Source of the DNA: Kineosporia babensis
GTDB lineage: Bacteria; Actinomycetota; Actinomycetes; Actinomycetales; Kineosporiaceae
Assembly (NCBI RefSeq): GCF_021129305.1
Contig: NZ_JAJOMB010000012.1
Coordinates: forward strand, 186,001 to 250,000
Length of the DNA: 64,000 bases
Reading direction: 5' to 3'
Shown: one piece after another, positions 1 to 64,000 of the stretch
Position numbering within the stretch: position 1 is the first letter of the stretch
Layout: every line of letters begins with the position of its first letter
Program-made: the position numbers and the translations under genes
Notes under the pieces: model-generated
Seen by the model: the letters and a program-made list of their open reading frames with translations, nothing else
Database searches by the model: none
Told to the model about the DNA's origin: nothing

Positions 1-524
1 CGGGTGACCTGGTTCAGGTCGGAGATCAGGGCGGCTCCGGCCCCCGGGTACTGGATCTTCACCGCGCACGGCCGGCCGTCGCGCCAGACGGCCTTGTGCA
101 CCTGGCCGATCGAGGCGGCCGCGGCGGGCCGGTCGTCGAAGCTGCGGAACTTGCTGGTGCGCCAGCGCGGGCCGAGCTGCTCGGCCAGGACCTTGTGCAC
201 GGTCGCGGCGGGAAGCGGGGGAGCCGAGTCCTGCAGCTTGGTCAGGGTGGCCCGGTAGGGTCCGGCCACCTCTTCCGGCAGCGCCGCCTCGAAGACGCTC
301 AGGGCCTGGCCGAACTTCATCGCCCCGCCCTTGAGCTCACCCAGCACCCGGAACAGCTGCTCGGCGGTGCGGGCCTGCATCTCGGCCGCGACCAGCTCGG
401 CCGGCTTGCCTCCCAGGCGCTTGCCCATGCCGAGGGCGGTGCGCCCGGCGGCGGTCAGCGGGAGAGAAGCGAGCTTCGCCGTCCGGGTGACCGCGCGACG
501 CGGCAGATCTGTCACGGTCAGCAT
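1..524 (-). CDS. ABC1/UbiB-family atypical kinase (partial, N-terminal part)
   Basis: The reading frame starts at ATG 524 (MLTVTDLPRRAVTR) and runs off the left edge, so only about 174 N-terminal residues are present. The KxGQ-type motif (LKGGAMKFGQALS) and the nucleotide-loop signature SIGQVHKAVWRDG, followed by the AVKIQYPG lysine strand, are those of the ABC1/AarF/UbiB atypical kinases. In actinobacteria these proteins are usually of unknown substrate; a quinone- or lipid-related role is inferred from UbiB. The gene lies downstream of, and in the same direction as, the ThiF-like gene, with an 80-bp gap. Confidence 0.88.
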   Translation of the reverse strand, partial: MLTVTDLPRRAVTRTAKLASLPLTAAGRTALGMGKRLGGKPAELVAAEMQARTAEQLFRVLGELKGGAMKFGQALSVFEAALPEEVAGPYRATLTKLQDSAPPLPAATVHKVLAEQLGPRWRTSKFRSFDDRPAAAASIGQVHKAVWRDGRPCAVKIQYPGAGAALISDLNQVT

Positions 525-604
525 TCTCCCTGCTTGTCCTGTGTCGCGCGCGCCCGGTGGGCCCCCGATTCCAGGTTTTCCGGCCGGATCGTCGAGCCCG
601 GCGT

Positions 605-1681
605 TCACCTGGCCCCCCGGGCCGGATTGCGGTTGGACGCTTCGTCGGCGGGCGGGGTGGCCCAGGTGCAGCCGCAGGCGGGATGCACCGGCCAGAGCCG
701 CCGAGCGGTCAGGCCGTCGGGCAGCTCCACCTCCAGGGTGGCGCCCAGGGCAGCCGGCTCCACCCGCCCGTCGAGCTGGGCCAGCACCTGCAGCGCAGCC
801 AGGCCGGCGGCCAGACCGGCACTGGCGCTCTCTTCCGGCTCAGGAGAACTCTGCTCGTGCAGTTGCGCCAGCACCATCGGCCATTGCGGATCCCGGTCGC
901 ACCGATGCAGATCCAGGCACCGCAGGCACGGACTGCGGCCCGGCCGGACCAGCGGGCCGACCACCACCCCGTCCTCGCCCACCACCACGGCCAGGTGCGG
1001 AACATCAGCACTCATCAGGCGGTCGGCCCGGGTGGCGTCGGCACTGCCGTGCTCGATCAGGACCACCAGGTCGGCCAGGCCTCGGGTGCGGGCGGGCGAG
1101 CGCTCGGAATGGCCTCCGGCCCGGCGGACCACGTCGTGCCCGACCGACTGCCGGGTGCGGCCCAGATCGGGAAGCCCGGCCCCGGCCGGGGAAAGATCGG
1201 CGGCGGTGACCCGGCCGCTGTCGCGGACCACCACGGTTCCCACACCGGCAGCGGCCAGGGTGGCGCTGAGCGTGGTGCCGAGCCGGCCCGCGCCGTGAAT
1301 CACCACCAGAGCGCCGGCCCGGGCCAGAAGGAGGCGCCAGCCGTCGCCCGCGCTCGGATACACCGCGGACCACACCGTGGCGTCGGGGGTGAGCCGGGCT
1401 GCGGCCGGACCGAGACGGGCTGCCTCGGAGATCCGGGAGCCGGTCAGCACGCCGGAGGCGGCGAGCAGCCGGACCAGGGCCCGGCCGCGATCGGGATCGC
1501 CGTACGCGGACAGACCACCGGGGGCAGCCGGGTCGACGCCGTGGCGTAGGGCCTCGACCAAGGGAACGTCCTGCGGGGCCAGACCGGTGATCACGGCACC
1601 GCGCCGCCGGGAGATCCCGATCTGCAGCGTGCCCGGATCCCGCCAGACCCGCCGGAGCCCCGGCTTCAGACGTAACAGCAC
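605..1681 (-). CDS. ThiF/E1-like adenylyltransferase-family protein
   Basis: About 358 residues. I choose GTG 1681 because a strong ribosome-binding site (AAGGGGG) lies just upstream and the protein then begins MLLRLKPGLRRVWRDP, the usual N-terminus of this actinobacterial family; the frame stays open to 1834. A Rossmann-type loop (VIHGAGRLGTTLS) marks a ThiF-like nucleotide-binding fold, and a late PCLRCLDLHRCDRD segment carries the paired cysteines. Related proteins are sometimes annotated as TOMM leader-binding or cyclodehydratase-like, but no precursor peptide or modifying enzyme is seen nearby. The function is therefore open. Confidence 0.78.
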   Translation of the reverse strand: MLLRLKPGLRRVWRDPGTLQIGISRRRGAVITGLAPQDVPLVEALRHGVDPAAPGGLSAYGDPDRGRALVRLLAASGVLTGSRISEAARLGPAAARLTPDATVWSAVYPSAGDGWRLLLARAGALVVIHGAGRLGTTLSATLAAAGVGTVVVRDSGRVTAADLSPAGAGLPDLGRTRQSVGHDVVRRAGGHSERSPARTRGLADLVVLIEHGSADATRADRLMSADVPHLAVVVGEDGVVVGPLVRPGRSPCLRCLDLHRCDRDPQWPMVLAQLHEQSSPEPEESASAGLAAGLAALQVLAQLDGRVEPAALGATLEVELPDGLTARRLWPVHPACGCTWATPPADEASNRNPARGAR

Positions 1682-1739
1682 GAGTCGTTCCCCCTTCGAC
1701 CCGAGCAGGGTGTCAGGCGGGGCGAACTCGTGCGGAGGA

Positions 1740-1771
1740 TCGTCCACAGGACCGCATCGGGCTGTGGATAA
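1740..1771. promoter_or_regulatory. Inverted pair of DnaA-box-like sites
   Basis: Positions 1763-1771 read TGTGGATAA, the exact complement of the DnaA box TTATCCACA. Positions 1740-1748 read TCGTCCACA, one mismatch from TTGTCCACA. With the ThiF start at 1681 both lie in the 258-bp gap between DUF5679 and the ThiF-like gene. Binding by DnaA is an inference. Confidence 0.5.
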
Positions 1772-1775
1772 CTCT

Positions 1776-1790
1776 GGGGGCAAAACCCCC
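1776..1790 (-). terminator. Short GC hairpin downstream of DUF5679
   Basis: GGGGG/CCCCC stem with a 5-nt A/T-rich loop, about 150 bp after the DUF5679 stop. A possible terminator, but short and without a clear U-tract. Confidence 0.3.
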
Positions 1791-1939
1791 GTGGTGGCGG
1801 CCCGGACCCGCATTTCGGTCCCGGAACCCGCCACCGGTGCACCTTCGGCAGCCCGCGCCCTGCTGGTGGTGCCTGCGGGCCTGCCGAGTGCGTCGCGCGA
1901 GCCCGCTCACCGGGCCCCGCGAATGCCTGAACGTGCTGG

Positions 1940-2095
1940 TCAGGCCTTGCCGAGGATGCGGTTCAGGTTCGTTCCGCAGACCGGGCAGGTGCCCTTGGCC
2001 ATCCGCCGGCCGTTGGTCTCCACGACCTTGCCCTCGGCCTGGCGCTTCTCCTTGCACTTCACGCAGTAGAACTCGCCGCTGTAGGTGTCCGACAT
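1940..2095 (-). CDS. DUF5679-family small zinc-ribbon-like protein
   Basis: 51 residues (MSDTYSGEFYCVKCKEKRQ ... TCPVCGTNLNRILGKA), from ATG 2095 to a stop at 1940-1942. The two CxxC pairs (CVKC and CPVC) are spaced like a zinc ribbon, and the sequence matches the small actinobacterial DUF5679 family. A ribosome-binding site (AGGAGCG) lies just before the ATG. The role is unknown; binding of nucleic acid or a zinc structural role would be inference. It lies between two stretches carrying DnaA-box-like sites. Confidence 0.88.
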   Translation of the reverse strand: MSDTYSGEFYCVKCKEKRQAEGKVVETNGRRMAKGTCPVCGTNLNRILGKA

Positions 2096-2497
2096 CTTCG
2101 CTCCTGGTTACGGCTTGTGTGTGGATCTGGCTGCATCGACCGCTCGTGACGAGGCGGTGCCCTGACTGGGCGTGACGCCTTCCGCAGCGACTCCCCGGAC
2201 CGGTCGGGACGTCACATTAGCTCAGAGCGCGGGTTGTGCCTGCTTAGACGGCTAATCGGCGCGCCGGGAGGGCCGTGGACCGAGGTAATATGTCGGTTTT
2301 ATAACGGCGTGTCCGGTACTCGCAGTTAGAACTGCCACATGATCGCCGGCATGAAAATGGGCCCCGGGCCGATCACCGTGCGCCTTCCCCAGCGCGCGAA
2401 GATCGATACCCGGAGCCCTGGTGACTCACGCTAGAAGGTGCCCGGCGTGCCGTCAATCGGTTCGGGCATGCGGGGCTGCACCGGTCCTGCATCCACC

Positions 2498-2539
2498 TGT
2501 GGACAACCCTGTGGATAAAGCGCCTCGGGCTGTGGATGT
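2498..2539. promoter_or_regulatory. DnaA-box cluster
   Basis: Three sites lie in the same orientation. TGTGGACAA at 2498-2506 is the exact complement of TTGTCCACA. TGTGGATAA at 2510-2518 is the exact complement of TTATCCACA. TGTGGATGT at 2531-2539 is a weaker version. The two exact boxes are only 3 bp apart. There is no dnaA, dnaN or AT-rich unwinding element nearby, so this is not an obvious oriC; a titration or regulatory locus is the inference. Confidence 0.6.
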
Positions 2540-2663
2540 ATCCGATTTGCCCGATCGTGCAGACGGCTGCCGACCGCTCGGCGACTGCCCGAAGACGCAA
2601 GACGTAGCTGCGGTTGTGCGATCACTTGGCTGCGGAAGGCAGCTTCCCGGGGCTTTCGCCGGG

Positions 2664-2669
2664 TACCGT
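2664..2669 (+). promoter_or_regulatory. -10 box of a leaderless promoter
   Basis: TACCGT ends 6 nt before GTG 2676, so the transcript would begin at or next to the start codon. Confidence 0.6.
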
Positions 2670-2675
2670 GCCCAC

Positions 2676-3401
2676 GTGGCGAATAGCACGCCGGAACCGG
2701 CGGACGACCCCCGGGTCGAGGTGCGCCGGAGCGGCCGGCGCCGCAGCACGGTGACGGCCTACCGCGAGGGCGGCCGGACCGTGGTGCTCATCCCGGCCCG
2801 TTTCACCCGCAGCCAGGAGCGGGAATGGGTGCAGCGGATGCTCGAGCGCCTGTCCGCCCAGGAACGTCGCCGTCGCCCCGGCGACGAGGAACTGATGACG
2901 CGTGCGGTCACCCTGAACGAACGTCACCTGCGCGGGCTGGCCACTCCGGCGAGCGTCACCTGGGTCCAGAACCAGAACACCCGCTGGGGGTCGTGCACGC
3001 CGGCGGACCGCTCGATCAGGCTGAGTACCCGGCTGCTGGGGATGCCCTCATGGGTACTCGACTACGTGCTGCTGCACGAGCTCGCCCACCTGATCGAGCC
3101 CGGCCACGGCCCGGACTTCTGGTCGCTGCTGGACACCTACCCCCGCACCGAGCGCGCCCGGGGATTCCTGGAGGGGTTCTCGGCGGCGCGGGACCTGCCG
3201 GCCGACGACGACCCGCCCGGTCTCTCCCCGGACGGCGACAACCCTGCCGACCACGCCGCCCACGCAGATCAGGACGACGAGGCGGAGGAGGGCGAGGCGC
3301 GGCCGCCGGCCCGGGAGACCGATGTGGACGACGAGGACCTCGACGACACGATCGCGGACGAGCTGAGCTCAGCGCCGAGGCCCACCGCGCCCGCGTCCTA
3401 G
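2676..3401 (+). CDS. YgjP-like (DUF45/M48-type) metallopeptidase
   Basis: 241 residues from GTG 2676, chosen because a TACCGT -10 box lies 6 nt upstream (leaderless) and the upstream extension lacks family features. HELAH at residues 134-138 gives two zinc-ligand histidines, and GHGPDFW (about 143-149) supplies the third, as in YgjP/SprT-like zincins. NQNTRWGSCT (about 100-108) is the conserved family motif. The C-terminus (about 185-241) is an acidic, probably disordered tail. The substrate is unknown. The 3' end lies 13 bp from the convergent NUDIX gene. Confidence 0.85.
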   Translation: MANSTPEPADDPRVEVRRSGRRRSTVTAYREGGRTVVLIPARFTRSQEREWVQRMLERLSAQERRRRPGDEELMTRAVTLNERHLRGLATPASVTWVQNQNTRWGSCTPADRSIRLSTRLLGMPSWVLDYVLLHELAHLIEPGHGPDFWSLLDTYPRTERARGFLEGFSAARDLPADDDPPGLSPDGDNPADHAAHADQDDEAEEGEARPPARETDVDDEDLDDTIADELSSAPRPTAPAS

Positions 3402-3414
3402 TCGTTCAGAAGTC

Positions 3415-3981
3415 CTAAGCCTTCAGAACCTGCACCGCCCGCTGGATCAGCTCGGGCACCCCAGAGGCGAGGTTCTCCGGCAGGCCGCCGACCGGCCACC
3501 ACCGGACGTCGGGCGATTCGCTGCTGGGCGTCGGCGGCAGCACCTCGGCGAGCATCAGGTACTGCAGGTCGAGGTGCCAGTCCACCACGCCCGGCGCGCA
3601 CGGCGCCGGGTGCCGGGACAGCAGCACCGGCACCCCGGCCACCCGCCCGGAAAGGCCGGTCTCCTCCAGCACCTCACGGGCCGCAGCCTGGGAACCGCTG
3701 GTGTCGCCGGGCTCGAAGTGGCCGCCGGGCTGCACCCAGGTCTGCATCTTGTGGTGGAACACCAGGCAGGTCTGGGCGCCGTCGGGGCTGAGCACCGCGG
3801 CCGAGGCGGTCAGATGAGCCGGAGCCTGCTCACGGCGCAGCAGCCCGTCGCCGGTGCTGGCCAGCAGAGCCAGCCAGGAGGTCTGCTCGAACCGCTCGGC
3901 CGGACCGTCCGGCTGGGCATCGCGCAGGGCGGCGCCGACATCCTCCAGAAGCCGGCCGCCGCCCTGGGACAGGTCACTCAC
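3415..3981 (-). CDS. NUDIX hydrolase
   Basis: 188 residues. The Nudix box spans GGHFEPGDTSG to REVLEETGL and would bind divalent metal and hydrolyse a nucleoside-diphosphate-linked compound. Compared with GX5EX7REUXEEXGU, the first acidic position is Asp and there is one extra residue before REV, a variation also known in other actinobacterial Nudix proteins. The ATG at 3981 overlaps the stop of the upstream zincin gene by 4 bp, so the two are probably translationally coupled. The substrate cannot be read from the sequence. Confidence 0.85.
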   Translation of the reverse strand: MSDLSQGGGRLLEDVGAALRDAQPDGPAERFEQTSWLALLASTGDGLLRREQAPAHLTASAAVLSPDGAQTCLVFHHKMQTWVQPGGHFEPGDTSGSQAAAREVLEETGLSGRVAGVPVLLSRHPAPCAPGVVDWHLDLQYLMLAEVLPPTPSSESPDVRWWPVGGLPENLASGVPELIQRAVQVLKA

Positions 3982-5540
3982 TTCTCGTCGTCGTCCTTCT
4001 TCGGCTCGTCCGGGCTCTTCGGGTCGTCCAGCCCGCCGTCGAGCAGCTTGGCCAGCTCGGCGTCCATGTCGTCGGCCTGCGGCTCCACCTGGGCGAAGCC
4101 CAGCGGATCGGCCAGCGCGGCCTCACCCGGCGCGATGTCCGGGTGTGCCCACAGCGCATCCCGCCCGGCGGCACCCCGGGCGGCGGTCAGAGCCGACCAC
4201 ACCGCAGCCGCCTCCCGCAGCCGTCGCGGCCGCAGTTCCAGGCCGACCAGCGAGGCGAACGTGTGCTCGGCCGGGCCGCCGGCCGCCCGCCGCCGGCGGA
4301 TGGTCTCCTGCAGGGCCGAGGCGTGCGGCAGCGAGGTGCGCGCGGCCTCGTCGACCACCGTGTCCACCCAGCCCTCGACCAGGGCCAGCGCCACCTCCAG
4401 CCGGTCCAGCGCGGCCTGCTGCTGCGGGGTGCGCTCGGGCTCGAAGATGTCCGAGGCCAGGGCCTGCTGCATGGCCGCCGGGTCGCTCGGGTCGATGTCG
4501 CGGATGGCCGACTCGATCCGGTCGGTGTCGATCACGATGCCGCGGGCGTACTCCTCCACCGCGGCCAGCAGGTGCGAGCGCAGCCACGGCACCCCGGCCA
4601 CCAGCCGGGCGTGAGCCGCCTCGCGCAGCGCCAGGTAGAGCCGGACCTCGTCCTCCTCCAGGCCCAGGCCGCTGCCGAACTCGCTCAGGTTGACCGGGAT
4701 CAGCGCCACCTTGCCGGCCGGCAGCAGCGGCAGGCCCACGTCGCCGCCGCCGATCACCTCGCGCGAGAGCCCACCCAGGGCCTGGCCCAGCTGCGCCCCG
4801 AAGAACGTGCCGCCCATCTTGCGCATCATCGGCAGGGCCCCGCCCAGCACCGCGCGCATCTCCGGCGGCGCCTGCTCGGTCAGCGCCTTGGCCATCGCCT
4901 CGCCGACGCTCAGGGCGACCGGCTCGACCACGATCTTCCAGACCCCGAGCGTGTTCTCGATCCACTCGGCGCGGCTCCAGGCCTCGGTCCGCCCGGTGGC
5001 CGCGGGCAGGTCGCTGACCCGGTCCAGCCACAGATCGGCGGTGCGCAGCGCCTCGGCGACCTTGCGGTGCTGGGCTTCGCCCACGCTCGGGTCGCCGCCC
5101 TCGGCCGCCGCCTGCCGGGCCACGTTGGTGGCCAGGTCCCAGTTCACCGGGCCGTCGCCACCGGTCATCAGCATCTGCTGGACCGAGGCGAGCATGGCCT
5201 GCAGCGACTGCGGGTCCTGGGGCATCCCGGGCAGGTTCATCATCCCCGGGGGCAGGTTGTTCAGCAGGTCCGGCGGGAGGTTCGGCCCGCCGGACCCGGC
5301 GCCGCCGCCCATGAACGCGGAGAACAGCCCGGCCAGCGGGTCCTGCGGGTCGCCGCCGGGCGGGTTCTTCGGCGCGCTGCCCTGGCCACCGGTGGGCAGG
5401 TCGGAACCGAAGCCGATCCGCGGTCCGGTCCCGCCCCGGGGGGCGTCGCCCGGCTCGTTCTTCTTGTTCTGTTCCTGGCCCTCGTCGTCGCGGGGGCCTT
5501 CGGACTCAGCGTCCCGGCCGTCCCGGTTTCCCTCGCTCAT
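3978..5540 (-). CDS. Zinc-dependent metalloprotease-like protein (PF10103/DUF2342 zincin)
   Basis: 520 residues from ATG 5540, which has a good ribosome-binding site (GAGGGAG); the frame is open to 5642 but the extension looks spurious. The first ~110 residues are Gly/Pro/Asp-rich and disordered. The globular part is that of the actinobacterial DUF2342/TIGR03624 putative hydrolase family. The expected HExxH helix reads LREAAHARL, so the first zinc-binding His is Arg; I recall this as typical of the family. It is co-transcribed with NUDIX (4-bp overlap). Proteolytic activity is inferred from family naming only. Confidence 0.82.
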   Translation of the reverse strand: MSEGNRDGRDAESEGPRDDEGQEQNKKNEPGDAPRGGTGPRIGFGSDLPTGGQGSAPKNPPGGDPQDPLAGLFSAFMGGGAGSGGPNLPPDLLNNLPPGMMNLPGMPQDPQSLQAMLASVQQMLMTGGDGPVNWDLATNVARQAAAEGGDPSVGEAQHRKVAEALRTADLWLDRVSDLPAATGRTEAWSRAEWIENTLGVWKIVVEPVALSVGEAMAKALTEQAPPEMRAVLGGALPMMRKMGGTFFGAQLGQALGGLSREVIGGGDVGLPLLPAGKVALIPVNLSEFGSGLGLEEDEVRLYLALREAAHARLVAGVPWLRSHLLAAVEEYARGIVIDTDRIESAIRDIDPSDPAAMQQALASDIFEPERTPQQQAALDRLEVALALVEGWVDTVVDEAARTSLPHASALQETIRRRRAAGGPAEHTFASLVGLELRPRRLREAAAVWSALTAARGAAGRDALWAHPDIAPGEAALADPLGFAQVEPQADDMDAELAKLLDGGLDDPKSPDEPKKDDDEK

Positions 5541-5895
5541 GTTCCGTCTCCCTCGCTGACGACCGCCGGCCACCGTCGTCCGTTGCTTGCTGCTCTTCGC
5601 CGCCTGGCCACCTGCGCGCACGTCCCTCTTCCAGGGTCGCACCGATCCGCCGGGCGGTCAGCCGGGCACACCGTCACCGGCCGGTGTTGTCCCAAGATCC
5701 TGCCCGGTCCGCGACCACGATGTCCGACCGGGGTAGGCGGGATCCGTGCTGCCCCCGCCCGTCGGCTCACTGGTCTGCTCAACGCGCGACAGGGAAGCAA
5801 AGAGCCGCGATCCGCCGAGGGCGAAACCGCACCCGAAGGGGCCGTGGGGCCTACCCGGGGTGCCGGGAATCGGCTGGTGATGATGGGATTCCCCC
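5541..5895. other. 355-bp divergent intergenic region
   Basis: Lies between the divergent zincin and SDR genes and should contain both promoters. No clear -35/-10 pair, RNA gene or long repeat was recognised. Confidence 0.4.
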
Positions 5896-7401
5896 GTGAC
5901 CCCGAAACGCCGCCCCCGGTTCGTGCTCAGGACTGCCGGGCAGGCCGGGCCTGGAGTGATCGCGGTCACCGGTGCAGCCGGTCCGGCCGGGCGGGCCCTG
6001 GTCGCCTCCCTGCTGCGCCGGATGAGTGAATCCGCGCAGGTACCGGGCGATTCCGCGCCGATCCGGGTGATCGCGGTCGACGCCGCCGAGCGGATCGAGC
6101 GGCTCACCGCCCCGGCCGCCGCCACGACTGCGAAGCCGGCCGAGCGCCCGGCCGCCGAAACGCCGGCGGCGCCGAAGCCGTCTTCCGATGTGCGGGATCA
6201 GGCTCAGGATCTTGAGCCTGGCCTGGAATATTCGGCGTCACTCGAGAACCGCACCGAGCCCGAGGCGAGCGACTTACCCCCGGGGACCACAACGTCCCCA
6301 ATTACCGAGGAGAACCCCCGCCCGCGCCGCCGCTCCTACCTACCGGCCGGGCTGACTTCCCCCCTGAAGAAGCCGAAGGCCGAGGAGGAGGAAACTCCGT
6401 CCGCCCCGGAACTTGGCATCGTCCCCGGCACGGACACCGGGGTCGATTGGCGCGCCGCGGACATTTCCTCGCCCGAGGTGGTGGGTGTTCTGGATTCGGC
6501 CGACGTGGTCATCCACCTCGCCACCGCCGACGACCTCGCCCAGAACGTCACCAGTAACCCCTCCGACCGCCGCCTCCTGGCCGTACGGGCCGCTCAGGCG
6601 GTCAGCATGGCCGCCGCCGCAGTAGGGGCCCGCCGCTTCGTCGCCGTCACCAGCGCGATGGTTCTCGGTGCCCGCCCGGAGAATCCGATCCCCCTGGAGG
6701 ACGAAGCCTCCTGTCGCGCGGATCCGGACGACGGGCTGGTCGGCGACCTCCTGGAGGTAGAACGCGTCCTGGAGCGCATTCCCCGGGTGCATCCGGGTCT
6801 GGACTTCACCCTGATCCGCCCCGCCGCCCTGGTCGGCCCCGGAGTGGACACCGCCGTCACCCGGCACTTCGAGGCGCCGCGACTGCTGGTGCTGCGGGGG
6901 ACCGGTACTCGCTGGCAGTTCTGCCACGTCGACGATCTGGCCGAGGCGATCTGGACCGCAGTCACGGCCGGGATCGACGGCCCCCTGACGGTTGGCGCTG
7001 CGGGGTCGCTCGACGAAACACAGGTAGAGACGATCAGCGGCATGCGGCGCCTGGAGGTCCCTGCCGGGCTGGCCTTCAGCACCGCCGAGCGGCTGCACCG
7101 GGTGGGAGTGCTCAATACCCCGGCCAGCGAGCTCGCCTATGTGGTCCATCCCTGGGTCATCGGCTCCACCGGACTGCTCGCCGCGGGATGGCAGCCCGTC
7201 CACGGTAACGAGGCCTGCCTGCAGGGGCTGCTCGACGACCAACGCCGGCGCCGCGCTACCCCGGGATGGCGGGTGGACCGCCGCGATGCCGCCGCGATGG
7301 GTGCCGCCGGGGCCGCCGTGGCGCTGCTGGGGACCGCCGCGATCGTTCGCCAGGCCAGGTCGCGGCAGTCCAAACGTCGCCGCTCTACCCTGGACCCGTG
7401 A
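5896..7401 (+). CDS. Atypical NAD-dependent epimerase/dehydratase-like SDR with linker insert and C-terminal hydrophobic segment
   Basis: 501 residues from GTG 5896. A Rossmann loop (VTGAAGPAGRALV, about 22-34) opens the fold. A Pro/Glu/Ala-rich insert of over 100 residues (about 65-180) then separates it from the rest: DVVIHLATADD, FVAVTSAMVLG, LIRPAALVGPG and FCHVDDLAEAI are extended-SDR strands. The catalytic YxxxK is not visible; the expected place reads DGLVGDLLEVER, so classical dehydrogenase chemistry is doubtful. The C-terminus has a hydrophobic stretch (AAMGAAGAAVALLGTAAIV) and a basic tail, suggesting membrane association. Overlaps the next gene by 4 bp. Confidence 0.75.
   Translation: MTPKRRPRFVLRTAGQAGPGVIAVTGAAGPAGRALVASLLRRMSESAQVPGDSAPIRVIAVDAAERIERLTAPAAATTAKPAERPAAETPAAPKPSSDVRDQAQDLEPGLEYSASLENRTEPEASDLPPGTTTSPITEENPRPRRRSYLPAGLTSPLKKPKAEEEETPSAPELGIVPGTDTGVDWRAADISSPEVVGVLDSADVVIHLATADDLAQNVTSNPSDRRLLAVRAAQAVSMAAAAVGARRFVAVTSAMVLGARPENPIPLEDEASCRADPDDGLVGDLLEVERVLERIPRVHPGLDFTLIRPAALVGPGVDTAVTRHFEAPRLLVLRGTGTRWQFCHVDDLAEAIWTAVTAGIDGPLTVGAAGSLDETQVETISGMRRLEVPAGLAFSTAERLHRVGVLNTPASELAYVVHPWVIGSTGLLAAGWQPVHGNEACLQGLLDDQRRRRATPGWRVDRRDAAAMGAAGAAVALLGTAAIVRQARSRQSKRRRSTLDP
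6282..6299. repeat. Palindromic sequence shared with 55729-55745
   Basis: GGGGACCACAACGTCCCC, with GGGGAC/GTCCCC arms around a 6-nt centre, inside the low-complexity linker of the SDR gene. The first 17 bases recur exactly at 55729. Confidence 0.5.
7386..7391 (+). promoter_or_regulatory. -10 box of a leaderless promoter inside the SDR 3' end
   Basis: TACCCT ends 6 nt before GTG 7398. The protease gene may therefore have its own leaderless transcript as well as read-through from the SDR gene. Confidence 0.5.
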
Positions 7402-8513
7402 CCGACCGTCCCTTGACCGAGCCCGTGCACCATCCGGACGAGCGGGTTACCCGCAGATCGAGCACGCTCGACCCGCGCACCGCGGTGATGCTGATCGCCT
7501 GCCTGTTCGCGGTCCTGCTGTCCGCGCTGGTGGTGCTGCTGCCGGTGAAGTACGCGATCCTGCGCCCGGGGCCGGTGCTGAACACCCTGGGCGAGGTGGA
7601 CGGCACGCCGCTGATCTCGATCTCCGGGCGCAAGACCTACGAGACCTCCGGCACGCTCGACCTGACCACCGTCTCGGTGCTCGGCGGCCCGGACCGGAAG
7701 GTCACGCTGCTTCAGGTGTTCGACGCGTGGCTGCGTGACAGCAGCGCGGTGGTGCCGGAGGAGAGCGTTTTCACCCCGGGGGAGACGCAGGAGCAGTCCG
7801 AGGCCGAGAACGCCGCGGAGATGACCTCCTCGCAGGAGAGCGCTACCGCCGCCGCGTTGTGGGCGCTGGGCATCAAGGTGCCGACCACGCTGACCGTCGC
7901 CGGTACCGACCCCGCCGCCCCCGCCGCGGAGGTGCTCAAGAAGGACGACGTGATCCTGGGGGTAGACGGCCAGAGCATCGGGGACCTGGCCGAGTTGCGC
8001 ACCACGCTGGCCGCGACGCAGCCGGGCGACGAGGTGAAGGTACGGATCCGGCGCGCCGGGGAGGTGCGCACCGTCAGCACCGAGACGATGGAGAACAGCG
8101 CGGGCGACGTGGTCCTGGGGATCTACATCACCCCGGACTTCGACTTCCCGTTCGACGTGAAGATCCAGATCGAGGACATCGGTGGCCCGAGCGCCGGGAT
8201 GATGTTCGCCCTGGGCATCGTCGACACCCTCACCCCCGGCGATTTGACCGGGGGTAAGGACATCGCCGGGACGGGCACGATCGACGCTGACGGCACGGTG
8301 GGGCCGATCGGGGGTATCCGGCAGAAGCTGGTGGGCGCGCGGGATGCCGGCGCGGAGTACTTCCTGGCCCCCGCCGACAACTGCAACGAAGTGGTCGACC
8401 ACATCCCGGACGGGCTGGACGTGGTCCGGGTGGAGACGCTGGACCAGGCCCGCAGCGACGTAGAGGCGATCGCCGAGGGGGACACCGCGGACCTGCCGCG
8501 ATGCGAGTCCTGA
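7398..8513 (+). CDS. PDZ domain / Lon-type (S16) serine protease, membrane-anchored
   Basis: 371 residues from GTG 7398, overlapping the SDR stop (GTGA). There is one N-terminal membrane helix (about 28-50), then an extracytoplasmic region with a PDZ domain (about 160-225: VLKKDDVILGVDGQSIGDL). A Lon-like proteolytic domain follows, with the catalytic Ser in GGPSAGMMFAL (Ser265) and the Lys in GGIRQKLVGARDAG (Lys310). There is no AAA+ domain. This is the YlbL-like family common in actinobacteria and Firmicutes; the protease probably acts outside the membrane, on an unknown substrate. Confidence 0.9.
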   Translation: MTDRPLTEPVHHPDERVTRRSSTLDPRTAVMLIACLFAVLLSALVVLLPVKYAILRPGPVLNTLGEVDGTPLISISGRKTYETSGTLDLTTVSVLGGPDRKVTLLQVFDAWLRDSSAVVPEESVFTPGETQEQSEAENAAEMTSSQESATAAALWALGIKVPTTLTVAGTDPAAPAAEVLKKDDVILGVDGQSIGDLAELRTTLAATQPGDEVKVRIRRAGEVRTVSTETMENSAGDVVLGIYITPDFDFPFDVKIQIEDIGGPSAGMMFALGIVDTLTPGDLTGGKDIAGTGTIDADGTVGPIGGIRQKLVGARDAGAEYFLAPADNCNEVVDHIPDGLDVVRVETLDQARSDVEAIAEGDTADLPRCES

Positions 8514-8534
8514 GTCCTCTTCAGAACTGAGGAC
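8514..8534. terminator. Weak hairpin between convergent genes
   Basis: GTCCTC/GAGGAC arms directly after the protease stop, facing the PPA1309 gene. Only 6 bp and no U-tract. Confidence 0.3.
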
Positions 8535-8571
8535 GGTGTCCGCGCCGGCCGCCCGCGGCGCCCCTTCGCGG

Positions 8572-9123
8572 TCAGTCGAGGGTTGCGCCAACCCCTTCGA
8601 CCAGGCCCGGGGCCAGATCACGGCCCACCGCCACGCTGTCGTCCGAGTCGTGGTCGCGGGCCCGCACCGCGCAGCAGTACTCCCCGCTGCGCAGCACCGC
8701 GGCACCCAGCCGCACGTCCCGGCGGGACGGGTGCCGTTCGATCCATTCGGCGGCCACGTCCGGGTCGTCCGGCATCTCGGCCTCGGCCTCGGGCGGCAGC
8801 ACCGTGCGCTCGACCACCACGGCGGCCCCGTCCACCGAGTCCGGCCAGGCGATCTGGTGCAGCAGCTCCTCCAGGTCGGCGGCCTGCGGCAGACCCTCCT
8901 GCTCGACCGCGGTGAGGTGGTCGGGGTCCTCCTGGGCGAAGCCGATCACCTCGGTCGGCAGCCGGTTGGCCAGCGACGGGTCACGCTCCAGCGCGCCGGC
9001 GGTGCGGACCAGGGCGAAGACCCGGACCGGCGCGTCCCAGCCGGCGGTGGCCACGTGACGCTCCAGTTCCACGATCACCCGGCGGACGGACAGCGAGCGG
9101 GGGTCGGCGGGTTCATCAATCAC
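8572..9123 (-). CDS. PPA1309-family protein
   Basis: 183 residues, an acidic soluble protein with no membrane segment. ELERHVATAGWDAPVRVFALV, the QIAWPDSVDGAAVVVERTVLPP strand and RLGAAVLRSGEYCCAVRARD are hallmarks of the PPA1309 family, conserved in actinobacteria and usually encoded next to UPF0182 and the PDZ/Lon protease, as here. The function is unknown. It is divergent from UPF0182 across 134 bp. Confidence 0.85.
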   Translation of the reverse strand: MIDEPADPRSLSVRRVIVELERHVATAGWDAPVRVFALVRTAGALERDPSLANRLPTEVIGFAQEDPDHLTAVEQEGLPQAADLEELLHQIAWPDSVDGAAVVVERTVLPPEAEAEMPDDPDVAAEWIERHPSRRDVRLGAAVLRSGEYCCAVRARDHDSDDSVAVGRDLAPGLVEGVGATLD

Positions 9124-9243
9124 GGCCGCATCCTTCCACCAGACGTCCGGGTCGGCGATCTTGTCCCGGCAGCACGGGCAGGTGCTGAACTAATCACAGC
9201 CAGGTATCAGCTGCGTCGGGTAGGGAACCGGGCGCAACGTGGG

Positions 9244-9249
9244 TAAGTT
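9244..9249 (+). promoter_or_regulatory. -10 box of the UPF0182 gene
   Basis: TAAGTT ends 8 nt before GTG 9258, compatible with a leaderless or nearly leaderless transcript. Confidence 0.45.
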
Positions 9250-9257
9250 CTCCATGC

Positions 9258-12200
9258 GTGACGTACGAGCGCGATCCCCGCGGCCCCCGGCCGGTCATGA
9301 ACAAGCGGCGGCGCGGAGCCCTGGCGCCCACGCTGATAACTCTCGGCGTGCTGATCGTGCTGGGGTTGATCGCCTCGCAGATGTGGACGGAGGTGCTCTG
9401 GTACCAGTCGGTGGGCTTCACCGAGGTGTACCGCACCGAGCTGCTCACCAAGATCATCCTGTTCGTCCTGGGCGCCCTGGTGATGGGCGCGGCGGTGGCG
9501 GCCTCGCTGATGATCGGTTACCGCAGCCGCCCGATCTACGCCCCGGTCTCCACCGAGCAGGTCGGCCTGGACCGCTACCGCGAGAGCATCGAGCCGCTGC
9601 GCCGCCTGGTCAGCCTGGCCGTGCCGATCGTCCTGGGCCTGTTCGCCGGTTCTGCGGCCAGCCAGCAGTGGCAGACCGCGCAGCTGTGGCTGAACCGGGT
9701 GCCGTTCGACCGGGACGACCCGCAGTTCGGCCTGGACATCGGCTTCTTCGTCTTCACCCTGCCCTGGCTGCAGTTCCTGGTCAGCTTCCTGACCGCGGCG
9801 GTCTTCCTGTCCGCGATCGCGGCGCTGGTCACCCACTACCTCTACGGCGGCCTGCGGGTGCAGGGCAGCGGGCAGCGGCTGACCCAGTCCGCCCGGGTCC
9901 ACCTGTTCGTCCTGGCCGCCTCGTTCCTGCTGCTGCGCGGCCTGGACTACTGGCTCGGCCGGTACGCGCTGTCCACCAAGGACTCGCGGCTGATCACCGG
10001 TCTGACCTACACCGACGCGAACGCCGGGCTGACCTCGCGAGGCATCCTGGCCGGCATCGCGGTGATCATCGCGCTGCTGTTCATCGCCGCCGCGTTCGTC
10101 GAGCGGATCCGGCTGATCCCGCTGTACGGCACCGCGCTGCTGGTGGTCTCGGCGATCGTGATCGGCGGCATCTACCCGGCCGCCGTGCAGCGCTTCCAGG
10201 TCCAGCCCAGCGCACGGGAGCTGGAACGCGACTACATCCAGAAGAATATTGAGGCCACCCGCTCCGCCTACGGCCTGGAGAACATCGAGGTCCAGAACTA
10301 CAACGCGCAGTCCGAGGCCGACGAGGCCGACCTGCGCGCGCAGTCCGAGACCATCCCCGGCATCCGGCTGCTCGACCCGGCCCTGATCAGCCCCACCTTC
10401 GCCCAGCTGCAGCAGATCCGGCAGTACTACTCCTTCGCCGACACCCTCGACGTGGACAAGTACGAGATCGACGGCGAGATGCGCGACGCCGTGGTCTCGG
10501 TGCGGGAGCTGAACCTGGAAGGCGCCCCGCAGGCCCAGCGCAACTGGGTCAACGACCACATCGTCTACACCCACGGCTACGGCATGGTGGCGGCGTACGG
10601 CAACGAGCGCACCTCCGACGGCCGCCCGGTGTTCCTGCAGTCCGGCATCCCCTCCACCGGCGAGCTGCAGGAGTACGAACCGCGGATCTACTTCGGCGAG
10701 AACTCCCCGGACTACTCGATCGTGGGCGCCCCGGAGGGCTCCGAGCCGCAGGAGCTGGACTTCCCGGACGACGACAGCCCGAACGGCCAGGTGAACTACA
10801 CCTACACCGGTGACGGCGGCGTCGGCGTGGGCTCGACGCTGCGCCAGCTGCTGTACTCGATCAAGTTCCAGGACCAGAACATCCTGCTGTCCAACCAGGT
10901 CAACGAGGACTCGAAGATCCTCTACGAGCGCTCGCCGCGGGACCGGGTGCAGAAGGTCGCGCCGTTCCTCACCCTGGACGGCGACCCGTACCCGACCGTG
11001 GTGGACGGCCGGGTCAAGTGGATCGTGGACGCCTACACCACCACCTCGCAGTACCCGTACTCGCGCACCCAGGTGCTGGAGGACGCCACCTCCGACTCGA
11101 TCACCGACACCACCACCGCGGTGGCCGCCCTGGACAGCACCCGGGTCAACTACATCCGTAACTCGGTGAAGGCCACGGTCGACGCCTACGACGGCTCGGT
11201 CGACCTGTACGCCTGGGACGAGCAGGACCCGATCCTGAAGGCCTGGACCAAGATCTTCCCGAACGCGGTCCAGCCGATGAGCGAGATCAGCGCCGACCTG
11301 ATGTCGCACATCCGCTACCCGGAGGACCTGTTCAAGGTTCAGCGGCAGCTGCTGCAGCAGTACCACGTGACGGACGCGGACGCCTTCTTCTCGCAGCAGG
11401 ACTTCTGGACCGTGCCGGACGACCCGACGCGTAACGGTGGTAACTCGCTCCAGCCGCCGTACTACCTGACCATGCAGATGCCCGGCACCGACGAGACCAG
11501 CTTCTCGCTCACCTCGGCGTTCATCCCGGCCGGCCGGACCCGGGGCATCCTGACCGGGTTCCTGGCGGTGGACGCGGACGCCGGTAACCAGAAGGGGCAA
11601 CGCCGGGAGGATTACGGTCAGCTCCGGCTGCTCCAGTTACCGCGGGACACCACGATCTCCGGCCCGGGCCAGGTGCAGAACGCCTTCACCTCCGACCCGG
11701 ACGTCTCGTACCTGCTGAACCAGCTGCAACGCGGTAACGAGACCCAGGTACTGCGCGGCAACCTGCTGACCCTGCCGCTGGCCGGTGGTCTGCTCTACGT
11801 GCAACCGGTCTACGTGCAGGGCTCGGGCAACACCGCCTATCCGTTGCTGCAGCGGGTGCTGGTCTCGTTCGGTGAGGAGATCGGCTTCGCCGACACCCTC
11901 GACGGCGCTCTGGACCAGGTCTTCGGCGAGGCCCGGCCCGACGCCGGGGACACCCCGCCCGCCGAGGGCGACAACGGCGACGAAGGCAGTGGGGCCCCGG
12001 GCTCGGCCGTAGCCAGCGCCCAGCGTGAACTGCAGGAAGCCCTGGACGACGCCTCCGAGGCGTTCCGGAGCGGGCAGACGGCTCTGCAGGGCAACGACTT
12101 CGCTGCCTACGGTGAGGCGCAGAAGTCGCTCGAGGAGGCGTTGCAGCGGGCCACCGAGGCCGAGGCCGCGCTGGAGGCCGCTCAGCAGGCCGCCGGCGAG

Positions 12201-12290
12201 GAGACGGCCACCCCGGAGGCGTCGGCCAGTGCCACGGCCGCTCCTTCGGCTTCGGCCACGCCGAACGCCACACCCAGCACGGGAGACTGA
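9258..12290 (+). CDS. UPF0182-family large membrane protein
   Basis: 1010 residues from GTG 9258. The N-terminal third holds about seven membrane helices (for example LITLGVLIVLGLIAS, IILFVLGALVMGAAV, SFLTAAVFLSAIAALV, GILAGIAVIIALLFIAA and ALLVVSAIVIGGIYP). It is followed by a ~550-residue extracytoplasmic domain beginning QPSARELERDYIQKNIEATR, a conserved family segment. The last ~110 residues are Glu/Ala-rich with a Thr/Ser/Ala/Pro tail, probably coiled-coil then disordered. Function in actinobacteria is unknown. Its length and neighbours match the family. Confidence 0.92.
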   Translation: MTYERDPRGPRPVMNKRRRGALAPTLITLGVLIVLGLIASQMWTEVLWYQSVGFTEVYRTELLTKIILFVLGALVMGAAVAASLMIGYRSRPIYAPVSTEQVGLDRYRESIEPLRRLVSLAVPIVLGLFAGSAASQQWQTAQLWLNRVPFDRDDPQFGLDIGFFVFTLPWLQFLVSFLTAAVFLSAIAALVTHYLYGGLRVQGSGQRLTQSARVHLFVLAASFLLLRGLDYWLGRYALSTKDSRLITGLTYTDANAGLTSRGILAGIAVIIALLFIAAAFVERIRLIPLYGTALLVVSAIVIGGIYPAAVQRFQVQPSARELERDYIQKNIEATRSAYGLENIEVQNYNAQSEADEADLRAQSETIPGIRLLDPALISPTFAQLQQIRQYYSFADTLDVDKYEIDGEMRDAVVSVRELNLEGAPQAQRNWVNDHIVYTHGYGMVAAYGNERTSDGRPVFLQSGIPSTGELQEYEPRIYFGENSPDYSIVGAPEGSEPQELDFPDDDSPNGQVNYTYTGDGGVGVGSTLRQLLYSIKFQDQNILLSNQVNEDSKILYERSPRDRVQKVAPFLTLDGDPYPTVVDGRVKWIVDAYTTTSQYPYSRTQVLEDATSDSITDTTTAVAALDSTRVNYIRNSVKATVDAYDGSVDLYAWDEQDPILKAWTKIFPNAVQPMSEISADLMSHIRYPEDLFKVQRQLLQQYHVTDADAFFSQQDFWTVPDDPTRNGGNSLQPPYYLTMQMPGTDETSFSLTSAFIPAGRTRGILTGFLAVDADAGNQKGQRREDYGQLRLLQLPRDTTISGPGQVQNAFTSDPDVSYLLNQLQRGNETQVLRGNLLTLPLAGGLLYVQPVYVQGSGNTAYPLLQRVLVSFGEEIGFADTLDGALDQVFGEARPDAGDTPPAEGDNGDEGSGAPGSAVASAQRELQEALDDASEAFRSGQTALQGNDFAAYGEAQKSLEEALQRATEAEAALEAAQQAAGEETATPEASASATAAPSASATPNATPSTGD

Positions 12291-12368
12291 CCGGAGAGTG
12301 ACTGCTACCCCTCGCGGTGATGTCGATTTGCTGTCCGACCCGGGCAGTGGCTAGAGTTAAGACATCGC

Positions 12369-12442
12369 CGCGGGGTGGAGCAGCTCGGTAGCTCGCTGGG
12401 CTCATAACCCAGAGGTCGCAGGTTCAAATCCTGTCCCCGCTA
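12369..12442 (+). tRNA. Initiator tRNA-fMet(CAT), copy 1
   Basis: A 74-nt cloverleaf body with anticodon CAT. Initiator features are the unpaired C1/U72, three G:C pairs in the anticodon stem (GGG ... CCC) and A73. CCA is not encoded. A likely promoter is TTGCTG (12328) - 18 bp - TAGAGT (12352). A strong terminator follows at once. Confidence 0.95.
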
Positions 12443-12450
12443 CAAGAAAT

Positions 12451-12487
12451 CGAGGCCCGTCCTTCTCATTGAGAAGGACGGGCCTCG
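12451..12487 (+). terminator. Terminator of initiator tRNA copy 1
   Basis: A perfect 17-bp stem (12451-12467 with 12471-12487), 3-nt loop, followed by GATGCTTTT. Confidence 0.85.
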
Positions 12488-12660
12488 ATGCTTTTGCCGC
12501 CAGCCGCCAGCCGCCATAAGTGGTGGGCTTCTCACCGCATCGACGCTGTCCAAGTCACACCGGGCTCGCATTGGGCCGGATCGCCGCACCTTCCGGCTGG
12601 TTGTCGCACTTGGCAGACCGAAGTCGCACCTGGCGTGCCCAAGTCGCAAAACTGGCCCTC

Positions 12661-12674
12661 TTGAAAGCTTTCAA
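12661..12674. repeat. Perfect 14-bp palindrome
   Basis: TTGAAAGCTTTCAA, conspicuously AT-rich against its surroundings and placed between the two oppositely oriented repeat families. Confidence 0.6.
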
Positions 12675-12753
12675 CTGCGACAACGGGCCGCGTACTGCGA
12701 CAACCGGCCGCGTACTGCGACGACCGGCCGCGAGCTGCAACAACCAGCGGCCG
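12674..12753 (+). repeat. 20-bp tandem repeat, about 3.5-4 copies
   Basis: Units at 12674, 12694 and 12714 follow ACTGCGACAACCGGCCGCGT with 1-2 changes each; a fourth degenerate unit starts at 12734. Confidence 0.7.
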
Positions 12754-12802
12754 TCCGAACCGAATCCGTGCCGAACGAGAGCCGAACCAGAGCCCAACGA
12801 GA

Positions 12803-13450
12803 TCAGGCCGGACTGGTTCCACCCTGATGAGCGTGACGATCAGCCAGGTGCCGGCGCATCAGCATGGCCGCGAGCTCCGCGTCCCCGTCCACCGTGGCCC
12901 GGATGATCGCCGAATGCTCTTCCCACGAAGGGCCCACCGCAGCGCTGACCCCGCCGACCAGATGATGCGCCTGATTGCGCACGGCCCGCAGGGTTTCGCT
13001 GAGGAAGTGCGACCCGGCGCCCTCGGCCAGCAGCTCGTGGAATTCCTCGTTCAGCCCGGAAAGCGCCTCGCGGTCGTCCTCGTCGACCGCTTTGCGCCCG
13101 CGCTCCAGCGAGTTGCGCAGGGCCTGCATCACCTCGGGGTCATTGCGCTGCACCGTCTTGTTGACCGCAATCACCTCCAGGGCCATCCGGACCTCGCGGA
13201 CCACCGCGAGCTCGTGACTGTCCAGTTCGACCACGCGCACCCCGCGGCGGGGGATGGACTTCAGCAGCCCTTCGGCCTCGAGCCGGCGGAACGCCTCGCG
13301 CACCGGCAGCCGAGAAACCCCCAGGCGCTCAGAGATGCTCAGCTCGCTCAGGCGTTCGCCGGGCTCCACCTCGCCGCTCAGGATGAGCCGGCGCAGCTCG
13401 TCCACCGTTTCGTCGCGTAGCGAGCGGTGGCGCGAGCCGATCGTATTCAT
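12803..13450 (-). CDS. GntR-family regulator, FCD (FadR/VanR-like) type
   Basis: 215 residues from ATG 13450, chosen for the upstream AGGATGG; ATG 13462 in the same frame is the alternative. An N-terminal winged helix (TVDELRRLILSGEVEPGERLSELSISERLGVSRLPVREAFRRL) is followed by an FCD effector domain with likely metal/ligand residues in NEEFHELLAEG, AVRNQAHHL and EEHSAIIRATVDGD. It is divergent from the VOC-led operon. A GGATAC-type word (13471-13478) overlaps its own -10 region, and the same word lies before the operons at 13636 and 17681, so it probably controls all three, usually as a repressor released by a catabolic metabolite (inference). Confidence 0.88.
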   Translation of the reverse strand: MNTIGSRHRSLRDETVDELRRLILSGEVEPGERLSELSISERLGVSRLPVREAFRRLEAEGLLKSIPRRGVRVVELDSHELAVVREVRMALEVIAVNKTVQRNDPEVMQALRNSLERGRKAVDEDDREALSGLNEEFHELLAEGAGSHFLSETLRAVRNQAHHLVGGVSAAVGPSWEEHSAIIRATVDGDAELAAMLMRRHLADRHAHQGGTSPA

Positions 13451-13470
13451 GGCAGAGACCATCCTGGCTA

Positions 13471-13478
13471 TTGGATAC
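13471..13478. promoter_or_regulatory. Candidate GntR operator at the gntR promoter
   Basis: TTGGATAC overlaps a possible -10 (TATCCA on the minus strand) 21 bp upstream of gntR. It shares TGGATAC with the sites at 13618 and 17632. Confidence 0.4.
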
Positions 13479-13617
13479 CTCTGGCAACGACCAGAAGCTG
13501 ATCACTCCACCCTGCCCGAACCTGAAAGCCACCTTCAAGGGCGGCGATCGGCATTTACGTCACAGGCACTGACGGAAACGCGGTGTTCACGATCGGCGTC
13601 TGGAGTCGAAACCAGAA

Positions 13618-13630
13618 CTGGATACAACAT
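13618..13630. promoter_or_regulatory. Candidate GntR operator before the VOC operon
   Basis: CTGGATACAACAT, immediately before ATG 13636; with the next two bases it forms GGAT-N5-ATCC. The identical 13-mer recurs at 17632-17644. Confidence 0.5.
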
Positions 13631-13635
13631 CCTGC

Positions 13636-14079
13636 ATGACCATCACCTACTCCTCCGTTCCGGCCACCGCCGACGGTGTCGTCAACGTCAAGCAGATCGA
13701 TCACATCGTCCTGCGGGTCAAGGACCCCGAGGTCTCGGTGCGCTGGTACGTCGAGAAGTTCGGCTTCCTGGTCCACCGCCTCGAGGAGTTCCGGGCCGGC
13801 ACCGTCCCCTTCCCGTCCGTCGAGGTGTGCCCCGGCCAGATCCTCGACCTGGACGCCCGGGCCGAGGCCACCGGCAAGAACGTGTCCCACTTCTGCGTGG
13901 TGGTGGACCCCACCGATCTGCTCGCGCTGAAGGAATCGGGCGTGTTCGAGAAGATCGCCGGCCCGTTCCGCCGTTGGGGCGCCCTGGGCCCGGCCGATCT
14001 GGTCTACGTCGACGACCCCGACGGCAACACCATCGAACTGCGCCACTACGGCCCCTCGCAGGTCGAGCCCGGAGCCTGA
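13636..14079 (+). CDS. VOC-superfamily (glyoxalase/dioxygenase-fold) protein
   Basis: 147 residues. QIDHIVLRVKDPEVSVRWYVEKFGF is the first beta-alpha-beta module of the vicinal-oxygen-chelate fold with a metal-binding His (HIVLRV). NVSHFCVVV offers a second His and DPDGNTIELRHYG the third ligand, Glu. Such proteins are extradiol dioxygenases, glyoxalases or isomerases; the single short domain suggests an accessory ring-fission, isomerase or lyase role. It is first gene of an operon running to the M20 hydrolase and lies directly behind a candidate GntR operator. Confidence 0.85.
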   Translation: MTITYSSVPATADGVVNVKQIDHIVLRVKDPEVSVRWYVEKFGFLVHRLEEFRAGTVPFPSVEVCPGQILDLDARAEATGKNVSHFCVVVDPTDLLALKESGVFEKIAGPFRRWGALGPADLVYVDDPDGNTIELRHYGPSQVEPGA

Positions 14080-14084
14080 GCCGG

Positions 14085-15470
14085 ATGCCCTCGCTGATCG
14101 CCCGCCGCTCGGTGGCCACCGGCACGCTCGGTGCCGTGGCCGCCGGGTCCCGGACCGCCGCCGGCATCGGACTTGCTGCCTTACTCGAGGGTGGGAACGC
14201 CTTCGACGCAGTAGTCGCCGCCTGCCTGGCCGAAACCGTTGCGCTGCCGTCGAAGTGCGGTCTGGCCGGAGACGTTGTTGCGCTCTACGTACGAGCTGGC
14301 GACGAAGCTCCGACCTCGATGATCTCACTCGGTGGAGCTGCTGCTGGGCTGTATGAGGCTGCAGCGGCGCAGGGCTGGAAAGTTCCTGCCACGGGCGGGC
14401 TCTCGGTGGGGGTACCCGGTGCTCCCGCGGGGTACGACCGGCTGGCAGAAATCGGTCGGTTGGGGCGTAAGCGGCTGACCGCGCCAGCGCAGGCTTTGGC
14501 TGAGCGGGGGATGGTCTGGTCGCCCATGAGCGTATTGCTGGCCCAGGAGGCGCGTGGCCTCCTGGGTGAGTATCAGCCCGGGGGAGTGGTTTACGCGCCC
14601 GCTTCCGGGCCACTTGCGGCGGGGAGCGTGTTGCCGCTGCCGGGGATGGCCAAGCTGCTGGCTGAGTACAGCGACAAAGGGCAAGAACTTTTTGCTGAAC
14701 GAGTCGGGGAGAGTGTGGTCCGTCGGGTCGCCGAAGCGGGTGGCGTGCTTACACTCGGCGATCTTGCCCCGGTGAAGGTGGACGAGGCACCGGCGTACGG
14801 GGTCGAAACTGCTTGCGGACGTTTGTGGGCAACTAACGCTCCAACTTACGGACGCGCGTTGAGCGAGGTTTTCGCAAAACGGCACCCGGCCGAGGTCAGC
14901 CCGGAATTGGTGCGCGAGGTGCTGGCCCGGCAGGCGCGGGGAGAACTGGTACCCACGGGAGAAGGCACGTCTACCGTCGCGGCGGTGGATCTGGAGGGCA
15001 ACGCCGTCGTGGTGGTGCACTCCAATTCCTTCCCCCAGTTCGGAAGCGGGCTGGTGGTGGAGGAGTACGACCTCGTGCTGTCCAACCGGGCGGGAAGAGG
15101 TTTCGCCTTCGAGCCTGGTCATCCCAATGCCCCGATGCCGGGCCGCCGCCCACTCACCACATTGCACGCGTGGGGTACGCAGCACGCCGACGGTTGGCTG
15201 CTCGGCGCTACCCCAGGCGGAGAGCAGCAGGTGCCGTGGAACGCTGGGCTCCTCAGCGAACTGCTGCCAACGGCTCGTACCGAAGGCGACCTAGGCGAGG
15301 CCTTGGCCCGGGCGCGCTGGCAACTGAGCCCCAGCGGCGAGATTCGGCGGGAAGGCGTCGAAATCGCGGAGTACGGCGCTCGGAGCTCGCACGTCATGGT
15401 GCGCACGGCGCCGGACCGGGCTACCGCAGCGGCGGATCCGCGGTGGGACGGGGAGGCGATCGCCGTATGA
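14085..15470 (+). CDS. Gamma-glutamyltransferase-family Ntn hydrolase
   Basis: 461 residues from ATG 14085, 5 bp after the VOC stop. The large-subunit start (ATGTLGAVAAGSRTAAGIGLAALLEGGNAFDAVVAA) and the self-cleavage region GEGTSTVAAVDLEGNAV are of the GGT family; one of the threonines of GTST would be the N-terminal nucleophile of the small subunit. No signal peptide is seen, unlike periplasmic GGTs, and the protein is shorter than typical (~560). It could be an intracellular amidohydrolase acting on a gamma-glutamyl or other amide; HpxW oxamate amidohydrolase is an example of such a relative. Overlaps the next gene by 4 bp. Confidence 0.82.
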   Translation: MPSLIARRSVATGTLGAVAAGSRTAAGIGLAALLEGGNAFDAVVAACLAETVALPSKCGLAGDVVALYVRAGDEAPTSMISLGGAAAGLYEAAAAQGWKVPATGGLSVGVPGAPAGYDRLAEIGRLGRKRLTAPAQALAERGMVWSPMSVLLAQEARGLLGEYQPGGVVYAPASGPLAAGSVLPLPGMAKLLAEYSDKGQELFAERVGESVVRRVAEAGGVLTLGDLAPVKVDEAPAYGVETACGRLWATNAPTYGRALSEVFAKRHPAEVSPELVREVLARQARGELVPTGEGTSTVAAVDLEGNAVVVVHSNSFPQFGSGLVVEEYDLVLSNRAGRGFAFEPGHPNAPMPGRRPLTTLHAWGTQHADGWLLGATPGGEQQVPWNAGLLSELLPTARTEGDLGEALARARWQLSPSGEIRREGVEIAEYGARSSHVMVRTAPDRATAAADPRWDGEAIAV

Positions 15471-16378
15471 GCCCGGACACGAGGGTCGTAGTCGCCGGCA
15501 CCGGGGCAATCGGCCGGACCGTCGCCGAGGCACTGGTCCGCGGAGAGGTAGCGGGCTGCGTCCTCTTGGCCGTAGTGAACTCGGCTTCTACCCCGAGCGA
15601 GGTACAGGCCGCCCTGGAAGCAGCAGACGTGCTGGTAGAGGCCACCACTGTCGAAGCCGCCCGATCGGTTGTCCCACAGGCCCTGGCCGCCGGAACCGAC
15701 GTGGTGCTCTGCTCCTGCGGTGTGCTGGCCGAACAGGCCGAAGCCCCCACCGAACACGCCGCAGCCCGAACCGAACAAGCCGCAGCCCCGGCTGAACAAG
15801 CCGCAGCCCTGACCGAACAAGCATCAGTCCGAACCGGACAAGCCGGAGGCCTGGCCGAACAGCCAACGTCCCGCCCAACCGGCCGCCTCCTGCTGCCGGC
15901 CGGAGCCTTGGGCGGCTTCGACATCCTGGCCGCAGCAGCCCGAGCCGGTTCGGAAGGTGCCCAGATCCGCCACACCACCACCAAGAAGCCTGCCGCGCTG
16001 AACGTGGACCCCAACATCCAAGAACCGGTCGAGGTCTTCCGCGGCACCGCCCGGCAAGCCGCCCTGACCTACCCCCGCACGTCCAACTCATCAGTGGCCC
16101 TGGCCTTGGCAACCCTCGGCCTGGACCAGGTGGAGGTGGTCGTGGTGGCTGACCCGAAGGCAAAGATCACCCGGCACGAGGTGGAATGGACCTCCCCGAT
16201 CGGCAGCTACCGCATGTCCTTCGAGAACGCCGTAGACCCGAACTCGGGCGGCCGTACGTCAGCCATCACCGCCTGGTCAGTAATCGACCTCCTGGCTGGA
16301 CTGCACCGCGGGGTAGGCCCAGGCGCCGTGGTAGTCGATGGCGCAGTCGTAGTAAACCCAGCTGGCAGCCTCGTATGA
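15467..16378 (+). CDS. Aspartate dehydrogenase-family protein (NadX-like) with a repeat insert
   Basis: 303 residues from ATG 15467 (ATGA overlap with the GGT gene). The Rossmann motif VVVAGTGAIGRTV (8-20) and the C-terminal domain (TTTKKPAALNVDPNIQEPVEVFRGTARQAALTYPRTSN) match the NAD(P)-dependent L-aspartate dehydrogenase family, which interconverts aspartate and iminoaspartate/oxaloacetate. Between GVL (about 87) and the strand GRLLLPAGALGG lies an insert of seven 7-residue units (LAEQAEA-like), which explains the length against a usual ~265. In this operon it may act on an amino acid released by the GGT-like or M20 enzyme (inference). Confidence 0.82.
   Translation: MSPDTRVVVAGTGAIGRTVAEALVRGEVAGCVLLAVVNSASTPSEVQAALEAADVLVEATTVEAARSVVPQALAAGTDVVLCSCGVLAEQAEAPTEHAAARTEQAAAPAEQAAALTEQASVRTGQAGGLAEQPTSRPTGRLLLPAGALGGFDILAAAARAGSEGAQIRHTTTKKPAALNVDPNIQEPVEVFRGTARQAALTYPRTSNSSVALALATLGLDQVEVVVVADPKAKITRHEVEWTSPIGSYRMSFENAVDPNSGGRTSAITAWSVIDLLAGLHRGVGPGAVVVDGAVVVNPAGSLV
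15725..15871 (+). repeat. In-frame 21-bp tandem repeat, 7 units, inside the NadX-like gene
   Basis: Seven consecutive 21-bp units, consensus near CGAACCGAACAAGCCGCAGC plus one base, encode (L/P/R)-(A/T)-E-Q-A-A-A heptads. Flanking sequence is normal enzyme fold. Confidence 0.85.
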
Positions 16379-17568
16379 CGTACCCCCAAGCCCCCGCCGA
16401 CGTCCTCAAGTTCTACCGCGACCTACACGCCCACCCCGAACTGTCGGGCAACGAACACCGCACCCAAGCCGCAGTTCACAGCGCGTTGGCAACCACAGCG
16501 TCTCAAATCAGAAGCTGTGGCGGCACCGGACTGGAAGCCGTACTCCGCAACGGCCCCGGACCGGTCGTCGGCTTCCGCGCCGACATGGACGCCCTACCCC
16601 TGCAAGAAAACACCGGGCTCCCGTACGCCAGCACCAACGATGGAGTAATGCACGCCTGCGGGCACGACGTGCACACCGCATCGCTGGTCGGCGCAATGCG
16701 CTGGCTCGACAGCCACCGTGAGGCCTGGTCCGGAACCCTGGTCGGAATCTTCCAGCCCGCCGAGGAAACCGGCGCAGGGGCACTGGCCATGCTGGACGAC
16801 GGCCTGTTTGACACCACCGGCAGGCCCGACGTGATCCTGGGCCAGCACGTAACCAGCGCCCCGCTGGGCAAACTGCTGATCAAGCCAGGCTGGTTCCTGG
16901 CCGGCCAACGGGCCTGGCGCGTGAGCGTCACCGGCACCGGTGGGCACGCCAGCCGTCCCCACCTGGCCAACGAAGCCCTGCTCACCGCGGTCGCGATGGT
17001 GAACCGCCTGCAGACCGTGACTTCCCGGGAGATCGACCCGTTCCGGATGGCCGTGCTGACCGTGGCCACGTTCCACGCCGGCACCAAGGAGAACGTGATC
17101 CCGGCCGAAGCGGTGTTCACCGTATCGGCGCGGGCCTACGAACCCGAGGTGGCCGCCAAATTGGAGGCAGCCCTGCTCCGCATCCTGCACGGCGAAGCCG
17201 CAGCGGGCGGCGTCGAAGTAGACATACGGGAAATATCGCACCTCCCAGCCGTCTACAACGACCCGGCCGAGAACGCCCGGGCGGCCACGGCTCTGCACGA
17301 GGTGTTCGGCGAGCAGCCGGAAACGCCGGATCCGCTGCCCGCCAGTGACGATTTCAGCCGCTACGCCGAACGCCTCAAGGTGCCGAGCGTGATCTGGAAC
17401 TTCGGAGTGCACGACCCCGCGCTACCGCAGAACGCGGTGGCCCGTAACCACGATGCCCGCTTTGCCCCACACCCCACCGGAGCGGTCTCGGTGGGCCTGG
17501 CCGGTGCCATAGCAGTTCTGACCGCCCGGCTTCAAGACCGCGATCTGGATACAGAAAACCCGAACTGA
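16375..17568 (+). CDS. M20-family amidohydrolase/peptidase
   Basis: 397 residues from ATG 16375 (ATGA overlap). The M20D metal-binding motifs are complete: MHACGHDVHTASLVGAM, QPAEETGAGA, and the dimerisation-domain motif GTGGHASRPH. This family hydrolyses N-acyl-amino acids and amide conjugates (hippurate hydrolase and IAA-amino acid hydrolase are named examples). It is last in a four-gene operon with 4-bp overlaps, so it probably releases an amino acid or acid from an amide that the neighbouring enzymes process. There is no signal peptide; it is cytoplasmic. Confidence 0.9.
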   Translation: MTYPQAPADVLKFYRDLHAHPELSGNEHRTQAAVHSALATTASQIRSCGGTGLEAVLRNGPGPVVGFRADMDALPLQENTGLPYASTNDGVMHACGHDVHTASLVGAMRWLDSHREAWSGTLVGIFQPAEETGAGALAMLDDGLFDTTGRPDVILGQHVTSAPLGKLLIKPGWFLAGQRAWRVSVTGTGGHASRPHLANEALLTAVAMVNRLQTVTSREIDPFRMAVLTVATFHAGTKENVIPAEAVFTVSARAYEPEVAAKLEAALLRILHGEAAAGGVEVDIREISHLPAVYNDPAENARAATALHEVFGEQPETPDPLPASDDFSRYAERLKVPSVIWNFGVHDPALPQNAVARNHDARFAPHPTGAVSVGLAGAIAVLTARLQDRDLDTENPN

Positions 17569-17631
17569 CCCGCCAAATCGGCAGTAATGAAACCTCATTG
17601 AAACGCACGACGCCGATACGTGAAAAGACCG

Positions 17632-17644
17632 CTGGATACAACAT
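17632..17644. promoter_or_regulatory. Candidate GntR operator before the ABC importer operon
   Basis: CTGGATACAACAT, identical to 13618-13630, 36 bp before the start of the ATPase gene. Confidence 0.5.
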
Positions 17645-17680
17645 TCACGGCCCGACTCACTTCAGGACAGGACGCATCCC

Positions 17681-18484
17681 GTGACCGCTGAAACCAGCAC
17701 CAGCACAGCACCAGCCGACCGGGTCGACCTGCGCGACGTGTGCATCGTCCACGGCCGGGGCAGTTCCGCAGTGGTCGCGGTCGAGGGCGTCGACCTGACC
17801 GTGCGCCCGCGCGAGATCGTCTCGATCGTGGGCCATTCCGGCTGCGGCAAGTCCACCCTGCTGCGCGCCCTGGCCGGCCTGCTCCCGCACGCCTCGGTCC
17901 AGGGCAACCTCTCGATCCTCGGCCGCAGTCCCGAGCAGGCCCGTAAGTCCGGGCTGCTCAGCATGGTCTTCCAGGACCCGGTACTCGCGCCCTGGCGCAC
18001 GGTCGAGGGCAACATCCGCCTGCCGTTGCAGGTGGCCCGCGGCCGGGAACGCAAGCCCAGCAAGACGATCAGCGAGCAGCTCGAGGTGGTCGGCCTCGGC
18101 GGCTACGAGAAGCGTTACCCCAAGCAGCTGTCCGGCGGTCAGCGCCAGCGCGTATCACTGGCCCGGGCGCTGATGATGGAACCGCAGGTGCTGCTGATGG
18201 ACGAGCCGTTCGGGGCACTCGACGAGATCACCCGCGACGAGATGCACACCGAGCTGCTGCGGATCTGGGGCACCACCGACGCTTCCGTGGTGGTGGTGAC
18301 CCACTCCATCCCCGAGGCCGTGTTCCTGTCCGACCGGATCGTGGTGATGGCCGCCCATCCGGGCCGGATCGCCGACGTGGTCGAGGTGGACTTCCCCCGC
18401 CCCCGGGGCAACGACCTCAAGGACACTCCGGAATTCGCCCGGATCGCCCATCGCATCCGCACCGCGCTGGAGGAGAACCGGTGA
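17681..18484 (+). CDS. ABC transporter ATPase, nitrate/sulfonate/taurine type
   Basis: 267 residues from GTG 17681, preceded by AGGACAGGA. Walker A is GHSGCGKST, the Q-loop is VFQDPVLAPWRTVEGNI, the signature LSGGQRQRVSLARAL, Walker B VLLMDEPFGALDE and the H-loop VVVTHSIPEAV. The APWRTV Q-loop and EAVFLSDR tail are those of SsuB/TauB/NrtD-like ATPases. It energises the permease encoded directly downstream (4-bp GTGA overlap). Confidence 0.93.
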   Translation: MTAETSTSTAPADRVDLRDVCIVHGRGSSAVVAVEGVDLTVRPREIVSIVGHSGCGKSTLLRALAGLLPHASVQGNLSILGRSPEQARKSGLLSMVFQDPVLAPWRTVEGNIRLPLQVARGRERKPSKTISEQLEVVGLGGYEKRYPKQLSGGQRQRVSLARALMMEPQVLLMDEPFGALDEITRDEMHTELLRIWGTTDASVVVVTHSIPEAVFLSDRIVVMAAHPGRIADVVEVDFPRPRGNDLKDTPEFARIAHRIRTALEENR

Positions 18485-19311
18485 CCGCAAACGTGAGTAC
18501 CCCCGTCCACAAGCAGGTCAAGGCAGTCATCCCTCCGGAGAGCCGGGCCGGGCTGCTGCTGAAGACCTTTCGCTCGGCCCGGGCCTGGATCGTGCTGGCC
18601 CTGGCGGTGGCGATCTGGGAGGCCGCGGTCCGGATCCTGGACACCCCGAAATACGTTCTCCCCGCGCCCAGCGCCATGATCGTGGAGTTCCAGGAGAACT
18701 ACTCGCTCTTCCTGAACGGGCTGTGGGCCACCACCCGGATGTCCCTGTACGGGCTGGCCGCCGCGATCGTGATCGGGGTGGCCCTGGGCATCGCGATGGG
18801 CCGCAGCGCCCTGTTCGAGGAACTGGCCTTCCCGTTCCTGAACATCATCCGGGTGATGCCGACCATCGCGATCGCCCCCCTGCTGATCATCTGGTTCGGC
18901 CGCGGCGGGGTGCCGATCGTGATCTGTTCCTGCCTGATCGCCGTCTTCCCGATCATCGTCGACGTGGCCCACGGCCTCACCTCGGTCGACGAGGACCTGG
19001 TGAACATGATGAAACTGGCCAACGCGAGCGAACTGTCGATCCTGACCCAGATCCGGATCCCGAACTCGCTGCCCTACCTGTTCTCCTCGTTCCGGGTGGC
19101 CGCGCCGGGGGCCGTGGTCGGTGCCCTGCTCGGCGAGTACATCGGCTCCCGCGAGGGTCTGGGCTACCTGATCACGGTGTACAGCGCACAGCTCAACACC
19201 GCCGCCGTCTTCGTCCTCGCTCTGCTGTCCTGCCTGGTCGGTCTGGTCTTCTTCAACGTCTGCGTCTGGCTGGAGAAGATCGTCGTGCCGTGGAAGACCG
19301 TAGTGCGCTGA
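18481..19311 (+). CDS. ABC transporter permease, nitrate/sulfonate/taurine type
   Basis: 276 residues with about six membrane helices (AWIVLALAVAIWEAAV, LYGLAAAIVIGVALGIA, LLIIWFGRGGVPIVICSCLIAVFPIIVDV, APGAVVGALLGEYI, AAVFVLALLSCLVGLVFF). The EAA-type loop is LANASELSILTQIRIPNSLPYLFSSFR, the contact site for the ATPase. It starts at GTG 18481 overlapping the ATPase stop. Substrate specificity cannot be read from the permease. Confidence 0.92.
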   Translation: MTANVSTPVHKQVKAVIPPESRAGLLLKTFRSARAWIVLALAVAIWEAAVRILDTPKYVLPAPSAMIVEFQENYSLFLNGLWATTRMSLYGLAAAIVIGVALGIAMGRSALFEELAFPFLNIIRVMPTIAIAPLLIIWFGRGGVPIVICSCLIAVFPIIVDVAHGLTSVDEDLVNMMKLANASELSILTQIRIPNSLPYLFSSFRVAAPGAVVGALLGEYIGSREGLGYLITVYSAQLNTAAVFVLALLSCLVGLVFFNVCVWLEKIVVPWKTVVR

Positions 19312-19360
19312 GAAACCGGCTAAGTCGCGAAACCCCCACCCCCGCGAAAGGTCCCCCTCC

Positions 19361-20359
19361 ATGCACCGCAAAGCTTTTGCAGCACTAGGAATCAGCACTG
19401 CTCTCGCGCTCACCGCCTGTGGTTCCGGCAGCGGTGACGCCGGTTCCGTCGAAGGCGGCCTGACCCCGGTCAACATGGCTTTCGAATGGACGTGCGAGGG
19501 CACCTGGGCGCCCATCTACTCGGGTCTCGAGCAGGGCATCTTCGAGAAGAACGGGATCGAGCTCAGCTACGACCGGGGCCAGGGCGGCTCCGACACCGTA
19601 CCGCTGGTGGCCACCGGTGAGTTCGACGTGGCCGAGCTGTCGGCGCCCCCGGTGATCATCGGGGCCGGCGAGGAGCTGCCGATCACCGTGATCGGCGCGG
19701 CCTCCACGGTCGGCCCGGTGACCATCCTGGCCGATGCGTCGGTCAAGGAGCCGAAAGACCTTGAGGGCAAGTCGCTGGCGGTGCAGACCGACCAGTTCGA
19801 GGGCGGGGTGTGGAACGCCTTCGTCAAGGCCACCGGTCTGGACGAGAGCAAGGTCGAGGTGATTCCGTCGGACGACGCCACCACCACCGAGTTCCTGGAC
19901 GGCAAGATCGACGCGATGGTGATCTTCTACAACACCGCCTCGACCAAGGAGATCCTGGACACCCGGCCGGATCTCACCGTGATGCCGATGCAGGAGTACG
20001 TGCCCACCTACGGCCACACCATCGTCGCCAACAACCAGTGGCTGAACGAGAACGGCACCGCGGCCAAGGGATTCATGACGGCGTTCGCCGAGTCCACCAA
20101 GTGGGTCGCCGACAACCAGGCCGAGGCGCTGGCCACGCTGCAGGAGAACTGCGCCGAGGTCGCCCCGGAGGCCCTGGAGTTCAGCCTGGACGCCTACCTG
20201 GACAACTGGAAGGCCTCGGCCGACGGCTACGGCAGCTTCACCGAGCAGGGCCTCGCCGACACCCAGAAGGTCCTGGTGGACGCCGGGATGGCCGCCGAGG
20301 TGCCGGTCTCGGACTTCAGCAGCCTGGACTACCAGCCGGACTCGCCCGTCCTGCCTTGA
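19361..20359 (+). CDS. ABC transporter substrate-binding lipoprotein (NMT1/SsuA-like)
   Basis: 332 residues. The N-terminus MHRKAFAALGISTALALTACGSGSGDAG is a lipoprotein signal with lipobox LTAC. The mature part (VNMAFEWTCEGTWAPIYSGLEQGIFEKNGIELSYDRGQGG) is a type-II periplasmic-binding fold of the NMT1/THI5/SsuA group, with the hinge motif DVAELSAPPVIIGAGEELPITVIGAAS. Such proteins bind sulfonates, nitrate, pyrimidine precursors or aromatic acids. It would deliver the substrate for the neighbouring catabolic enzymes. A strong hairpin follows the stop. Confidence 0.9.
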   Translation: MHRKAFAALGISTALALTACGSGSGDAGSVEGGLTPVNMAFEWTCEGTWAPIYSGLEQGIFEKNGIELSYDRGQGGSDTVPLVATGEFDVAELSAPPVIIGAGEELPITVIGAASTVGPVTILADASVKEPKDLEGKSLAVQTDQFEGGVWNAFVKATGLDESKVEVIPSDDATTTEFLDGKIDAMVIFYNTASTKEILDTRPDLTVMPMQEYVPTYGHTIVANNQWLNENGTAAKGFMTAFAESTKWVADNQAEALATLQENCAEVAPEALEFSLDAYLDNWKASADGYGSFTEQGLADTQKVLVDAGMAAEVPVSDFSSLDYQPDSPVLP

Positions 20360-20366
20360 TTTTCCT

Positions 20367-20396
20367 GGGGAGCCGGCCCGCTGGGGCCGGCTCCCC
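20367..20396 (+). terminator. Hairpin after the substrate-binding protein gene
   Basis: A 12-bp perfect stem (GGGGAGCCGGCC with GGCCGGCTCCCC) and 6-nt loop, without a U-tract, between the importer and the Rieske gene. It may stabilise the upstream message or partly terminate it. Confidence 0.65.
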
Positions 20397-20426
20397 ACCA
20401 GCACAGCCTGATTGAGGAGTAACAGC

Positions 20427-21662
20427 ATGGCCAAGCGACCGCTCAGCGCCAGAGCCCTGGAGGCGGCGCGTCGGGTACTCGCCGACGTCGAGGGGTGCAC
20501 CGACCCGGTGGCCACCGCCCGGCTGCTGCCCCCGGAGGTCTACACCGGGCAGGACTTCTGGGAGTTCGAGAAGGAGGCGATCTTCGGCCGGGAGTGGCTG
20601 TGCATCGGGCACGTCAACGAGATCCCCGAGCCGGGTGACCAGCTCCCGCTGACCATCCTGGACGAGCCGATCGTGATGCTGCGCGACCAGGCCGGCGACG
20701 TGCGGGTGATGTCGGCGGTCTGCCAGCACCGCGGTCAGCCGCTGTTCGGCGGCCTGGCCGGCGAGGGCCGGGACATGGCTTCGCCCTGCCTGAACGGCAA
20801 GGTGATGAAGTGCCCTTACCACAACTGGACTTTCGACCTCGAGGGCCGGCTGGCCGCGGCGCCCTCGATGACCGAGACGGTGCCGGTGAGCCGGCTGCGT
20901 GAGAGCATCCGGCTGCCGCAGATCCGGCACGAGATCTTCCACGGCATGGTCTTCATCAACTTCGACGACACCGCCGAGCCGCTGGGCCTGGGGGTCGGCC
21001 GGATCGACGAGGAGCTGTCCACCTTCGGCCTGGACGAGCTGGTCCCGATGCCGGCGTTCGTGTTCGAGAACCAGCAGTGGAACTGGAAGATCCACCACGA
21101 CAACGCTCTTGAGCCCTACCACACCAGCTACGTCCACCGCGGGGTGCACGAGGCGGCCCCGGCCAAGAACGCCCGCTTCTACCCCTTCCAGCCCGGCGAC
21201 AACCAGGTCATGCACCCCACCTACCTGGTGGACGAGAACGCCGGCCTGGCCAGCACCGACGGCAAGCGCACCACCGCGATCATCCCCGGCCTGACCGACG
21301 AGCAGCGCAAGCGCGTCATGTTCGCCTCGATCCCGCCGATGCTGTTCTCGATCCTGCAGCCGACCTTCGTGCAGCTGGCCTTCATCTACCCCAAGGGCCC
21401 GGGCGCCTTCGACCTGCGCCGGGTCAACCTCTACCCGAAGTCGGCGGTCGAGGAACCCGGATTCCACCAGGCCTACGAGAAGTTCATGGAACGCAAGGCA
21501 CTGGCCATCCACCAGGACGCGGTCACCACCGCGGCGCTGCAGCAGGGCCTGGGCTCCCGGTTCGCCCCGCGCGGGCCGCTGTCCTGGATGGAGTCCAACA
21601 TTCCCCAGCTCAATCAGTGGCTGATCGAGCGTTACCAGAAGGCGGTCACCGTCGATGTCTGA
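20427..21662 (+). CDS. Rieske non-haem iron oxygenase, alpha subunit
   Basis: 411 residues from ATG 20427, with GAGGAG 8 bp upstream. The Rieske [2Fe-2S] ligands are Cys99/His101 (VCQHRG) and Cys129/His132 (CPYHNWTFD). The 27-residue spacing between His101 and Cys129 is about 10 more than the common form. The mononuclear iron site is seen in HHDNALEPYHTSYVHRGVHE (the two His of EPYHTSYVH). It would hydroxylate an aromatic ring or demethylate an amine or ether, using electrons from a ferredoxin/reductase that is not encoded in this window. It overlaps the NTF2-like gene by 8 bp. Confidence 0.92.
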   Translation: MAKRPLSARALEAARRVLADVEGCTDPVATARLLPPEVYTGQDFWEFEKEAIFGREWLCIGHVNEIPEPGDQLPLTILDEPIVMLRDQAGDVRVMSAVCQHRGQPLFGGLAGEGRDMASPCLNGKVMKCPYHNWTFDLEGRLAAAPSMTETVPVSRLRESIRLPQIRHEIFHGMVFINFDDTAEPLGLGVGRIDEELSTFGLDELVPMPAFVFENQQWNWKIHHDNALEPYHTSYVHRGVHEAAPAKNARFYPFQPGDNQVMHPTYLVDENAGLASTDGKRTTAIIPGLTDEQRKRVMFASIPPMLFSILQPTFVQLAFIYPKGPGAFDLRRVNLYPKSAVEEPGFHQAYEKFMERKALAIHQDAVTTAALQQGLGSRFAPRGPLSWMESNIPQLNQWLIERYQKAVTVDV

Positions 21663-22146
21663 TCTTGAAGCGGTGCTGGCCCGGCTGGACGCGCTGGAGT
21701 CCCGGGAGGCCTGTCTGGGCCTGATGACCTCGTACATGGCCGCCACCGACGCCGAGTCGGGCAAGGGCGAGAAGGTCGCGGCGCTGTTCACCGAGGACGG
21801 GCAGTGGGAGTCGATCGGCCCGAACGGCAATCCGGGCTGGGCCGCCCAGGGCCACCAGGCGCTGATCACCAAGTTCGACCGCAACGTCGAGCGGATGCCG
21901 TTCTCCGCGCACTTCGTCACCAACTCCGCGGTCGAGGTCACCGGGGACACCGCGACCGGCCAGTTCATGTACTTCCAGGCCTGCACCTACCGCGGCGGCG
22001 AGCCGCTGTGGATCGCCGGCAAGTACTTCAACGACTTCCGCCGCGTCGACGGCAAGTGGCTGCTCTCGTACATGCGCGTCCACAACTTTTTCACGACCCC
22101 CTTCGACCAGGGCTGGGTCAAGGTTCCGCACATGAAGACCCCCTAA
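21655..22146 (+). CDS. SnoaL/NTF2-like protein, probable partner of the Rieske enzyme
   Basis: 163 residues. The helix SDLEAVLARLDALESREACLGLMTSYMAATDAESGKGEKVAALFTEDG and the beta-sheet WLLSYMRVHNFFTTP are of the cone-shaped NTF2/SnoaL fold, which also includes small (beta) subunits of ring-hydroxylating oxygenases. The start lies inside the end of the Rieske gene (8-bp overlap), which argues for translational coupling and a complex. It may instead be a separate isomerase or hydratase. Confidence 0.8.
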   Translation: MSDLEAVLARLDALESREACLGLMTSYMAATDAESGKGEKVAALFTEDGQWESIGPNGNPGWAAQGHQALITKFDRNVERMPFSAHFVTNSAVEVTGDTATGQFMYFQACTYRGGEPLWIAGKYFNDFRRVDGKWLLSYMRVHNFFTTPFDQGWVKVPHMKTP

Positions 22147-22167
22147 TCGTCAGCAAGGAGTTTTTCG

Positions 22168-22482
22168 ATGAAGACCTACCGTCACCAGGTGCTGCGCAAC
22201 CTGAAGTTCGGCACTCTGCCCACCTTCATGGCGGCCCAGCGCAAGAAGAACGAGCTCCTGGTGGAGAACGGCCTTACCCCGTACGCGGTCTACGCCCCGG
22301 CGTTCGGCGGACTGCACCACATGGTGCTGGAGGCGTCGTTCGAGTCGATGGCTGCCTTCGAGGCCGAGCACCTGGCCACCAAGAAGATCAAGGGGATGGC
22401 CGGCCTGAACGCGGAGCAGCTGGAGTGCACCATCCCCGGCACCGCCCAGGACAACCTGCAGCGGCTGGGCCTGGAGGCGTGA
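22168..22482 (+). CDS. Small conserved protein, possibly ferredoxin-like alpha/beta-barrel (NIPSNAP-like)
   Basis: 104 residues (MKTYRHQVLRNLKFGTLPTFMAAQRKKNELLVENGLTPYAV...), with AAGGAG before ATG 22168. The pattern of a strand, a long helix, strands with aromatic residues and a second helix (FESMAAFEAEHLATKKIKG) resembles dimeric alpha-beta barrel proteins such as NIPSNAP. I do not recognise the exact family. It is in the same operon as the Rieske gene, so a role in the same pathway is likely; the function is unknown. Confidence 0.65.
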   Translation: MKTYRHQVLRNLKFGTLPTFMAAQRKKNELLVENGLTPYAVYAPAFGGLHHMVLEASFESMAAFEAEHLATKKIKGMAGLNAEQLECTIPGTAQDNLQRLGLEA

Positions 22483-23195
22483 TTCAGGACCTCCTGGACG
22501 AGGACGACCACGACCACGACGAGGCGTACGACCGGCACAGCGTTCCCGGGCGGGGCGCCACGCTTACGGAGCAGAGCTGGTACTCCTGGCACGCGCCGTA
22601 CGACGACCTGGAGTCGGAGCAGACCGATCGGCTGGCCGTGGTGCAGGAACGGCTGGTGGAGTATCTGGATGCCGCGCCGGCCGGATCGCTGCGTTCGCTG
22701 AGTCTGTGCTCTGGTCAGTCCCGCGACCTCCTGCCGATCCTGGTCTCTCACCCCCGCGGGGGCGATGTACGGGCGACCATGATCGAGCTGGACCCGCTGA
22801 ACGCCTCCTTCCTGCACGGTGCGCTGGGCTCTACACGGCTGGAAACAGTAGACGTCGTGGTCGCCGACGCGGGGGAGAGCGGCTCGTACGTGGGGGCGGT
22901 TCCGGCGGACCTGGTGTTGCTGTGTGGGGTACTGGCCAACATCGAACTGGGAGACGCGTTCGCTCTCGTGGACGCGTTGCCGACCCTTTGCGCGGCGGGC
23001 GCCACGGTGGTGTGGAGCACCTACGGAGACTCGCTTGCGGACGTAGATGCTGTCCTCGCGCGGTTCGGTACCGGTTCGTTCGAGCCGGTTTCGCTGCACC
23101 GTGAGCCCGGTGGTTCGTATGTGGTTGGTGTGCACCGGTTCATCGGTGAACCCCAGCCGCTGCAGGCCGGGCGGCGGCTCTTCGCGTTTCGTTAG
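22479..23195 (+). CDS. SAM-dependent methyltransferase-like protein
   Basis: 238 residues from GTG 22479, overlapping the previous stop (GTGA). It has an acidic, His/Asp-rich N-terminus (LLDEDDHDHDEAYDRH), then RSLSLCSGQSRDLLPIL as a degenerate SAM-binding motif I. MIELDPLN is the acidic end of strand 2, DVVVADAGE motif II and ADLVLLCGVLANIE motif III. This resembles class I methyltransferase-fold proteins in actinobacteria. What it methylates is unknown, and it could be a passenger of the operon. Followed by a terminator. Confidence 0.72.
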   Translation: MIQDLLDEDDHDHDEAYDRHSVPGRGATLTEQSWYSWHAPYDDLESEQTDRLAVVQERLVEYLDAAPAGSLRSLSLCSGQSRDLLPILVSHPRGGDVRATMIELDPLNASFLHGALGSTRLETVDVVVADAGESGSYVGAVPADLVLLCGVLANIELGDAFALVDALPTLCAAGATVVWSTYGDSLADVDAVLARFGTGSFEPVSLHREPGGSYVVGVHRFIGEPQPLQAGRRLFAFR

Positions 23196-23203
23196 GTTGG
23201 GCG

Positions 23204-23230
23204 GCCCGGCTCCCGAGTGGGGGGCCGGGC
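23204..23230 (+). terminator. Terminator of the Rieske operon
   Basis: GCCCGGC/GCCGGGC stem, extended by CCC/GGG, followed by TTTCCTGCTTTT. Confidence 0.75.
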
Positions 23231-23321
23231 TTTCCTGCTTTTGGACGCTGTAACCGCACCTTGGTTTAATTCCCGGTCAAATCGCGCCCTTCGGGCAACT
23301 TCTTGCCCCCGGTCGGCAACT

Positions 23322-23339
23322 GGACAGGCGTACCTGTCC
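23322..23339. promoter_or_regulatory. 18-bp inverted repeat upstream of the first GH12 gene
   Basis: GGACAGG-CGTA-CCTGTCC, 51 bp before ATG 23391. A plausible operator for a dimeric regulator. It does not match the TGGGAGCGCTCCCA box of CebR/CelR. Confidence 0.45.
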
Positions 23340-23390
23340 GATCGTGGCGCCCTCTGCCGCGTGCCCTGACACGGGAAGAAGAGTTCCTTC

Positions 23391-24569
23391 ATGAAAGCTC
23401 GACTCATCGCAGCCGCCTCCGCCGTCGCCGTAGCGGCCGGCGTGACCGGCGGCATCGTGCTGTCCAGCCCGGCCTCGGCGGTCAACACCACGATGTGCGG
23501 CCAGTACGAGAGCGCCAAGGTGCAGGGCGGTGACTACATCGTCCAGAACAACGTCTGGGGTACCTCGGCCACCCAGTGCATCGACACCACCGAGGACGGG
23601 TTCACCATCACCCAGCAGGACGGGGTGAACTCCGGCGGCGCCCCGACCGCCTACCCCTCGTTCGTCTGGGGCTGCCACTACAACAACTGCACGAACGACT
23701 TCGCGCCGATCAAGGCCTCCTCCAGCGAGTTCGACACGATCGGCTCCAAGGCCACGATGAAGTACAACGGCGGGGGTGTCTGGAACGCCGCGTACGACGT
23801 CTGGTTCGACCCGACCGCGCGTAAGGACGGGCAGAACACCGGCGCCGAGCTGATGGTCTGGCTGAACAAGTCCGGCGGGGCGCAGCCGGTCGGCTCCAAG
23901 GTGGGCACGGTCACCACGGCCGGCGGCAGCTGGGACGTCTGGTACGGCAACAGCGGCTGGAACGTCATCTCCTACGTCCGCACCACGGCCGCGACCTCGA
24001 TCGACTTCAAGGTCAGCGACTTCTACGACGACGCCGTGCAGCGCGGGTACGCCCAGGACTCCTGGTACATGACCAGCATCCAGGCCGGCTTCGAGCCCTG
24101 GAGCGGTGGAAAGGGCCTGGCCCTGTCCGGTTTCGAGGTCACCAAGAACGGCACCGGCGGTGGCACCACCCCCACCCCGCCGGCCACCGACGAGCCGGTG
24201 ATCCCGCCGACCACTGAGCCGACCACCCCGCCGACCACTGAACCGAGCAACCCGGGCACGGGTACGGGTGCGGCCAAGTGCAACGCCACCTACAAGGTCA
24301 CCCAGACCTGGGGCGGCGGCTTCATCGGCGAGGTCACGGTGAAGAACACCGGCGGCAGCGCCACCAAGAACTGGAAGGTGGACTGGACCTGGCCGGCCGG
24401 CCAGAAGGTGGTCTCCAGCTGGAACGCCTCCGCGGCCCAGACCGGCACCAAGGTCAGCGCCGGCAACCTGAGCTACAACGCGGCCGTGGCCTCCGGCGCC
24501 GGCACCCAGTTCGGGATGCAGGTCGAGGGTGCCTCTGCCGAGCCGAAGCTCACCTGCAGCGCGGCCTGA
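23391..24569 (+). CDS. Secreted GH12 endoglucanase/xyloglucanase-like protein with CBM2
   Basis: 392 residues. A Sec signal peptide (about 1-30, cleavage near ASA/VNTT) leads to a GH12 domain (about 31-260), with a nucleophile-type Glu in TGAELMVWLN and an acid/base Glu in QAGFEPWSGG. A Thr/Pro linker (about 262-295) follows, then a family-2 carbohydrate-binding module (CNATYKVTQTWGGGFIGEVTV ... LTCSAA). The enzyme should cut beta-1,4-glucan or xyloglucan outside the cell. A ribosome-binding site (GGAAGAAGAG) precedes ATG 23391. It is paralogous to the next gene. Confidence 0.9.
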   Translation: MKARLIAAASAVAVAAGVTGGIVLSSPASAVNTTMCGQYESAKVQGGDYIVQNNVWGTSATQCIDTTEDGFTITQQDGVNSGGAPTAYPSFVWGCHYNNCTNDFAPIKASSSEFDTIGSKATMKYNGGGVWNAAYDVWFDPTARKDGQNTGAELMVWLNKSGGAQPVGSKVGTVTTAGGSWDVWYGNSGWNVISYVRTTAATSIDFKVSDFYDDAVQRGYAQDSWYMTSIQAGFEPWSGGKGLALSGFEVTKNGTGGGTTPTPPATDEPVIPPTTEPTTPPTTEPSNPGTGTGAAKCNATYKVTQTWGGGFIGEVTVKNTGGSATKNWKVDWTWPAGQKVVSSWNASAAQTGTKVSAGNLSYNAAVASGAGTQFGMQVEGASAEPKLTCSAA

Positions 24570-24611
24570 GCCATCAAATGACGGTCTTGCAGACTTCTTT
24601 CGTCTGACCGC

Positions 24612-24649
24612 CGAGACTTCCGGTGTTCCGGTGAGCACCGGAAGTCTCG
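24612..24649 (+). terminator. 14-bp perfect hairpin between the two GH12 genes
   Basis: CGAGACTTCCGGTG pairs with CACCGGAAGTCTCG around a 10-nt loop. No U-tract; it ends 18 bp before the next start codon, so it could also regulate translation. Confidence 0.6.
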
Positions 24650-24667
24650 ACATGGGGGGACGAAAAC

Positions 24668-25804
24668 ATGCAATCTGTCAGGACCCGGATCCTTCTCGCG
24701 GCCGCCACCGCGGCCGCCGCGGTGGGAGCCCTGCTGGGCGGGGCCACCCCGGCCACGGCCACGGCCGTCGACACCGACACGGTCACCGCGACCGCCACGA
24801 CGTTGTGCGGCCAGTACGACAAGCAGACGATCCAGAACGGCCGGTACATCGTCCAGAACAACCGCTGGGGGACCGAGAACACCAACCAGTGCATCGAGGT
24901 CACCGAGAGCGGCTTCCGGATCAGCCAGCAGGACGGGGTGAAGCCCACGACCGGGGCCCCGATCAGCTATCCGTCGGTGTTCTGGGGCTGCCACTACGAC
25001 AACTGCACCAACGACTTCAAGCCGGTCCGGGCCAGCTCCAGCGACTTCCCCAAGGTCGGCACCAAGGTCTCGATGACCTACCCGAGCACGGGCACCTACA
25101 ACGGTTCCTACGACATCTGGTTCGACCCCACCGAGCGGCGGGGCGGCCAGAACACCGGACTCGAGATCATGGTGTGGCTGAAGAAGACCGGGGCCGTCCA
25201 GCCGTTCGGCACCAAGGTCGCCACCAAGACCATCGCCGGGGTGTCCTACGACGTCTGGACCGGGCGGCAGTACACCGGCAATGGCGACTTCAACGTGGTG
25301 TCGTACGTGCGCACCACCGCCTCCGGCACGGCCGACTTCCTGGTCAAGGACTTCTACAACGACGCCCTGCTGCGCAAGTGCGCGGTCAACGTGCCGTGCG
25401 CCGATACGTCCTGGTACCTCACCAGCGTCCAGGCCGGGTTCGAGCCCTGGAGCGGGGGAACCGGCCTGAGCCTGACCAACTTCACCGCCGGTCTGCCCGT
25501 GGTGATCACGTGTGCGGCCGCCTTCAAGGTCGTCAACTCCTGGCCTGGCGGTTTCCAGGCCGAGGTCACGGTCTCGAACACTGGTACCGGTAGCAGCACC
25601 ACCTGGCAGAACCAGCTCACCTGGCCCGGCACCCAGAAGATCAGCGACCTCTGGAACGCCACCGGCACCCAGACCGGCGCCACGCTCACTGCGAACAACG
25701 CCACCTGGAACGGCCCTCTCGCCGTCGGTGCCAGCACCCAGTACGGCATGGTCGTTCAGGGGGCGACCGCGTCTCCCAAGTCTCTGACCTGTAAGAACGC
25801 CTGA
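24668..25804 (+). CDS. Secreted GH12 endoglucanase-like protein with CBM2 (second copy)
   Basis: 378 residues with a signal peptide (RTRILLAAATAAAAVGALLGGATPATA), a GH12 domain with catalytic-type Glu in GLEIMVWLKK and FEPWSGG, and a C-terminal CBM2 (CAAAFKVVNSWPGGFQAEVTV ... LTCKNA). Unlike the first copy it has almost no Thr/Pro linker, and it carries an extra CAVNVPCADTS cysteine pair. The similar order and adjacency point to tandem duplication followed by divergence. GGGGGGACG precedes ATG 24668. Confidence 0.9.
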   Translation: MQSVRTRILLAAATAAAAVGALLGGATPATATAVDTDTVTATATTLCGQYDKQTIQNGRYIVQNNRWGTENTNQCIEVTESGFRISQQDGVKPTTGAPISYPSVFWGCHYDNCTNDFKPVRASSSDFPKVGTKVSMTYPSTGTYNGSYDIWFDPTERRGGQNTGLEIMVWLKKTGAVQPFGTKVATKTIAGVSYDVWTGRQYTGNGDFNVVSYVRTTASGTADFLVKDFYNDALLRKCAVNVPCADTSWYLTSVQAGFEPWSGGTGLSLTNFTAGLPVVITCAAAFKVVNSWPGGFQAEVTVSNTGTGSSTTWQNQLTWPGTQKISDLWNATGTQTGATLTANNATWNGPLAVGASTQYGMVVQGATASPKSLTCKNA

Positions 25805-25869
25805 CCGCAGCCCCTCGCGGGCCTCGATTGGCCTTTCTCCCCGCCGGTGTCCTATGCTGATGGAACCGA

Positions 25870-25943
25870 CGCGGGGTGGAGCAGCTCGGTAGCTCGCTGG
25901 GCTCATAACCCAGAGGTCGCAGGTTCAAATCCTGTCCCCGCTA
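25870..25943 (+). tRNA. Initiator tRNA-fMet(CAT), copy 2
   Basis: Identical in its 74-nt body to copy 1. A promoter-like TTGGCC (25828) and TATGCT (25853) lie upstream. CCA is not encoded. Its own terminator follows. Confidence 0.95.
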
Positions 25944-25955
25944 CTGTGAAGTGCA

Positions 25956-25997
25956 GATCGCTGGCCTGGTTCTCTCCGGAGAGCCAGGCCAGCGATC
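25956..25997 (+). terminator. Terminator of initiator tRNA copy 2
   Basis: A 14-bp perfect stem (GATCGCTGGCCTGG with CCAGGCCAGCGATC) capped by a nested CTCTCCGGAGAG palindrome, followed by GTTTG. Confidence 0.8.
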
Positions 25998-26177
25998 GTT
26001 TGTCGGTACCCGATGGCGCCAAGGCCGTGACCCTTCGGGATCCGCTGCAGGCATCGGGCTTTACCCCTCGCATCGACGAAACGGCGGCGGATCCGGACGA
26101 TCCGGAGCAGCGCCGGCGGGGTTCCGGCTGCCTCGATTGGCTTTCGAAGCGCCACTGTTCTAGGGTGGAACTACCGA

Positions 26178-26254
26178 CGCGGGGTGGAGCAGCTCGGTAG
26201 CTCGCTGGGCTCATAACCCAGAGGTCGCAGGTTCAAATCCTGTCCCCGCTACCA
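26178..26254 (+). tRNA. Initiator tRNA-fMet(CAT), copy 3
   Basis: Same 74-nt body as copies 1 and 2, but with the 3' CCA encoded (26252-26254). Promoter-like TTGGCT (26137) - 18 bp - TAGGGT (26161). Confidence 0.95.
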
Positions 26255-26256
26255 AT

Positions 26257-26290
26257 GAAAGGCCCGGTCTCAACAGAGGCCGGGCCTTTC
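26257..26290 (+). terminator. Terminator of initiator tRNA copy 3
   Basis: An 11-bp stem GAAAGGCCCGG / CCGGGCCTTTC with a 12-nt loop, directly after the encoded CCA. Confidence 0.8.
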
Positions 26291-26427
26291 AGCTTGTGCG
26301 GCCGAGGTTTTCGGCTTGTCCGGAGCACGCTGGACCTGCGGACATTTGCTGCTGCCTACCGGGGCCGGCTGCCTACCGGGGGCGGCGGACTTCCCGGAGC
26401 CCGGACGGGCGTTTGAGCTCCGAAGCC

Positions 26428-27819
26428 CTACGCCGGCGCCTGAGTCGTGATCTCGGTGGTCTGTCCGAGCCGTTCGGCAATCAGTTCGTCGGCCAGCATC
26501 CGGCCCACCCGGATCGCGCCGTCCACGTGCTGGAACCCCAGCCCGGCCACGTCCGAGGAACCGAACGAGATCGGGCCGATCGGCTCGCGCAGACGGGCGC
26601 CGTAGCGGGTCAGGCCGCCGATGGCAAAGCTCGTGGCGTAGGCTCCGGCCGTCCATTCCTCGGCCATCCAACGGCTTTCGTAGTAGGCCAGCGGCTCCCG
26701 GGCCTGCTCGCCGTAGTACGTGGTCAGTGAGGCCAGGACGCAGGCGCGGCGCTCGTCCGGGGTCAGCTCGAGAAGCCGGTCGGCGTTCTCGTCCGAGACG
26801 AAACCGACCAGAGTACCGCGGTTGTCGTCATGGTTGGTGTTGTCGTAGGCCTCATGGACCACCTGGTACGGGCTGAAAGCGGTTCCGGACAGTCCTGCTT
26901 CACGCCAGAACGGGGTGGGGTAGGTGATGTGCAGCTTGATCACGATGCCGAACGACTGATGCTGGCGGGCCTGCATCTGCACCGGTGGCAGGTTCGGGCT
27001 GAAGGCGATGCGGGAGACCAGGGTCGGCGGTACGGCGAGAATGACTCTCTTGGCATGCCATTCGTGGCCGGAGACGGTCCGGACGGTGGCGCCCGCCGAA
27101 TCGTAGGAGATCGCCGTCACCGGGGCGCAGGTGATCACCTTGCTGCCCAGCTTCTCGGCCCGGAGCAGCGGAACCTGCTGCAGGCCGCCCTTCACCCGCC
27201 GGTCCAGAATGAAGTCGGCATCGACCAGGTGACTGAAACTCCCTGCACTGGCGGCCATCAGCACCGCGGACAAGGCCGAGAACGCGTGCGCGGGTTTGGT
27301 CAGCATGGCCGCGCCGATGTAGAGCGCGATGTTGTCGCGGGCCTCCTGGTCGTCGGTCTGCTCACGCAGCCAGGCCGCGAACGACATCCGGTCGAGCTCG
27401 GCGGCGCCGGGCATGTCCCAGGGGTTCAGCGGATCCATCTGTGCGGCAAGTTCGTCCAGGACCACGGTGAGCCGATCCACTTCGGCCTCGGTGTACTCGG
27501 ACACCGGGAAGGCGGACCCGTCGAACGTACGGCGTACCCCGTCGCGGCCGACGTAGACGCTGGCCCCCTCCCGGTAACGCGAGAACGTCTGCAGGCCCAG
27601 TTCGTCCAGAGTTTCGATCAGGGCGCTCTGGTCGGGGGAGATCCACTGCCCGCCCAGTTCCAGCCGGACCCCGTCGACGGTGTCGGTCCACAGACGGCCG
27701 CCGATGCGGTCGCGGGCCTCGAGGACCACCACGTCGTACCCGGCCTCGGTGAGGCGAGTGGCGGCGGTGAGGCCGGTCACCCCGGCACCCACGATCACGA
27801 CGTCGACATTCGAACTCAT
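26428..27819 (-). CDS. Flavin-containing monoamine oxidase-family protein
   Basis: 463 residues from ATG 27819, which has AGGAAGAG upstream; the upstream ATG 27858 adds an unlikely extension. The FAD dinucleotide motif VVIVGAGVTGLTAATRL, the LEARDRIGGRLWT signature and a C-terminal FAD segment (GSSDVAGLGFQHVDGAIRVGRMLADELI) are those of MAO/putrescine-oxidase proteins, which oxidise a primary amine to an aldehyde with H2O2. A LysR gene and an aldehyde dehydrogenase gene next to it complete an amine-to-acid pathway. The substrate is not evident. Confidence 0.88.
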   Translation of the reverse strand: MSSNVDVVIVGAGVTGLTAATRLTEAGYDVVVLEARDRIGGRLWTDTVDGVRLELGGQWISPDQSALIETLDELGLQTFSRYREGASVYVGRDGVRRTFDGSAFPVSEYTEAEVDRLTVVLDELAAQMDPLNPWDMPGAAELDRMSFAAWLREQTDDQEARDNIALYIGAAMLTKPAHAFSALSAVLMAASAGSFSHLVDADFILDRRVKGGLQQVPLLRAEKLGSKVITCAPVTAISYDSAGATVRTVSGHEWHAKRVILAVPPTLVSRIAFSPNLPPVQMQARQHQSFGIVIKLHITYPTPFWREAGLSGTAFSPYQVVHEAYDNTNHDDNRGTLVGFVSDENADRLLELTPDERRACVLASLTTYYGEQAREPLAYYESRWMAEEWTAGAYATSFAIGGLTRYGARLREPIGPISFGSSDVAGLGFQHVDGAIRVGRMLADELIAERLGQTTEITTQAPA

Positions 27820-27939
27820 GGCCTGACTCTTCCTGAAGTACGCATATCGTTGCCGCAAGTCTTGTTCGCGTCCGAATCCGCGTCAAGTGGAGTAACGCAC
27901 GACGGAATCCGACACACCCTGCGTGGCCGCCGACCAGGA

Positions 27940-28830
27940 TCAGCCGGGCCGGACCGAGTCGCCGTAACGGTCCACGCAGAACCGGGCCAGGCGGTCGGCC
28001 AGATCCGCCAGAGTAGGGGCGGCGTGGTGCTGCGGGTCCCAGGCCGCGTACAGATGAATCCGCACTGCTCCGGCCGGCCCGGTCAGCCCGACCGGAACCA
28101 GACCGAAGCGCGGGTCGTCGGAGACCACCGCCACGCCTCGTCCAGCCGCCGCCAGAGCCTGCGCCACCTGGGCATTCGTGCACTCGACGGGCTGGTGATA
28201 GCTGAGCCCGGCGGCAGCCACGGCCTCGTCCAGCAGCTGGCGGGGCCGGAAGTCCTCGGTGAGCAGCAGCAGTGCCCGTTCGAGAAGCTCGCTCACATCC
28301 ACCGATTTCCGGCCGGCCCACACGTCCTCGGCTGGAATCTGGGCCCAGATCGGCAGGACAGCCAGGGCCTGCGAGGCCTGGGCGGGGGACGGGGGCCGCG
28401 CCACGATGGCCAGATCGGCGCCTGAGCGCAGGGCCGCGTCAGCGCCTCGGGGGTCGACCTGGCGCACGATCGGCACCGGGTCGTCGGGACGTAGCGTGGC
28501 CAGGAAGGGCGCCACCACGTCGCTGAGGGTGGTGGCCGGAACCGCCAGGTGCAGCTGGTCCAGACGCCCGGAGGCGATGCTGGCGGCGGCTCGTTCGACC
28601 TCGTCGGCCTGGCGTAGCAGCGCCCGGGCCAGAGGCAGGAACTGCGATCCGGCCGGGGTGAGGGTGAGCCGGTGCCCCTGCCGCTCGAACAGCGTCAGGC
28701 TCAGATCCTGCTCGAGCTGACGGAGCTGGCGGGAGAGCACGGGCTGGGTGACATGCAGCGATCCGGCCGCGCGGGTGGCCGAGCCCGCGTCCACGGTGGA
28801 GACGAAGTAGCGCAGCAGCCGCAGGTTCAT
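27940..28830 (-). CDS. LysR-family transcriptional regulator
   Basis: 296 residues from ATG 28830 (MNLRLLRYFVSTVDAGSATRAAGSLHVTQPVLSRQLRQLEQDL), a classical LysR winged helix. A type-2 periplasmic-binding effector domain follows (LHLAVPATTLSDVVAPFLATL...). It is divergent from the aldehyde dehydrogenase gene across 127 bp, the standard LysR arrangement, so it probably activates that gene in response to an amine-derived metabolite. The amine oxidase gene lies downstream in the same direction, with a 120-bp gap. Confidence 0.9.
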   Translation of the reverse strand: MNLRLLRYFVSTVDAGSATRAAGSLHVTQPVLSRQLRQLEQDLSLTLFERQGHRLTLTPAGSQFLPLARALLRQADEVERAAASIASGRLDQLHLAVPATTLSDVVAPFLATLRPDDPVPIVRQVDPRGADAALRSGADLAIVARPPSPAQASQALAVLPIWAQIPAEDVWAGRKSVDVSELLERALLLLTEDFRPRQLLDEAVAAAGLSYHQPVECTNAQVAQALAAAGRGVAVVSDDPRFGLVPVGLTGPAGAVRIHLYAAWDPQHHAAPTLADLADRLARFCVDRYGDSVRPG

Positions 28831-28957
28831 GCTCACAAGGCATGAAGATAGTGCTGAACAGGTCTTGGACAACATGAGACGCAGGTTGCACCCTCGGATT
28901 CGGGCAGACCTTCGGGTCCTGCCGCACCAAGCTGATCCGCGGACTGGAGACCACCTG

Positions 28958-30388
28958 ATGACCGACCACACCAAGGGCGTTCTTGTCGGCGGCGAATGGC
29001 GTACCGGCAGCCGGGGCGTGTTCGACGTGGTCGACCCGGCCACGCTGAACCTGATCGCCCAGGTGGCCGACGCCGGTCCGGACGACGCGATCGCGGCCGT
29101 CGATGCTGCCGCCCGGGCCTTCCCGAGCTGGTCCGCCACCGCCCCTCGCGCCCGCGCCGACCTGCTGATGAAGACCCGCGAGCTGATGCTGCGCGACGCC
29201 GAGGAACTGGCCCAGCTGATCTCCGTGGAGAACGGCAAGTCACTGGCCGACGCCCGGGCCGAGGTGAACTACGCGGCCGAGTTCTTCCGCTGGTTCGCCG
29301 AGGAAGCGGTCCGCCCGCACGGCGACTTCGGCTCATCTCCGGCCGGTGGCACCCGGACCATCGTCACTCACCACCCGGTCGGCGTGGCGGCCCTGGTCAC
29401 CCCGTGGAACTTCCCGGCTGCCATGGCAACCCGGAAGATTGCCCCCGCTCTGGCAGCCGGCTGCACGGTCGTCCTCAAACCGGCCGCCGAGACTCCTCTG
29501 ACGGCGCTGGCCGTCGCCCGTCTGATGATTGAGGCCGGAGTGCCCGACGGCGTGGTCAACGTGGTCCCGGGTGAAGACGCCGCGGCGATCGTGGCCGCCT
29601 GGACCGAAGACCCTCGGGTGCGCAAGCTTTCGTTCACCGGCTCCACCAACGTCGGTCGCCAGCTGCTGCGCCAGGCCGCCGACCGGGTGATCAACACCTC
29701 GATGGAGCTCGGCGGCAACGCCCCCTTCGTGGTCACCGCCGACGCCGATGTGGACGCCGCGGTCGAGGGAGCGATGATCGCCAAGTTCCGTAACGGTGGC
29801 CAGGCCTGCACAGCGGCCAACCGGTTCTATGTACATGAGGACGTTGCGGCTGAGTTTGTGGCAAAGCTCGGTGCGCGCGTGGAGGCTCTCGAAGTCGGCC
29901 CGGCCGCGGAAGGTTCGGACATCGGCCCGTTGATCTCCTCACGAGCCCGACAGAACGTGGAGCGAGTCCTGGAGAACGCCTTGGCCGCCGGCGCCCGGAT
30001 CGCCCACCAGTCCAAGCCGGCCACCGCCCCGGGCCACTTCTTCACCCCGGTCGTGCTGACCGATGTTCCCCCGGAGGCCGCGGTCGTGCGCGAGGAGTCG
30101 TTCGCCCCGATCGCGCCCATCGTCACCTGGACCGATCAAGAGGACATGCTGGCTCAGGTCAACTCCACCGAGTACGGCCTGGCTGCTTACGTTTTCGCGG
30201 GTGATCTGGGCGCGGCCCTACGGCTGTCGGAGCGCATCGAGGCCGGCATGATCGGAGTGAACCGTGGCCTGGTCTCGGACCCCTCGGCCCCGTTCGGCGG
30301 CGTGAAGCAGAGCGGGATCGGCCGGGAAGGGGCCCGGATCGGCCTCGAGGAATACACCGAGACCCAGTACTTCAGCGTCGCCTGGTAA
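28958..30388 (+). CDS. NAD(P)-dependent aldehyde dehydrogenase, succinate-semialdehyde dehydrogenase-like
   Basis: 476 residues from ATG 28958. The conserved oxyanion region is VTPWNFPAAMATRKIAPALAAGCTVVLKPAAETPLTA, the catalytic Glu lies in SMELGGNAPFVV and the catalytic Cys in NGGQACTAANRFYVH. NRGLVSDPSAPFGGVKQSGIGREG is the C-terminal family signature. The sequence is most like SSADH/GabD. With the divergent amine oxidase and LysR it would oxidise the amino- or semialdehyde product to an acid in amine degradation. Confidence 0.92.
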   Translation: MTDHTKGVLVGGEWRTGSRGVFDVVDPATLNLIAQVADAGPDDAIAAVDAAARAFPSWSATAPRARADLLMKTRELMLRDAEELAQLISVENGKSLADARAEVNYAAEFFRWFAEEAVRPHGDFGSSPAGGTRTIVTHHPVGVAALVTPWNFPAAMATRKIAPALAAGCTVVLKPAAETPLTALAVARLMIEAGVPDGVVNVVPGEDAAAIVAAWTEDPRVRKLSFTGSTNVGRQLLRQAADRVINTSMELGGNAPFVVTADADVDAAVEGAMIAKFRNGGQACTAANRFYVHEDVAAEFVAKLGARVEALEVGPAAEGSDIGPLISSRARQNVERVLENALAAGARIAHQSKPATAPGHFFTPVVLTDVPPEAAVVREESFAPIAPIVTWTDQEDMLAQVNSTEYGLAAYVFAGDLGAALRLSERIEAGMIGVNRGLVSDPSAPFGGVKQSGIGREGARIGLEEYTETQYFSVAW

Positions 30389-30422
30389 CGGGTCCTCACC
30401 GCCACCGGCTCAGCCTCGCTGT

Positions 30423-30438
30423 TCGAACAAATGTTCGA
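30423..30438. promoter_or_regulatory. LexA-type SOS box
   Basis: TCGAACAAATGTTCGA: perfect TCGAAC/GTTCGA-type arms matching the Gram-positive/actinobacterial LexA consensus CGAAC-N4-GTTCG. It abuts a TATGAT -10 box at 30439-30444, an ideal place for repression. Confidence 0.8.
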
Positions 30439-30472
30439 TATGATCGGCGTGTCTCCAGGGGTGAGAACGGGG

Positions 30473-30832
30473 GTGGTGCTAGTGCAGCCAATGCGGTCGC
30501 GAGCGGTCCACGAGTTTCCTCCGAGCGATCCGGCGGCCCGGATTTACGAGCCGCCGCAGGCGGTGCCCGTGCTGGCAATGCTGCGCGGTAGCGCGGGTGA
30601 GGTGCTGACCGTGGTGCCGGCAGCGGTGCAGGCCTGGGCGGGCGATTCGGTCCGGGTGACATGGGCGGCTCGGCGGGGTGTGCAGTTGTATGCGGCGTGG
30701 ATTCCGGCGGAAGACGTGTTGCGGGGTGAAGCGGCGGCGCGGTTGCTCGACGAGTTTGCTTTCGGTGGTGGGTATCGGGCGGTGATGGCCAGGTTCCTGG
30801 CCTGGCGGGAGCTGCAGCCGCGGACGGCCTGA
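30473..30832 (+). CDS. Small uncharacterised protein under a LexA box
   Basis: About 119 residues from GTG 30473. The start is uncertain: GTG 30461, 30476 and 30482 and ATG 30491 are alternatives, while the upstream ATG 30431 lies inside the SOS box and cannot be translated from this promoter. AGGGGTGAG lies 6 bp before 30473. The protein is soluble and ends in a basic/aromatic helix (LLDEFAFGGGYRAVMARFLAWRELQP). I do not recognise the family. Position right behind a LexA box and -10 box says it is DNA-damage induced; possible roles are checkpoint or repair accessory (inference). Confidence 0.6.
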   Translation: MVLVQPMRSRAVHEFPPSDPAARIYEPPQAVPVLAMLRGSAGEVLTVVPAAVQAWAGDSVRVTWAARRGVQLYAAWIPAEDVLRGEAAARLLDEFAFGGGYRAVMARFLAWRELQPRTA

Positions 30833-30898
30833 GCGCTGGTGGCGCGATTCGAGTGCCGGGCTCCCCAACCCTGCTGCCGGGCGAAATCACGACAGCAT

Positions 30899-30932
30899 GT
30901 AAACAAAGTGCGCTCTGCGGCACTTTGTTTAC
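30899..30932. terminator. AT-rich 13-bp perfect hairpin
   Basis: GTAAACAAAGTGC pairs with GCACTTTGTTTAC around an 8-nt loop, 66 bp after the SOS-controlled gene. It may be its terminator, but the low GC content for this genome also fits an operator. Confidence 0.5.
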
Positions 30933-30974
30933 GCACTCGCTCGAATCGCTCGTACCGGCGCCCGGCCGATGGCA

Positions 30975-31025
30975 AACGACTGCTCGCGATGTGTAAAGAC
31001 GATCCATCTGGTACCAGGTGTACAC
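30975..31025 (+). repeat. 51-nt dispersed repeat, copy A
   Basis: Matches 44927-44977 in inverted orientation at 45 of 51 positions; the first 24 nt are identical. Both copies end in the palindrome GTGTACAC and contain TGGTACC. Confidence 0.75.
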
Positions 31026-31273
31026 ACGATCGAGATGCCCCCACCTGACCCCCGCGCAGTGGGGCACTGCCTCTCCTTGCCGGGCGCGATGCGGTAGTCG
31101 CTAACCATGACCGGGTCGACTGCATCCCCGCAGTAGGCATGGACTTCCCCAAAGCACGACCTAGGTGGCTGCGTGGTGCGGCGGGCTGGGGCGATAAAGC
31201 AAGCTGGGCGATGAGTCTTCGGAGGAGCAGCCGTCTTACTGGTGAAGCGGATGCCTAGCCAGGGGAGCGGATT

Positions 31274-32665
31274 GTGCCCATGTCCACCGAAGCGCTCGAA
31301 AAGCTGCATGCCGACCTGGAGGCGCAGGTAGCTGCGGGTCAGGCGCCTGGTCTGGTCGCGGCGGTGGTTCGCGCTGAGAAACCGCGGACGCGGGCGGCTA
31401 GGTCGGCCGGCGTGGTGGCGGAAGGTGCGGGGGCGGAAGGTGCGGGGGCAGAAGGTGCGGGGGCAGAAGGTGCGGAGGCAGGTCTGGGCAAGGGCGCTGT
31501 AGGCGTGGACGCCGACGATGAGCTGCCCCAGCTCCGCGGTGCGGTGGTGGGTGGTGGCGAGGCGGGGTGGCACGGGTTTCAGGAGGACGTTTTCTGCGTA
31601 GGTACTCTCGGCCTTGACAGCGCAGTTCCGGTGCAGCGCGACAGCATCTTCCGGATCGCCTCACTCGCCAAGCCCATCGTTGCCTTCGCCGCGCTGCAGA
31701 TGATCAAGGAGGGTATTTTCGGTCTGGACGAGCCGGTCGACCGCTTGCTGCCCGAGCTGGCCGACCGCCAGGTGCTGCGCAGTCTCGAAAGCCCGGTGAC
31801 CGATACGGTTCCGGCCGAGCGTCCCATTCTCGTCGTGGATCTGCTCAGGTTCACCTCGGGCCTGGGGCTGGTCATGGCCATGCCCGATACCTATCCCATC
31901 CAGGCCGCGCTCGACCGGGCCATCGGGGCGCCCGGTCCGCCGCAGCCCGCCAAGACGAAAACCCCTGACGAGTACCTTGCCGCCCTCGGCAACCTTCCCC
32001 TGCTCCATCAGCCCGGCGCCGCCTGGGCGTACAACACCTCGAGCGACCTGCTGGGCATTCTGATGGCCAGGGCAACCGGTTCCACACTGCAGAAGGTCCT
32101 GCAGGAGAGGATTTTCGACCGGCTAGGTATGCGCGACACCGGCTTCAGCGTGCCCGGCGCAAGCATCAAGCGCCTGACCGCGAGCTACACCCCGAACGGG
32201 GACGGGCTGGACCTCTTCGATCCGTCCGAGGGCAGCCAATGGTCGTCTCCACCGCGTCTGGAATCTGGCGCGGGTGGTCTGGTTTCGACGGTTGACGATC
32301 TTCTGGCCTTCACCCGGCTCATGCTCGGGCGTGGGGTGTTTCAGGGTGAGCGTCTGCTGTCGGACGAGCTGTTCACGGCCATGACCACGGATCAGCTCTC
32401 GGCCGCGCAGAAGTCGCGCACCATCTGGGTTCCGGGGTTCTTCGACACGCACGGCTGGGGTTTCGGCCTGGCGGTCCGGACGGTTGCCGGGGATGGCGAG
32501 TCGGCCGGTGCCTACGCCTGGTCGGGCGGCCTGGGGACGAGCTGGGGCTGTGATCCGGTGGTCGGCTCAGCGGGGATTCTGCTCACTCAGCGGGCCATGA
32601 CTTCGCCTGCTCCGGAGGCCCTGACAGCGCAGTTCTGGGACGGGGTGCACGCGGCCTGCTCATGA
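31274..32665 (+). CDS. Serine hydrolase, beta-lactamase/DD-peptidase (class C-like) fold
   Basis: 463 residues from GTG 31274 (AGGGGAG 6 bp upstream; ATG 31280 is the alternative). The active-site SxxK is SLAK in SIFRIASLAKPIVAFAALQM, a Tyr-containing second motif is WAYNTSSDLLG, and the C-terminal WSGGLGTSWGCDP lies where the third motif (KTG/HxG-like) is expected. There is no signal peptide, so an esterase-like intracellular role is as likely as peptidase. An insert of GAGAE repeats at about residues 49-68 interrupts the first strands. It overlaps the convergent ferredoxin gene by 6 bp. Confidence 0.85.
   Translation: MPMSTEALEKLHADLEAQVAAGQAPGLVAAVVRAEKPRTRAARSAGVVAEGAGAEGAGAEGAGAEGAEAGLGKGAVGVDADDELPQLRGAVVGGGEAGWHGFQEDVFCVGTLGLDSAVPVQRDSIFRIASLAKPIVAFAALQMIKEGIFGLDEPVDRLLPELADRQVLRSLESPVTDTVPAERPILVVDLLRFTSGLGLVMAMPDTYPIQAALDRAIGAPGPPQPAKTKTPDEYLAALGNLPLLHQPGAAWAYNTSSDLLGILMARATGSTLQKVLQERIFDRLGMRDTGFSVPGASIKRLTASYTPNGDGLDLFDPSEGSQWSSPPRLESGAGGLVSTVDDLLAFTRLMLGRGVFQGERLLSDELFTAMTTDQLSAAQKSRTIWVPGFFDTHGWGFGLAVRTVAGDGESAGAYAWSGGLGTSWGCDPVVGSAGILLTQRAMTSPAPEALTAQFWDGVHAACS
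31418..31477 (+). repeat. In-frame 15-bp tandem repeat (4 units) in the serine hydrolase gene
   Basis: Four nearly identical GCGGAAGGTGCGGGG units encode Ala-Glu-Gly-Ala-Gly. Confidence 0.9.
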
Positions 32666-33148
32666 GCCCGGCGGAAGCAGCTGCGGCTCGGCCGCCTCGG
32701 CCATCGCGTCGGCCAGATCGCCGGCCGCCATCCGGCGCTCGAACAGGGCCCGGCGGGGTCCGTGGCCGGGCAGCCATTCGGTCAGGGCCTGCATGCGCTG
32801 CGGCTGGTGCATCCCGGCCAGGGCGATCGGCGGCGGCGACTGGTAACGCCAGGTGAGCAGCACCACGGCCGAAAGATCGCAGCGGCCCAGGCATCCGGTC
32901 GAGATCAGGATGCCGCCCGTGGTCTGCCGGGTTGCCTCACGGAGCCGGGCGTTCAACGGGTCGCTCTCCGAGCCGGTGCCGGTCAGCCGGCACAGGGCCG
33001 CGCAGCGGGGGCCGGTGCAGACCGCCACCACCGGTCCGCCCTGATCACCGGAAGGCGCCCCGAGATGGCTGCGGTGCGGCACCGGCTGCGCCGCCAGGTG
33101 CTGGTTCGGACGGCCCCGATCGCGACCGGGCTTGCGCTGCCTGCTCAT
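32660..33148 (-). CDS. (2Fe-2S) ferredoxin domain (thioredoxin-like) protein
   Basis: 162 residues from ATG 33148. After a basic N-terminal tail, VVAVCTGPRCAALCR and ILISTGCLGRCDLSAVV carry the cysteines of a thioredoxin-like [2Fe-2S] ferredoxin (CxxxxC ... CxxxC pattern, with one extra Cys). Electron transfer is inferred. A Zur/Fur-like box lies 22 bp upstream of the start, so expression probably follows zinc or iron status. The upstream SUKH gene ends 44 bp away, so this gene has its own promoter. Confidence 0.78.
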   Translation of the reverse strand: MSRQRKPGRDRGRPNQHLAAQPVPHRSHLGAPSGDQGGPVVAVCTGPRCAALCRLTGTGSESDPLNARLREATRQTTGGILISTGCLGRCDLSAVVLLTWRYQSPPPIALAGMHQPQRMQALTEWLPGHGPRRALFERRMAAGDLADAMAEAAEPQLLPPGS

Positions 33149-33166
33149 GGCGGTCAACTGTAGATC

Positions 33167-33184
33167 GAATGAAAATCATTCTCA
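33167..33184. promoter_or_regulatory. Zur/Fur-family metalloregulator box
   Basis: GAATGAAAATCATTC (33167-33181) has perfect GAATGA/TCATTC arms. The core TGAAAATCATTCTCA (33170-33184) is the complement of TGAGAATGATTTTCA, which fits the actinobacterial Zur consensus and resembles Fur boxes. Confidence 0.7.
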
Positions 33185-33191
33185 ACAGAGA

Positions 33192-33872
33192 TCAGCCCTC
33201 GAGGTCGTAGAGCAGCACCCCGTCGTCGTTCACCTGCGCGCCGTCCACCTCGGCCACTCGCTGCGCACACAGCTCCAGCAAGGGCACGATGCCGGGCGCG
33301 ACCACCCGTCGCAGATCCTCGTCCGAACCGATCACGATCACCTGCCCGAACGTGCCACCCGCGGCCGGAGCCAGATCCACCGCCAGCTGGTTACCCCCAC
33401 CGTCGGTGGCGAAGCCGATCCAGTCGGGCGAGGTGTACAGCCCCTGGACCGGATCACCCGCGCGCACCTCGACCGCACTGTCGAAGTTGTCGGCCAGCTC
33501 CTGCGGCGAGTACCCGTCCCGGACCTCTTTCCACATCGTCCAGCCGTCGGCCACCTTGCTCACCGGATCGAAACTCCAGCCGTCCCCGAACAAGGCGCAC
33601 ACCCAGCGTCCCCGATCGCGAACGGTCTGGGCGTGGGCTCCGTGAGTGAGCTGGTACCAGTCCGTCTGCCCGTCGCTGAGTTGGTGGAGCCCGGCCAGAT
33701 CGGCGGGCAGAGCGCGGCCGATCTCCTTCTGCACGGCCGCGATGTCGTCCGCAGCCGCGCCCGGGCGGACCAACTCGTCCACCGCGTAACCGGACCGGGC
33801 CAGCGATTCCAGCAACAACGTCCATGCGTTCTGGACCTCGGCGGACGGCGGGGCGATGGTTTCCTCGGTCAC
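33192..33872 (-). CDS. SMI1/KNR4 (SUKH)-domain protein
   Basis: 226 residues from GTG 33872 (GTGA overlap with DUF6297). The helix IGRALPADLAGLHQLSDGQ and the strands WIGFATDGGGNQLAVDLAPAAGGTFGQVIVIG are the core of the SUKH-1 (SMI1/KNR4) fold, found in immunity proteins of polymorphic toxins and in general scaffold proteins. No toxin gene is adjacent. Being third in an operon with an ABC ATPase and a membrane protein suggests a regulatory or scaffold role (inference). Confidence 0.85.
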   Translation of the reverse strand: MTEETIAPPSAEVQNAWTLLLESLARSGYAVDELVRPGAAADDIAAVQKEIGRALPADLAGLHQLSDGQTDWYQLTHGAHAQTVRDRGRWVCALFGDGWSFDPVSKVADGWTMWKEVRDGYSPQELADNFDSAVEVRAGDPVQGLYTSPDWIGFATDGGGNQLAVDLAPAAGGTFGQVIVIGSDEDLRRVVAPGIVPLLELCAQRVAEVDGAQVNDDGVLLYDLEG

Positions 33873-35416
33873 TTCGGCTCCCCTCGGGTCGGCTGGGAAT
33901 CGTCGTACAAGGCGATCAGGACGGCAACCGCGGTCAGCACCACTGACAACCCGAACAGCAGCGGGGGAGTGTGACCGAGGATCAGCGCCACGACGATCGG
34001 CACGCTACCGACCAGCGCGACGTCCGGTCCCCTCATCATCGAGGCGCTCAGTCCCGGTGGCAGAGAGCCCATCGGGGTGTAGATCAGCGGACCTCCGAAC
34101 GTGGTGACCGGGCGGTAGCCCGCGCGCAGCGCCGCGGCCCCCCAGGCCGGGCCGGTGAGCAGCCCGAGCAGGAGCCAGGCGGCCGGATCGCCGTACCGCC
34201 AGCCGATCACCGCGGTGATCACCAGGAACCATCCGCTCATCACCGTGGCCGGAAGCGCCAGCCGGGAGAGCCGGACGATGCGCTGACCGATCGGCAGGGC
34301 TGCGTCCAGACCGGGGCTGAGCTGTGCGCGCCGGATCCCTTCGGCGGTGGCCAGCGACGCGATGTAGGCACCGATCAGGAGCATGGCGACGGTGCTGACC
34401 GGTCCCGGATCCGGGACCAGCAGACCGATGCCGGGCAGGGCCAGCGCCAGGAACACCTGAGCCGGCTGACGAACCGTGCGGGCGAACAACAACGCGTCGG
34501 CGGAGATCAGGGCGGCGTGCGGTCTCCAGGAACGGGGGACGCGGGCCAGCCAGGACATGCGCGACGACCGGGAACGCTGGGGAGACTCGGTGCGGACCGC
34601 GAGGGCCCGGCCGAGCGAACGGGTGTCCAGCGAGAGCACGGCGACCAGGGCCTCATCGGTGACCGCGCCGTGATGCCGCAGGCTTCGCCCCTGCACATCG
34701 GCCAGGTTGTTGTCCCACCGATTCCAGAGAGCTACCGCAGCGCCGGTCAGGAGCAGCGCGATCGGCAGCAGGAGCAGGCCGGGCTGTGGGGCCCGAGTGC
34801 CGGAAACCGCCAGAAGGATGCCGATCACCGGGACGGCCGTGGCCACCGCATCAGCCGTCCACCGCAGCGCCCGGCCGGCCTCCGGCCTCGGCTGCACCAG
34901 CCCGGCCACGATCACCAGAGTCACCGTCAGCATCGCCCCGAAGGCCGCGCAGCCGAGCATGACCAGCCCGCCTGCAGGCATCGCGAAGGCCACCGCGGTA
35001 CCGGCCAGCGCCCCGACCACCAGGCCGATCGCCGGCCAGCGCAGGGCGGAGGACAGCAGCAGCGAGCGCCGGTCCACCGGCATCGGCAACCACCAGCCGG
35101 CCTCGGCCGCGGAGAGCGAGAGCGGACCCAGACGGACGACCAGCCCGATGAACGCAGCCACCGCCGCGGTCGCCGGCAGCACCGCGATCCAGCCCACGTC
35201 CAGCCCGGGCCCGCCCGAAGCGCTCGGCCGCAGCGGGCCTTCGCCCGGCGCCAGCTGCGACGTGAGCGCGAAGATCATCGAGGCGGCCATCGCCACGGTG
35301 AACAGGCCGATGTAGACGTTGCCGAGCAGATCGCTGAGCTGGGCGTCGGAGTGGTACTTGGTGGCGTCGCGGGTGAGACGCCGGATGTGCTTGCCCGAGG
35401 GCAGGGGACGGCTCAC
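33869..35416 (-). CDS. DUF6297-family polytopic membrane protein (ABC permease-like)
   Basis: 515 residues from GTG 35416, overlapping the ATPase stop by 4 bp. About ten to twelve hydrophobic segments are seen (VYIGLFTVAMAASMIFAL, VLPATAAVAAFIGLVV, LVMLGCAAFGAMLTVTLVIVAGLV, ALALPGIGLLVPDP, VVLTAVAVLIALYDD). Coupled to the upstream ABC ATPase, it is most likely the permease half of an ABC exporter of unknown substrate, as in other DUF6297 loci. Confidence 0.8.
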   Translation of the reverse strand: MSRPLPSGKHIRRLTRDATKYHSDAQLSDLLGNVYIGLFTVAMAASMIFALTSQLAPGEGPLRPSASGGPGLDVGWIAVLPATAAVAAFIGLVVRLGPLSLSAAEAGWWLPMPVDRRSLLLSSALRWPAIGLVVGALAGTAVAFAMPAGGLVMLGCAAFGAMLTVTLVIVAGLVQPRPEAGRALRWTADAVATAVPVIGILLAVSGTRAPQPGLLLLPIALLLTGAAVALWNRWDNNLADVQGRSLRHHGAVTDEALVAVLSLDTRSLGRALAVRTESPQRSRSSRMSWLARVPRSWRPHAALISADALLFARTVRQPAQVFLALALPGIGLLVPDPGPVSTVAMLLIGAYIASLATAEGIRRAQLSPGLDAALPIGQRIVRLSRLALPATVMSGWFLVITAVIGWRYGDPAAWLLLGLLTGPAWGAAALRAGYRPVTTFGGPLIYTPMGSLPPGLSASMMRGPDVALVGSVPIVVALILGHTPPLLFGLSVVLTAVAVLIALYDDSQPTRGEPK

Positions 35417-36096
35417 AGTTCGTGCCGGATGATCTCGACACCACGCTCCGGGCCGACCAGGCGGATCTCGTCGTCGGAGATCACCAGGACCTTGGTGGCC
35501 GTCCTGATCAGCAGTTCCGGGTCGTGGGTGGCCATCAGGACGCTGCCGCCGGCCTCACGTTCCTCGACCAGCCAGCCGCCCAGCGCACCCCGGATCGTCG
35601 CGTCCAGCCGCTGTTCGGGCTCGTCCAGGATCATCAGCGAGCGCGGCCGGGCGAAGGCCGCAGCCAGGGCCAGGCGCCGGCGCTGGCCGGACGAAAGGGC
35701 GGAGGGCAGCGCGTTCGCGCGCTCGGTCAGGCCGAAAACCTCGATCTGGTAGTCGGTCACCCCGTCCGGGTCGTCCACGCCGTGGCCGTAGCAGGTCAGC
35801 AGCAGGTGCTCGCGCACGGTCAGGGTGGGGAAGAACGCCTCGTCCCCGAGTTCGGCGGCCACCGCCGCCCGGAAGCCGGTGCTGCGCTCGTCCAGGTCGG
35901 CGCCGAACATCTGCAGCCGGCCGTTCAGCGGCTCCAGCAGGCCGACCACGGTACGCAGCAAGGTGGACTTGCCCGAGCCGTTCGAGCCGATCACCGCGAC
36001 CACCTCGCCGGCCCCGACCCGCAGATCGATCGGTGGGCAGACCGGCAGCCCGTACCCGACTTCCAGGCCGTCCACCTCGAGCAGAACCCCGTCCAC
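35413..36096 (-). CDS. ABC transporter ATPase
   Basis: 227 residues from GTG 36096, preceded by a TACGGT -10 box 7 nt upstream (leaderless). Walker A is GSNGSGKST, the signature ALSSGQRRRLALAAAF, Walker B SLMILDEPEQRLD and the H-loop LMATHDPELL. The signature reads LSSGQ instead of LSGGQ, a tolerated variant. It is first in a three-gene operon with the DUF6297 membrane protein and a SUKH protein, forming a probable exporter. It is divergent from the aminotransferase gene across 93 bp. Confidence 0.9.
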   Translation of the reverse strand: MDGVLLEVDGLEVGYGLPVCPPIDLRVGAGEVVAVIGSNGSGKSTLLRTVVGLLEPLNGRLQMFGADLDERSTGFRAAVAAELGDEAFFPTLTVREHLLLTCYGHGVDDPDGVTDYQIEVFGLTERANALPSALSSGQRRRLALAAAFARPRSLMILDEPEQRLDATIRGALGGWLVEEREAGGSVLMATHDPELLIRTATKVLVISDDEIRLVGPERGVEIIRHEL

Positions 36097-36103
36097 GCCT
36101 GAC

Positions 36104-36109
36104 ACCGTA
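36104..36109 (-). promoter_or_regulatory. -10 box of the leaderless ABC ATPase gene
   Basis: TACGGT on the minus strand, 7 nt before GTG 36096. Confidence 0.55.
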
Positions 36110-36177
36110 CCGATCCACCCCTTGCCCCTCGGACAGCCGTTCAAGATCAGGTACGAACGGGACGGCGCGGATGTTCC

Positions 36178-36183
36178 TATCCT
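36178..36183 (+). promoter_or_regulatory. -10 box of the leaderless aminotransferase gene
   Basis: TATCCT ends 6 nt before GTG 36190. Confidence 0.6.
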
Positions 36184-36189
36184 GTGCGG

Positions 36190-37368
36190 GTGAGACCTTC
36201 GCAGCGCGCCCTGGCCGTCCAGCCCTTCTACGCGATGGAGTTCGGTAAGAACGCCCAGGCGCTGGAGGCCGAGGGCCATCCGGTGATCAAGCTGAACCTG
36301 GGCGAGCCGGACTTCGGCGCACCCCCGGCCGTGCTGAGCGCCCTGCAGAAGATCGCCGACGGCCGCCCACTGCCGTACACCGGCGCGACCGGCCTGCTGG
36401 AACTGCGCCAGGCCATCGCCGGTTTCTACCGCAGCGAGCACGACGTGGTGGTGGACCCGCGGCGGATCATCGTCACCGCCGGTGCCTCGGCCGCGTTGCT
36501 GCTGGTCAGCGCGGCTCTGGTGGACCCGGGCGACCGCGTGCTGATCAGCGATCCGTCGTACCCGTGCAACCGCCAGTTCGCCGAGAGCTTCGGCGCCGAG
36601 GTGGTTCTCGTGCCGACCACCGCCGAGACCCGGTTCCAGCTGGACCTGGCTGCGGTGCAGGCGAACTGGGCCGAGGGCACCCGCGGCATCATGATCGCCA
36701 CCCCGTCCAACCCCACCGGCACCTCGATCGAGGCGGCCGAGCTGAAGGCGATCTGCGACTTCGCCCGGGAGCGGGACGCCTGGCGGATCGTCGACGAGAT
36801 CTACCTGAACCTGGGCCGCCGTGACGCCGAGGGCCGGGCCCCGGCCAGCGTGCTCGCCACCGACCCGGACGCCTTCGTGATCAACAGCTTCTCGAAGTAC
36901 TTCGGCATGACCGGCTGGCGGCTGGGCTGGTGCGTGGTGCCCGAGCAGTTCGTGCCGGTGATGGAGCGGCTGGCGCAGAACTACTACATCTGCCCGTCCA
37001 CCCCGGCCCAGTACGCGGCGCTGGAATGCTTCACCCCGCAGTCGCTGGCGGTGGCCGAGGACCGGCGGCAGGAGTTCGAGCGTCGCCGGTCGGTCGTGGT
37101 GGAAGGCCTGGAAGCGGCGGGCCTGCCCGTGCCGGTGGTGCCCGACGGAGCCTTCTACGCCTACTTCGACGTCTCCGGCACCGGCCTGAGCGCGTGGGAC
37201 TTCTGCGAGCGTGCCCTGGCCGAGAAGCACGTGGCCCTCACCCCCGGAAAGGACTTCGGCCGGATCGGCGCCGACCGCTACGTCCGCCTGTCCTACTCGG
37301 CCTCGGTCGCTGAGCTGAAGGAAGGCCTGACCCGGCTGGCCGAATTCACCGCTGCCCTCAAAGCCTGA
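36190..37368 (+). CDS. PLP-dependent class I/II aminotransferase
   Basis: 392 residues from GTG 36190, set by the TATCCT box (GTG 36184 is too close to it). Fold type I features are LGEPDFGAPPAV, PYTGATGLLELRQAI, the cofactor-binding TPSNPTGTSI and DEIYLNLG, and the Schiff-base Lys in NSFSKYFGMTGWRLGW (about residue 236). Overall it looks like an aspartate/aromatic aminotransferase. The exact amino donor cannot be assigned. It is convergent with the kinase-GGCT fusion gene, 8 bp apart. Confidence 0.9.
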   Translation: MRPSQRALAVQPFYAMEFGKNAQALEAEGHPVIKLNLGEPDFGAPPAVLSALQKIADGRPLPYTGATGLLELRQAIAGFYRSEHDVVVDPRRIIVTAGASAALLLVSAALVDPGDRVLISDPSYPCNRQFAESFGAEVVLVPTTAETRFQLDLAAVQANWAEGTRGIMIATPSNPTGTSIEAAELKAICDFARERDAWRIVDEIYLNLGRRDAEGRAPASVLATDPDAFVINSFSKYFGMTGWRLGWCVVPEQFVPVMERLAQNYYICPSTPAQYAALECFTPQSLAVAEDRRQEFERRRSVVVEGLEAAGLPVPVVPDGAFYAYFDVSGTGLSAWDFCERALAEKHVALTPGKDFGRIGADRYVRLSYSASVAELKEGLTRLAEFTAALKA

Positions 37369-37376
37369 GCCGCCCC

Positions 37377-38405
37377 TCAAAGCCTGAGGTAGACCCAGGC
37401 ACTCCCGCCCGAGGCGAGCGGGACCAGACGGCGCCGGTACTCGTCCACCTCGTAAAGATCGGCGGCCGCCAGCTCGTCCGGAGTAATGCTGAAGACCGTG
37501 CCCGACACCGAATCGCCGGGCGCACCGGCTCCGACCACCGGATGGCGATCGGTACCGCTGGCGGCGATCACCGCCGGATCGGTGATCGTCAGCCAGTCCT
37601 GCCGGTAGCCGGTGATCTGGTCGGGCTGCCCGTCCAGCAGCCGCCCGAACTGCGAGCGCTGAACCTCGGGCAGCTGCAGCGTTCCGTACGAGAACAACTG
37701 CACCGAGTCACCTTCCGCTCCGCCGATCCGGACCAGCCGGGCCGCGGCCGGATCGTTGTTGGCCACGACGATCTGGGCCCGGCCCCGCGGATCGTTCTCG
37801 GCGAGGTAGCGGCGGCAGGCCGCGTGATACCGCTTGACGAAAAGCTCGGCCGCCCGCTGCGGCCCACCGAGCAACTCCGTGTCCCGCTCCGCCCCCCGGG
37901 TCTGAGCCACCTCGAAATCCACGTCGAGATAGACGACCTGGTCCCAGCCGTCCACCAGCTCCGGCCGCTGGAGAAAACTGCCGTCGGTCAGCAGCACCGC
38001 ATTCGCCGGCGCAGTCAGCGGCTCGTCCTTCACCGGCTGGTCGCCGGCCAGATCGAGCACCGCCGGGCGATACCGCCCATCACCACCGGGGCCGAGCCGA
38101 TCGAGTAACTCAGAACGCATGGCCTCGGTGTTGTATGCGTCCTCGTAGTAGCCGTCCGCCGACTCCCGACCCTGCCGGTGCCGGCGCGAACGAGGATGGT
38201 GATAGCCGTCGAAGCTGAGCAGGATCACCGGTCGGCCGCGCTCGCGTACGGCCACGGCCAGTTCAGCGGCCAGGGTGGTCTTGCCGGCCGCGGTGATGCC
38301 GTCCACCCCTACGCGCAGCGGGTGGCCCGGGTCCAAGGCGGCCAGATGGTCGGCGATCCGCCCGACCACGCGGGCCCGGGAACTGGTGACGACGGGATTC
38401 TGCAT
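37377..38405 (-). CDS. Uridine kinase-like P-loop domain fused to a gamma-glutamylcyclotransferase-like domain
   Basis: 342 residues. Residues 1 to about 225 are a nucleoside/phosphoribulokinase-like P-loop kinase: Walker A GVDGITAAGKTT (33-44), LLSFDGYHHPRSRRHRQ as a substrate/lid region and LLTDGSFLQRPELVDGWDQVVYLD as the core strand. From about 236 (LFSYGTLQLPEVQRSQFGRLL) to the end is an AIG2/GGCT-like domain with its YGTL loop and DLYEVDEYRRRLVPL segment. I know of these as separate proteins; the fusion suggests linked phosphorylation and cyclotransfer or amine-adduct chemistry, but no substrate can be named. Confidence 0.85.
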   Translation of the reverse strand: MQNPVVTSSRARVVGRIADHLAALDPGHPLRVGVDGITAAGKTTLAAELAVAVRERGRPVILLSFDGYHHPRSRRHRQGRESADGYYEDAYNTEAMRSELLDRLGPGGDGRYRPAVLDLAGDQPVKDEPLTAPANAVLLTDGSFLQRPELVDGWDQVVYLDVDFEVAQTRGAERDTELLGGPQRAAELFVKRYHAACRRYLAENDPRGRAQIVVANNDPAAARLVRIGGAEGDSVQLFSYGTLQLPEVQRSQFGRLLDGQPDQITGYRQDWLTITDPAVIAASGTDRHPVVGAGAPGDSVSGTVFSITPDELAAADLYEVDEYRRRLVPLASGGSAWVYLRL

Positions 38406-38465
38406 GGTCCGAAGATAGGTCGTGTACCGCTACGCTCGCCTGGATTTCGTCTTCGGGAGGTCGTC

Positions 38466-39326
38466 ATCACTGCCGTCAGCGTTCCTACCCTGGTCGAGTT
38501 GCTCACCTTGGAGGAGATCGACACCGACCTCTACCGCTCGAACACGGTCTATCCCGATCCCTACGGGCTTTTCGGCGGCCAGGTCGCGGCCCAGGCGCTG
38601 CGGGCCGCCGGGTACACCGTCGCTGGCGACCGGCCGGCCCACTCGCTGCACGGCTACTTCCTCCGCCCGGGTGACCCTTCCCGGCCAGTGATTTTCGAGG
38701 TGCACCGGGACCGGGACGGCCGTTCGTACTCGGCCCGGCGAGTGGTGGCGCGTCAGGGTGGTCAGGTCGTGCTGAACCTGGCGGCTTCGTTCCACCAGCC
38801 TGAGGACGGCCCCGATCTACAGGCCGAGGTCATGCCGGACGAAGCTTTGCCGGATGAAGCGTTGCTGGGTGAAGCCTTGCCGGGGAACGGATCCCGGCTG
38901 GAGGCAGACACGGTGGGCATCGACTTCTTCGAGGCCGGCCGCCGGCCCGAGAGCGATCCGGCCGCCCGCCCTTCGCGGGTCTGGGCCCGGGCCCAGACCC
39001 CGATCCCGGACGAGCCGCACCTGCAGGCCTGCGTGCTGACCTACTTGTCCGACATCCTGACCGGTCTGTCCACGCTCACCACCCCCGCGCCCACCATGCT
39101 CCTGACCAGCCTGGACCATGCGATCTGGTTCCACCGCCCGGTCGATCTGAACACCTGGGTGCTGATGGATCTGACCGGTCACTCGATCGCAGCGGGCCGC
39201 GGAATGTACTCCGGGCGGCTCTTCTCCGAGGACGGCCGGCTGGTCGCCGCCCTGGCTCAGGAATCCCTCTATCGGCCCAACCCCGTGGGCAAACCCCGGC
39301 CCCGGCGTGTACGGCGGGCGACCTGA
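38466..39326 (+). CDS. Acyl-CoA thioesterase (TesB-like), apparent ATC start
   Basis: About 286 residues. The tandem hot-dog fold is clear: TLVELLTLEEIDTDLYRSNTVYPDPYGLFGGQVAAQAL, RPAHSLHGYFLRPGDPSRPVIFEVHRDRDGRSYSARRV, and HAIWFHRPVDLNTWVLMDL ... AALAQESLYR. It hydrolyses acyl-CoA thioesters. No ATG, GTG or TTG lies in frame where the family begins; ATC 38466, 5 bp after GGGAGG and giving (M)TAVSVPTLVELL, is the best candidate, and TTG 38499 has no ribosome-binding site. A DEALP repeat insert is present at about 124-138. Confidence 0.8.
   Translation: MTAVSVPTLVELLTLEEIDTDLYRSNTVYPDPYGLFGGQVAAQALRAAGYTVAGDRPAHSLHGYFLRPGDPSRPVIFEVHRDRDGRSYSARRVVARQGGQVVLNLAASFHQPEDGPDLQAEVMPDEALPDEALLGEALPGNGSRLEADTVGIDFFEAGRRPESDPAARPSRVWARAQTPIPDEPHLQACVLTYLSDILTGLSTLTTPAPTMLLTSLDHAIWFHRPVDLNTWVLMDLTGHSIAAGRGMYSGRLFSEDGRLVAALAQESLYRPNPVGKPRPRRVRRAT
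38835..38879 (+). repeat. In-frame 15-bp tandem repeat (3 units) in the thioesterase gene
   Basis: CCGGACGAAGCTTTG and two diverged copies encode Pro-Asp-Glu-Ala-Leu-type units in a loop between the two hot-dog domains. Confidence 0.8.
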
Positions 39327-39331
39327 CCGGC

Positions 39332-39337
39332 TACAGT
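39332..39337 (+). promoter_or_regulatory. -10 box of the leaderless esterase gene
   Basis: TACAGT ends 6 nt before ATG 39344. Confidence 0.6.
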
Positions 39338-39343
39338 ATTTGA

Positions 39344-40006
39344 ATGCTCAACGATTCGACGTTCCCCGCTCCGGTGATCGTGCAGCACTCCGGGTCCATC
39401 GAGGCCACGGACGGGCCGAAGCCGCTGGTCGTGCTGCTGCACGGGCGGGGCTCGAACGAGCAGGACATCATCGGCCTGGCCGGTCACCTGCCGGAAGGTG
39501 CCCAGTATGTGGCAGTTCGAGCGCCGATCGCAGAAGGCGGCGGCTACGCCTGGTTCGCCAACCGGGGCATCGGGCGGCCGAAGGCGGATTCGCTGCGCAA
39601 GACCATGGACTGGTTCACCGCCTGGCTCGAGGATTTCGCGAGCGAGCGACCGGTCTACCTGGTTGGTTTCTCGGGTGGTGCGGCCTTCGTGGGTGGGCTG
39701 ATCCTAGACCGGCCAACGCGTTTCGCTGGCGCGGCCATTCTGTACGGTACGTTGCCTTTTGACGCCGGGGTTCCGGTCGATCCCGATCACCTTGCTGGAC
39801 TACCGGTTTTCGTGGGTCAAGGGCTGGACGATGCGGTGATCCCGCGGGAGCTGCTCGAGCGCACCTGGAACTATCTGACGGACGGTTCGGGTGCGGTGGT
39901 CCGGGCGCTGAGAGCTCCGGGTGGGCATGGAATTTCGATGCCGGTCCTGGAGGATCTGGGAAGCTGGCTGGGCGAGCGGGTTGCGGCCGAAAGTAAGGAC
40001 GTCTGA
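39344..40006 (+). CDS. Phospholipase/carboxylesterase-type alpha/beta hydrolase
   Basis: 220 residues. The oxyanion-hole loop LLHGRGSNEQD, the nucleophile elbow GFSGGA, the Asp in GQGLDDAVIP and the His in APGGHGIS form the catalytic set of the phospholipase/carboxylesterase (Abhydrolase_2) family. There is no signal peptide. Probably a small-molecule or thioester esterase; the substrate is unknown. A TACAG T-type -10 box implies a leaderless message. Confidence 0.88.
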   Translation: MLNDSTFPAPVIVQHSGSIEATDGPKPLVVLLHGRGSNEQDIIGLAGHLPEGAQYVAVRAPIAEGGGYAWFANRGIGRPKADSLRKTMDWFTAWLEDFASERPVYLVGFSGGAAFVGGLILDRPTRFAGAAILYGTLPFDAGVPVDPDHLAGLPVFVGQGLDDAVIPRELLERTWNYLTDGSGAVVRALRAPGGHGISMPVLEDLGSWLGERVAAESKDV

Positions 40007-40287
40007 CCCGGCTCACCTGCCCGGGTGCGGCTCTGGATCGGATGTGGGGACGTTCGGCGAGCCTTCGGTGGTCGGGTTCGAGCTGCGAGCGCACCGCTTT
40101 CGCGACTGGTTTCGTGCGGAGGTGACCTACGCGCTTCGGCGACCGCATGCGTCTTCAGTTTCGTTTGAGGACGCTCGACTCGCCTTGGTGCCGATCGGCA
40201 GCTGGGCGCCCACACCGTCCCCAAGTCCAATCCGAAGGCGACCGTTGTGCTTCGGTGACCACAAACGTCTCATTTTGGTTCTGGACT
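40007..40287. other. Non-coding region between esterase and AIM24 genes
   Basis: With the hairpin that follows, this 328-bp gap has no credible gene. The many CGACC/CGAAC words in it are not organised into a clear repeat. Confidence 0.45.
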
Positions 40288-40324
40288 GTGTTGCAGCCGC
40301 TTTGGTGACCAGCGGCTGCAACAC
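40288..40324. terminator. 14-bp perfect hairpin between convergent genes
   Basis: GTGTTGCAGCCGCT pairs with AGCGGCTGCAACAC around a 9-nt loop, 10 bp from the AIM24 stop. Probably bidirectional. Confidence 0.75.
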
Positions 40325-40334
40325 GGTTTCCCGA

Positions 40335-41042
40335 TCAGCTGAACAGGCCACCCAGCCCGCCGCCCCCGGACTGCTGGGCCTGCTGAGCGGCCGCGCTCCA
40401 CTCGCTCGGCTGGACGATCACGAAACCCGGCCCGTGGAAGGAATACTGGAAGGCCTCGCCAGTCCCGCCCCGGAGCATCGAGCGCATGTTCATGCTGGAG
40501 ACGATGTTCGGCACCAGGTTGGCCGACCAGGCCACCGCGGCCTGGACGTCGACGAAGGTGGGCTGCTGCGAGCAGTCCAGCACCACCGGCTGGCCCACCG
40601 ACACCAGCGCGGCCGTGCCCTGCCCGGAAAGCACCGTGTTGAACAGGCCGCCGGCCATCATGCCGGCGCCCTGCACACGCTTGATGTCCCAGTTCAGGGC
40701 CGCGTCGAAGGCGATCAGGTTCTGCCCGTTGACGCTGAGCGCGTCGCCGGTCAGGTCGACCAGGTGGATGTAGCCGGCCTCGTTGGCGAAGAACACCTCG
40801 CCCTGGCCGGAGACCCGCATCAGCGGCAGGTCCTCGTTGGTGAGCACCTTCTTCAGCAGCTTGCCGACGCTGCCGGAGCCCTCGTGGTTGAAGGTGACCT
40901 GACCCTGGTACGCGACCATCGCCCCCTTGGCCGCGAGCACGTCGGGTCCGAGCGCGACCCGCAGCATCTGCGAGTTCTGGAGCGCGAACCGGTTCTGCCC
41001 GGAGATCTCGAGATTCGACTCATGAAACAGACTGCTCTGCAT
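40335..41042 (-). CDS. AIM24-family protein
   Basis: 235 residues forming the beta-rich AIM24/TRAP-like fold (AKGAMVAYQGQVTFNHEGSGSVGKLLKKVL ... GQGEVFFANEAGYIHLVDL ... MAGGLFNTVLSGQGTAALVSVGQPVVLD), ending in a Gly-rich tail. AIM24 proteins are widespread and poorly understood; the mitochondrial member is linked to inner-membrane organisation. There is no membrane segment. Single-gene transcription unit with terminators around it. Confidence 0.85.
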   Translation of the reverse strand: MQSSLFHESNLEISGQNRFALQNSQMLRVALGPDVLAAKGAMVAYQGQVTFNHEGSGSVGKLLKKVLTNEDLPLMRVSGQGEVFFANEAGYIHLVDLTGDALSVNGQNLIAFDAALNWDIKRVQGAGMMAGGLFNTVLSGQGTAALVSVGQPVVLDCSQQPTFVDVQAAVAWSANLVPNIVSSMNMRSMLRGGTGEAFQYSFHGPGFVIVQPSEWSAAAQQAQQSGGGGLGGLFS

Positions 41043-41181
41043 CTGCCCAGCCTAGGGGCGTGATCGAGGTTGTGGCAGAGGCTTGCCGCGTGATCATCCA
41101 GGCCTGCCCGAGGGGGAACTTCCGGACAATGCGGGTCAGCTCGACATGCATGAGGCGGATCACAGGTTCAAGGTCTGATGC

Positions 41182-42663
41182 GTGACGACGACGCCGCAGC
41201 AGGGCACGGGGGACGGCCGGGTCCTGCGAAGCAACCTTCCCGCTCGCCTGGATCGCCTGCCCTGGTCGAGCTGGCACATCACCGTCCTCATCGGGCTGGG
41301 CACGGTCTGGATCCTGGACGGTCTCGAGGTCACCATCGTCGGGGCGCTGGGCGACCGGCTGACCGAGGCCGGTAGCGGTCTGGAGCTGTCCGCCGCACAG
41401 ATCGGCCAGGCAGCGGCGGTCTACGTGGCCGGGGCCTGTCTGGGCGCGCTGTACTTCGGGCAGCTGACCGAGAAGTACGGCCGCAAGAAGCTGTTCATGA
41501 TCACCCTCGGGGTGTATCTGGCCGCGACCGTGCTGACCGCGTTCTCGATGAACGTCTGGTTCTTCTACGCCTGCCGGTTCTTCACCGGGGCCGGGATCGG
41601 CGGCGAGTACGCGGCGATCAACTCGGCCATCGACGAGCTGATGCCCGCCCGGTTGCGCGGCCGGATCGACCTGATGATCAACGGCTCGTACTGGCTCGGC
41701 GCGGCGGTGGGGGCCGCCCTGACCCTGGTGTTGCTGGACACCGACATCTTCGCGGCCGACCTGGGCTGGCGGGTGGCCTTCGGGATGGGCGCGATCCTCG
41801 GCCTGGTGATCCTGCTGGTGCGGCGCAACGTCCCGGAAAGCCCGCGCTGGCTGACGATTCACGGCAAGCACGAAGAGGCCTCGGCGATCGTCGAGCAGAT
41901 CGAGCACACCGTGGAGCACCGGGACAAGCTGAAGCTGGAACCGGTGCCCGCGGACCGGGCGATCGAGATCCACGAGCGCGGCCCGGTCAAGGTGTTCGAG
42001 ATCATCCGTACGATGATCCGTACCTATCCCAGCCGTTCCGCGCTCGGGCTGGGCCTTTTCGTCGGCCAGGCATTCCTGTACAACGCGGTGTTCTTCACCC
42101 AGGGCCTGGTGCTGACCACGTTCTTCGACATCGGCTCGGGCACGGTGGGGCTCTACATCATCCCGCTGGCGCTGGGGAACTTCCTTGGCCCGCTGCTGCT
42201 GGGGCCGTTCTTCGACACCGTCGGCCGGCGCACCATGATCACCCTGAGCTACGTGCTGAGCTCGCTGTTCCTGATCGCCACCGGAGTCCTGTTCCAGCAG
42301 GAGGTGTTCAGCGCGGTGACGCTGACCGTGGCCTGGTGCGTGGTCTTCTTCTTCGCCTCGGCCGGAGCGAGCGCGGCCTACCTGACGGTGAGCGAGATCT
42401 TCCCGATGGAGACCCGCGCCATGGCCATCGCGTTCTTCTACGCGGTGGGCACGGGACTGGGCGGAATCATCGGCCCGCTGTTGTTCGGCCGGCTGGTCGA
42501 GACCGAGAGCTTCAGCGCGGTGGCGGGCGGGTACTACCTGGGCGCCGGGCTGATGCTGGTGGCCGGGCTGCTGGAGTGGTGGATCGGGGTGGACGCGGAG
42601 AACCGCAACCTGGAGGACATCGCTGCACCGCTGTCGGCCGCGCCGAGCCGCTCGTCCACCTGA
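41182..42663 (+). CDS. MFS transporter (sugar/aromatic acid:H+ symporter type)
   Basis: 493 residues from GTG 41182. Twelve membrane helices in two bundles; motif A appears as GQLTEKYGRKKLF between helices 2 and 3, and GRKK-like VGRRT follows helix 8. The SPRWL segment (NVPESPRWLTIHGKHEEA) before the central loop and ETRAMAIAFFYAVGTGLGGIIGPLLFG are typical of the metabolite:H+ symporter group, which moves sugars, aromatic acids or phthalate. The substrate is not evident and no catabolic genes are adjacent. Confidence 0.88.
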   Translation: MTTTPQQGTGDGRVLRSNLPARLDRLPWSSWHITVLIGLGTVWILDGLEVTIVGALGDRLTEAGSGLELSAAQIGQAAAVYVAGACLGALYFGQLTEKYGRKKLFMITLGVYLAATVLTAFSMNVWFFYACRFFTGAGIGGEYAAINSAIDELMPARLRGRIDLMINGSYWLGAAVGAALTLVLLDTDIFAADLGWRVAFGMGAILGLVILLVRRNVPESPRWLTIHGKHEEASAIVEQIEHTVEHRDKLKLEPVPADRAIEIHERGPVKVFEIIRTMIRTYPSRSALGLGLFVGQAFLYNAVFFTQGLVLTTFFDIGSGTVGLYIIPLALGNFLGPLLLGPFFDTVGRRTMITLSYVLSSLFLIATGVLFQQEVFSAVTLTVAWCVVFFFASAGASAAYLTVSEIFPMETRAMAIAFFYAVGTGLGGIIGPLLFGRLVETESFSAVAGGYYLGAGLMLVAGLLEWWIGVDAENRNLEDIAAPLSAAPSRSST

Positions 42664-42719
42664 CCTGGCTCTTGTCCTTGCCCGCTGGACCAGGCTCACG
42701 TTGCTTGGCCGGGCTTGTA

Positions 42720-42872
42720 GATGTCTGTACCGCGGCTGCTGGATGTCTGTACCGCGGCGCGGCCGCGCGGATCGGCAGCGCCTGCGGTCCAGAGGTGACG
42801 TTCCGGGAACGCCTCACTGCTGCGAGCCCTCGCTCAAGCTGCGCAGGCCTGGTTCAAGCTGCGAGGCCTGGC
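42720..42872. repeat. Short direct repeats downstream of the MFS gene
   Basis: GATGTCTGTACCGCGGC occurs at 42720 and 42742, and TCAAGCTGCG(C)AGGCCTGG occurs twice from 42834 on. The rest is non-coding. Confidence 0.6.
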
Positions 42873-43709
42873 TCAGTTGTAGCGGTGGCTCTTCTGCGGG
42901 TGGCCCTTGGGCCTGGTGCAGGTGCGGCCGTTCATGCTCCGGTGGCCGCACGCCTCTTCTTCGGGCTCGTCCTCCGCTTCGGCCAGTGCGGCCTCGGGCT
43001 CGCTGTCGGCCGCGGCCGTACGCAGGTCGATGACCTTGCCCTCTTTGCCGGCCGAGACGTCTGCCACCGCAGCAGCGGGCTTCGCCGCGGTGCTGTCGGC
43101 CTCCGCATCGCCGCCCACCAGGGACTTGGCCTTCGCGTCGGCGATTGCACCCGCCGCCGCTGCCTGGGACCCGGCTACGGCGCCAGCCTTAGACCCAACC
43201 CCGGTCTTGCCCGCAGCTCCAGCTTCGGCGTCGGCCTCGGGGGTGGCTGAGTTGGTCTCGGCCCCAACCCCAGGTGCGGCTGAGTCGGTCTCGGCTCCGG
43301 CCCCAGCCGCGACTGAATCAGCCTCGGCTCCAGCTCCAGGCGTGACTGAGTTGGTCCCGGCCTCAGCCCCGGGCGCGACTGAACCAGCCTCGACTCCGGC
43401 TCCGGGCGTGGCTGAGCCTGCCTCGGCGCCCGCCTCAGGCGCGAGCGAGCCAGCCTCGGCGGCGGCCGCCTTGGCGCCCTTGCGGGCGGGGGCCTTCTTG
43501 GCCGCCGCCCGCTTGCGCGGTTTGGCCGTGTCCTTACCGCCCGCCTCTTCCAGCTCAAGGGGCTCGACGGACACGCCGGCCGCAGACTCCGCCACGGAGC
43601 TCTGGCGGGCCGGCCTGGCGGGCTGAGCCTTCGCCTCGGCCTTCTTCTGCGCGGCGTACCGCGCGAACCGGGCCTCGCGCAGTGCCCGTACGGCGTCTGC
43701 TTTGCTCAT
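42873..43709 (-). CDS. Low-complexity repeat protein with conserved N-terminus and C-terminal Cys/His motif
   Basis: 278 residues. The N-terminus MSKADAVRALREARFARYAAQKKAEAK is helical and basic. The middle (about 80-170) is a degenerate Gly/Ala/Glu/Thr repeat of roughly 12-residue units (GAGAEADSVAAG-like), surely disordered. The end, CGHRSMNGRTCTRPKGHPQKSHRYN, has Cys-x-His ... Cys ... His ... His, which could bind zinc and looks conserved. No function is known to me. A nucleic-acid or ribosome-associated role is possible from the basic/zinc ends. Confidence 0.7.
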   Translation of the reverse strand: MSKADAVRALREARFARYAAQKKAEAKAQPARPARQSSVAESAAGVSVEPLELEEAGGKDTAKPRKRAAAKKAPARKGAKAAAAEAGSLAPEAGAEAGSATPGAGVEAGSVAPGAEAGTNSVTPGAGAEADSVAAGAGAETDSAAPGVGAETNSATPEADAEAGAAGKTGVGSKAGAVAGSQAAAAGAIADAKAKSLVGGDAEADSTAAKPAAAVADVSAGKEGKVIDLRTAAADSEPEAALAEAEDEPEEEACGHRSMNGRTCTRPKGHPQKSHRYN

Positions 43710-43846
43710 CGTTCCATCACACGACAGAGCCTATGGGTTGCCACCGACAAACTTGCCTCTCCCGCCCCGACCAGGCGATTCTGCGCCACCCCCGGCCGCG
43801 CTAGGCTTTTGGTGCAACGCTCAACCACCTGATGTGAGGACCGAAG

Positions 43847-44872
43847 ATGGAACTGGGCATCACGACCTTCGCGGACACCTATCCGGTGGGTGGCGTGCCC
43901 ACCCCGCACGGCCTGCGGCTGCGCCAGGTGCTGGCCGAGATCGAGCTCGCCGAGCAGGTCGGCCTGGACATCTACGGCGTCGGCGAGCACCACCGCGCCG
44001 ACTTCGCCGCCTCGGCCCCGACCGTGCTCCTGGCCGCAGCCGCGGCGCGGACCCAGAAGATCAAGCTGACCAGTGCAGTCACCGTGCTCTCGAGTGCCGA
44101 TCCGGTGCGGGTCTGGCAGGAGTTCACCACCCTGGACCTGATCTCCGAAGGCCGCGCCGAGTTGATGGCCGGCCGCGGCTCGTTCATCGAGTCCTTTCCG
44201 CTGTTCGGCTATGACCTCAGCGACTACGACGACCTGTTCGCCGAAAAGCTGGACCTACTGGTCGAGCTCACCCAGGAAGAGAAAGTGACCTGGCAGGGGA
44301 GGTTCCGCCCCGAACTGCACGAGCAAGGCGTCTACCCCCGCCCCGAGCGCAAGCTCCCCATCTGGGTCGCCGTCGGGGGTACGCCACAGTCGATCGTGCG
44401 CGCTGCGTCTTACGGCCTCCCTGTCGCACTCGCGATCATCGGGGGACAGCCCGCGCAGTTCGGTCCGCTGGCCCAACTGCACCGCCACGCGCTGAAGGAG
44501 GCGGGCTTCGAGCCGAAGGATGCTCCGCTCGCCGTTCACATGCACGGCTACGTCGCCCCTACGGCGGAGCAGGCGGTGGAGGAGTACTACCCGTCCTACG
44601 CGCAGGCAATGACTCAGCTGGGTCGCGAGCGCGGCTGGGGCGCAATGACCAAGAACACGTTCAACAACCTGCGGGGACGCGGCGGATCGCTGGTGCTGGG
44701 CTCGCCCGAGCAGGTGGCGGAGAAGATTGTCGAGGTACAGCGGCTGCTCGGCGTGGAGCGATTCATGCTGCACATCAGCGTGGGCACGCTGCCCCACGAC
44801 CAGGTTCTCCGGGCGATCGAGCTGATGGGCACCAAGGTCGCTCCGCTCGTCCAGGCTGAGCTAGGTAAGTAG
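43847..44872 (+). CDS. LLM-class flavin-dependent oxidoreductase (luciferase-like)
   Basis: 341 residues. MELGITTFADTYPVGG and GLDIYGVGEHHRADFAASAPTVLLAAAAARTQKIKLTSAVTVLSSADPVRVWQEFTTLDLISEGRAELMAGRGSFIESFPLFG show the bacterial luciferase-like TIM barrel, with the EHH motif and the GRGSFIES flavin-phosphate region. It uses reduced FMN or F420 to oxidise an unknown substrate. GAGGACCG lies before ATG 43847 and a TAGGCT -10 box at 43802. Single gene. Confidence 0.9.
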   Translation: MELGITTFADTYPVGGVPTPHGLRLRQVLAEIELAEQVGLDIYGVGEHHRADFAASAPTVLLAAAAARTQKIKLTSAVTVLSSADPVRVWQEFTTLDLISEGRAELMAGRGSFIESFPLFGYDLSDYDDLFAEKLDLLVELTQEEKVTWQGRFRPELHEQGVYPRPERKLPIWVAVGGTPQSIVRAASYGLPVALAIIGGQPAQFGPLAQLHRHALKEAGFEPKDAPLAVHMHGYVAPTAEQAVEEYYPSYAQAMTQLGRERGWGAMTKNTFNNLRGRGGSLVLGSPEQVAEKIVEVQRLLGVERFMLHISVGTLPHDQVLRAIELMGTKVAPLVQAELGK

Positions 44873-44926
44873 AAGCAGCCTCGGACCGCGAGCTGTGAGG
44901 GCGGCGGATGAAGACAGCTGAAGAAT

Positions 44927-44977
44927 GTGTACACCCGGTACCAAGTGGACCACCTTTACACATCGCGAGCAGTCGTT
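44927..44977 (-). repeat. 51-nt dispersed repeat, copy B
   Basis: Inverted relative to copy A at 30975-31025, 45 of 51 positions identical and no gaps; 54 bp downstream of the LLM gene. Confidence 0.75.
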
Positions 44978-45120
44978 CGCCGGGCCCTGTGCAATAGCAC
45001 TGGGGTAGGAGCAGTTCGGGTGTGCCTCGGAGCGAGGGCGGGATCGGCTCGCTGACCCGCTAGGCCGACGAGCAGGAGGCGCGGGTGGCCGAGGGGGCGT
45101 GGGCTGGGTGCCCCGCAGGA

Positions 45121-45247
45121 TTGGTGAGCAATGGACGTTGCGTGCCCGGCGGTGTCCTCAGGTGCTGGTGGGCGCCCACAGGGTTGGTGAGCAATGGATG
45201 TTGCGTGCCCCGGCAGCGTCTTCAAGTACTACTGGGTGCTCATAGGG
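45121..45247 (+). repeat. 63-bp tandem repeat, about two copies
   Basis: TTGGTGAGCAATGGACGTTG begins unit 1 at 45121, and a near-identical unit begins at 45184; partial units flank on both sides. Confidence 0.75.
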
Positions 45248-45597
45248 CTGGTAGCGGCGGGGGTGTCGGGCGGCGTCCATGGGCCGGGGGTTCGGGTTGA
45301 TGGTTTGCCAGACCGCGTCCGCCTTGCTAACTTGCCGAACATCATGGGCATTCTCTCGGCTACCGCGCTGACCTCTGGGTCGGCTCGCTCTGCCGTGCCC
45401 GCGCATCTGGGCCACGTGCATCATCGGCATGCCCATCACGGCGTCCATATCTCGCCGGTGGGTGCTGGCTCCTATTGAGCCTGCCGGGCCTGACCGGCCC
45501 GGGCGCACGGGCCAAGCCCGCACCGATCGGCGCCTTCGCTCCCGGCTGGGACGCATTCGCGGACCACGGCCGGATTTCGCCCCGCCCAATCCGTCAG

Positions 45598-46338
45598 ATG
45601 CATGGAAGGCCGTACGTGGGAACCCGGGAAGACGTTTACCAGCTGCTCGAAGAGAAGATGCTGAAGTACGCCGACTACGCCGAGGTTCCGGTGATCGAGG
45701 TGGACGAAGTCGTTCTCTTCGAACCGGTTCCGGCGCAGGGCGTGCTGCGGGTCGAGCACCACCCGCACGCGCGCAGCGAGCTCACCGGTGACGTGATCTA
45801 CGTCCGCCGGCCGGTCGTCGACATGCTCTACGCGGCCGGGCAGGAACTGAAGAACCTGGACCGCTCGCTGACTCTCAAGGTGGTCTACGGCTTCCGTCCG
45901 CTGGAGGACCAGACCCGGATCTTCGAGGCTGCGAAAGATGCTCTGCGCGGCCAGTATCCGAACGAGCCGGAGCTGACCGAGGCGGCGCACCGGAACGTCG
46001 CCGTGCCCGAGGTGGCCGGCTATCCGACCGGCGGCGCGGTGGCCGTGGAGATCCTGCGCGACGAGCAGCCGGTCGACATGGGCACCGCGGTGATGCAGGC
46101 CGACCGGGACGCGTTCACCTTCTCCCCGTTCGTCTCGCGGGAGGCCTGGGAGTACCGGCAGCTGCTGCGCCGGGCCATGATGGCGGCCGGCTTCGCGCCC
46201 TTCGACGGCGAGTGGTGGCACTTCTCGTACGGCGACAAGGAGTGGGCGCGGTACTACCGCCAGCCCGGCGCGCTGTACGACCAGGCCTCGTTCGCGGACG
46301 CGCAGAAGGTCGATCCCGATGCCGACCTGGCCCTCTGA
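45598..46338 (+). CDS. VanX-like (M15D) D-Ala-D-Ala dipeptidase homologue lacking zinc ligands
   Basis: 246 residues from ATG 45598; the start is uncertain because no ribosome-binding site is visible and the frame is open to TTG 45475. VYGFRPLEDQTRIFEAAK and DGEWWHFSYGDKEWARYY (the EWWH catalytic Glu and third-ligand His) are clear M15D features. The HxxGxAxD zinc motif, often HPTGGAVD, here reads YPTGGAVA, so both the His and the Asp ligand are lost. It is probably a catalytically dead or repurposed fold, perhaps binding peptidoglycan peptides (inference). Confidence 0.75.
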   Translation: MHGRPYVGTREDVYQLLEEKMLKYADYAEVPVIEVDEVVLFEPVPAQGVLRVEHHPHARSELTGDVIYVRRPVVDMLYAAGQELKNLDRSLTLKVVYGFRPLEDQTRIFEAAKDALRGQYPNEPELTEAAHRNVAVPEVAGYPTGGAVAVEILRDEQPVDMGTAVMQADRDAFTFSPFVSREAWEYRQLLRRAMMAAGFAPFDGEWWHFSYGDKEWARYYRQPGALYDQASFADAQKVDPDADLAL

Positions 46339-46400
46339 CGAAAGCGCCTGTGGGCGCCCGTTTCACACCCCGGCCAACAACCTGCTACTGTTCTCGGCGA

Positions 46401-46471
46401 GCCGGGATAGCTCAGTGGTAGAGCACCTGATTGTGGATCAGGAGGCGGGGGTTCGATACCCCCTCCCGGTA
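46401..46471 (+). tRNA. tRNA-His(GTG) lacking G-1 and C73
   Basis: A complete cloverleaf: acceptor GCCGGGA/TCCCGGT with G1-U72, D-stem GCTC/GAGC, anticodon stem CCTGA/TCAGG with loop TTGTGGA (anticodon GTG) and T-stem GGGGG/CCCCC. The discriminator is A73 (46471) and the base before position 1 is A, so the universal G-1:C73 identity pair of ordinary bacterial tRNA-His is missing. CCA is not encoded (CAA follows). The promoter TTCACA (46362) - 18 bp - TACTGT (46386) fits. It lies 71 bp before hisS. Confidence 0.9.
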
Positions 46472-46494
46472 CAAGAAGACCGTTCTCGTGTATC

Positions 46495-46527
46495 CTCGTG
46501 CGCCGGGCGTTCATTTCAGCGCACGAG
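46495..46527 (+). promoter_or_regulatory. 5'-leader hairpin before hisS
   Basis: CTCGTGCGC (46495-46503) pairs with GCGCACGAG (46519-46527), ending in the hisS ribosome-binding site CGAGGAAGG. It could mask translation initiation on transcripts reading through from the tRNA. A TATCCT -10 box at 46491 may give a shorter transcript that lacks most of the stem. Confidence 0.45.
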
Positions 46528-46542
46528 GAAGGCAATCCAGCG

Positions 46543-48024
46543 ATGACCGGCCTGGTCCGACCGCAGACCCTGCGAGGGTTCCGCGACCTGCTCCCCGAAG
46601 AGATGCTGCTTCGCGGCGAGGTAGTGGCCCGCATCACCCGGGTCTATGAGTCCTTCGGGTTCGTCCCGCTCGACACCCCGGTCCTGGAGACGCTGCCCAC
46701 CCTGCTCGGCAGCGGCGGCGAAGAGGCCGACAAGCAGATCTTCGTGGTCCGCGAGGCGGCGAAACCGGTTACCGCAGAAGGCGAAGCCACCGAGTTCGGG
46801 ATGCGCTTCGACCTCACCGTGCCGTTCGCCCGGATCATCGCCCAGTACCACCCGCAGCAGATCAAGCTGCCGTTCCGGCGCTACCACATCGGCCCGGTCT
46901 TCCGCGCCGACGACCCCCAGCCCGAGCAGGGCCGGTTCCGCCAGTTCACCCAGTTCGACGCGGACATCGCCGGCACCTCCACGGTCGCCGCCGACGCCGA
47001 GATCGTGGCCCTGGCCTCCGCCGCGTTCGAGGCGCTGGAGCTGACCGCCGGCAGCGGCTACGTCATCCGGGTGAACAACCGCAAGCTGGTGGACGCGTTC
47101 CTGACCGGCCTCGGGATCGAGGACGGCGAGGTCACCAAGCACGTGCTGCGGGTGCTCGACAAGTCCGACAAGATCACCGCCGAGGCGCTGCGGGCCGAGC
47201 TCGGCGAGGGGCGCTTCGATGTCTCCGGCGACCGGATCCGCGGGGTGGGCCTGGCCCCGGAGCTGATCGATCGGCTGCTGGCCTTCGTGGCGGTGCAGCA
47301 GGACACCCGGGCCAAGACGCTCGACGAGCTGGCCGGCCTGCTGCCCGAAGGTGATCCGGGGGTGGCCGAGGTGCGCGAGTTCCTGGCCCACCTGGAGGCG
47401 CTCGGGGTCAGTGAGGCCAGCGTGAAGCTGGACCCGGGTCTGGCCCGCGGTCTGGCGTACTACACCGGCACGGTCTACGAGGCCACGCTGGTCGGGGCCG
47501 GAGTGGGCTCGATCGGCGGCGGAGGCCGGTACGACGGGCTGGTCAGCCGGTTCAGCGACGACCCGGTGGCCGCCGTGGGTGTCTCGATCGGCATCGACCG
47601 GCTGCTGGCCGGGCTGAGCAACCTGGGCATCTCCTACGGCGCCCGCAGGACCACGGCCGATGCCGTGGTGCTGGTGATGCCCAAGGTCGACCCGGCCGAG
47701 GCCACGAGGATCGCGGCCGAGCTGCGGGCCGCCGGGATCGCCACCGAGCTGTACGTGGGCGAGTCGGTGGGCAAGGTGGGCAAGCAGCTGGCCTACGCCA
47801 ACGCCCAGGGCTTCGCGGTCGCCGTGATGGCCGGCGGCAAGGAGATCGAGGCGGGCACCGTCACGATCAAGGACCTGCAGGCCGGCAGCGAGTCCCGGGC
47901 CCAGATCGCGGACAACAGCGAGTACCGCGCGGCCAAGTCGGCCGGGCAGTTCACCGTGCCCCGCGCCGAGCTCGTAGCCACCGTGACCTCAGTGCTGAAC
48001 CCGCAGGAGAGCGACGCATCATGA
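46543..48024 (+). CDS. hisS: Histidyl-tRNA synthetase, atypical (alphaproteobacterial/eukaryote-like) type
   Basis: 493 residues from ATG 46543 (CGAGGAAGG upstream). The class II core has motif 2 FRRYHIGPVFRADDPQPEQGRFRQF, followed by QFDADIAG. The histidine motifs are ARGLAYYTGTVYEA and GGGGRYDGL, and the C-terminal anticodon domain runs from ADAVVLVMPKVD to the end. The catalytic signatures are intact, so it is a synthetase rather than HisZ. The DLTVPFAR block, the YHIGPVFRAD...QFDADIAG pattern and the length (~490 rather than ~425) differ from standard actinobacterial HisRS and recall the alphaproteobacterial and eukaryotic types. It sits beside a matching odd tRNA-His and overlaps hisG by 4 bp. 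Confidence 0.9.
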   Translation: MTGLVRPQTLRGFRDLLPEEMLLRGEVVARITRVYESFGFVPLDTPVLETLPTLLGSGGEEADKQIFVVREAAKPVTAEGEATEFGMRFDLTVPFARIIAQYHPQQIKLPFRRYHIGPVFRADDPQPEQGRFRQFTQFDADIAGTSTVAADAEIVALASAAFEALELTAGSGYVIRVNNRKLVDAFLTGLGIEDGEVTKHVLRVLDKSDKITAEALRAELGEGRFDVSGDRIRGVGLAPELIDRLLAFVAVQQDTRAKTLDELAGLLPEGDPGVAEVREFLAHLEALGVSEASVKLDPGLARGLAYYTGTVYEATLVGAGVGSIGGGGRYDGLVSRFSDDPVAAVGVSIGIDRLLAGLSNLGISYGARRTTADAVVLVMPKVDPAEATRIAAELRAAGIATELYVGESVGKVGKQLAYANAQGFAVAVMAGGKEIEAGTVTIKDLQAGSESRAQIADNSEYRAAKSAGQFTVPRAELVATVTSVLNPQESDAS

Positions 48025-49034
48025 GCCAGAAGCAGATCACCCTGGGCATCCCCAAGGGCAGCCTCCAGCAGTCCACCCTCGGCATCTTCGAGCGGGTCGG
48101 CCTGCAGTTCACCGGCGGCTCGCGCACCCTGTGGCTGAGCTCGAACGACCCGGAGATCGTGCCGGTGCTGCTCAAGCCGCAGGAGATCCCGATCTACGTG
48201 AAGTCGGGCCGGCTCGACGCCGGGCTGTCCGGCCGGGACTGGATCGTCGAGACCGAGGTGCTGGAGCACATCGCGGTGAAGGCCGAACTGCCGTTCTCCC
48301 GGCAGACCTCGCGCCCGATCCGCTGGGTGCTGGCGGTGCCGCAGTCCTCGCCGATCAAGACCGTGGAGGACCTGCGGGCCGAGTGCGACCGCCGCCGGCT
48401 CAGCGGCGATCCGTTCGTGATCTCCACCGAGCTGACCCGGATCTCCCGGATGTGGCTGGCCCGGCAGGGCGTGGACGCGCACGTGGAGTTCTCCTGGGGC
48501 GCCACCGAGGCCAAGGCGGAGTACTTCGCCGACGCCATCATCGAGGGCACCGAGACCGGGAACTCGCTGCGGGCCAACCACCTTCGCGAGATCGCCGAGG
48601 TGTTCAGCTCGACCAACCAGTTCTTCGTCAGCCGCAAGATCTACCGCGACGACGAGTGGAAGCGCGGCAAGCTGGACGCGATCTCGCACCTGATCCGGGG
48701 CGCGCTGCGGGCCAACGACGTGGTCGAGCTGCGGGTGGTGGCCGACAAGCCGCTGCCGCTGGAGGAGATCCTGGGCCCGGAGGCCCGGGTGGTCGCGGCC
48801 TCGGAAGCCACTCCGGGGCAGGGCTTCACGGCCACCGCCACGCTGCCGCGGGCGTCCGTTCCCTACGCCATGCCCGCGGTGATCGCGGCTGGTGCGACCG
48901 ACGCCTGGGTCTCGCCGATGTCGATCTACTACAGCCACGAGTACGACGCCACGTCGAAGGCCGCGGCCGAGGCTCGCAACGCCAGCGCCAGCCTGCCTTT
49001 GGGACCGATGGCCCCCTCGGCGACCACCGCGTAG
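48021..49034 (+). CDS. hisG: ATP phosphoribosyltransferase (HisG) homologue, long form
   Basis: 337 residues from ATG 48021 (ATGA overlap with hisS). ITLGIPKGSLQQSTLGIFERVGL is the N-terminal PRPP/ATP-binding strand, GRLDAGLSGRDWIVE the hinge, and DAIIEGTETGNSLRANHLREI the HisG catalytic signature. The last ~85 residues, with GATDAWVSPMSIYYS, resemble the HisG_C regulatory domain, so HisZ should not be needed. The enzyme commits ATP and PRPP to histidine synthesis. The sequence is divergent, and pairing with hisS instead of hisE/hisI is unusual; a specialised paralogue is possible. Confidence 0.8.
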   Translation: MSQKQITLGIPKGSLQQSTLGIFERVGLQFTGGSRTLWLSSNDPEIVPVLLKPQEIPIYVKSGRLDAGLSGRDWIVETEVLEHIAVKAELPFSRQTSRPIRWVLAVPQSSPIKTVEDLRAECDRRRLSGDPFVISTELTRISRMWLARQGVDAHVEFSWGATEAKAEYFADAIIEGTETGNSLRANHLREIAEVFSSTNQFFVSRKIYRDDEWKRGKLDAISHLIRGALRANDVVELRVVADKPLPLEEILGPEARVVAASEATPGQGFTATATLPRASVPYAMPAVIAAGATDAWVSPMSIYYSHEYDATSKAAAEARNASASLPLGPMAPSATTA

Positions 49035-49042
49035 AGGCAACC

Positions 49043-49084
49043 TTTCAAAGAATGGGGGACGCCGGCGTCCCCCATTCTTTGAAA
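49043..49084. terminator. Perfect 42-bp palindrome between hisG and pnkp
   Basis: TTTCAAAGAATGGGGGACGCC is followed directly by its exact reverse complement. RNA from either strand would fold into a very stable hairpin flanked by AAA/TTT, so it is a bidirectional terminator for the convergent genes. Confidence 0.85.
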
Positions 49085-49088
49085 TCAC

Positions 49089-51656
49089 CTACAGGCGCGG
49101 GTCGACCGGCTCGGACTCCAGAGCCAGCACGGCGAAGACGGTTTCGTGCACCCGCCACAGCGGCTCACCCGCCGCCACCCGTTCCAGAGCCTCCAGCCCG
49201 AGCGCGTATTCGCGCAGGGCCGCGGCCCGCTTCCGGCCCACCGCCCGGGACTTGAGCCGGTGCAGGTTCTCCTCCAGCAGGTAGTCCGGGCCGTAGATGA
49301 TGCGCAGGTATTCGGCTCCGCGCACCTTCAGCCCGGGCTGCACCAGCCCGCGCTTGCCCTTGGTCAGGTTGGCCAGCGGCTTGACCACCATGCCCTCACC
49401 GCCGGCCCCGGTCAGCTCTTCCCACCAGGTCACCGCGGCCGCAACGTCCTTCTCGGAGGCCGGGTCCAGCACCAGACGGCGGGTCGGCACGAACAGGTCG
49501 TCGGCCTCGACCAGGCGATCGGCCAGCGCCAGGTGCCAGGTGTGCGGACGGTCGTGGAACGTCTTGCCGTCGGCCGCGAGGACCTGGAACGGCGCGATCT
49601 TCACACCCTCCAGTCCATCGGTCGGCCACACATAGCGCCGGTAGGCCACCTCGAACGCGGATGCCGCCGAGAGCCGGGCCGCGGTGTGATCGCGCAGCGC
49701 AGCCAGATCGGTCAGGTCCGGAACCCGTTGCGCCGCAGCGGTGAGCGCCTCCAGGGCCGGGGGCAGGGCGGTGCGGGCGGCCGCGCCCACCGCGGCGTAC
49801 TGCTGCCGCAGCAGATCCCCGGCCTTCAGCGACCAGGGCATGATCTCGGCGTCGAGCAGCAGCCAGTTGGTTTCCAGTTCGTCCCAGACCTTGGCCTTGT
49901 CCAGGGCGGAGCGCACCCGGCTCAGCAGGGCCTCGGTCTCGGCGTCCGAGCGCAGGAACGAACGGCCGGTGCGGGTGTGAATGGCTCCGGTCCGGCCGTC
50001 CGGCAGACCGAAGCGCACCGAGGCCGCGGTGGCGTCCCGGCAGACCAGCAGCACGGCCCGCGAGCCCATGTGCTTCTCTTCGCAGATCACCTCGGGCACA
50101 CCGTCCTTGGCGTACGCGGCCAGCGCCTCGACCGGGTGCTCGAGCACCCCCGGCAGCGCGCTGGTCGGGGCCGGAGCCATGGTCGGCGGTAGGTAGAGCA
50201 GCCAGCGCGGGTCGAGGGCGAAGCGGCTCATCACCTCGAGCGCCCCGGCTGCGGCCTCGGCGGTCACGGTGATCCGGTTGTGGTGCTGGGTCTGGATCGA
50301 GCGCTTGCCGGCGACATCGGTCAGGGCCAGGACGTCGGGATCCCGGTGCACCGTCTTGGTCGGGGCCGCCGCGACCAGCGGACGCGAGGGTTCGTACCAG
50401 ACCTTCTCGGCCGGCACGCTGACGATCTCCTTCTCCGGATAGCGCAGCGCGGTGAGCGATCCGCCGAACACCGCCCCGGTGTCCAGGCACATGGTGTTGT
50501 TGACCCACTCCGGCGTGAGCGTGGGGGTGTGGCCGTACAGCACCATCGCCTGGCCGCGGTAGTCGTTCGCCCACGGGTAGCGCACCGGCAGCCCGAACTG
50601 GTCGGTCTCGCCGGTGGTGTCGCCGTACAGCGCGAAACTTCGCACCCGACCCGAAGCCCGGCCGTGGTAGGCCTCTTTCAGCCCGGCGTGGGCGACCACC
50701 AGTTTGCCACCGTCGAGCACGTAGTGCGCGATCAGCCCTTCGCAGAAGTCCGCCACCTTGGCCCGGAACTCCTCGGGCTCGCCGGCCAGCTGGTCCATGG
50801 TCTCCTGCAGACCGTGGGTCAGCTTCACGTTCTTGCCGCCGAGCGCCCGGACCAGCTTGTGCTCGTGGTTACCGCTGACACACAGCGCATGCCCGTTCTC
50901 GATCATGCCCATCACCAGGCGCAGCACCCCGGGCGTGTCCGGCCCCCGGTCCACCAGGTCACCGACGAACACGGCGGTCCGCCCGGCCGGGGGCACCGCG
51001 TCCACGGCCCGGCCGTCCGGATCCAGGATCAGGCCGTAACCGAGCTTGCCCAGCAGCGTCTGCAGTTCGGAACGGCAGCCGTGTACGTCGCCGATCACGT
51101 CGAACGGGCCGGTGCGCTCGCGCAGGTCGTTCAGCAACGGCTCGCGCACGATCCGCGAGGCGGCGGCCTTCTCCGGCGAGTCCAGCACGTGCACCCGGCG
51201 GAAGCCCTCGCGGCGCAGGCCCTTGATCGAGCGCTGCAGCTGGTCGGCCTGCCGGTGGATCACCCGCTCAGGGAAATCGCGGTCCTTACGCCTGGAGTTG
51301 CGTTCCAGGCAGACCTCTTTGGGCATGTCCAGGACGATTGCCACCGGCAGCACGTCGTGGTCGCGGGCCAGCTTCAGCAGGCCGGCCCGGGCGTCCTTCT
51401 GCACGTTGGTGGCGTCGATCACGGTCAGCAGCCCGGCCGCGAGCCGCTTGCCCGCGATGTGGTGCAGCACGTCGAACGCGTCCGCGGTGGCGTCCTGCGA
51501 ATTCTCGTCGTTGGAGACCAGGCCGCGGCAGAAGTCGCTGGAAAGCACCTCGTACCGGCCGAACTTCTGGCTCGCGAAGGTGGACTTGCCCGAGCCGGAG
51601 ACCCCGACCAGGACCACCAGGCAGGTGTCCGGGACGGTCAGCTGATGCTCGCTCAT
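49089..51656 (-). CDS. pnkp: Polynucleotide kinase-phosphatase (bacterial Pnkp) of the RNA-repair system
   Basis: 855 residues with three domains. The N-terminal 5'-kinase (about 1-170) has Walker A GVSGSGKST. The central calcineurin-like phosphatase (about 180-470) has DVIGDVHGC, GDLVDRGPDTPG, SGNHEHKL, VVAHAGL and LYGHTP. The C-terminal ligase-like adenylyltransferase has its KxxG motif in EEKHMGSRA. Pnkp heals 2',3'-cyclic phosphate and 5'-OH ends of cut RNA, typically tRNA cleaved by ribotoxins, and seals them together with Hen1. The start overlaps the hen1 stop by 4 bp, so the pair is one operon. Confidence 0.95.
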   Translation of the reverse strand: MSEHQLTVPDTCLVVLVGVSGSGKSTFASQKFGRYEVLSSDFCRGLVSNDENSQDATADAFDVLHHIAGKRLAAGLLTVIDATNVQKDARAGLLKLARDHDVLPVAIVLDMPKEVCLERNSRRKDRDFPERVIHRQADQLQRSIKGLRREGFRRVHVLDSPEKAAASRIVREPLLNDLRERTGPFDVIGDVHGCRSELQTLLGKLGYGLILDPDGRAVDAVPPAGRTAVFVGDLVDRGPDTPGVLRLVMGMIENGHALCVSGNHEHKLVRALGGKNVKLTHGLQETMDQLAGEPEEFRAKVADFCEGLIAHYVLDGGKLVVAHAGLKEAYHGRASGRVRSFALYGDTTGETDQFGLPVRYPWANDYRGQAMVLYGHTPTLTPEWVNNTMCLDTGAVFGGSLTALRYPEKEIVSVPAEKVWYEPSRPLVAAAPTKTVHRDPDVLALTDVAGKRSIQTQHHNRITVTAEAAAGALEVMSRFALDPRWLLYLPPTMAPAPTSALPGVLEHPVEALAAYAKDGVPEVICEEKHMGSRAVLLVCRDATAASVRFGLPDGRTGAIHTRTGRSFLRSDAETEALLSRVRSALDKAKVWDELETNWLLLDAEIMPWSLKAGDLLRQQYAAVGAAARTALPPALEALTAAAQRVPDLTDLAALRDHTAARLSAASAFEVAYRRYVWPTDGLEGVKIAPFQVLAADGKTFHDRPHTWHLALADRLVEADDLFVPTRRLVLDPASEKDVAAAVTWWEELTGAGGEGMVVKPLANLTKGKRGLVQPGLKVRGAEYLRIIYGPDYLLEENLHRLKSRAVGRKRAAALREYALGLEALERVAAGEPLWRVHETVFAVLALESEPVDPRL

Positions 51657-53173
51657 CGGGCCACCTCCGGCGTCTCGAGCGCGAAGACGGCCATCTGGGT
51701 GGGCGGACCGGCCTGCGGGTCCTCGTCACCGATCGCCTTGAACCGCACCGTGTACCCGTACTTCGTCGCCACTCCGGTAGCCCACTCCTGAAACTGTTCC
51801 CGGTTCCACTCGAAACGATGGTCCGCGTGCCGGATCTCGCCCTCGGCCAGGCCGTAGCGGGCGTTGTACTCCACGTTCGGCGTGGTCACCAGTACCTGGC
51901 CGGGCCGCGCGGTGCCGAACACGTTGGCGGCCAGCGCGGGCAGGCGCGAGAGGTCCAGGTGCTCGATCACCTCCATCAGCACCGCCGCGTCGAAGCCGGT
52001 CAGCTCCGGGTCGGCGTAGACCAGTGAGGACTGGCGCAGTTCGATGCGTTCGGCGGTGCGCTCGGGCAGCTGTTCCAGCCGGAGCCGGCGGGCCGCGATG
52101 GTGAGCGACCGGTGCGATACGTCAACCCCGAGCAGCCGCTGGTAGCGCGGGTCGGCGAGCAGCTCCTTCAGCAGCTTGCCCTCCCCGCAGCCCAGGTCGG
52201 CCACGCTCTGTGCCCCCGAGGCGCGCAGCGTTTCGGCCACTGCGCCGAGCCGTCGAACGGCGAGTGAGACAACGGGTTCCAGAGCGACGGCGCCACCCAG
52301 GCCCTCCTCGCCCCCGACCGCGACCGCGACGCCGGCCGAGACCGTGATGTCCGAGCCGGGCACCTCGTCCGTCGGCTCGACCACGTCCTCGGGCAGTTCG
52401 CCGTCCTCGTCGGCCAGCGCCTCGTCCTCCAGGCTGGCGAACCGTTCGGACGCGTCGTCCACCAGCCGCCGCCGGTGTCGCAGGTACCGCTCGACGATCA
52501 GGGTGCGCTCGGGATGCGCGGCCAGCCAGCCCTCACCGGCCCGGATCAGCTTGTCCACCTCGTCCGGGCTGACCCAGTAGTGCTTGGCGTCGTCCAGCAC
52601 CGGCAGCAGCACGTACAGCTGGCTCAGCGCCTCGTGCAGCCGCACCTGGCCGGTCAGCCGCACGTCCAGGTAGCGCGAGTCGCCCCACCCCAGCTCCGGA
52701 TCCAGGGGTACGGGCGTGAGCTGCACGTCCCAGCCCAGCGGGGCGAACATCCGGCGGGCTACGTCCGCACCACCCCGGCAGGGCAGCGCGGGCACGTGGA
52801 TCTGCAGGTTCAGGGGCTTGCTGGGCAGCTCCGGGCGGGCGTCGCAGCGGCCGGCGACGGCCGTGCGGAACACCTTGCCGAGCGCCACCGCGAGCATCGA
52901 CGAAGCCGCGTACGGCCGGTCGTTCACGTACTGGGCCAGCGAGAAGCCCTCGGCCGGTTTGGGGCCCCGGCCTCGCACGAGCGCGATCGGGTCGACCTCC
53001 AGCAGCAGCGCCGCCGTGCAGGTGGTCTCGTCGGCCCGGGGGTAGAAGACGTGGGCGGTGCCCACCGGCAGGCCGAATTTCTGCGCCCGGTCGGGATGCT
53101 TGTGCAGCAGGTACCCCAGATCGGTGGCGGGCGACTCGGCGGCCTCGCTGGTCGAGGTGATGGTCAGGAACAC
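51653..53173 (-). CDS. hen1: 3'-terminal RNA ribose 2'-O-methyltransferase Hen1
   Basis: 506 residues. The N-terminal domain (about 1-250: MFLTITSTSEAAESPATDLGYLLHKHPDR...) is the ligase-activating part of bacterial Hen1. An acidic linker follows, then a methyltransferase domain (from about 310) with SAM motif VADLGCGEGKLL and metal-binding MEVIEHLD and HADHRFEW (Glu/His ligands). Hen1 methylates the 3'-terminal ribose of cleaved RNA before Pnkp sealing, which protects the repaired site from being cut again. It is first gene of the two-gene operon. Confidence 0.95.
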   Translation of the reverse strand: MFLTITSTSEAAESPATDLGYLLHKHPDRAQKFGLPVGTAHVFYPRADETTCTAALLLEVDPIALVRGRGPKPAEGFSLAQYVNDRPYAASSMLAVALGKVFRTAVAGRCDARPELPSKPLNLQIHVPALPCRGGADVARRMFAPLGWDVQLTPVPLDPELGWGDSRYLDVRLTGQVRLHEALSQLYVLLPVLDDAKHYWVSPDEVDKLIRAGEGWLAAHPERTLIVERYLRHRRRLVDDASERFASLEDEALADEDGELPEDVVEPTDEVPGSDITVSAGVAVAVGGEEGLGGAVALEPVVSLAVRRLGAVAETLRASGAQSVADLGCGEGKLLKELLADPRYQRLLGVDVSHRSLTIAARRLRLEQLPERTAERIELRQSSLVYADPELTGFDAAVLMEVIEHLDLSRLPALAANVFGTARPGQVLVTTPNVEYNARYGLAEGEIRHADHRFEWNREQFQEWATGVATKYGYTVRFKAIGDEDPQAGPPTQMAVFALETPEVAR

Positions 53174-53270
53174 AGGGGCAAGTCTGTCAACGCGGGGCGG
53201 CGGCGCCTACGCAATTTCACCGCGTTGTCGAGGTTGCCGAACCTGCCGGGGTTGTCGAGCTTGCCGAGGA

Positions 53271-54404
53271 TCATGAGTTGTCGATGATCTCGCGCAGCAC
53301 CCGGGCCTGGTTCTGCACCGAGGTGACGGCCTGCTGCACCTCGGTGGCCTGGGCCGAGGTGTGCCGGGCCCGCTCGGCGATCACCGAGATGGTGCCGGCG
53401 ATGCTGGAGGTGGTGGCCGACTGCTGCTCGATCGCCGCGGCGATGGTCTCCTGCGACTCGCGGATCCGGTCGACCAGGCCGTCGATCCCGGCGGTGGCCT
53501 CGGCGCTGCCGTCCGCGGCGCTCTGGATGTCCTTGATCTTGTTCTCGATGTCGCTGATGCTCGCGGTGGTGGTCTCGGCCAGCTGCTTGACCTCGTCGGC
53601 GACCACCGCGAAGCCCTTGCCGGCCTCCCCGGCCCGGGCCGCCTCGATGGTGGCGTTCAGCGCGAGCATCTTGGTCTGCCCGGCCACCGCCTCGATGATC
53701 CGCAGGATGCCGCCGATCTCGGTGCTCATCGCCTGCAGCCGGCGCAGCTGCTGCAGGTTCTGCGCGGTCGCCTCGACGGTCTGCTGCACCTGCTGGGTGG
53801 CCTCGGCCGAGGCCCGGGCGATCTCCCGGACCGCGGCGTTCATCTGCTCGGTGGCCCCGGCCGCGTTGGTGGCCTGCTGCGAGGTGTCGCCGGCGGTCTC
53901 GGCCAGGCTGCGCGAGACCTCCTCGAGCCGCTCGGTCACCTCCTCGTTCTCGGCGAAGGTGTGGTTCGCCCGGGCGTTGCGGTCGGTCACGTTGTCCCAG
54001 GCCACGATGTAACCCAGGCGTACCCCGGCGGCGTCGGTGACCGCGTTGATCATGGTCCGCAGGGTGACCCCGCCGAACGAGAACACGGCGGTGCGGGGCA
54101 GCGCCCCCGGATCGTTGAGGATCTGCTCGATCCGCTGCGGGTCCTGGTGGAAGCGGTGGATCGAGCCGCCGATCAGGTCGCTCAGGTTCACCCCGAAGGT
54201 GCTCTGGATCCTCGGGCCCAGCTCCTGCAGGGTCACCGCGGCCAGCCGGTTCGCCCAGATCAGCTTCAGGTCCAGGTCGGCGACGAAGCAGTTGACATGC
54301 ACGCTGTCCAGGGCGGCCAGCAGGGGACTGGCCGAGTCCTCCAGGGCGCTCGCCAGCCCCGTTCCCGCGGTGCTGCGCGCCCGGCGGGCCGTCATCAGTC
54401 CCAT
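53271..54404 (-). CDS. Soluble methyl-accepting chemotaxis-like protein with PAS domain
   Basis: 377 residues. A PAS domain (about 35-145: [25 protein letters not shown] ... [34 protein letters not shown]) is followed by a long coiled-coil methyl-accepting domain containing the hairpin tip [45 protein letters not shown]. No membrane helix or signal is present, so it senses a cytoplasmic ligand, redox or energy state. No other chemotaxis gene is in the window. It reads leftward and is divergent from the next gene. Confidence 0.9.
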
Positions 54405-54600
54405 TGCTCAAGTCCCCGCTCTGCTCGTTCCTTGAACGGAGCTTCGGGAAACCGTTCGGCGATCTTGAGGAACTTCCCAGGATCGGGCCTTGCCGCTCGG
54501 CGATCGATGACTGCGGCCGGGCCGAAACCCTTGCGCCCACCCGGCATCCAGTGCCTTAATGATGGCACTGAGTGCATTGGCGCACGAGAGGAGTCGGGCC

Positions 54601-54909
54601 TTGACCAGCACGTTGATCCCCACCCTCGCTTCCCAGGGCGAGTCCACGCAGCTCTACGTCACCGCCACCCACAAGGTGCGCGATCAGTCGGGCGAGCCGC
54701 CCTTCGGCTGGGTGCCCTACGGGGTGCAGCACGCCTGGACCGCCGGTTCCCGCAAAACCCTCTGCGGGGAATGGACTTCCGGGTGGACGGTCTTCTGGGA
54801 CCGTTCCTTCTCGGCGACCCGGGCCGAAGCCTGCCCGGCCTGCGTCGAGGCCAGCCTGCCGGAGGCCTCCCGGCGCCGGCTCGATCCGGCCCTGCGGCGA
54901 ACCGCCTGA
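54601..54909 (+). CDS. Small uncharacterised Cys-containing protein
   Basis: 102 residues from TTG 54601, which has GAGAGGAG upstream; ATG 54559 in frame is possible but lacks such a site. YVTATHKVRDQSGEPPFGWVPYGVQHAWTAGSRKTLCGEWTSGWTVFWDRSFSATRAEACPACVEA is globular, with conserved-looking Trp residues and three Cys (LCGEW, CPAC) plus His that might bind a metal. I do not recognise the family. It is divergent from the MCP gene and lies 48 bp before the TetR gene. Confidence 0.6.
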   Translation: MTSTLIPTLASQGESTQLYVTATHKVRDQSGEPPFGWVPYGVQHAWTAGSRKTLCGEWTSGWTVFWDRSFSATRAEACPACVEASLPEASRRRLDPALRRTA

Positions 54910-54944
54910 TCGTTTCACCGGCACCACGGTCCGGATCGGGCGGG

Positions 54945-54950
54945 TATGGT
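54945..54950 (+). promoter_or_regulatory. -10 box of the leaderless TetR gene
   Basis: TATGGT ends 7 nt before ATG 54958. Confidence 0.6.
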
Positions 54951-54957
54951 CACAGAC

Positions 54958-55710
54958 ATGTCACGGGTTCCGCTCGTCCCGGGTGAACAGGCCGCCCCGG
55001 GCGCCCATCCGGACACCGGCCGCCGGATCGCCGCGGCGGCGTTCGAGCTGTTCGCCGCCCGCGGTTACGACGGCACCACGGTAGACGCGATCGCCGAGCG
55101 GGCCGGGATCGCCCGGCGCACGTTCTTCCGCTACTTCCGGTCCAAGGACGACGTGATCTTCCCTGATCACGACTCCCTGCTGACCATGGTGAACCAGCAC
55201 CTGATCGCGCAGACCGCGCTCGACCCGATCGAGGCGATCTGCGGGGCGGTGAAACTCGTGCTGCTGAGCTACCTGGACGATCCCAAGGTCTCGGTGCAGC
55301 GCTACCAGCTCTCGCGCAGCGTCCCCGCGCTGCGCGACCGTGAGTTGGCCAGCGTGCAGCGCTACGAGAGGACGTTCAGCCGGTACGTACGTGGTCGGCT
55401 GACGGGGACGCTGCCCGACGCCCAGGCGGTGCTGCGGGCCGACGTGGTGGCCGCCGCGGTGGTGGCGGCGCACAACGCGGTTCTACGGGAGTGGTTGCGC
55501 GCCGGGGGAGATTACGACCCCCTGGCGGACTTGGACGCCTCCTGCGCGTGGGTGCAGGGGGTCTTCGGGGAGAATCAGAACCCAACTAAGGACGCGTCTG
55601 CGCCCCTTCGCGACGCGGGTGCGGATGGCGTCGTGGTGGCGGTCTTCCGTTCCGGAGAGCCGATGGACGAGGTGGTCGCCCAGATCTCTCGATCTCTGCG
55701 AGAGCGGTAG
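54958..55710 (+). CDS. TetR-family regulator
   Basis: 250 residues from ATG 54958, set by the leaderless TATGGT box (GTG/ATG positions slightly upstream would overlap it). The HTH is RIAAAAFELFAARGYDGTTVDAIAERAGIARRTFFRYFRSKDDVIF. The ligand domain (SVQRYQLSRSVPALRDRELASVQRYERTFSRYVRGRL) is followed by a ~45-residue C-terminal extension. The FFRYFRSKDDV type resembles the MftR-like group, but no mycofactocin genes are near. The target is not evident: no catabolic gene is adjacent apart from the convergent Rrf2 gene. Confidence 0.88.
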   Translation: MSRVPLVPGEQAAPGAHPDTGRRIAAAAFELFAARGYDGTTVDAIAERAGIARRTFFRYFRSKDDVIFPDHDSLLTMVNQHLIAQTALDPIEAICGAVKLVLLSYLDDPKVSVQRYQLSRSVPALRDRELASVQRYERTFSRYVRGRLTGTLPDAQAVLRADVVAAAVVAAHNAVLREWLRAGGDYDPLADLDASCAWVQGVFGENQNPTKDASAPLRDAGADGVVVAVFRSGEPMDEVVAQISRSLRER

Positions 55711-55728
55711 CTCACCTTGTCGAACTAC

Positions 55729-55745
55729 GGGGACCACAACGTCCC
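55729..55745. repeat. Palindromic sequence shared with 6282-6299
   Basis: GGGGACCACAACGTCCC between the stops of the convergent TetR and Rrf2 genes, flanked by CTAC/GTAG that extend the stem. A plausible terminator or a short dispersed element. Confidence 0.5.
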
Positions 55746-55752
55746 TAGGTAG

Positions 55753-56214
55753 TCAGATCCGGGCGCGCCAGACGTCCTGGTCCGCCAGGAGGGCGGTGAC
55801 CTCGGGGGACAGGGTGCCGTTGCTGACGTCGGCGAGCGTGGCGCCCTCCAGCACGACCCGCATCTTGGCACGCAGTGCCACCCAGACGTCCCGCAACGCC
55901 ACCGCGGCACCGGAGTAGGCCACGTCCTCCGGTCGTTCCCCGGCGATGTTGGCCAGCGGCCCGTCGATCACCCGGATCACGTCGGCCACCCGGATCTCGG
56001 ACGCGGGCTGGGCCAGCCGGTAGCCGCCCTCGGCCCCCCGCCGGCTCTGCACCAGACCGGCCGTGCGCAGCTCGGCCAGAATGTTGAGCAGGAAGGGCAG
56101 CGGAATGCTCTGCCGCTCGGCCACCGTCTCGGTCTTGATCCACACGCCCTCCGGGGCAGCAGCCAGCTCGAGGGCCGCCCGGACGGCGTAGTCGGTCTTC
56201 GCGGAGATGCGCAC
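55753..56214 (-). CDS. Rrf2-family regulator without Fe-S cysteines
   Basis: 153 residues from GTG 56214, giving the typical start MRISAKTDYAVRAALELAAAP; a CACAAT box 6 nt upstream suggests a leaderless message. The winged helix (IPLPFLLNILAELRTAGLVQSRRGAEGGYRLAQPASEI) and effector helix follow the family. It contains no Cys, so it cannot hold the cluster of IscR or NsrR and probably senses something else (as CymR does). It is divergent from the membrane-protein gene across 65 bp. Confidence 0.88.
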   Translation of the reverse strand: MRISAKTDYAVRAALELAAAPEGVWIKTETVAERQSIPLPFLLNILAELRTAGLVQSRRGAEGGYRLAQPASEIRVADVIRVIDGPLANIAGERPEDVAYSGAAVALRDVWVALRAKMRVVLEGATLADVSNGTLSPEVTALLADQDVWRARI

Positions 56215-56279
56215 CGTGCCATTGTGCCCGGTCAGCAACCGGGCTTCGGGCCGCTCGGCCGGTCTGCGAACCTGAGCGC

Positions 56280-57215
56280 ATGCTCTTGCGCGCGGCCCGG
56301 CAGCGGATCGACCCCGAACTGGTTCTCGCCGGGGCGGTCGCCGTCTGGATCGGTTTCTTCCTGGCGGTGGATGCGCTGCCGTTGTCGTCGGTGGGCGGCA
56401 ACGAGCTGGCCCGGCAGCTGGTCCTCGGCGTCTCGACCTGGGCGATGCTGGCCTACCTGCTCAGCCGCGAAAGTGTCCTGGTGCGGGTGCAGACCCTGCT
56501 GGTGGTGGTCTTCGCCTCGATCATCGAGTACACGTTCTCGCCGCTGCTGGAGGCCTACGTCTACCGGATCGGCACCGTGCCGCTGTTCGTTCCTCCGGGC
56601 CACGGCATGGTCTACCTGGCCGCGCTGGCCCTGGGCCGCAGCCGCGTCGTCCGGGCCCACCCACGCTTCTTCGTGGCCTTCACCGTGCTGGCGGGCGGCG
56701 GCTGGGCGGTGCATGGCCTGTTCATCGCCGAGCGCCAGGACGTGCTGGGTGCCTTCTGGTACCTGTGCCTGCTCGGCTTCCTGATCTGGGGCCGGGCCCG
56801 GCTGCTCTACGTCGGCGCCTTCATCGTGGTGACCTACCTGGAGCTGCTCGGCACCGAGCTGAACACCTGGGTGTGGCGCGAGACCGACCCGGTGCTGGGC
56901 GTGATCAGCCAGGGAAATCCGCCCTCCGGGGCGGCCGGCGGCTACGGCTGGTTCGACCTGTACGCCACCCTGCTGGCCCCGAAAATCCTTCAGGGGTTGG
57001 TCAGGATCCCCAGGGTGTCGGCGTGGAGGAGGCCGTTGGTGGCCACCGCCGAGCCGCCGAACGGGCCGTCCTTGCCCTCCAGCGAGGTGAACACCCCGCC
57101 GGCCTCGAGCACGATCGGCACCAGCGCGGCCATGTCGTACAACGCCAGCTCGGGCTCGCAGGCCACGTCCACCGCGCCCTCGGCCAGCAGCATGTACGAC
57201 CAGAAGTCGCCGTAG
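56280..57215 (+). CDS. Polytopic membrane protein of unknown function, 3' end antisense to hisN
   Basis: The frame is 311 codons. Residues 1 to about 235 have some seven membrane helices ([114 protein letters not shown]) and end in [18 protein letters not shown]. The remaining ~75 residues are polar and read antisense to the hisN 3' end for 226 bp, so the natural stop was probably near 56985 and has been lost or frameshifted. No function is recognised. Confidence 0.65.
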
Positions 57216-57772
57216 GCCCGGGTACGCCACACCGTGCGCATCAGTTCCTGGAAGTTCGGGCCCAGGCCCCGGTCCTCCCAGCCGCCCAGCGAGGCGTAGG
57301 ACAGCGAGGCGTCCTCCAGCTCGGCCACCCCGGAGACCTGGATGCGCCGGGCCTTGGCCAGGCTGCGCCCGGTCCAGGCGCCGGTGCCCTGGGCGGCCCA
57401 CCAGCGCCGGCTCAGCGCCGGGGCGGAGACCACGCCGACCACCGGCACGCCGTTGTCGACCAGGGCGATCAGGGTGGCCCAGACCGGCACCCCCCGCACG
57501 AAGTTCTTGGTGCCGTCGATCGGGTCGATCACCCACTGCCGGCTCGCGCTGCCGGTGGTGCCGAACTCCTCGCCCAGCACCGAGTCGCGCGGGCGGGTGC
57601 GCTTGAGCTGGCTGCGGATCAGTTCCTCGGCGGCCCGGTCGGCATCGCTCACCGGAGTCAGGTCGGGTTTGGTCTCCACCTTCAGGTCGCTCGCCAGGAA
57701 ACGGTCGTACGTCACCGCGTCCACCTGGTCCGCGATCACGTGGGCGAGGCGGAGATCATCGTCGTAGGCCAC
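56990..57772 (-). CDS. hisN: Inositol monophosphatase-family phosphatase, probable histidinol-phosphatase
   Basis: 260 residues. The metal-binding motifs are [22 protein letters not shown] and [22 protein letters not shown], as in the inositol-monophosphatase family. The [12 protein letters not shown] and short-length features, and the neighbourhood of aroA-rsgA, match the actinobacterial histidinol-phosphate phosphatase HisN, which completes histidine synthesis. Activity on inositol phosphates or 3'-phosphoadenosine phosphate cannot be excluded. The gene overlaps the convergent membrane-protein frame. Confidence 0.85.
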
Positions 57773-57921
57773 AGCTGGGGACGGTACAGGCCGCTGGTCA
57801 CGCGCAGGTCACGCCGGTGCGGAAGGGAAATCCGGGCAACTGGGAAATGTCTTTGGAATTCCTGTGAGTACTAGGACGAAAGGGTTAATGGCTAAAGATC
57901 GCACTTACTTACTTGAGGGTT

Positions 57922-57927
57922 TAAGCT
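57922..57927 (+). promoter_or_regulatory. -10 box of the leaderless DUF2231 gene
   Basis: TAAGCT ends 7 nt before ATG 57935, in an AT-rich stretch (57860-57930) unusual for this window. Confidence 0.55.
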
Positions 57928-57934
57928 TCCCGCC

Positions 57935-58417
57935 ATGTTCGATCTCTTCAACGGTATGCCGGTCCACGCGCTCGTCGTCCACGCCGTCGTCGTGCTGCTG
58001 CCGTTGATGGCGGTGGTCACGGTGGCCTTCGTGATCCGGCCCCGCTGGCGCCGCGAACTGCCCTGGGCCGTGCTCGGCAATCTGCTGGCCGCGCTGGCCA
58101 CCTTTGCCGCCATGCAGTCGGGCGAGCAGTTGCAGACCCGGCTCAGCAACCCGGACTTCGCGCCGGTGGCCGAGGACCACGGCAACATCGCCGCGCTGCT
58201 GATCTACTTCGCCTTCGGGCAGTTCCTGGCCTCGCTGATCGCCTGGCTGCTGCTGCGTACGAAGGACGATGCGCCGCGCACCTCGGCGCCCAAACTGGTG
58301 ACGTCGGTGGTGCTGACCCTGGCGGTCGGCGTGGCGGCCTCGGCGTGGACCTATCGGGTCGGCGACAGCGGGGCCGAGGCGGTCTGGAAGGACAAGATCG
58401 CCTCGACCGAGCAGTGA
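57935..58417 (+). CDS. DUF2231-family membrane protein
   Basis: 160 residues. The MFDLFNGMPVHALVVHAVVVLLPLMAVVTVAFVI start with its His-rich HALVVHAVVV, and four membrane helices (also VLGNLLAALATFAAM, AALLIYFAFGQFLASLIAWLLL, VVLTLAVGVAASAWTY) are those of DUF2231, a family with conserved histidines and a possible haem or metal link. It ends 1 bp before the convergent rsgA stop. Role unknown. Confidence 0.85.
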   Translation: MFDLFNGMPVHALVVHAVVVLLPLMAVVTVAFVIRPRWRRELPWAVLGNLLAALATFAAMQSGEQLQTRLSNPDFAPVAEDHGNIAALLIYFAFGQFLASLIAWLLLRTKDDAPRTSAPKLVTSVVLTLAVGVAASAWTYRVGDSGAEAVWKDKIASTEQ

Positions 58418-58418
58418 G

Positions 58419-59459
58419 TCAGTAGTCGGTCTCGCCGAGCCGCGCTCGCATCAATCGCCGCAGCGACTCCAGCCGGGCCGCCCCGGAAGGGCCTGCGTGC
58501 CCCTCGGCCACCCAGGCGTCCAAGCCACACTCGGCCTCGTCGTGCGAGCAACCGCGCGGGCAGTCGTCCGTACCGGCTTCCAACTCTGGGAAGGCATGCA
58601 GCAACCGCGACGGGTCCACGTGCCCGAGCCCGAACGAACGCACCCCCGGGGTGTCCACCACCCAGCCACCGTCGGGCAGCCGTAGCGCCACCGCCGAGGT
58701 AGAGGTGTGCCGACCTCGGCCGGTCACGTCGTTCACCCGCCCGATGGCTCGCGAAGCCCCCGGCACCAGCGCGTTGAACAGCGTCGACTTACCCACGCCG
58801 GAATGCCCCACGAGCACGGTCACCCGGCCGGCCAGCCGTTCGCGCACCGCGTCCAGCCCGACGATGCCATCGGGGGAGCGCTGGGTGACCAGCCACGGCA
58901 CCTCCAGCGCCGCGTAACCCGAGGTGAACCCGGCCGGATCGGCCAGGTCGGCCTTGGTCAGCACCAGCAGCGGGTCCAGCCCGGCGTCGTAGGCGGCGAC
59001 CAGGCAGCGGTCGACCATCCGGGGCCGCGGCTCCGGATCGGCCAGCGCGGTGACCACGGCCAGCTGGTCGGCGTTGGCCACGATCGTCCGCTCGATCCGG
59101 TCGGTGTCGTCCGCGCTGCGGCGCAGCACCGAGGTCCGCGGCTCGACCCGGACGATCCGGGCCAGCGACCCCTCGGCGCCGGAGACGTCGCCGACCAGCC
59201 CGACCCGGTCACCGACGATCACCGAGGTCTTGCCGCCGAGCTCCCGGGCCTTCATCGCGGTGATCACCAGGTCGTCCCCGGAGGACTCGAAACCCCCCAG
59301 CAGGCAGCCGTACCGGCCGCGATCGACCGTGACCACCTGGGCCAGCACGGCGTCGGCGTGGCTGGGCCGGTCCTTGGTCCGCGGCCGGTTGCCCCGGGGA
59401 TTGGGCCGGAACCGGATCCGGCTCTCCTCGTCCTGCTGCCCGCGGCTACGGCGGCTCAC
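58419..59459 (-). CDS. rsgA: Ribosome small-subunit-dependent GTPase A
   Basis: 346 residues. An N-terminal OB fold (RYGCLLGGFESSGDDLVITAMKAREL) and a circularly permuted GTPase domain in the order G4 (LVLTKADL), G1 (GHSGVGKSTLFNAL), G2/G3 (RHTSTSAVALRL, VVDTPGVRSFGL). A C-terminal zinc knuckle DDCPRGCSHDEAECGL follows. RsgA acts in late 30S maturation. Follows aroA by 16 bp in an operon. Confidence 0.95.
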   Translation of the reverse strand: MSRRSRGQQDEESRIRFRPNPRGNRPRTKDRPSHADAVLAQVVTVDRGRYGCLLGGFESSGDDLVITAMKARELGGKTSVIVGDRVGLVGDVSGAEGSLARIVRVEPRTSVLRRSADDTDRIERTIVANADQLAVVTALADPEPRPRMVDRCLVAAYDAGLDPLLVLTKADLADPAGFTSGYAALEVPWLVTQRSPDGIVGLDAVRERLAGRVTVLVGHSGVGKSTLFNALVPGASRAIGRVNDVTGRGRHTSTSAVALRLPDGGWVVDTPGVRSFGLGHVDPSRLLHAFPELEAGTDDCPRGCSHDEAECGLDAWVAEGHAGPSGAARLESLRRLMRARLGETDY

Positions 59460-59475
59460 TGGCGGACCACCGCCC

Positions 59476-60807
59476 TCAGCGCCGTTCGGGGCCGTCCGAG
59501 GCGGTCAGCATCCGTTCCCACAGCTGGGTGAACTCCGGCAGGGTCTTGGCGGTGGTGCCGATGTTCTCCACCGACACCCCGGCCACCTTCAGGCCGATCA
59601 CCGCGCCGGCGGTGGCCATCCGGTGGTCGGCGTAGCTGTGGAACACCCCGCCGTGCAGCTTGGCCGGCTTGATGATCAGGCCGTCCTCGGTCTCGGTGAC
59701 GTTGCCGCCGAGCTGGTTCAGCTCCGTGGCCAGGGCCGCCAGCCGGTCGGTCTCGTGGCCCCTCAGGTGGGCGATCCCGCGCAGGTGGGAAGGGGTCTCG
59801 GCGAGGGCGGCGAGGGCGGCGATGGTGGGGGTGAGCTCACCGGCCGCGCGCAGGTCGGCGTCCAGGCCGTAGAGCTCGCCGGTGCTGCGCACGGTCAGGC
59901 CGTCACGGTCCAGGCTGACGTCGGCGCCCATCTGGTCGAGCAGGTCGCGCAGGTGGTCCCCGGCCTGGGTGGTGTACTGCGGCCAGCCCGGCACGGTGAC
60001 CTGGCCGCCGGCCAGCACCGCCGCGGCCAGGAACGGCGCCGCGTTGGACAGGTCCGGCTCGACCATCACGTCCAGGCCGCCGACCCGGCCGGGCTCGACC
60101 CGCCAGACGTCCGGCTCGGAGTCGTCGATCACCACGCCGACGTCGCGCAGCGCCTCGACCGTCATCGTCACGTGCGGCTCGCTGGGCACCTGGCCACCGA
60201 CGTGGCGCAGGGTCAGGCCCTCCTCGAACCGGGCCCCGGCCAGCAGCAGCGCCGAGACGAACTGCGAGGAGGCGGAGGCGTCGATCTCCAGCGTGCCGCC
60301 GCGCACCGAGCCGGTACCGCGCACGGTGAAGGGCAGCCGGCCGCCGCCGTTGTCGTCGACCGTGATCCCCAGCCCGCGCAGCGCCTCGATGATCGGGCCC
60401 ATCGGCCGGACCCGGGCGTGCGGGTCGCCGTCGAAGGCGATGTCCCCGTTGGCCAGGGCCGCGATCGGCGGCACGAAACGCATCACGGTGCCGGCCAGGC
60501 CGACGTCGATCGAGGCCGGCCCGCGCAGCTCACCGGGGGTGATCAGCCAGTCGGCGCCGAACGCCCCGGTGGCGGTCGCGTCGTCCAGCACCGTGCCCAG
60601 GCTGCGGACCGCCGAGGCCATCAGCAGCGTGTCGCGCGAACGCAGCGGCGCGCGCAGCCGGGACGGCTCGTCGGCCAGCGCGGCGAGCACCAGATACCGG
60701 TTGGTGAGGGACTTGGAGCCGGGCAGCGACACCGTCGCCGAGATCGGGCCGTTCACCGTCGGGGCCGGCCAGGGTGCCGTCGCCTCGTCGCTCACCGGGG
60801 TACTCAT
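59476..60807 (-). CDS. aroA: 3-phosphoshikimate 1-carboxyvinyltransferase (EPSP synthase)
   Basis: 443 residues from ATG 60807; the frame is open to GTG 60852 and no ribosome-binding site decides between them. The [18 protein letters not shown] shikimate-3-phosphate/PEP loop, [34 protein letters not shown] and the C-terminal [25 protein letters not shown] are diagnostic of AroA. It joins PEP and shikimate-3-phosphate in the chorismate pathway. It is first of the aroA-rsgA operon. Confidence 0.93.
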
Positions 60808-60907
60808 GAATTCGCTCGCGCCGCTTCCGTCATCGCTGTCCGCCACTTGCACGGGTTATCGAGCGATGAGGGTATCTGCCCGCACCTGAGGCGGGCAGCC
60901 CCATCTT

Positions 60908-61591
60908 CTACAGCCCGGCCCGGCGGGCGGCCTTGTGTGCCCTGGCCGCCTGCTTGGCGGCCAGCTTGCCGGCCTTGCGCTGGGCCCGGCGGCTGCTGTC
61001 ACCGGCGTCGTGAGCGGCCTGACGCGCGGCCTGCTGGGCGTCCTTGCGGAACTGCTTGGCCGACTTCTTGGCCTGCTTGGTGGCCTTGCGACCGGAGAGC
61101 CGGGCCTGCTCCACCGACTCGGCGGCGTCCTCCCGGGCGTCGTGGATCGCGGCCGCGGCGGCCTTGCGCGGCTTCCGGCCGCGGTAGGCCACGCTGGGCT
61201 TGCCCTCGGTGTCCACCGTGGCCAGCAGGGCGCCGCCGATCAGGCCCAGGGTCTTGACGAAGGTGGCCTGCTTCTCGCGGCGCAGCGCCGGGTCCTTCTC
61301 CTTCCAGAACGGTTCCACCGGCTGCACCACGGGTGCGGTGGCCACGATCGCCAGGGAGGACAGGCGGGGCAGCCGGCCGAGGGCCAGCAGGGAGCCCGCG
61401 ACCGCGGTGACCGCCCCGGCGGCCCGCACCACCATCACCGGGTCGTTGGGCAGGCGCAGCGGTCCGGAGACCTGGTTGAGCACGGGGCGCGCGGCCTCGG
61501 CGTGCGCGCCCGGATGACGGGCGGCCTCGACCCCGGACTGGATCAGTGGGGCGGCGAGCAGCGGGCGGGCGACACGGCGGACGATGGTCAT
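60908..61591 (-). CDS. DoxX-family membrane protein with basic tail
   Basis: 227 residues. Residues 1 to about 140 contain the DoxX-like helices (VARPLLAAPLIQSGVEAARHP, VMVVRAAGAVTAVAGSLLAL, LSSLAIVATAPVVQPVEPFW, TFVKTLGLIGGALLATVDTEGKPS). The last ~85 residues are a Lys/Arg/Ala-rich helical tail (KKSAKQFRKDAQQAARQAAHDAG...), probably cytoplasmic and able to bind nucleic acid or acidic partners. Single gene near sigR, consistent with the oxidative-stress links proposed for some DoxX proteins (inference). Confidence 0.82.
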   Translation of the reverse strand: MTIVRRVARPLLAAPLIQSGVEAARHPGAHAEAARPVLNQVSGPLRLPNDPVMVVRAAGAVTAVAGSLLALGRLPRLSSLAIVATAPVVQPVEPFWKEKDPALRREKQATFVKTLGLIGGALLATVDTEGKPSVAYRGRKPRKAAAAAIHDAREDAAESVEQARLSGRKATKQAKKSAKQFRKDAQQAARQAAHDAGDSSRRAQRKAGKLAAKQAARAHKAARRAGL

Positions 61592-61684
61592 GGTCCTTTG
61601 CTACTCCTGATCGACTCCCGGCGCGAACGGACAGGCCGGACATCCGCGGAAATCGGCGCTGCCTCACAGCTTCGAGACACGACC

Positions 61685-61690
61685 TACGCT
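61685..61690 (+). promoter_or_regulatory. -10 box of the leaderless SRAP gene
   Basis: TACGCT ends 7 nt before ATG 61698. Confidence 0.6.
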
Positions 61691-61697
61691 GATAGCC

Positions 61698-62573
61698 ATG
61701 TGCGGACGCTATGCCTCCAGCCGAAGCCACGAGGAACTCGTCGTCGAGTTCGAGGTGGAGGAAGACCGGACCACCGACCAGAGCGCCGGGCCGCCGATGT
61801 ACAACGTCGCGCCCACCGACACCGTGCCGGTCGTGGTGCAGCGGCTGGCGGTACCTGAGCCGCAGTCCTCGGACGACCCCGACGCCTTGGTCACGGCGGC
61901 GCTGAAGGGCGAGCCGGAGAAGCGGCCGGTGCGGCAGTTGCGTTCGCTGCGCTGGGGCCTGGTGCCCTCGTGGAGCAAGAACGCCTCGGGCGGGGCCCGG
62001 ATGATCAACGCCCGGCTGGAGACGCTGCTGGAGAAGGGCGCGTTCAAGAAGGCCGCGCTGAGCCGCCGCTGCCTGGTCCCGGCCGACGGCTGGTACGAGT
62101 GGCAGGTCAGCCCCACGGCCAAGGACGCCAAGGGCAAGCCCCGTAAGCAGCCGTTCTTCCTCCATCTGGCCGACGGGCAGAAGCTGGCCCTGGGCGGGGT
62201 CTACGAGTTCTGGCGCGACCCGGAGCAGGACCCCGAGGACCCGGCCGCCTGGCTGGTCAGCTTCGCGGTGATCACCACCGCCGCCGAGCCCGGCCTGGAC
62301 ACCGTTCACGACCGGATGCCGCTGGTACTGCCCGCGGACCGCTGGGCCGACTGGCTGGACCCGACCAACCAGGACGCCGCGAGCGTCCATGATCTGACCG
62401 TTGACCTGCCGGCCGGACGGTTCGCCGCGCTGCCGGTCACCCACCGGGTGAACTCGGTCCGCAACGATGGTCCCGAGCTCCTCGAGCCCGCCCCGATGGA
62501 CAGCCTGATCGGGGTGGTCGACCCGGCCACCGGTGAGCTGATCGGCGGCCCCGAGAGCGAAGCGCTGTTCTGA
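61698..62573 (+). CDS. SRAP (SOS response-associated peptidase, YedK/HMCES) protein
   Basis: 291 residues. Cys2 (MCGRYA) forms the thiazolidine crosslink with abasic sites in single-stranded DNA. PMYNVAPTDTVPVV, ARMINARLETL, LVPADGWYEW and TVHDRMPLVLP supply the other active-site residues (Asn, Glu and His). It protects abasic sites during replication. A leaderless start at ATG 61698 leaves Cys2 directly after the initiator Met, as required. An acidic insert is present at about 60-77. No LexA box was seen upstream. Confidence 0.93.
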   Translation: MCGRYASSRSHEELVVEFEVEEDRTTDQSAGPPMYNVAPTDTVPVVVQRLAVPEPQSSDDPDALVTAALKGEPEKRPVRQLRSLRWGLVPSWSKNASGGARMINARLETLLEKGAFKKAALSRRCLVPADGWYEWQVSPTAKDAKGKPRKQPFFLHLADGQKLALGGVYEFWRDPEQDPEDPAAWLVSFAVITTAAEPGLDTVHDRMPLVLPADRWADWLDPTNQDAASVHDLTVDLPAGRFAALPVTHRVNSVRNDGPELLEPAPMDSLIGVVDPATGELIGGPESEALF

Positions 62574-62598
62574 AAGGCCTTCGAGCAAAGGACGATTG

Positions 62599-63240
62599 AT
62601 GCCAGTGGACGTCGCAAGTCCGGTGTTGGAGATCGAGACTCCGCTGGGGCCGGCTCGCGCTCACCTGTTCACGCCCGAGGAGCCCGTCGGCCGGATCGTG
62701 CTCGGTCATGGCGCCGGGGGTGGGATCGGCGCGGCCGATCTGGTCGCGGTGCAGAAGGCTGCCGTCGCGGCCGGCTGGCAGGCCGTCCTGGTGGAACAGC
62801 CGTGGCGGGTGGCCGGCAAGAAGGTGGCCGCACCGCCGCCCAAGCTGGACATCGGCTGGCATGCGGTGTTCGAAGGGCTTCCCGCGCTGGACGTGCCCCT
62901 GGTGGTCGGCGGCCGTAGCGCGGGTGCTCGGGTGGCCTGCCGTACTGCGGCCGAGCTGGGCGCCCGGGCGGTCTGCTGCCTGGCCTTTCCGCTGCATCCG
63001 CCCGGCAAGCCGGAGAAGTCCCGGGCCTTCGAACTGGCGATGCCGCACCAGCACGGCATCGAGGTGCTGGTGGTGCAGGGCGAGAAGGACCCGTTCGGCG
63101 GATGGGCCGAGGTGGAGGCCGAGAACCTGCCCGGTGTCGAGGTGGCCCGGGTCGAGGGCGATCACTCGCTGAAGAAGTACGGCCCGGTCGCGGCCGCCGT
63201 GGCGGCCCGCCTGACCAACTGGGTCTCAGCCCCGGAATGA
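62599..63240 (+). CDS. Alpha/beta hydrolase (dienelactone hydrolase/KANL3-Tex30-like)
   Basis: 213 residues from ATG 62599, with AAAGGACG upstream. [20 protein letters not shown] is the oxyanion loop, [11 protein letters not shown] the nucleophile elbow (Ser), [11 protein letters not shown] the Asp and GDHSLKKYG the His. This is the small KANL3/Tex30-like hydrolase family of unknown substrate. The start is 25 bp after the SRAP gene, so they may share a transcript. Confidence 0.85.
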
Positions 63241-63478
63241 CCTTGCAGCATCGGCTGTTGTGCTCTCTGTGCAGGCGGTCAGCGACCCACGTGCCCGGGC
63301 GTGTCGGACCCCGACGACCGGCCTGCCGCCAAGGCGTTCGCGAAGAGTGAGGAGTACGCCGTTGCTACTCGTGACGACGGTCGAGGAACGGCCGACCGGG
63401 GCAGATCGGTCGTCCGGTCAGTCCACAGGCCGAACCTGGGAGGGTAAAGCCGCTCCGGTGCAGCTAGGCTCGTCGGTG

Positions 63479-64000
63479 ATGGATACCCAAGCGGGTCGCG
63501 CACCGGCGACCGAGAATCCACAGGAGCGGTCCGCCCGCTTCGAGCGGGATGCCCTGCAGTACCTGGACCAGCTCTACTCTGCGGCCCTGCGGATGACGCG
63601 TAACCCGGCGGATGCCGAGGACCTCGTCCAGGAGACGTTCACCAAGGCCTTCGCGTCCTTCCACCAGTACCAGCCCGGGACCAACCTGAAGGCCTGGCTG
63701 TACCGGATCCTGACCAATGCGTACATCAACACGTACCGCAAGAAGCAGCGCGAGCCCCAGCAGGCGCAGACCGACGAGATCGAGGACTGGCAGATCGCCC
63801 GGGCCGGCTCGCACACCTCGACCGGGCTGCGCTCGGCCGAGGCCGAGGCGCTGGACCGGCTGCCCGACTCGGACGTGAAGGAAGCGCTGCAGCGGATCCC
63901 CGAGGAGTTCCGGATCGCGGTCTACCTGGCCGATGTCGAGGGCTTCGCCTACCGCGAGATCGCCGAGATCATGGGTACCCCGATCGGCACCGTGATGTCC
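63479..64000 (+). CDS. sigR: ECF sigma factor, SigR/SigH type (partial, runs off the window)
   Basis: 174 residues are visible from ATG 63479 (GTG 63476 in frame is an alternative; a TAGGCT -10 box ends at 63470). Region 2 ([65 protein letters not shown]) and the beginning of region 4 ([39 protein letters not shown]) are those of SigR, the thiol-oxidative-stress sigma factor controlled by the zinc anti-sigma RsrA, whose gene would lie just beyond the window. A possible autoregulatory GGAAC motif lies at 63385. Confidence 0.88.

Follow-up and report, generated by a model that had tools for sequence, protein, structure and literature searches.

In a window of 64,000 nucleotides from Kineosporia babensis, a tRNA-His gene with a GUG anticodon lay on the plus strand at positions 46401..46472. 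It was identified by ARAGORN (tRNA-His(GTG), 46401-46472), by Rfam model RF00005 (73.7 bits, 46401-46471) and by reading the sequence. Position -1 is A (base 46400), and G-1 is not encoded. In the acceptor stem, sequence reading placed G1 opposite U72, followed by a C2-G71 pair; the discriminator is A73 (base 46471), and CCA is not encoded. An earlier note made from the sequence alone had described this tRNA as carrying A-1, G1-U72 and A73, and the sequence bears this out. A spacer of 71 nt (46472..46542, plus strand) separates A73 from the start codon of hisS (46543), the same distance in all six Kineosporia genomes. The hisS gene (46543..48024, plus strand) encodes a histidyl-tRNA synthetase (HisRS) of 493 amino acids, and hisG (48021..49034, plus strand), encoding an ATP phosphoribosyltransferase of 337 amino acids, overlaps its end in the sequence ATGA; the overlap had also been stated in the earlier note. 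A gene for an M15 (D-Ala-D-Ala dipeptidase-like) peptidase, assigned by PF01427 and synteny, lies upstream of the pair (45475..46338, plus strand). The spacer contains an 11-bp hairpin (46493-46503 with 46519-46529), the 3' arm of which overlaps the likely Shine-Dalgarno sequence, and the hairpin is a possible control element. Its stem paired in 93.9% of 66 cells, compared to 33-62% when the partner was slid. No pair was changed on both sides, and shuffled controls attained the observed values every time (500 of 500).

The window HisRS scored 344.1 bits against the NCBIfam hisS model TIGR00442 (cut-off 286.75) and matched PF13393 and PF03129, showing the same catalytic and anticodon-binding domain families as ordinary actinobacterial HisRS. 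Since it passed TIGR00442 and scored below the cut-offs of the HisZ models, we rejected its assignment as HisZ or another paralogue. No hisZ was found in the window genome, as there was no second PF13393 match. The hisG assignment was based on profile matches and synteny, and this gene was the sole PF01634 match in the genome. An AlphaFold model of the window HisRS had a mean pLDDT of 48.5 from a 4-row alignment and was not used as evidence.

The assembly was 99.27% complete with 3.07% contamination. The earlier note had proposed searching the genome for a second hisS and a normal tRNA-His; neither turned up. The gene at 46401 was the sole tRNA-His among 59 tRNA places, all typed by ARAGORN, and the window HisRS was the sole PF13393 match. 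The idea of an extra pair beside a normal one was thus rejected, and in a genome of this completeness the pair must serve the histidine codons. The pair was present in 6/6 Kineosporia genomes, including one assembled as a single contig (G004), and the 72-base tRNA-His gene was identical in all of them, which makes chance or mis-annotation very unlikely. In the other seven genomes of the family, by comparison, every tRNA-His had G-1 and C73, and the best HisRS matches were only 35-39% identical to the window HisRS. The native pair therefore appears to have been replaced, not supplemented, across the genus. Ordinary actinobacterial pairs have G-1, C73, a motif-2 loop reading GERPQE or similar and no C-terminal extension, as opposed to A-1 and A73 in the window; furthermore, no tRNA was present in the flanks read around ordinary actinobacterial hisS (up to 1.5 kb), whereas the Kineosporia hisS adjoins its tRNA-His. 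An ordinary HisRS with a mutated tRNA was rejected because the tRNA differs throughout its body, sharing 53-55 of its 71 positions with the three ordinary actinobacterial tRNA-His compared. Recruitment from another tRNA of the same genome was also rejected: among the best 14 of 54 distinct sequences, tRNA-His included, the highest-scoring other tRNA matched at 54/71 positions.

Related linked tRNA-His/hisS pairs were found in one genus from a different class of actinobacteria (G635 and G698) and in one metagenome-assembled genome (MAG; HOG111), with tRNAs 86-90% and HisRS 58-63% identical to those of Kineosporia. We refer to these together with Kineosporia as the Kin group. The Kineosporia tRNA-His was identical at 64/71 positions to that of G635 (HisRS 63%) and at 61/71 to that of HOG111 (HisRS 58%), compared to at most 58/71 for 11 other distinct tRNA-His (best 14 of 16). 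The tRNA identity thus falls in step with the HisRS identity, indicating that tRNA and enzyme travel together. Another actinobacterium, G662, which belongs with G635 and G698 to the phylum of Kineosporia but to another class, carries an alphaproteobacterial-type HisRS, also beside its tRNA. G1-U72 and A73 are common to Kineosporia, G635/G698, G662 and the alphaproteobacterium Shinella, but the pair is G1-C72 in HOG111, and U72 is therefore not shared by the whole Kin group. The hisG gene followed hisS in the six Kineosporia genomes, HOG111 and G635, and a cut piece of it did so in G698. In G635 and G698, too, an M15 peptidase gene (52-53% identical) preceded the pair, and no match was found within the HOG111 locus. 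In the three carriers outside Kineosporia a second pair could have escaped notice, as completeness is 84% for G635 and 61% for G698, and HOG111 is a MAG. Named genome contigs were scanned with six short exact peptide patterns (3 of 61 stretches confirmed), an approach that cannot show absence elsewhere; other scans covered samples of actinobacterial genomes and a plasmid collection. The claim that the pair had been acquired or evolved separately in an actinobacterium holds as to its non-canonical nature, and its scope widens to the whole genus and to related cassettes in other actinobacterial lineages.

Instead, a Thg1-like enzyme might attach G-1 opposite A73 post-transcriptionally, as in eukaryotes, with HisRS still reading G-1. 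The window genome indeed encodes a PF04446 protein (E 5e-24) that matches PHROG 4717, tRNA-His guanylyltransferase, with 242 bits. The window HisRS also has a motif-2 loop of eukaryotic length, and eukaryotic Thg1 acts on A73 tRNAs according to PMC6471195. However, the same paper states that the bacterial and archaeal Thg1 homologues studied so far prefer to repair truncated tRNAs with Watson-Crick pairs. The Thg1-like gene is flanked by genes for a tail tape-measure protein and a head maturation protease, and two of nine tested neighbouring reading frames matched phage families. Moreover, the search of ten carriers gave no Thg1 match in nine, namely the five other Kineosporia genomes and four others (including the incomplete G635, 84%, and G698, 61%); the tenth is the window genome. 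We consider this route, which the earlier note had named as a possible refutation, improbable.

A pair lacking G-1 reportedly occurs in Rhizobiales, Rhodobacterales and Caulobacterales (RRCH), and its description is credited to Ardell & Andersson 2006, Wang et al. 2007 and Yuan et al. 2011. As far as we found in the literature, such a recognition signal appears to have been described among bacteria only from alphaproteobacteria. In an alignment of 77 HisRS, from which L134 and L138 had been dropped beforehand (broken or short reading frames), the motif-2 loop of the window HisRS comprised residues 121-135 (RADDPQPEQGRFRQF; 46903..46947, plus strand). The loop was two residues longer in the Kin group than in the 68 rows outside it, with Asp at the position of E. 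coli Arg116 and Gln118 kept in 9/9 Kin-group rows. The Q118 column held Gly in 8/8 alphaproteobacterial rows and in G662, in agreement with the report that Gly123 replaces a conserved Gln in the alphaproteobacterial loop (PMC3937112), taking Gly123 as the column of E. coli Q118. This marker of the RRCH loop is absent from the Kin group, and Gly in the motif-2 loop is thus of limited use as a marker of the identity switch. The suggestion that motif 2 resembles the alphaproteobacterial and eukaryotic types stands for the eukaryotic length and fails for the alphaproteobacterial loop. The Kin and alphaproteobacterial HisRS are joined by another feature, an extension at the C-terminus that follows the anticodon domain (47902..48021, plus strand; about residues 454-493, with the core IADNSEYRAAKSAGQ). 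By a criterion defined in this analysis, nine or more of the 12 core columns were filled in all 18 rows of the Kin group, the alphaproteobacterial group and G662, versus 0 of 59 others.

The earlier note had asked for a HisRS tree, and in ours the window HisRS was excluded from the ordinary Actinomycetes HisRS, contrary to the placement that the note had named as a refutation. The 55-row tree omitted 22 of the 77 rows, hand-picked actinobacterial near-duplicates, and the 48-row tree a further seven, long or outgroup; no eukaryotic sequence was taken in. Grouping the Kin group with the ordinary Actinomycetes type was rejected by the AU test (p 0.003; p 0.006 without long rows), which supports the proposed matched, non-canonical pair over an ordinary actinobacterial enzyme. 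The branch joining the Kin group to alphaproteobacteria had support of 89/83, which fell to 58/27 when long rows were left out. The extension, and weakly the tree, thus link the Kin HisRS to the alphaproteobacterial HisRS of G-1-less pairs. Alternatively, an actinobacterial HisRS, such as the second actinobacterial type found mainly in other actinobacterial classes, could have adapted independently to an A73 tRNA, with no special alphaproteobacterial kinship. The dissimilar motif-2 loops, the weakness of the kinship branch without long rows and the failure to reject a grouping of the alphaproteobacterial type with the second actinobacterial type (p 0.097) all fit this reading. Nevertheless, the distribution of the extension speaks against it, grouping of the Kin group with the second type was marginally rejected (p 0.045) and that with the ordinary type was rejected; we regard independent evolution as unlikely.

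The data argue well for a full and functional histidine-identity pair, probably gained by horizontal transfer, that displaced the native G-1:C73 tRNA-His and HisRS in an ancestor of Kineosporia. A linked tRNA-His-hisS(-hisG) cassette without encoded G-1 would have ousted the native pair, probably moving as one tRNA-synthetase cassette. RNase P would make its ordinary cut before G1, and HisRS would recognize A73, probably with U72, plus the GUG anticodon, instead of G-1:C73. A73/U72 would presumably be read through the motif-2 loop. A direct transfer of the pair into Kineosporia from an alphaproteobacterial donor would agree with the 18 best matches in the plasmid/chromid collection, all of them alphaproteobacterial HisRS with 34.6-40.6% identity across 96-99% of the query. 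However, an identity of at most about 41% is low for such a transfer, and the Kin group fell outside the alphaproteobacterial (RRCH) clade, a grouping with alphaproteobacteria without G662 being rejected (p 9e-7). The lack of hisZ also speaks against it, as does hisG, which is longer and, in the pairwise comparisons by which HisG kinship was judged, showed 28-33% identity along part of the sequence. A direct transfer is therefore strongly disfavoured, with hardly any room left for it. More speculatively, a G-1-less tRNA-His/HisRS could be a mobile identity-switch cassette from outside alphaproteobacteria, within which two A73-reading motif-2 solutions would have evolved. Actinobacteria (Kineosporia, G635/G698, HOG111 and G662) would keep the linked state, and RRCH would have obtained tRNA and enzyme together from such a cassette without remodelling their own tRNA; we offer this tentatively.

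The Kineosporia pair shares with the RRCH pair the absence of encoded G-1, G1-U72 and A73 (one RRCH member, Shinella, compared), the C-terminal extension and the replacement of the ordinary pair. G1-U72 and A73 are given as determinants of alphaproteobacterial HisRS in PMC9976931 and PMC7590224. The Kin HisRS nevertheless forms a separate clade, and the Kineosporia loop reads ADDPQPEQ as opposed to NEKPGP in RRCH. The Kineosporia tRNA-His adjoins hisS, whereas no tRNA was present in eight alphaproteobacterial hisS loci (L098-L105), and hisS is followed directly by hisG, compared to hisS-hisZ-hisG in annotated alphaproteobacterial records. Given its different motif-2 loop, the Kineosporia pair is a second branch of the G-1-less solution and not the alphaproteobacterial pair itself. 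This phylogenetically separate lineage allows the change of histidine identity to be studied again: one can ask what a HisRS must alter to recognize A73 when G-1 is missing, and whether a tRNA and its synthetase are transferred jointly. We infer that the pair would be orthogonal to normal HisRS/tRNA pairs, with no cross-reaction, making such pairs candidates for genetic code work.

Eukaryotes also have A73 in tRNA-His, and their tRNA-His receives G-1 from Thg1 (PMC6471195). The motif-2 loop has the same length in Kineosporia (RADDPQPEQGR) and chain 4g84 (RRDNPAMTRGR), without Arg at E. coli position 116. The window HisRS was less similar to 4g84, which we take to be human HisRS (171 bits), than to 6nhi and 3net, the latter presumably Nostoc HisRS (213 bits each).

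The sequence bears out the earlier note's description of a non-canonical tRNA-His next to a 493-aa HisRS and an overlapping hisG. The tRNA-His gene (window 46401-46472, ARAGORN call) has, as read from the sequence, A at position -1, a first pair G1·U72 and the discriminator A73, and CCA is not encoded. hisS (493 aa) starts 71 nt downstream of A73, and hisG (window 48021-49034, 337 aa) overlaps its end by four bases. The HisRS scored above the cut-off of the curated hisS model and under the HisZ cut-offs, and its closest named records came from K. rhizophila (93% identity) and then K. mesophila (81%). The earlier note had proposed looking genome-wide for a second hisS and a normal tRNA-His, and neither turned up in this 9.4-Mb Kineosporia genome: all 59 tRNA matches could be typed with ARAGORN, the window gene being the one tRNA-His, and PF13393 (the HisRS/HisZ core) had a single match, the HisRS, with no HisZ found by the same search. 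Because these are the only tRNA-His and the only PF13393 match found in an assembly that is 99.27% complete, the pair is not accessory and must serve the histidine codons. HisG also had a single match in the genome and is unusual: the HisG_C model was unmatched over its 337 aa, and its best relative among solved structures was 2vd3 (60 bits), which we take to be archaeal, with only 27 bits for chains 5lht/1nh7, presumably M. tuberculosis HisG.

A HisRS of the window type was found in all six Kineosporia genomes searched (E 0.001, one match per genome), the other five being 82-93% identical to that of the window. The distance from tRNA-His to hisS is the same across the six genomes, and their tRNA-His genes are identical over 72 bases. 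Outside Kineosporia, the family was represented by seven genomes; their best HisRS matches were 35-39% identical to the window HisRS, and all seven have a tRNA-His with G-1 and C73. The Kineosporia histidine pair is real and non-canonical, and the replacement is genus-wide. One genome from another genus of the family (G006) showed two long HisRS-like matches (L086 and L087, 35% and 31% identical), which may reflect a paralogue, a HisZ or an artefact of assembly. No further carrier was found among 296 genomes sampled from the class, a sample that may miss others; seven matches passed E 1e-60, and all except the window's own were 37-39% identical and without the C-terminal extension described below. 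In the excerpts of open-access literature available on tRNA-His and HisRS in Kineosporia, actinobacteria and alphaproteobacteria, no report of the pair was found; the published accounts, as excerpted, confine G-1 loss among bacteria to alphaproteobacteria, and one calls it a likely single event (PMC3937112). The Kineosporia pair is alike in kind to the alphaproteobacterial G-1-less pair but differs from it in the motif-2 loop and in having its tRNA gene linked to hisS.

A HisRS search across a sample of 396 genomes from the phylum gave 22 that passed E 1e-63, and the extension was present in three of them: the window's own, G635 (63% identical), from another actinobacterial class, and G662 (43%). 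When 66 genomes from G635's class were searched at E 1e-74, the type was limited to the genus of G635, represented by G635 and G698. A further carrier, HOG111, a MAG labelled Micromonosporaceae with a HisRS 58% identical, came from a scan, narrow in scope, of named genome contigs. These four genomes have one PF13393 match each and a tRNA-His upstream of hisS, with 52-59 nt from A73 to hisS. The tRNA-His of G635 and G698 carries A-1, G1-U72 and A73, that of HOG111 T-1, G1-C72 and A73, and that of G662 C-1, G1-U72 and A73. Upstream of its pair, the G635 locus has an M15 peptidase gene like that of the window (53% identical), and its hisG, downstream, is 61% identical. G698 likewise has the M15 gene, its hisG being truncated at the contig end, and the HOG111 locus has hisG in common (65% identical), with no match for the M15 gene. 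The Kineosporia tRNA-His is identical to those of G635 and HOG111 at 64/71 and 61/71 positions, and at most at 58/71 to 11 other distinct tRNA-His (among the best 14 of 16). The relatedness patterns of tRNA and enzyme agree, as would be expected of one transferred unit, and we infer such a joint transfer because the carriers are patchily distributed. G662 (L112) is a single contig, 99% complete, from another actinobacterial class; its HisRS is of the alphaproteobacterial type (EKPGPGRFRQF), with a matching G1-U72/A73 tRNA-His 52 nt upstream of hisS.

The tree called for in the earlier note placed the Kineosporia HisRS apart from the ordinary actinobacterial enzyme. The nine HisRSs of the Kineosporia group (six Kineosporia, G635, G698 and HOG111) formed one clade (100/100) of a 55-row tree, eight alphaproteobacterial HisRSs and G662 formed another (100/100), and the two were joined with support of 89/83, while 15 ordinary Actinomycetes HisRSs formed a clade apart (100/99). 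Forcing the Kineosporia group together with the latter was rejected (AU p 0.003), and still so without the long rows (p 0.006), where support for the branch joining it to the alphaproteobacteria went down to 58/27. Ten rows made up a second actinobacterial HisRS type, eight of them from other classes and two from the same class; this type was marginally rejected as partner of the Kineosporia group (p 0.045) and not rejected as partner of the alphaproteobacterial type (p 0.097). Support independent of the tree branch comes from a C-terminal extension after the anticodon domain: at least 9 of its 12 core columns were filled in 18/18 Kineosporia-group, alphaproteobacterial and G662 rows of the 77-row alignment, and in 0/59 others. 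A kinship of the Kineosporia-group HisRS with the alphaproteobacterial type is likely, although not proven. The trees were built without eukaryotic HisRS; a eukaryotic origin is mentioned for alphaproteobacterial HisRS in the excerpt available (PMC3937112).

The motif-2 loop was said to resemble the alphaproteobacterial and eukaryotic types, and this held in part. The alphaproteobacterial rows and G662 read (N/R)EKPGPGRFRQF, with Y at the second F position in one row, and have Gly at the column of E. coli Gln118. The nine Kineosporia-group rows read ADDPQPEQGRFRQF, which by alignment is two residues longer, with Asp at the position of E. coli Arg116 and with Gln118 kept, both being residues with roles in the E. 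coli enzyme. Its length equals that of the loop (RRDNPAMTRGR) in the cytoplasmic HisRS chain 4g84, presumably human. Eukaryotic tRNA-His has A73, according to the excerpt available (PMC6471195), and the conserved Gln is described as interacting with G-1:C73 in the excerpt of another paper (PMC3937112), where it is numbered Gln123. Gly at the Gln118 column alone is no marker of G-1 loss, because it also occurs in 18 of the 59 rows outside the Kineosporia-group, alphaproteobacterial and G662 set; the four of these whose tRNA-His was read, all actinobacterial (G187, G369, G529 and G586; HisRS rows L093, L124, L129 and L116; tRNA-His loci L155, L159, L160 and L161), yet keep G-1/C73.

In the proposed mechanism, RNase P would most likely make its standard cut before G1, and the identity elements used by HisRS would be A73, the anticodon and probably U72. 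Recognition of these three is reported for alphaproteobacterial HisRS in the excerpts available (PMC9976931; PMC7590224). U72 is not essential to group membership, since HOG111 has C72. The alphaproteobacterial tRNA-His features were directly confirmed in one species, Shinella, whose tRNA-His (T-1, G1-U72, A73) was the sole match when four alphaproteobacterial records were searched.

The earlier note had raised the alternative that G-1 is added after transcription. The window genome does encode a 255-aa Thg1-family protein (PHROG 4717, tRNA-His guanylyltransferase; L178 9643-10410, i.e. G000 contig C23 437643-438410, minus strand). The gene is flanked by phage genes, one encoding a tail tape-measure protein and the other a head maturation protease, and so probably lies in a prophage; PHROG matches were found in two of nine neighbouring reading frames. 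Related proteins occurred in 127 phage records, including phages of Caulobacter, Brevundimonas and Sinorhizobium, which we take to be genera of the G-1-less alphaproteobacterial clade. No Thg1 match was found in the five other Kineosporia or in the four other carriers (of which G635 is 84% and G698 61% complete). These species very likely use the pair without Thg1, which weakens the alternative for them.

The 71-nt spacer between tRNA-His and hisS contains an 11-bp hairpin (window 46493-46529), which pairs in 93.9% of cells across six species, as against 33-62% when slid. It is conserved without covariation, since no pair is altered on both sides and 500/500 shuffles reach the observed values. 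Its 3' arm overlaps a likely Shine-Dalgarno site, and a putative role of the hairpin in hisS control is possible.
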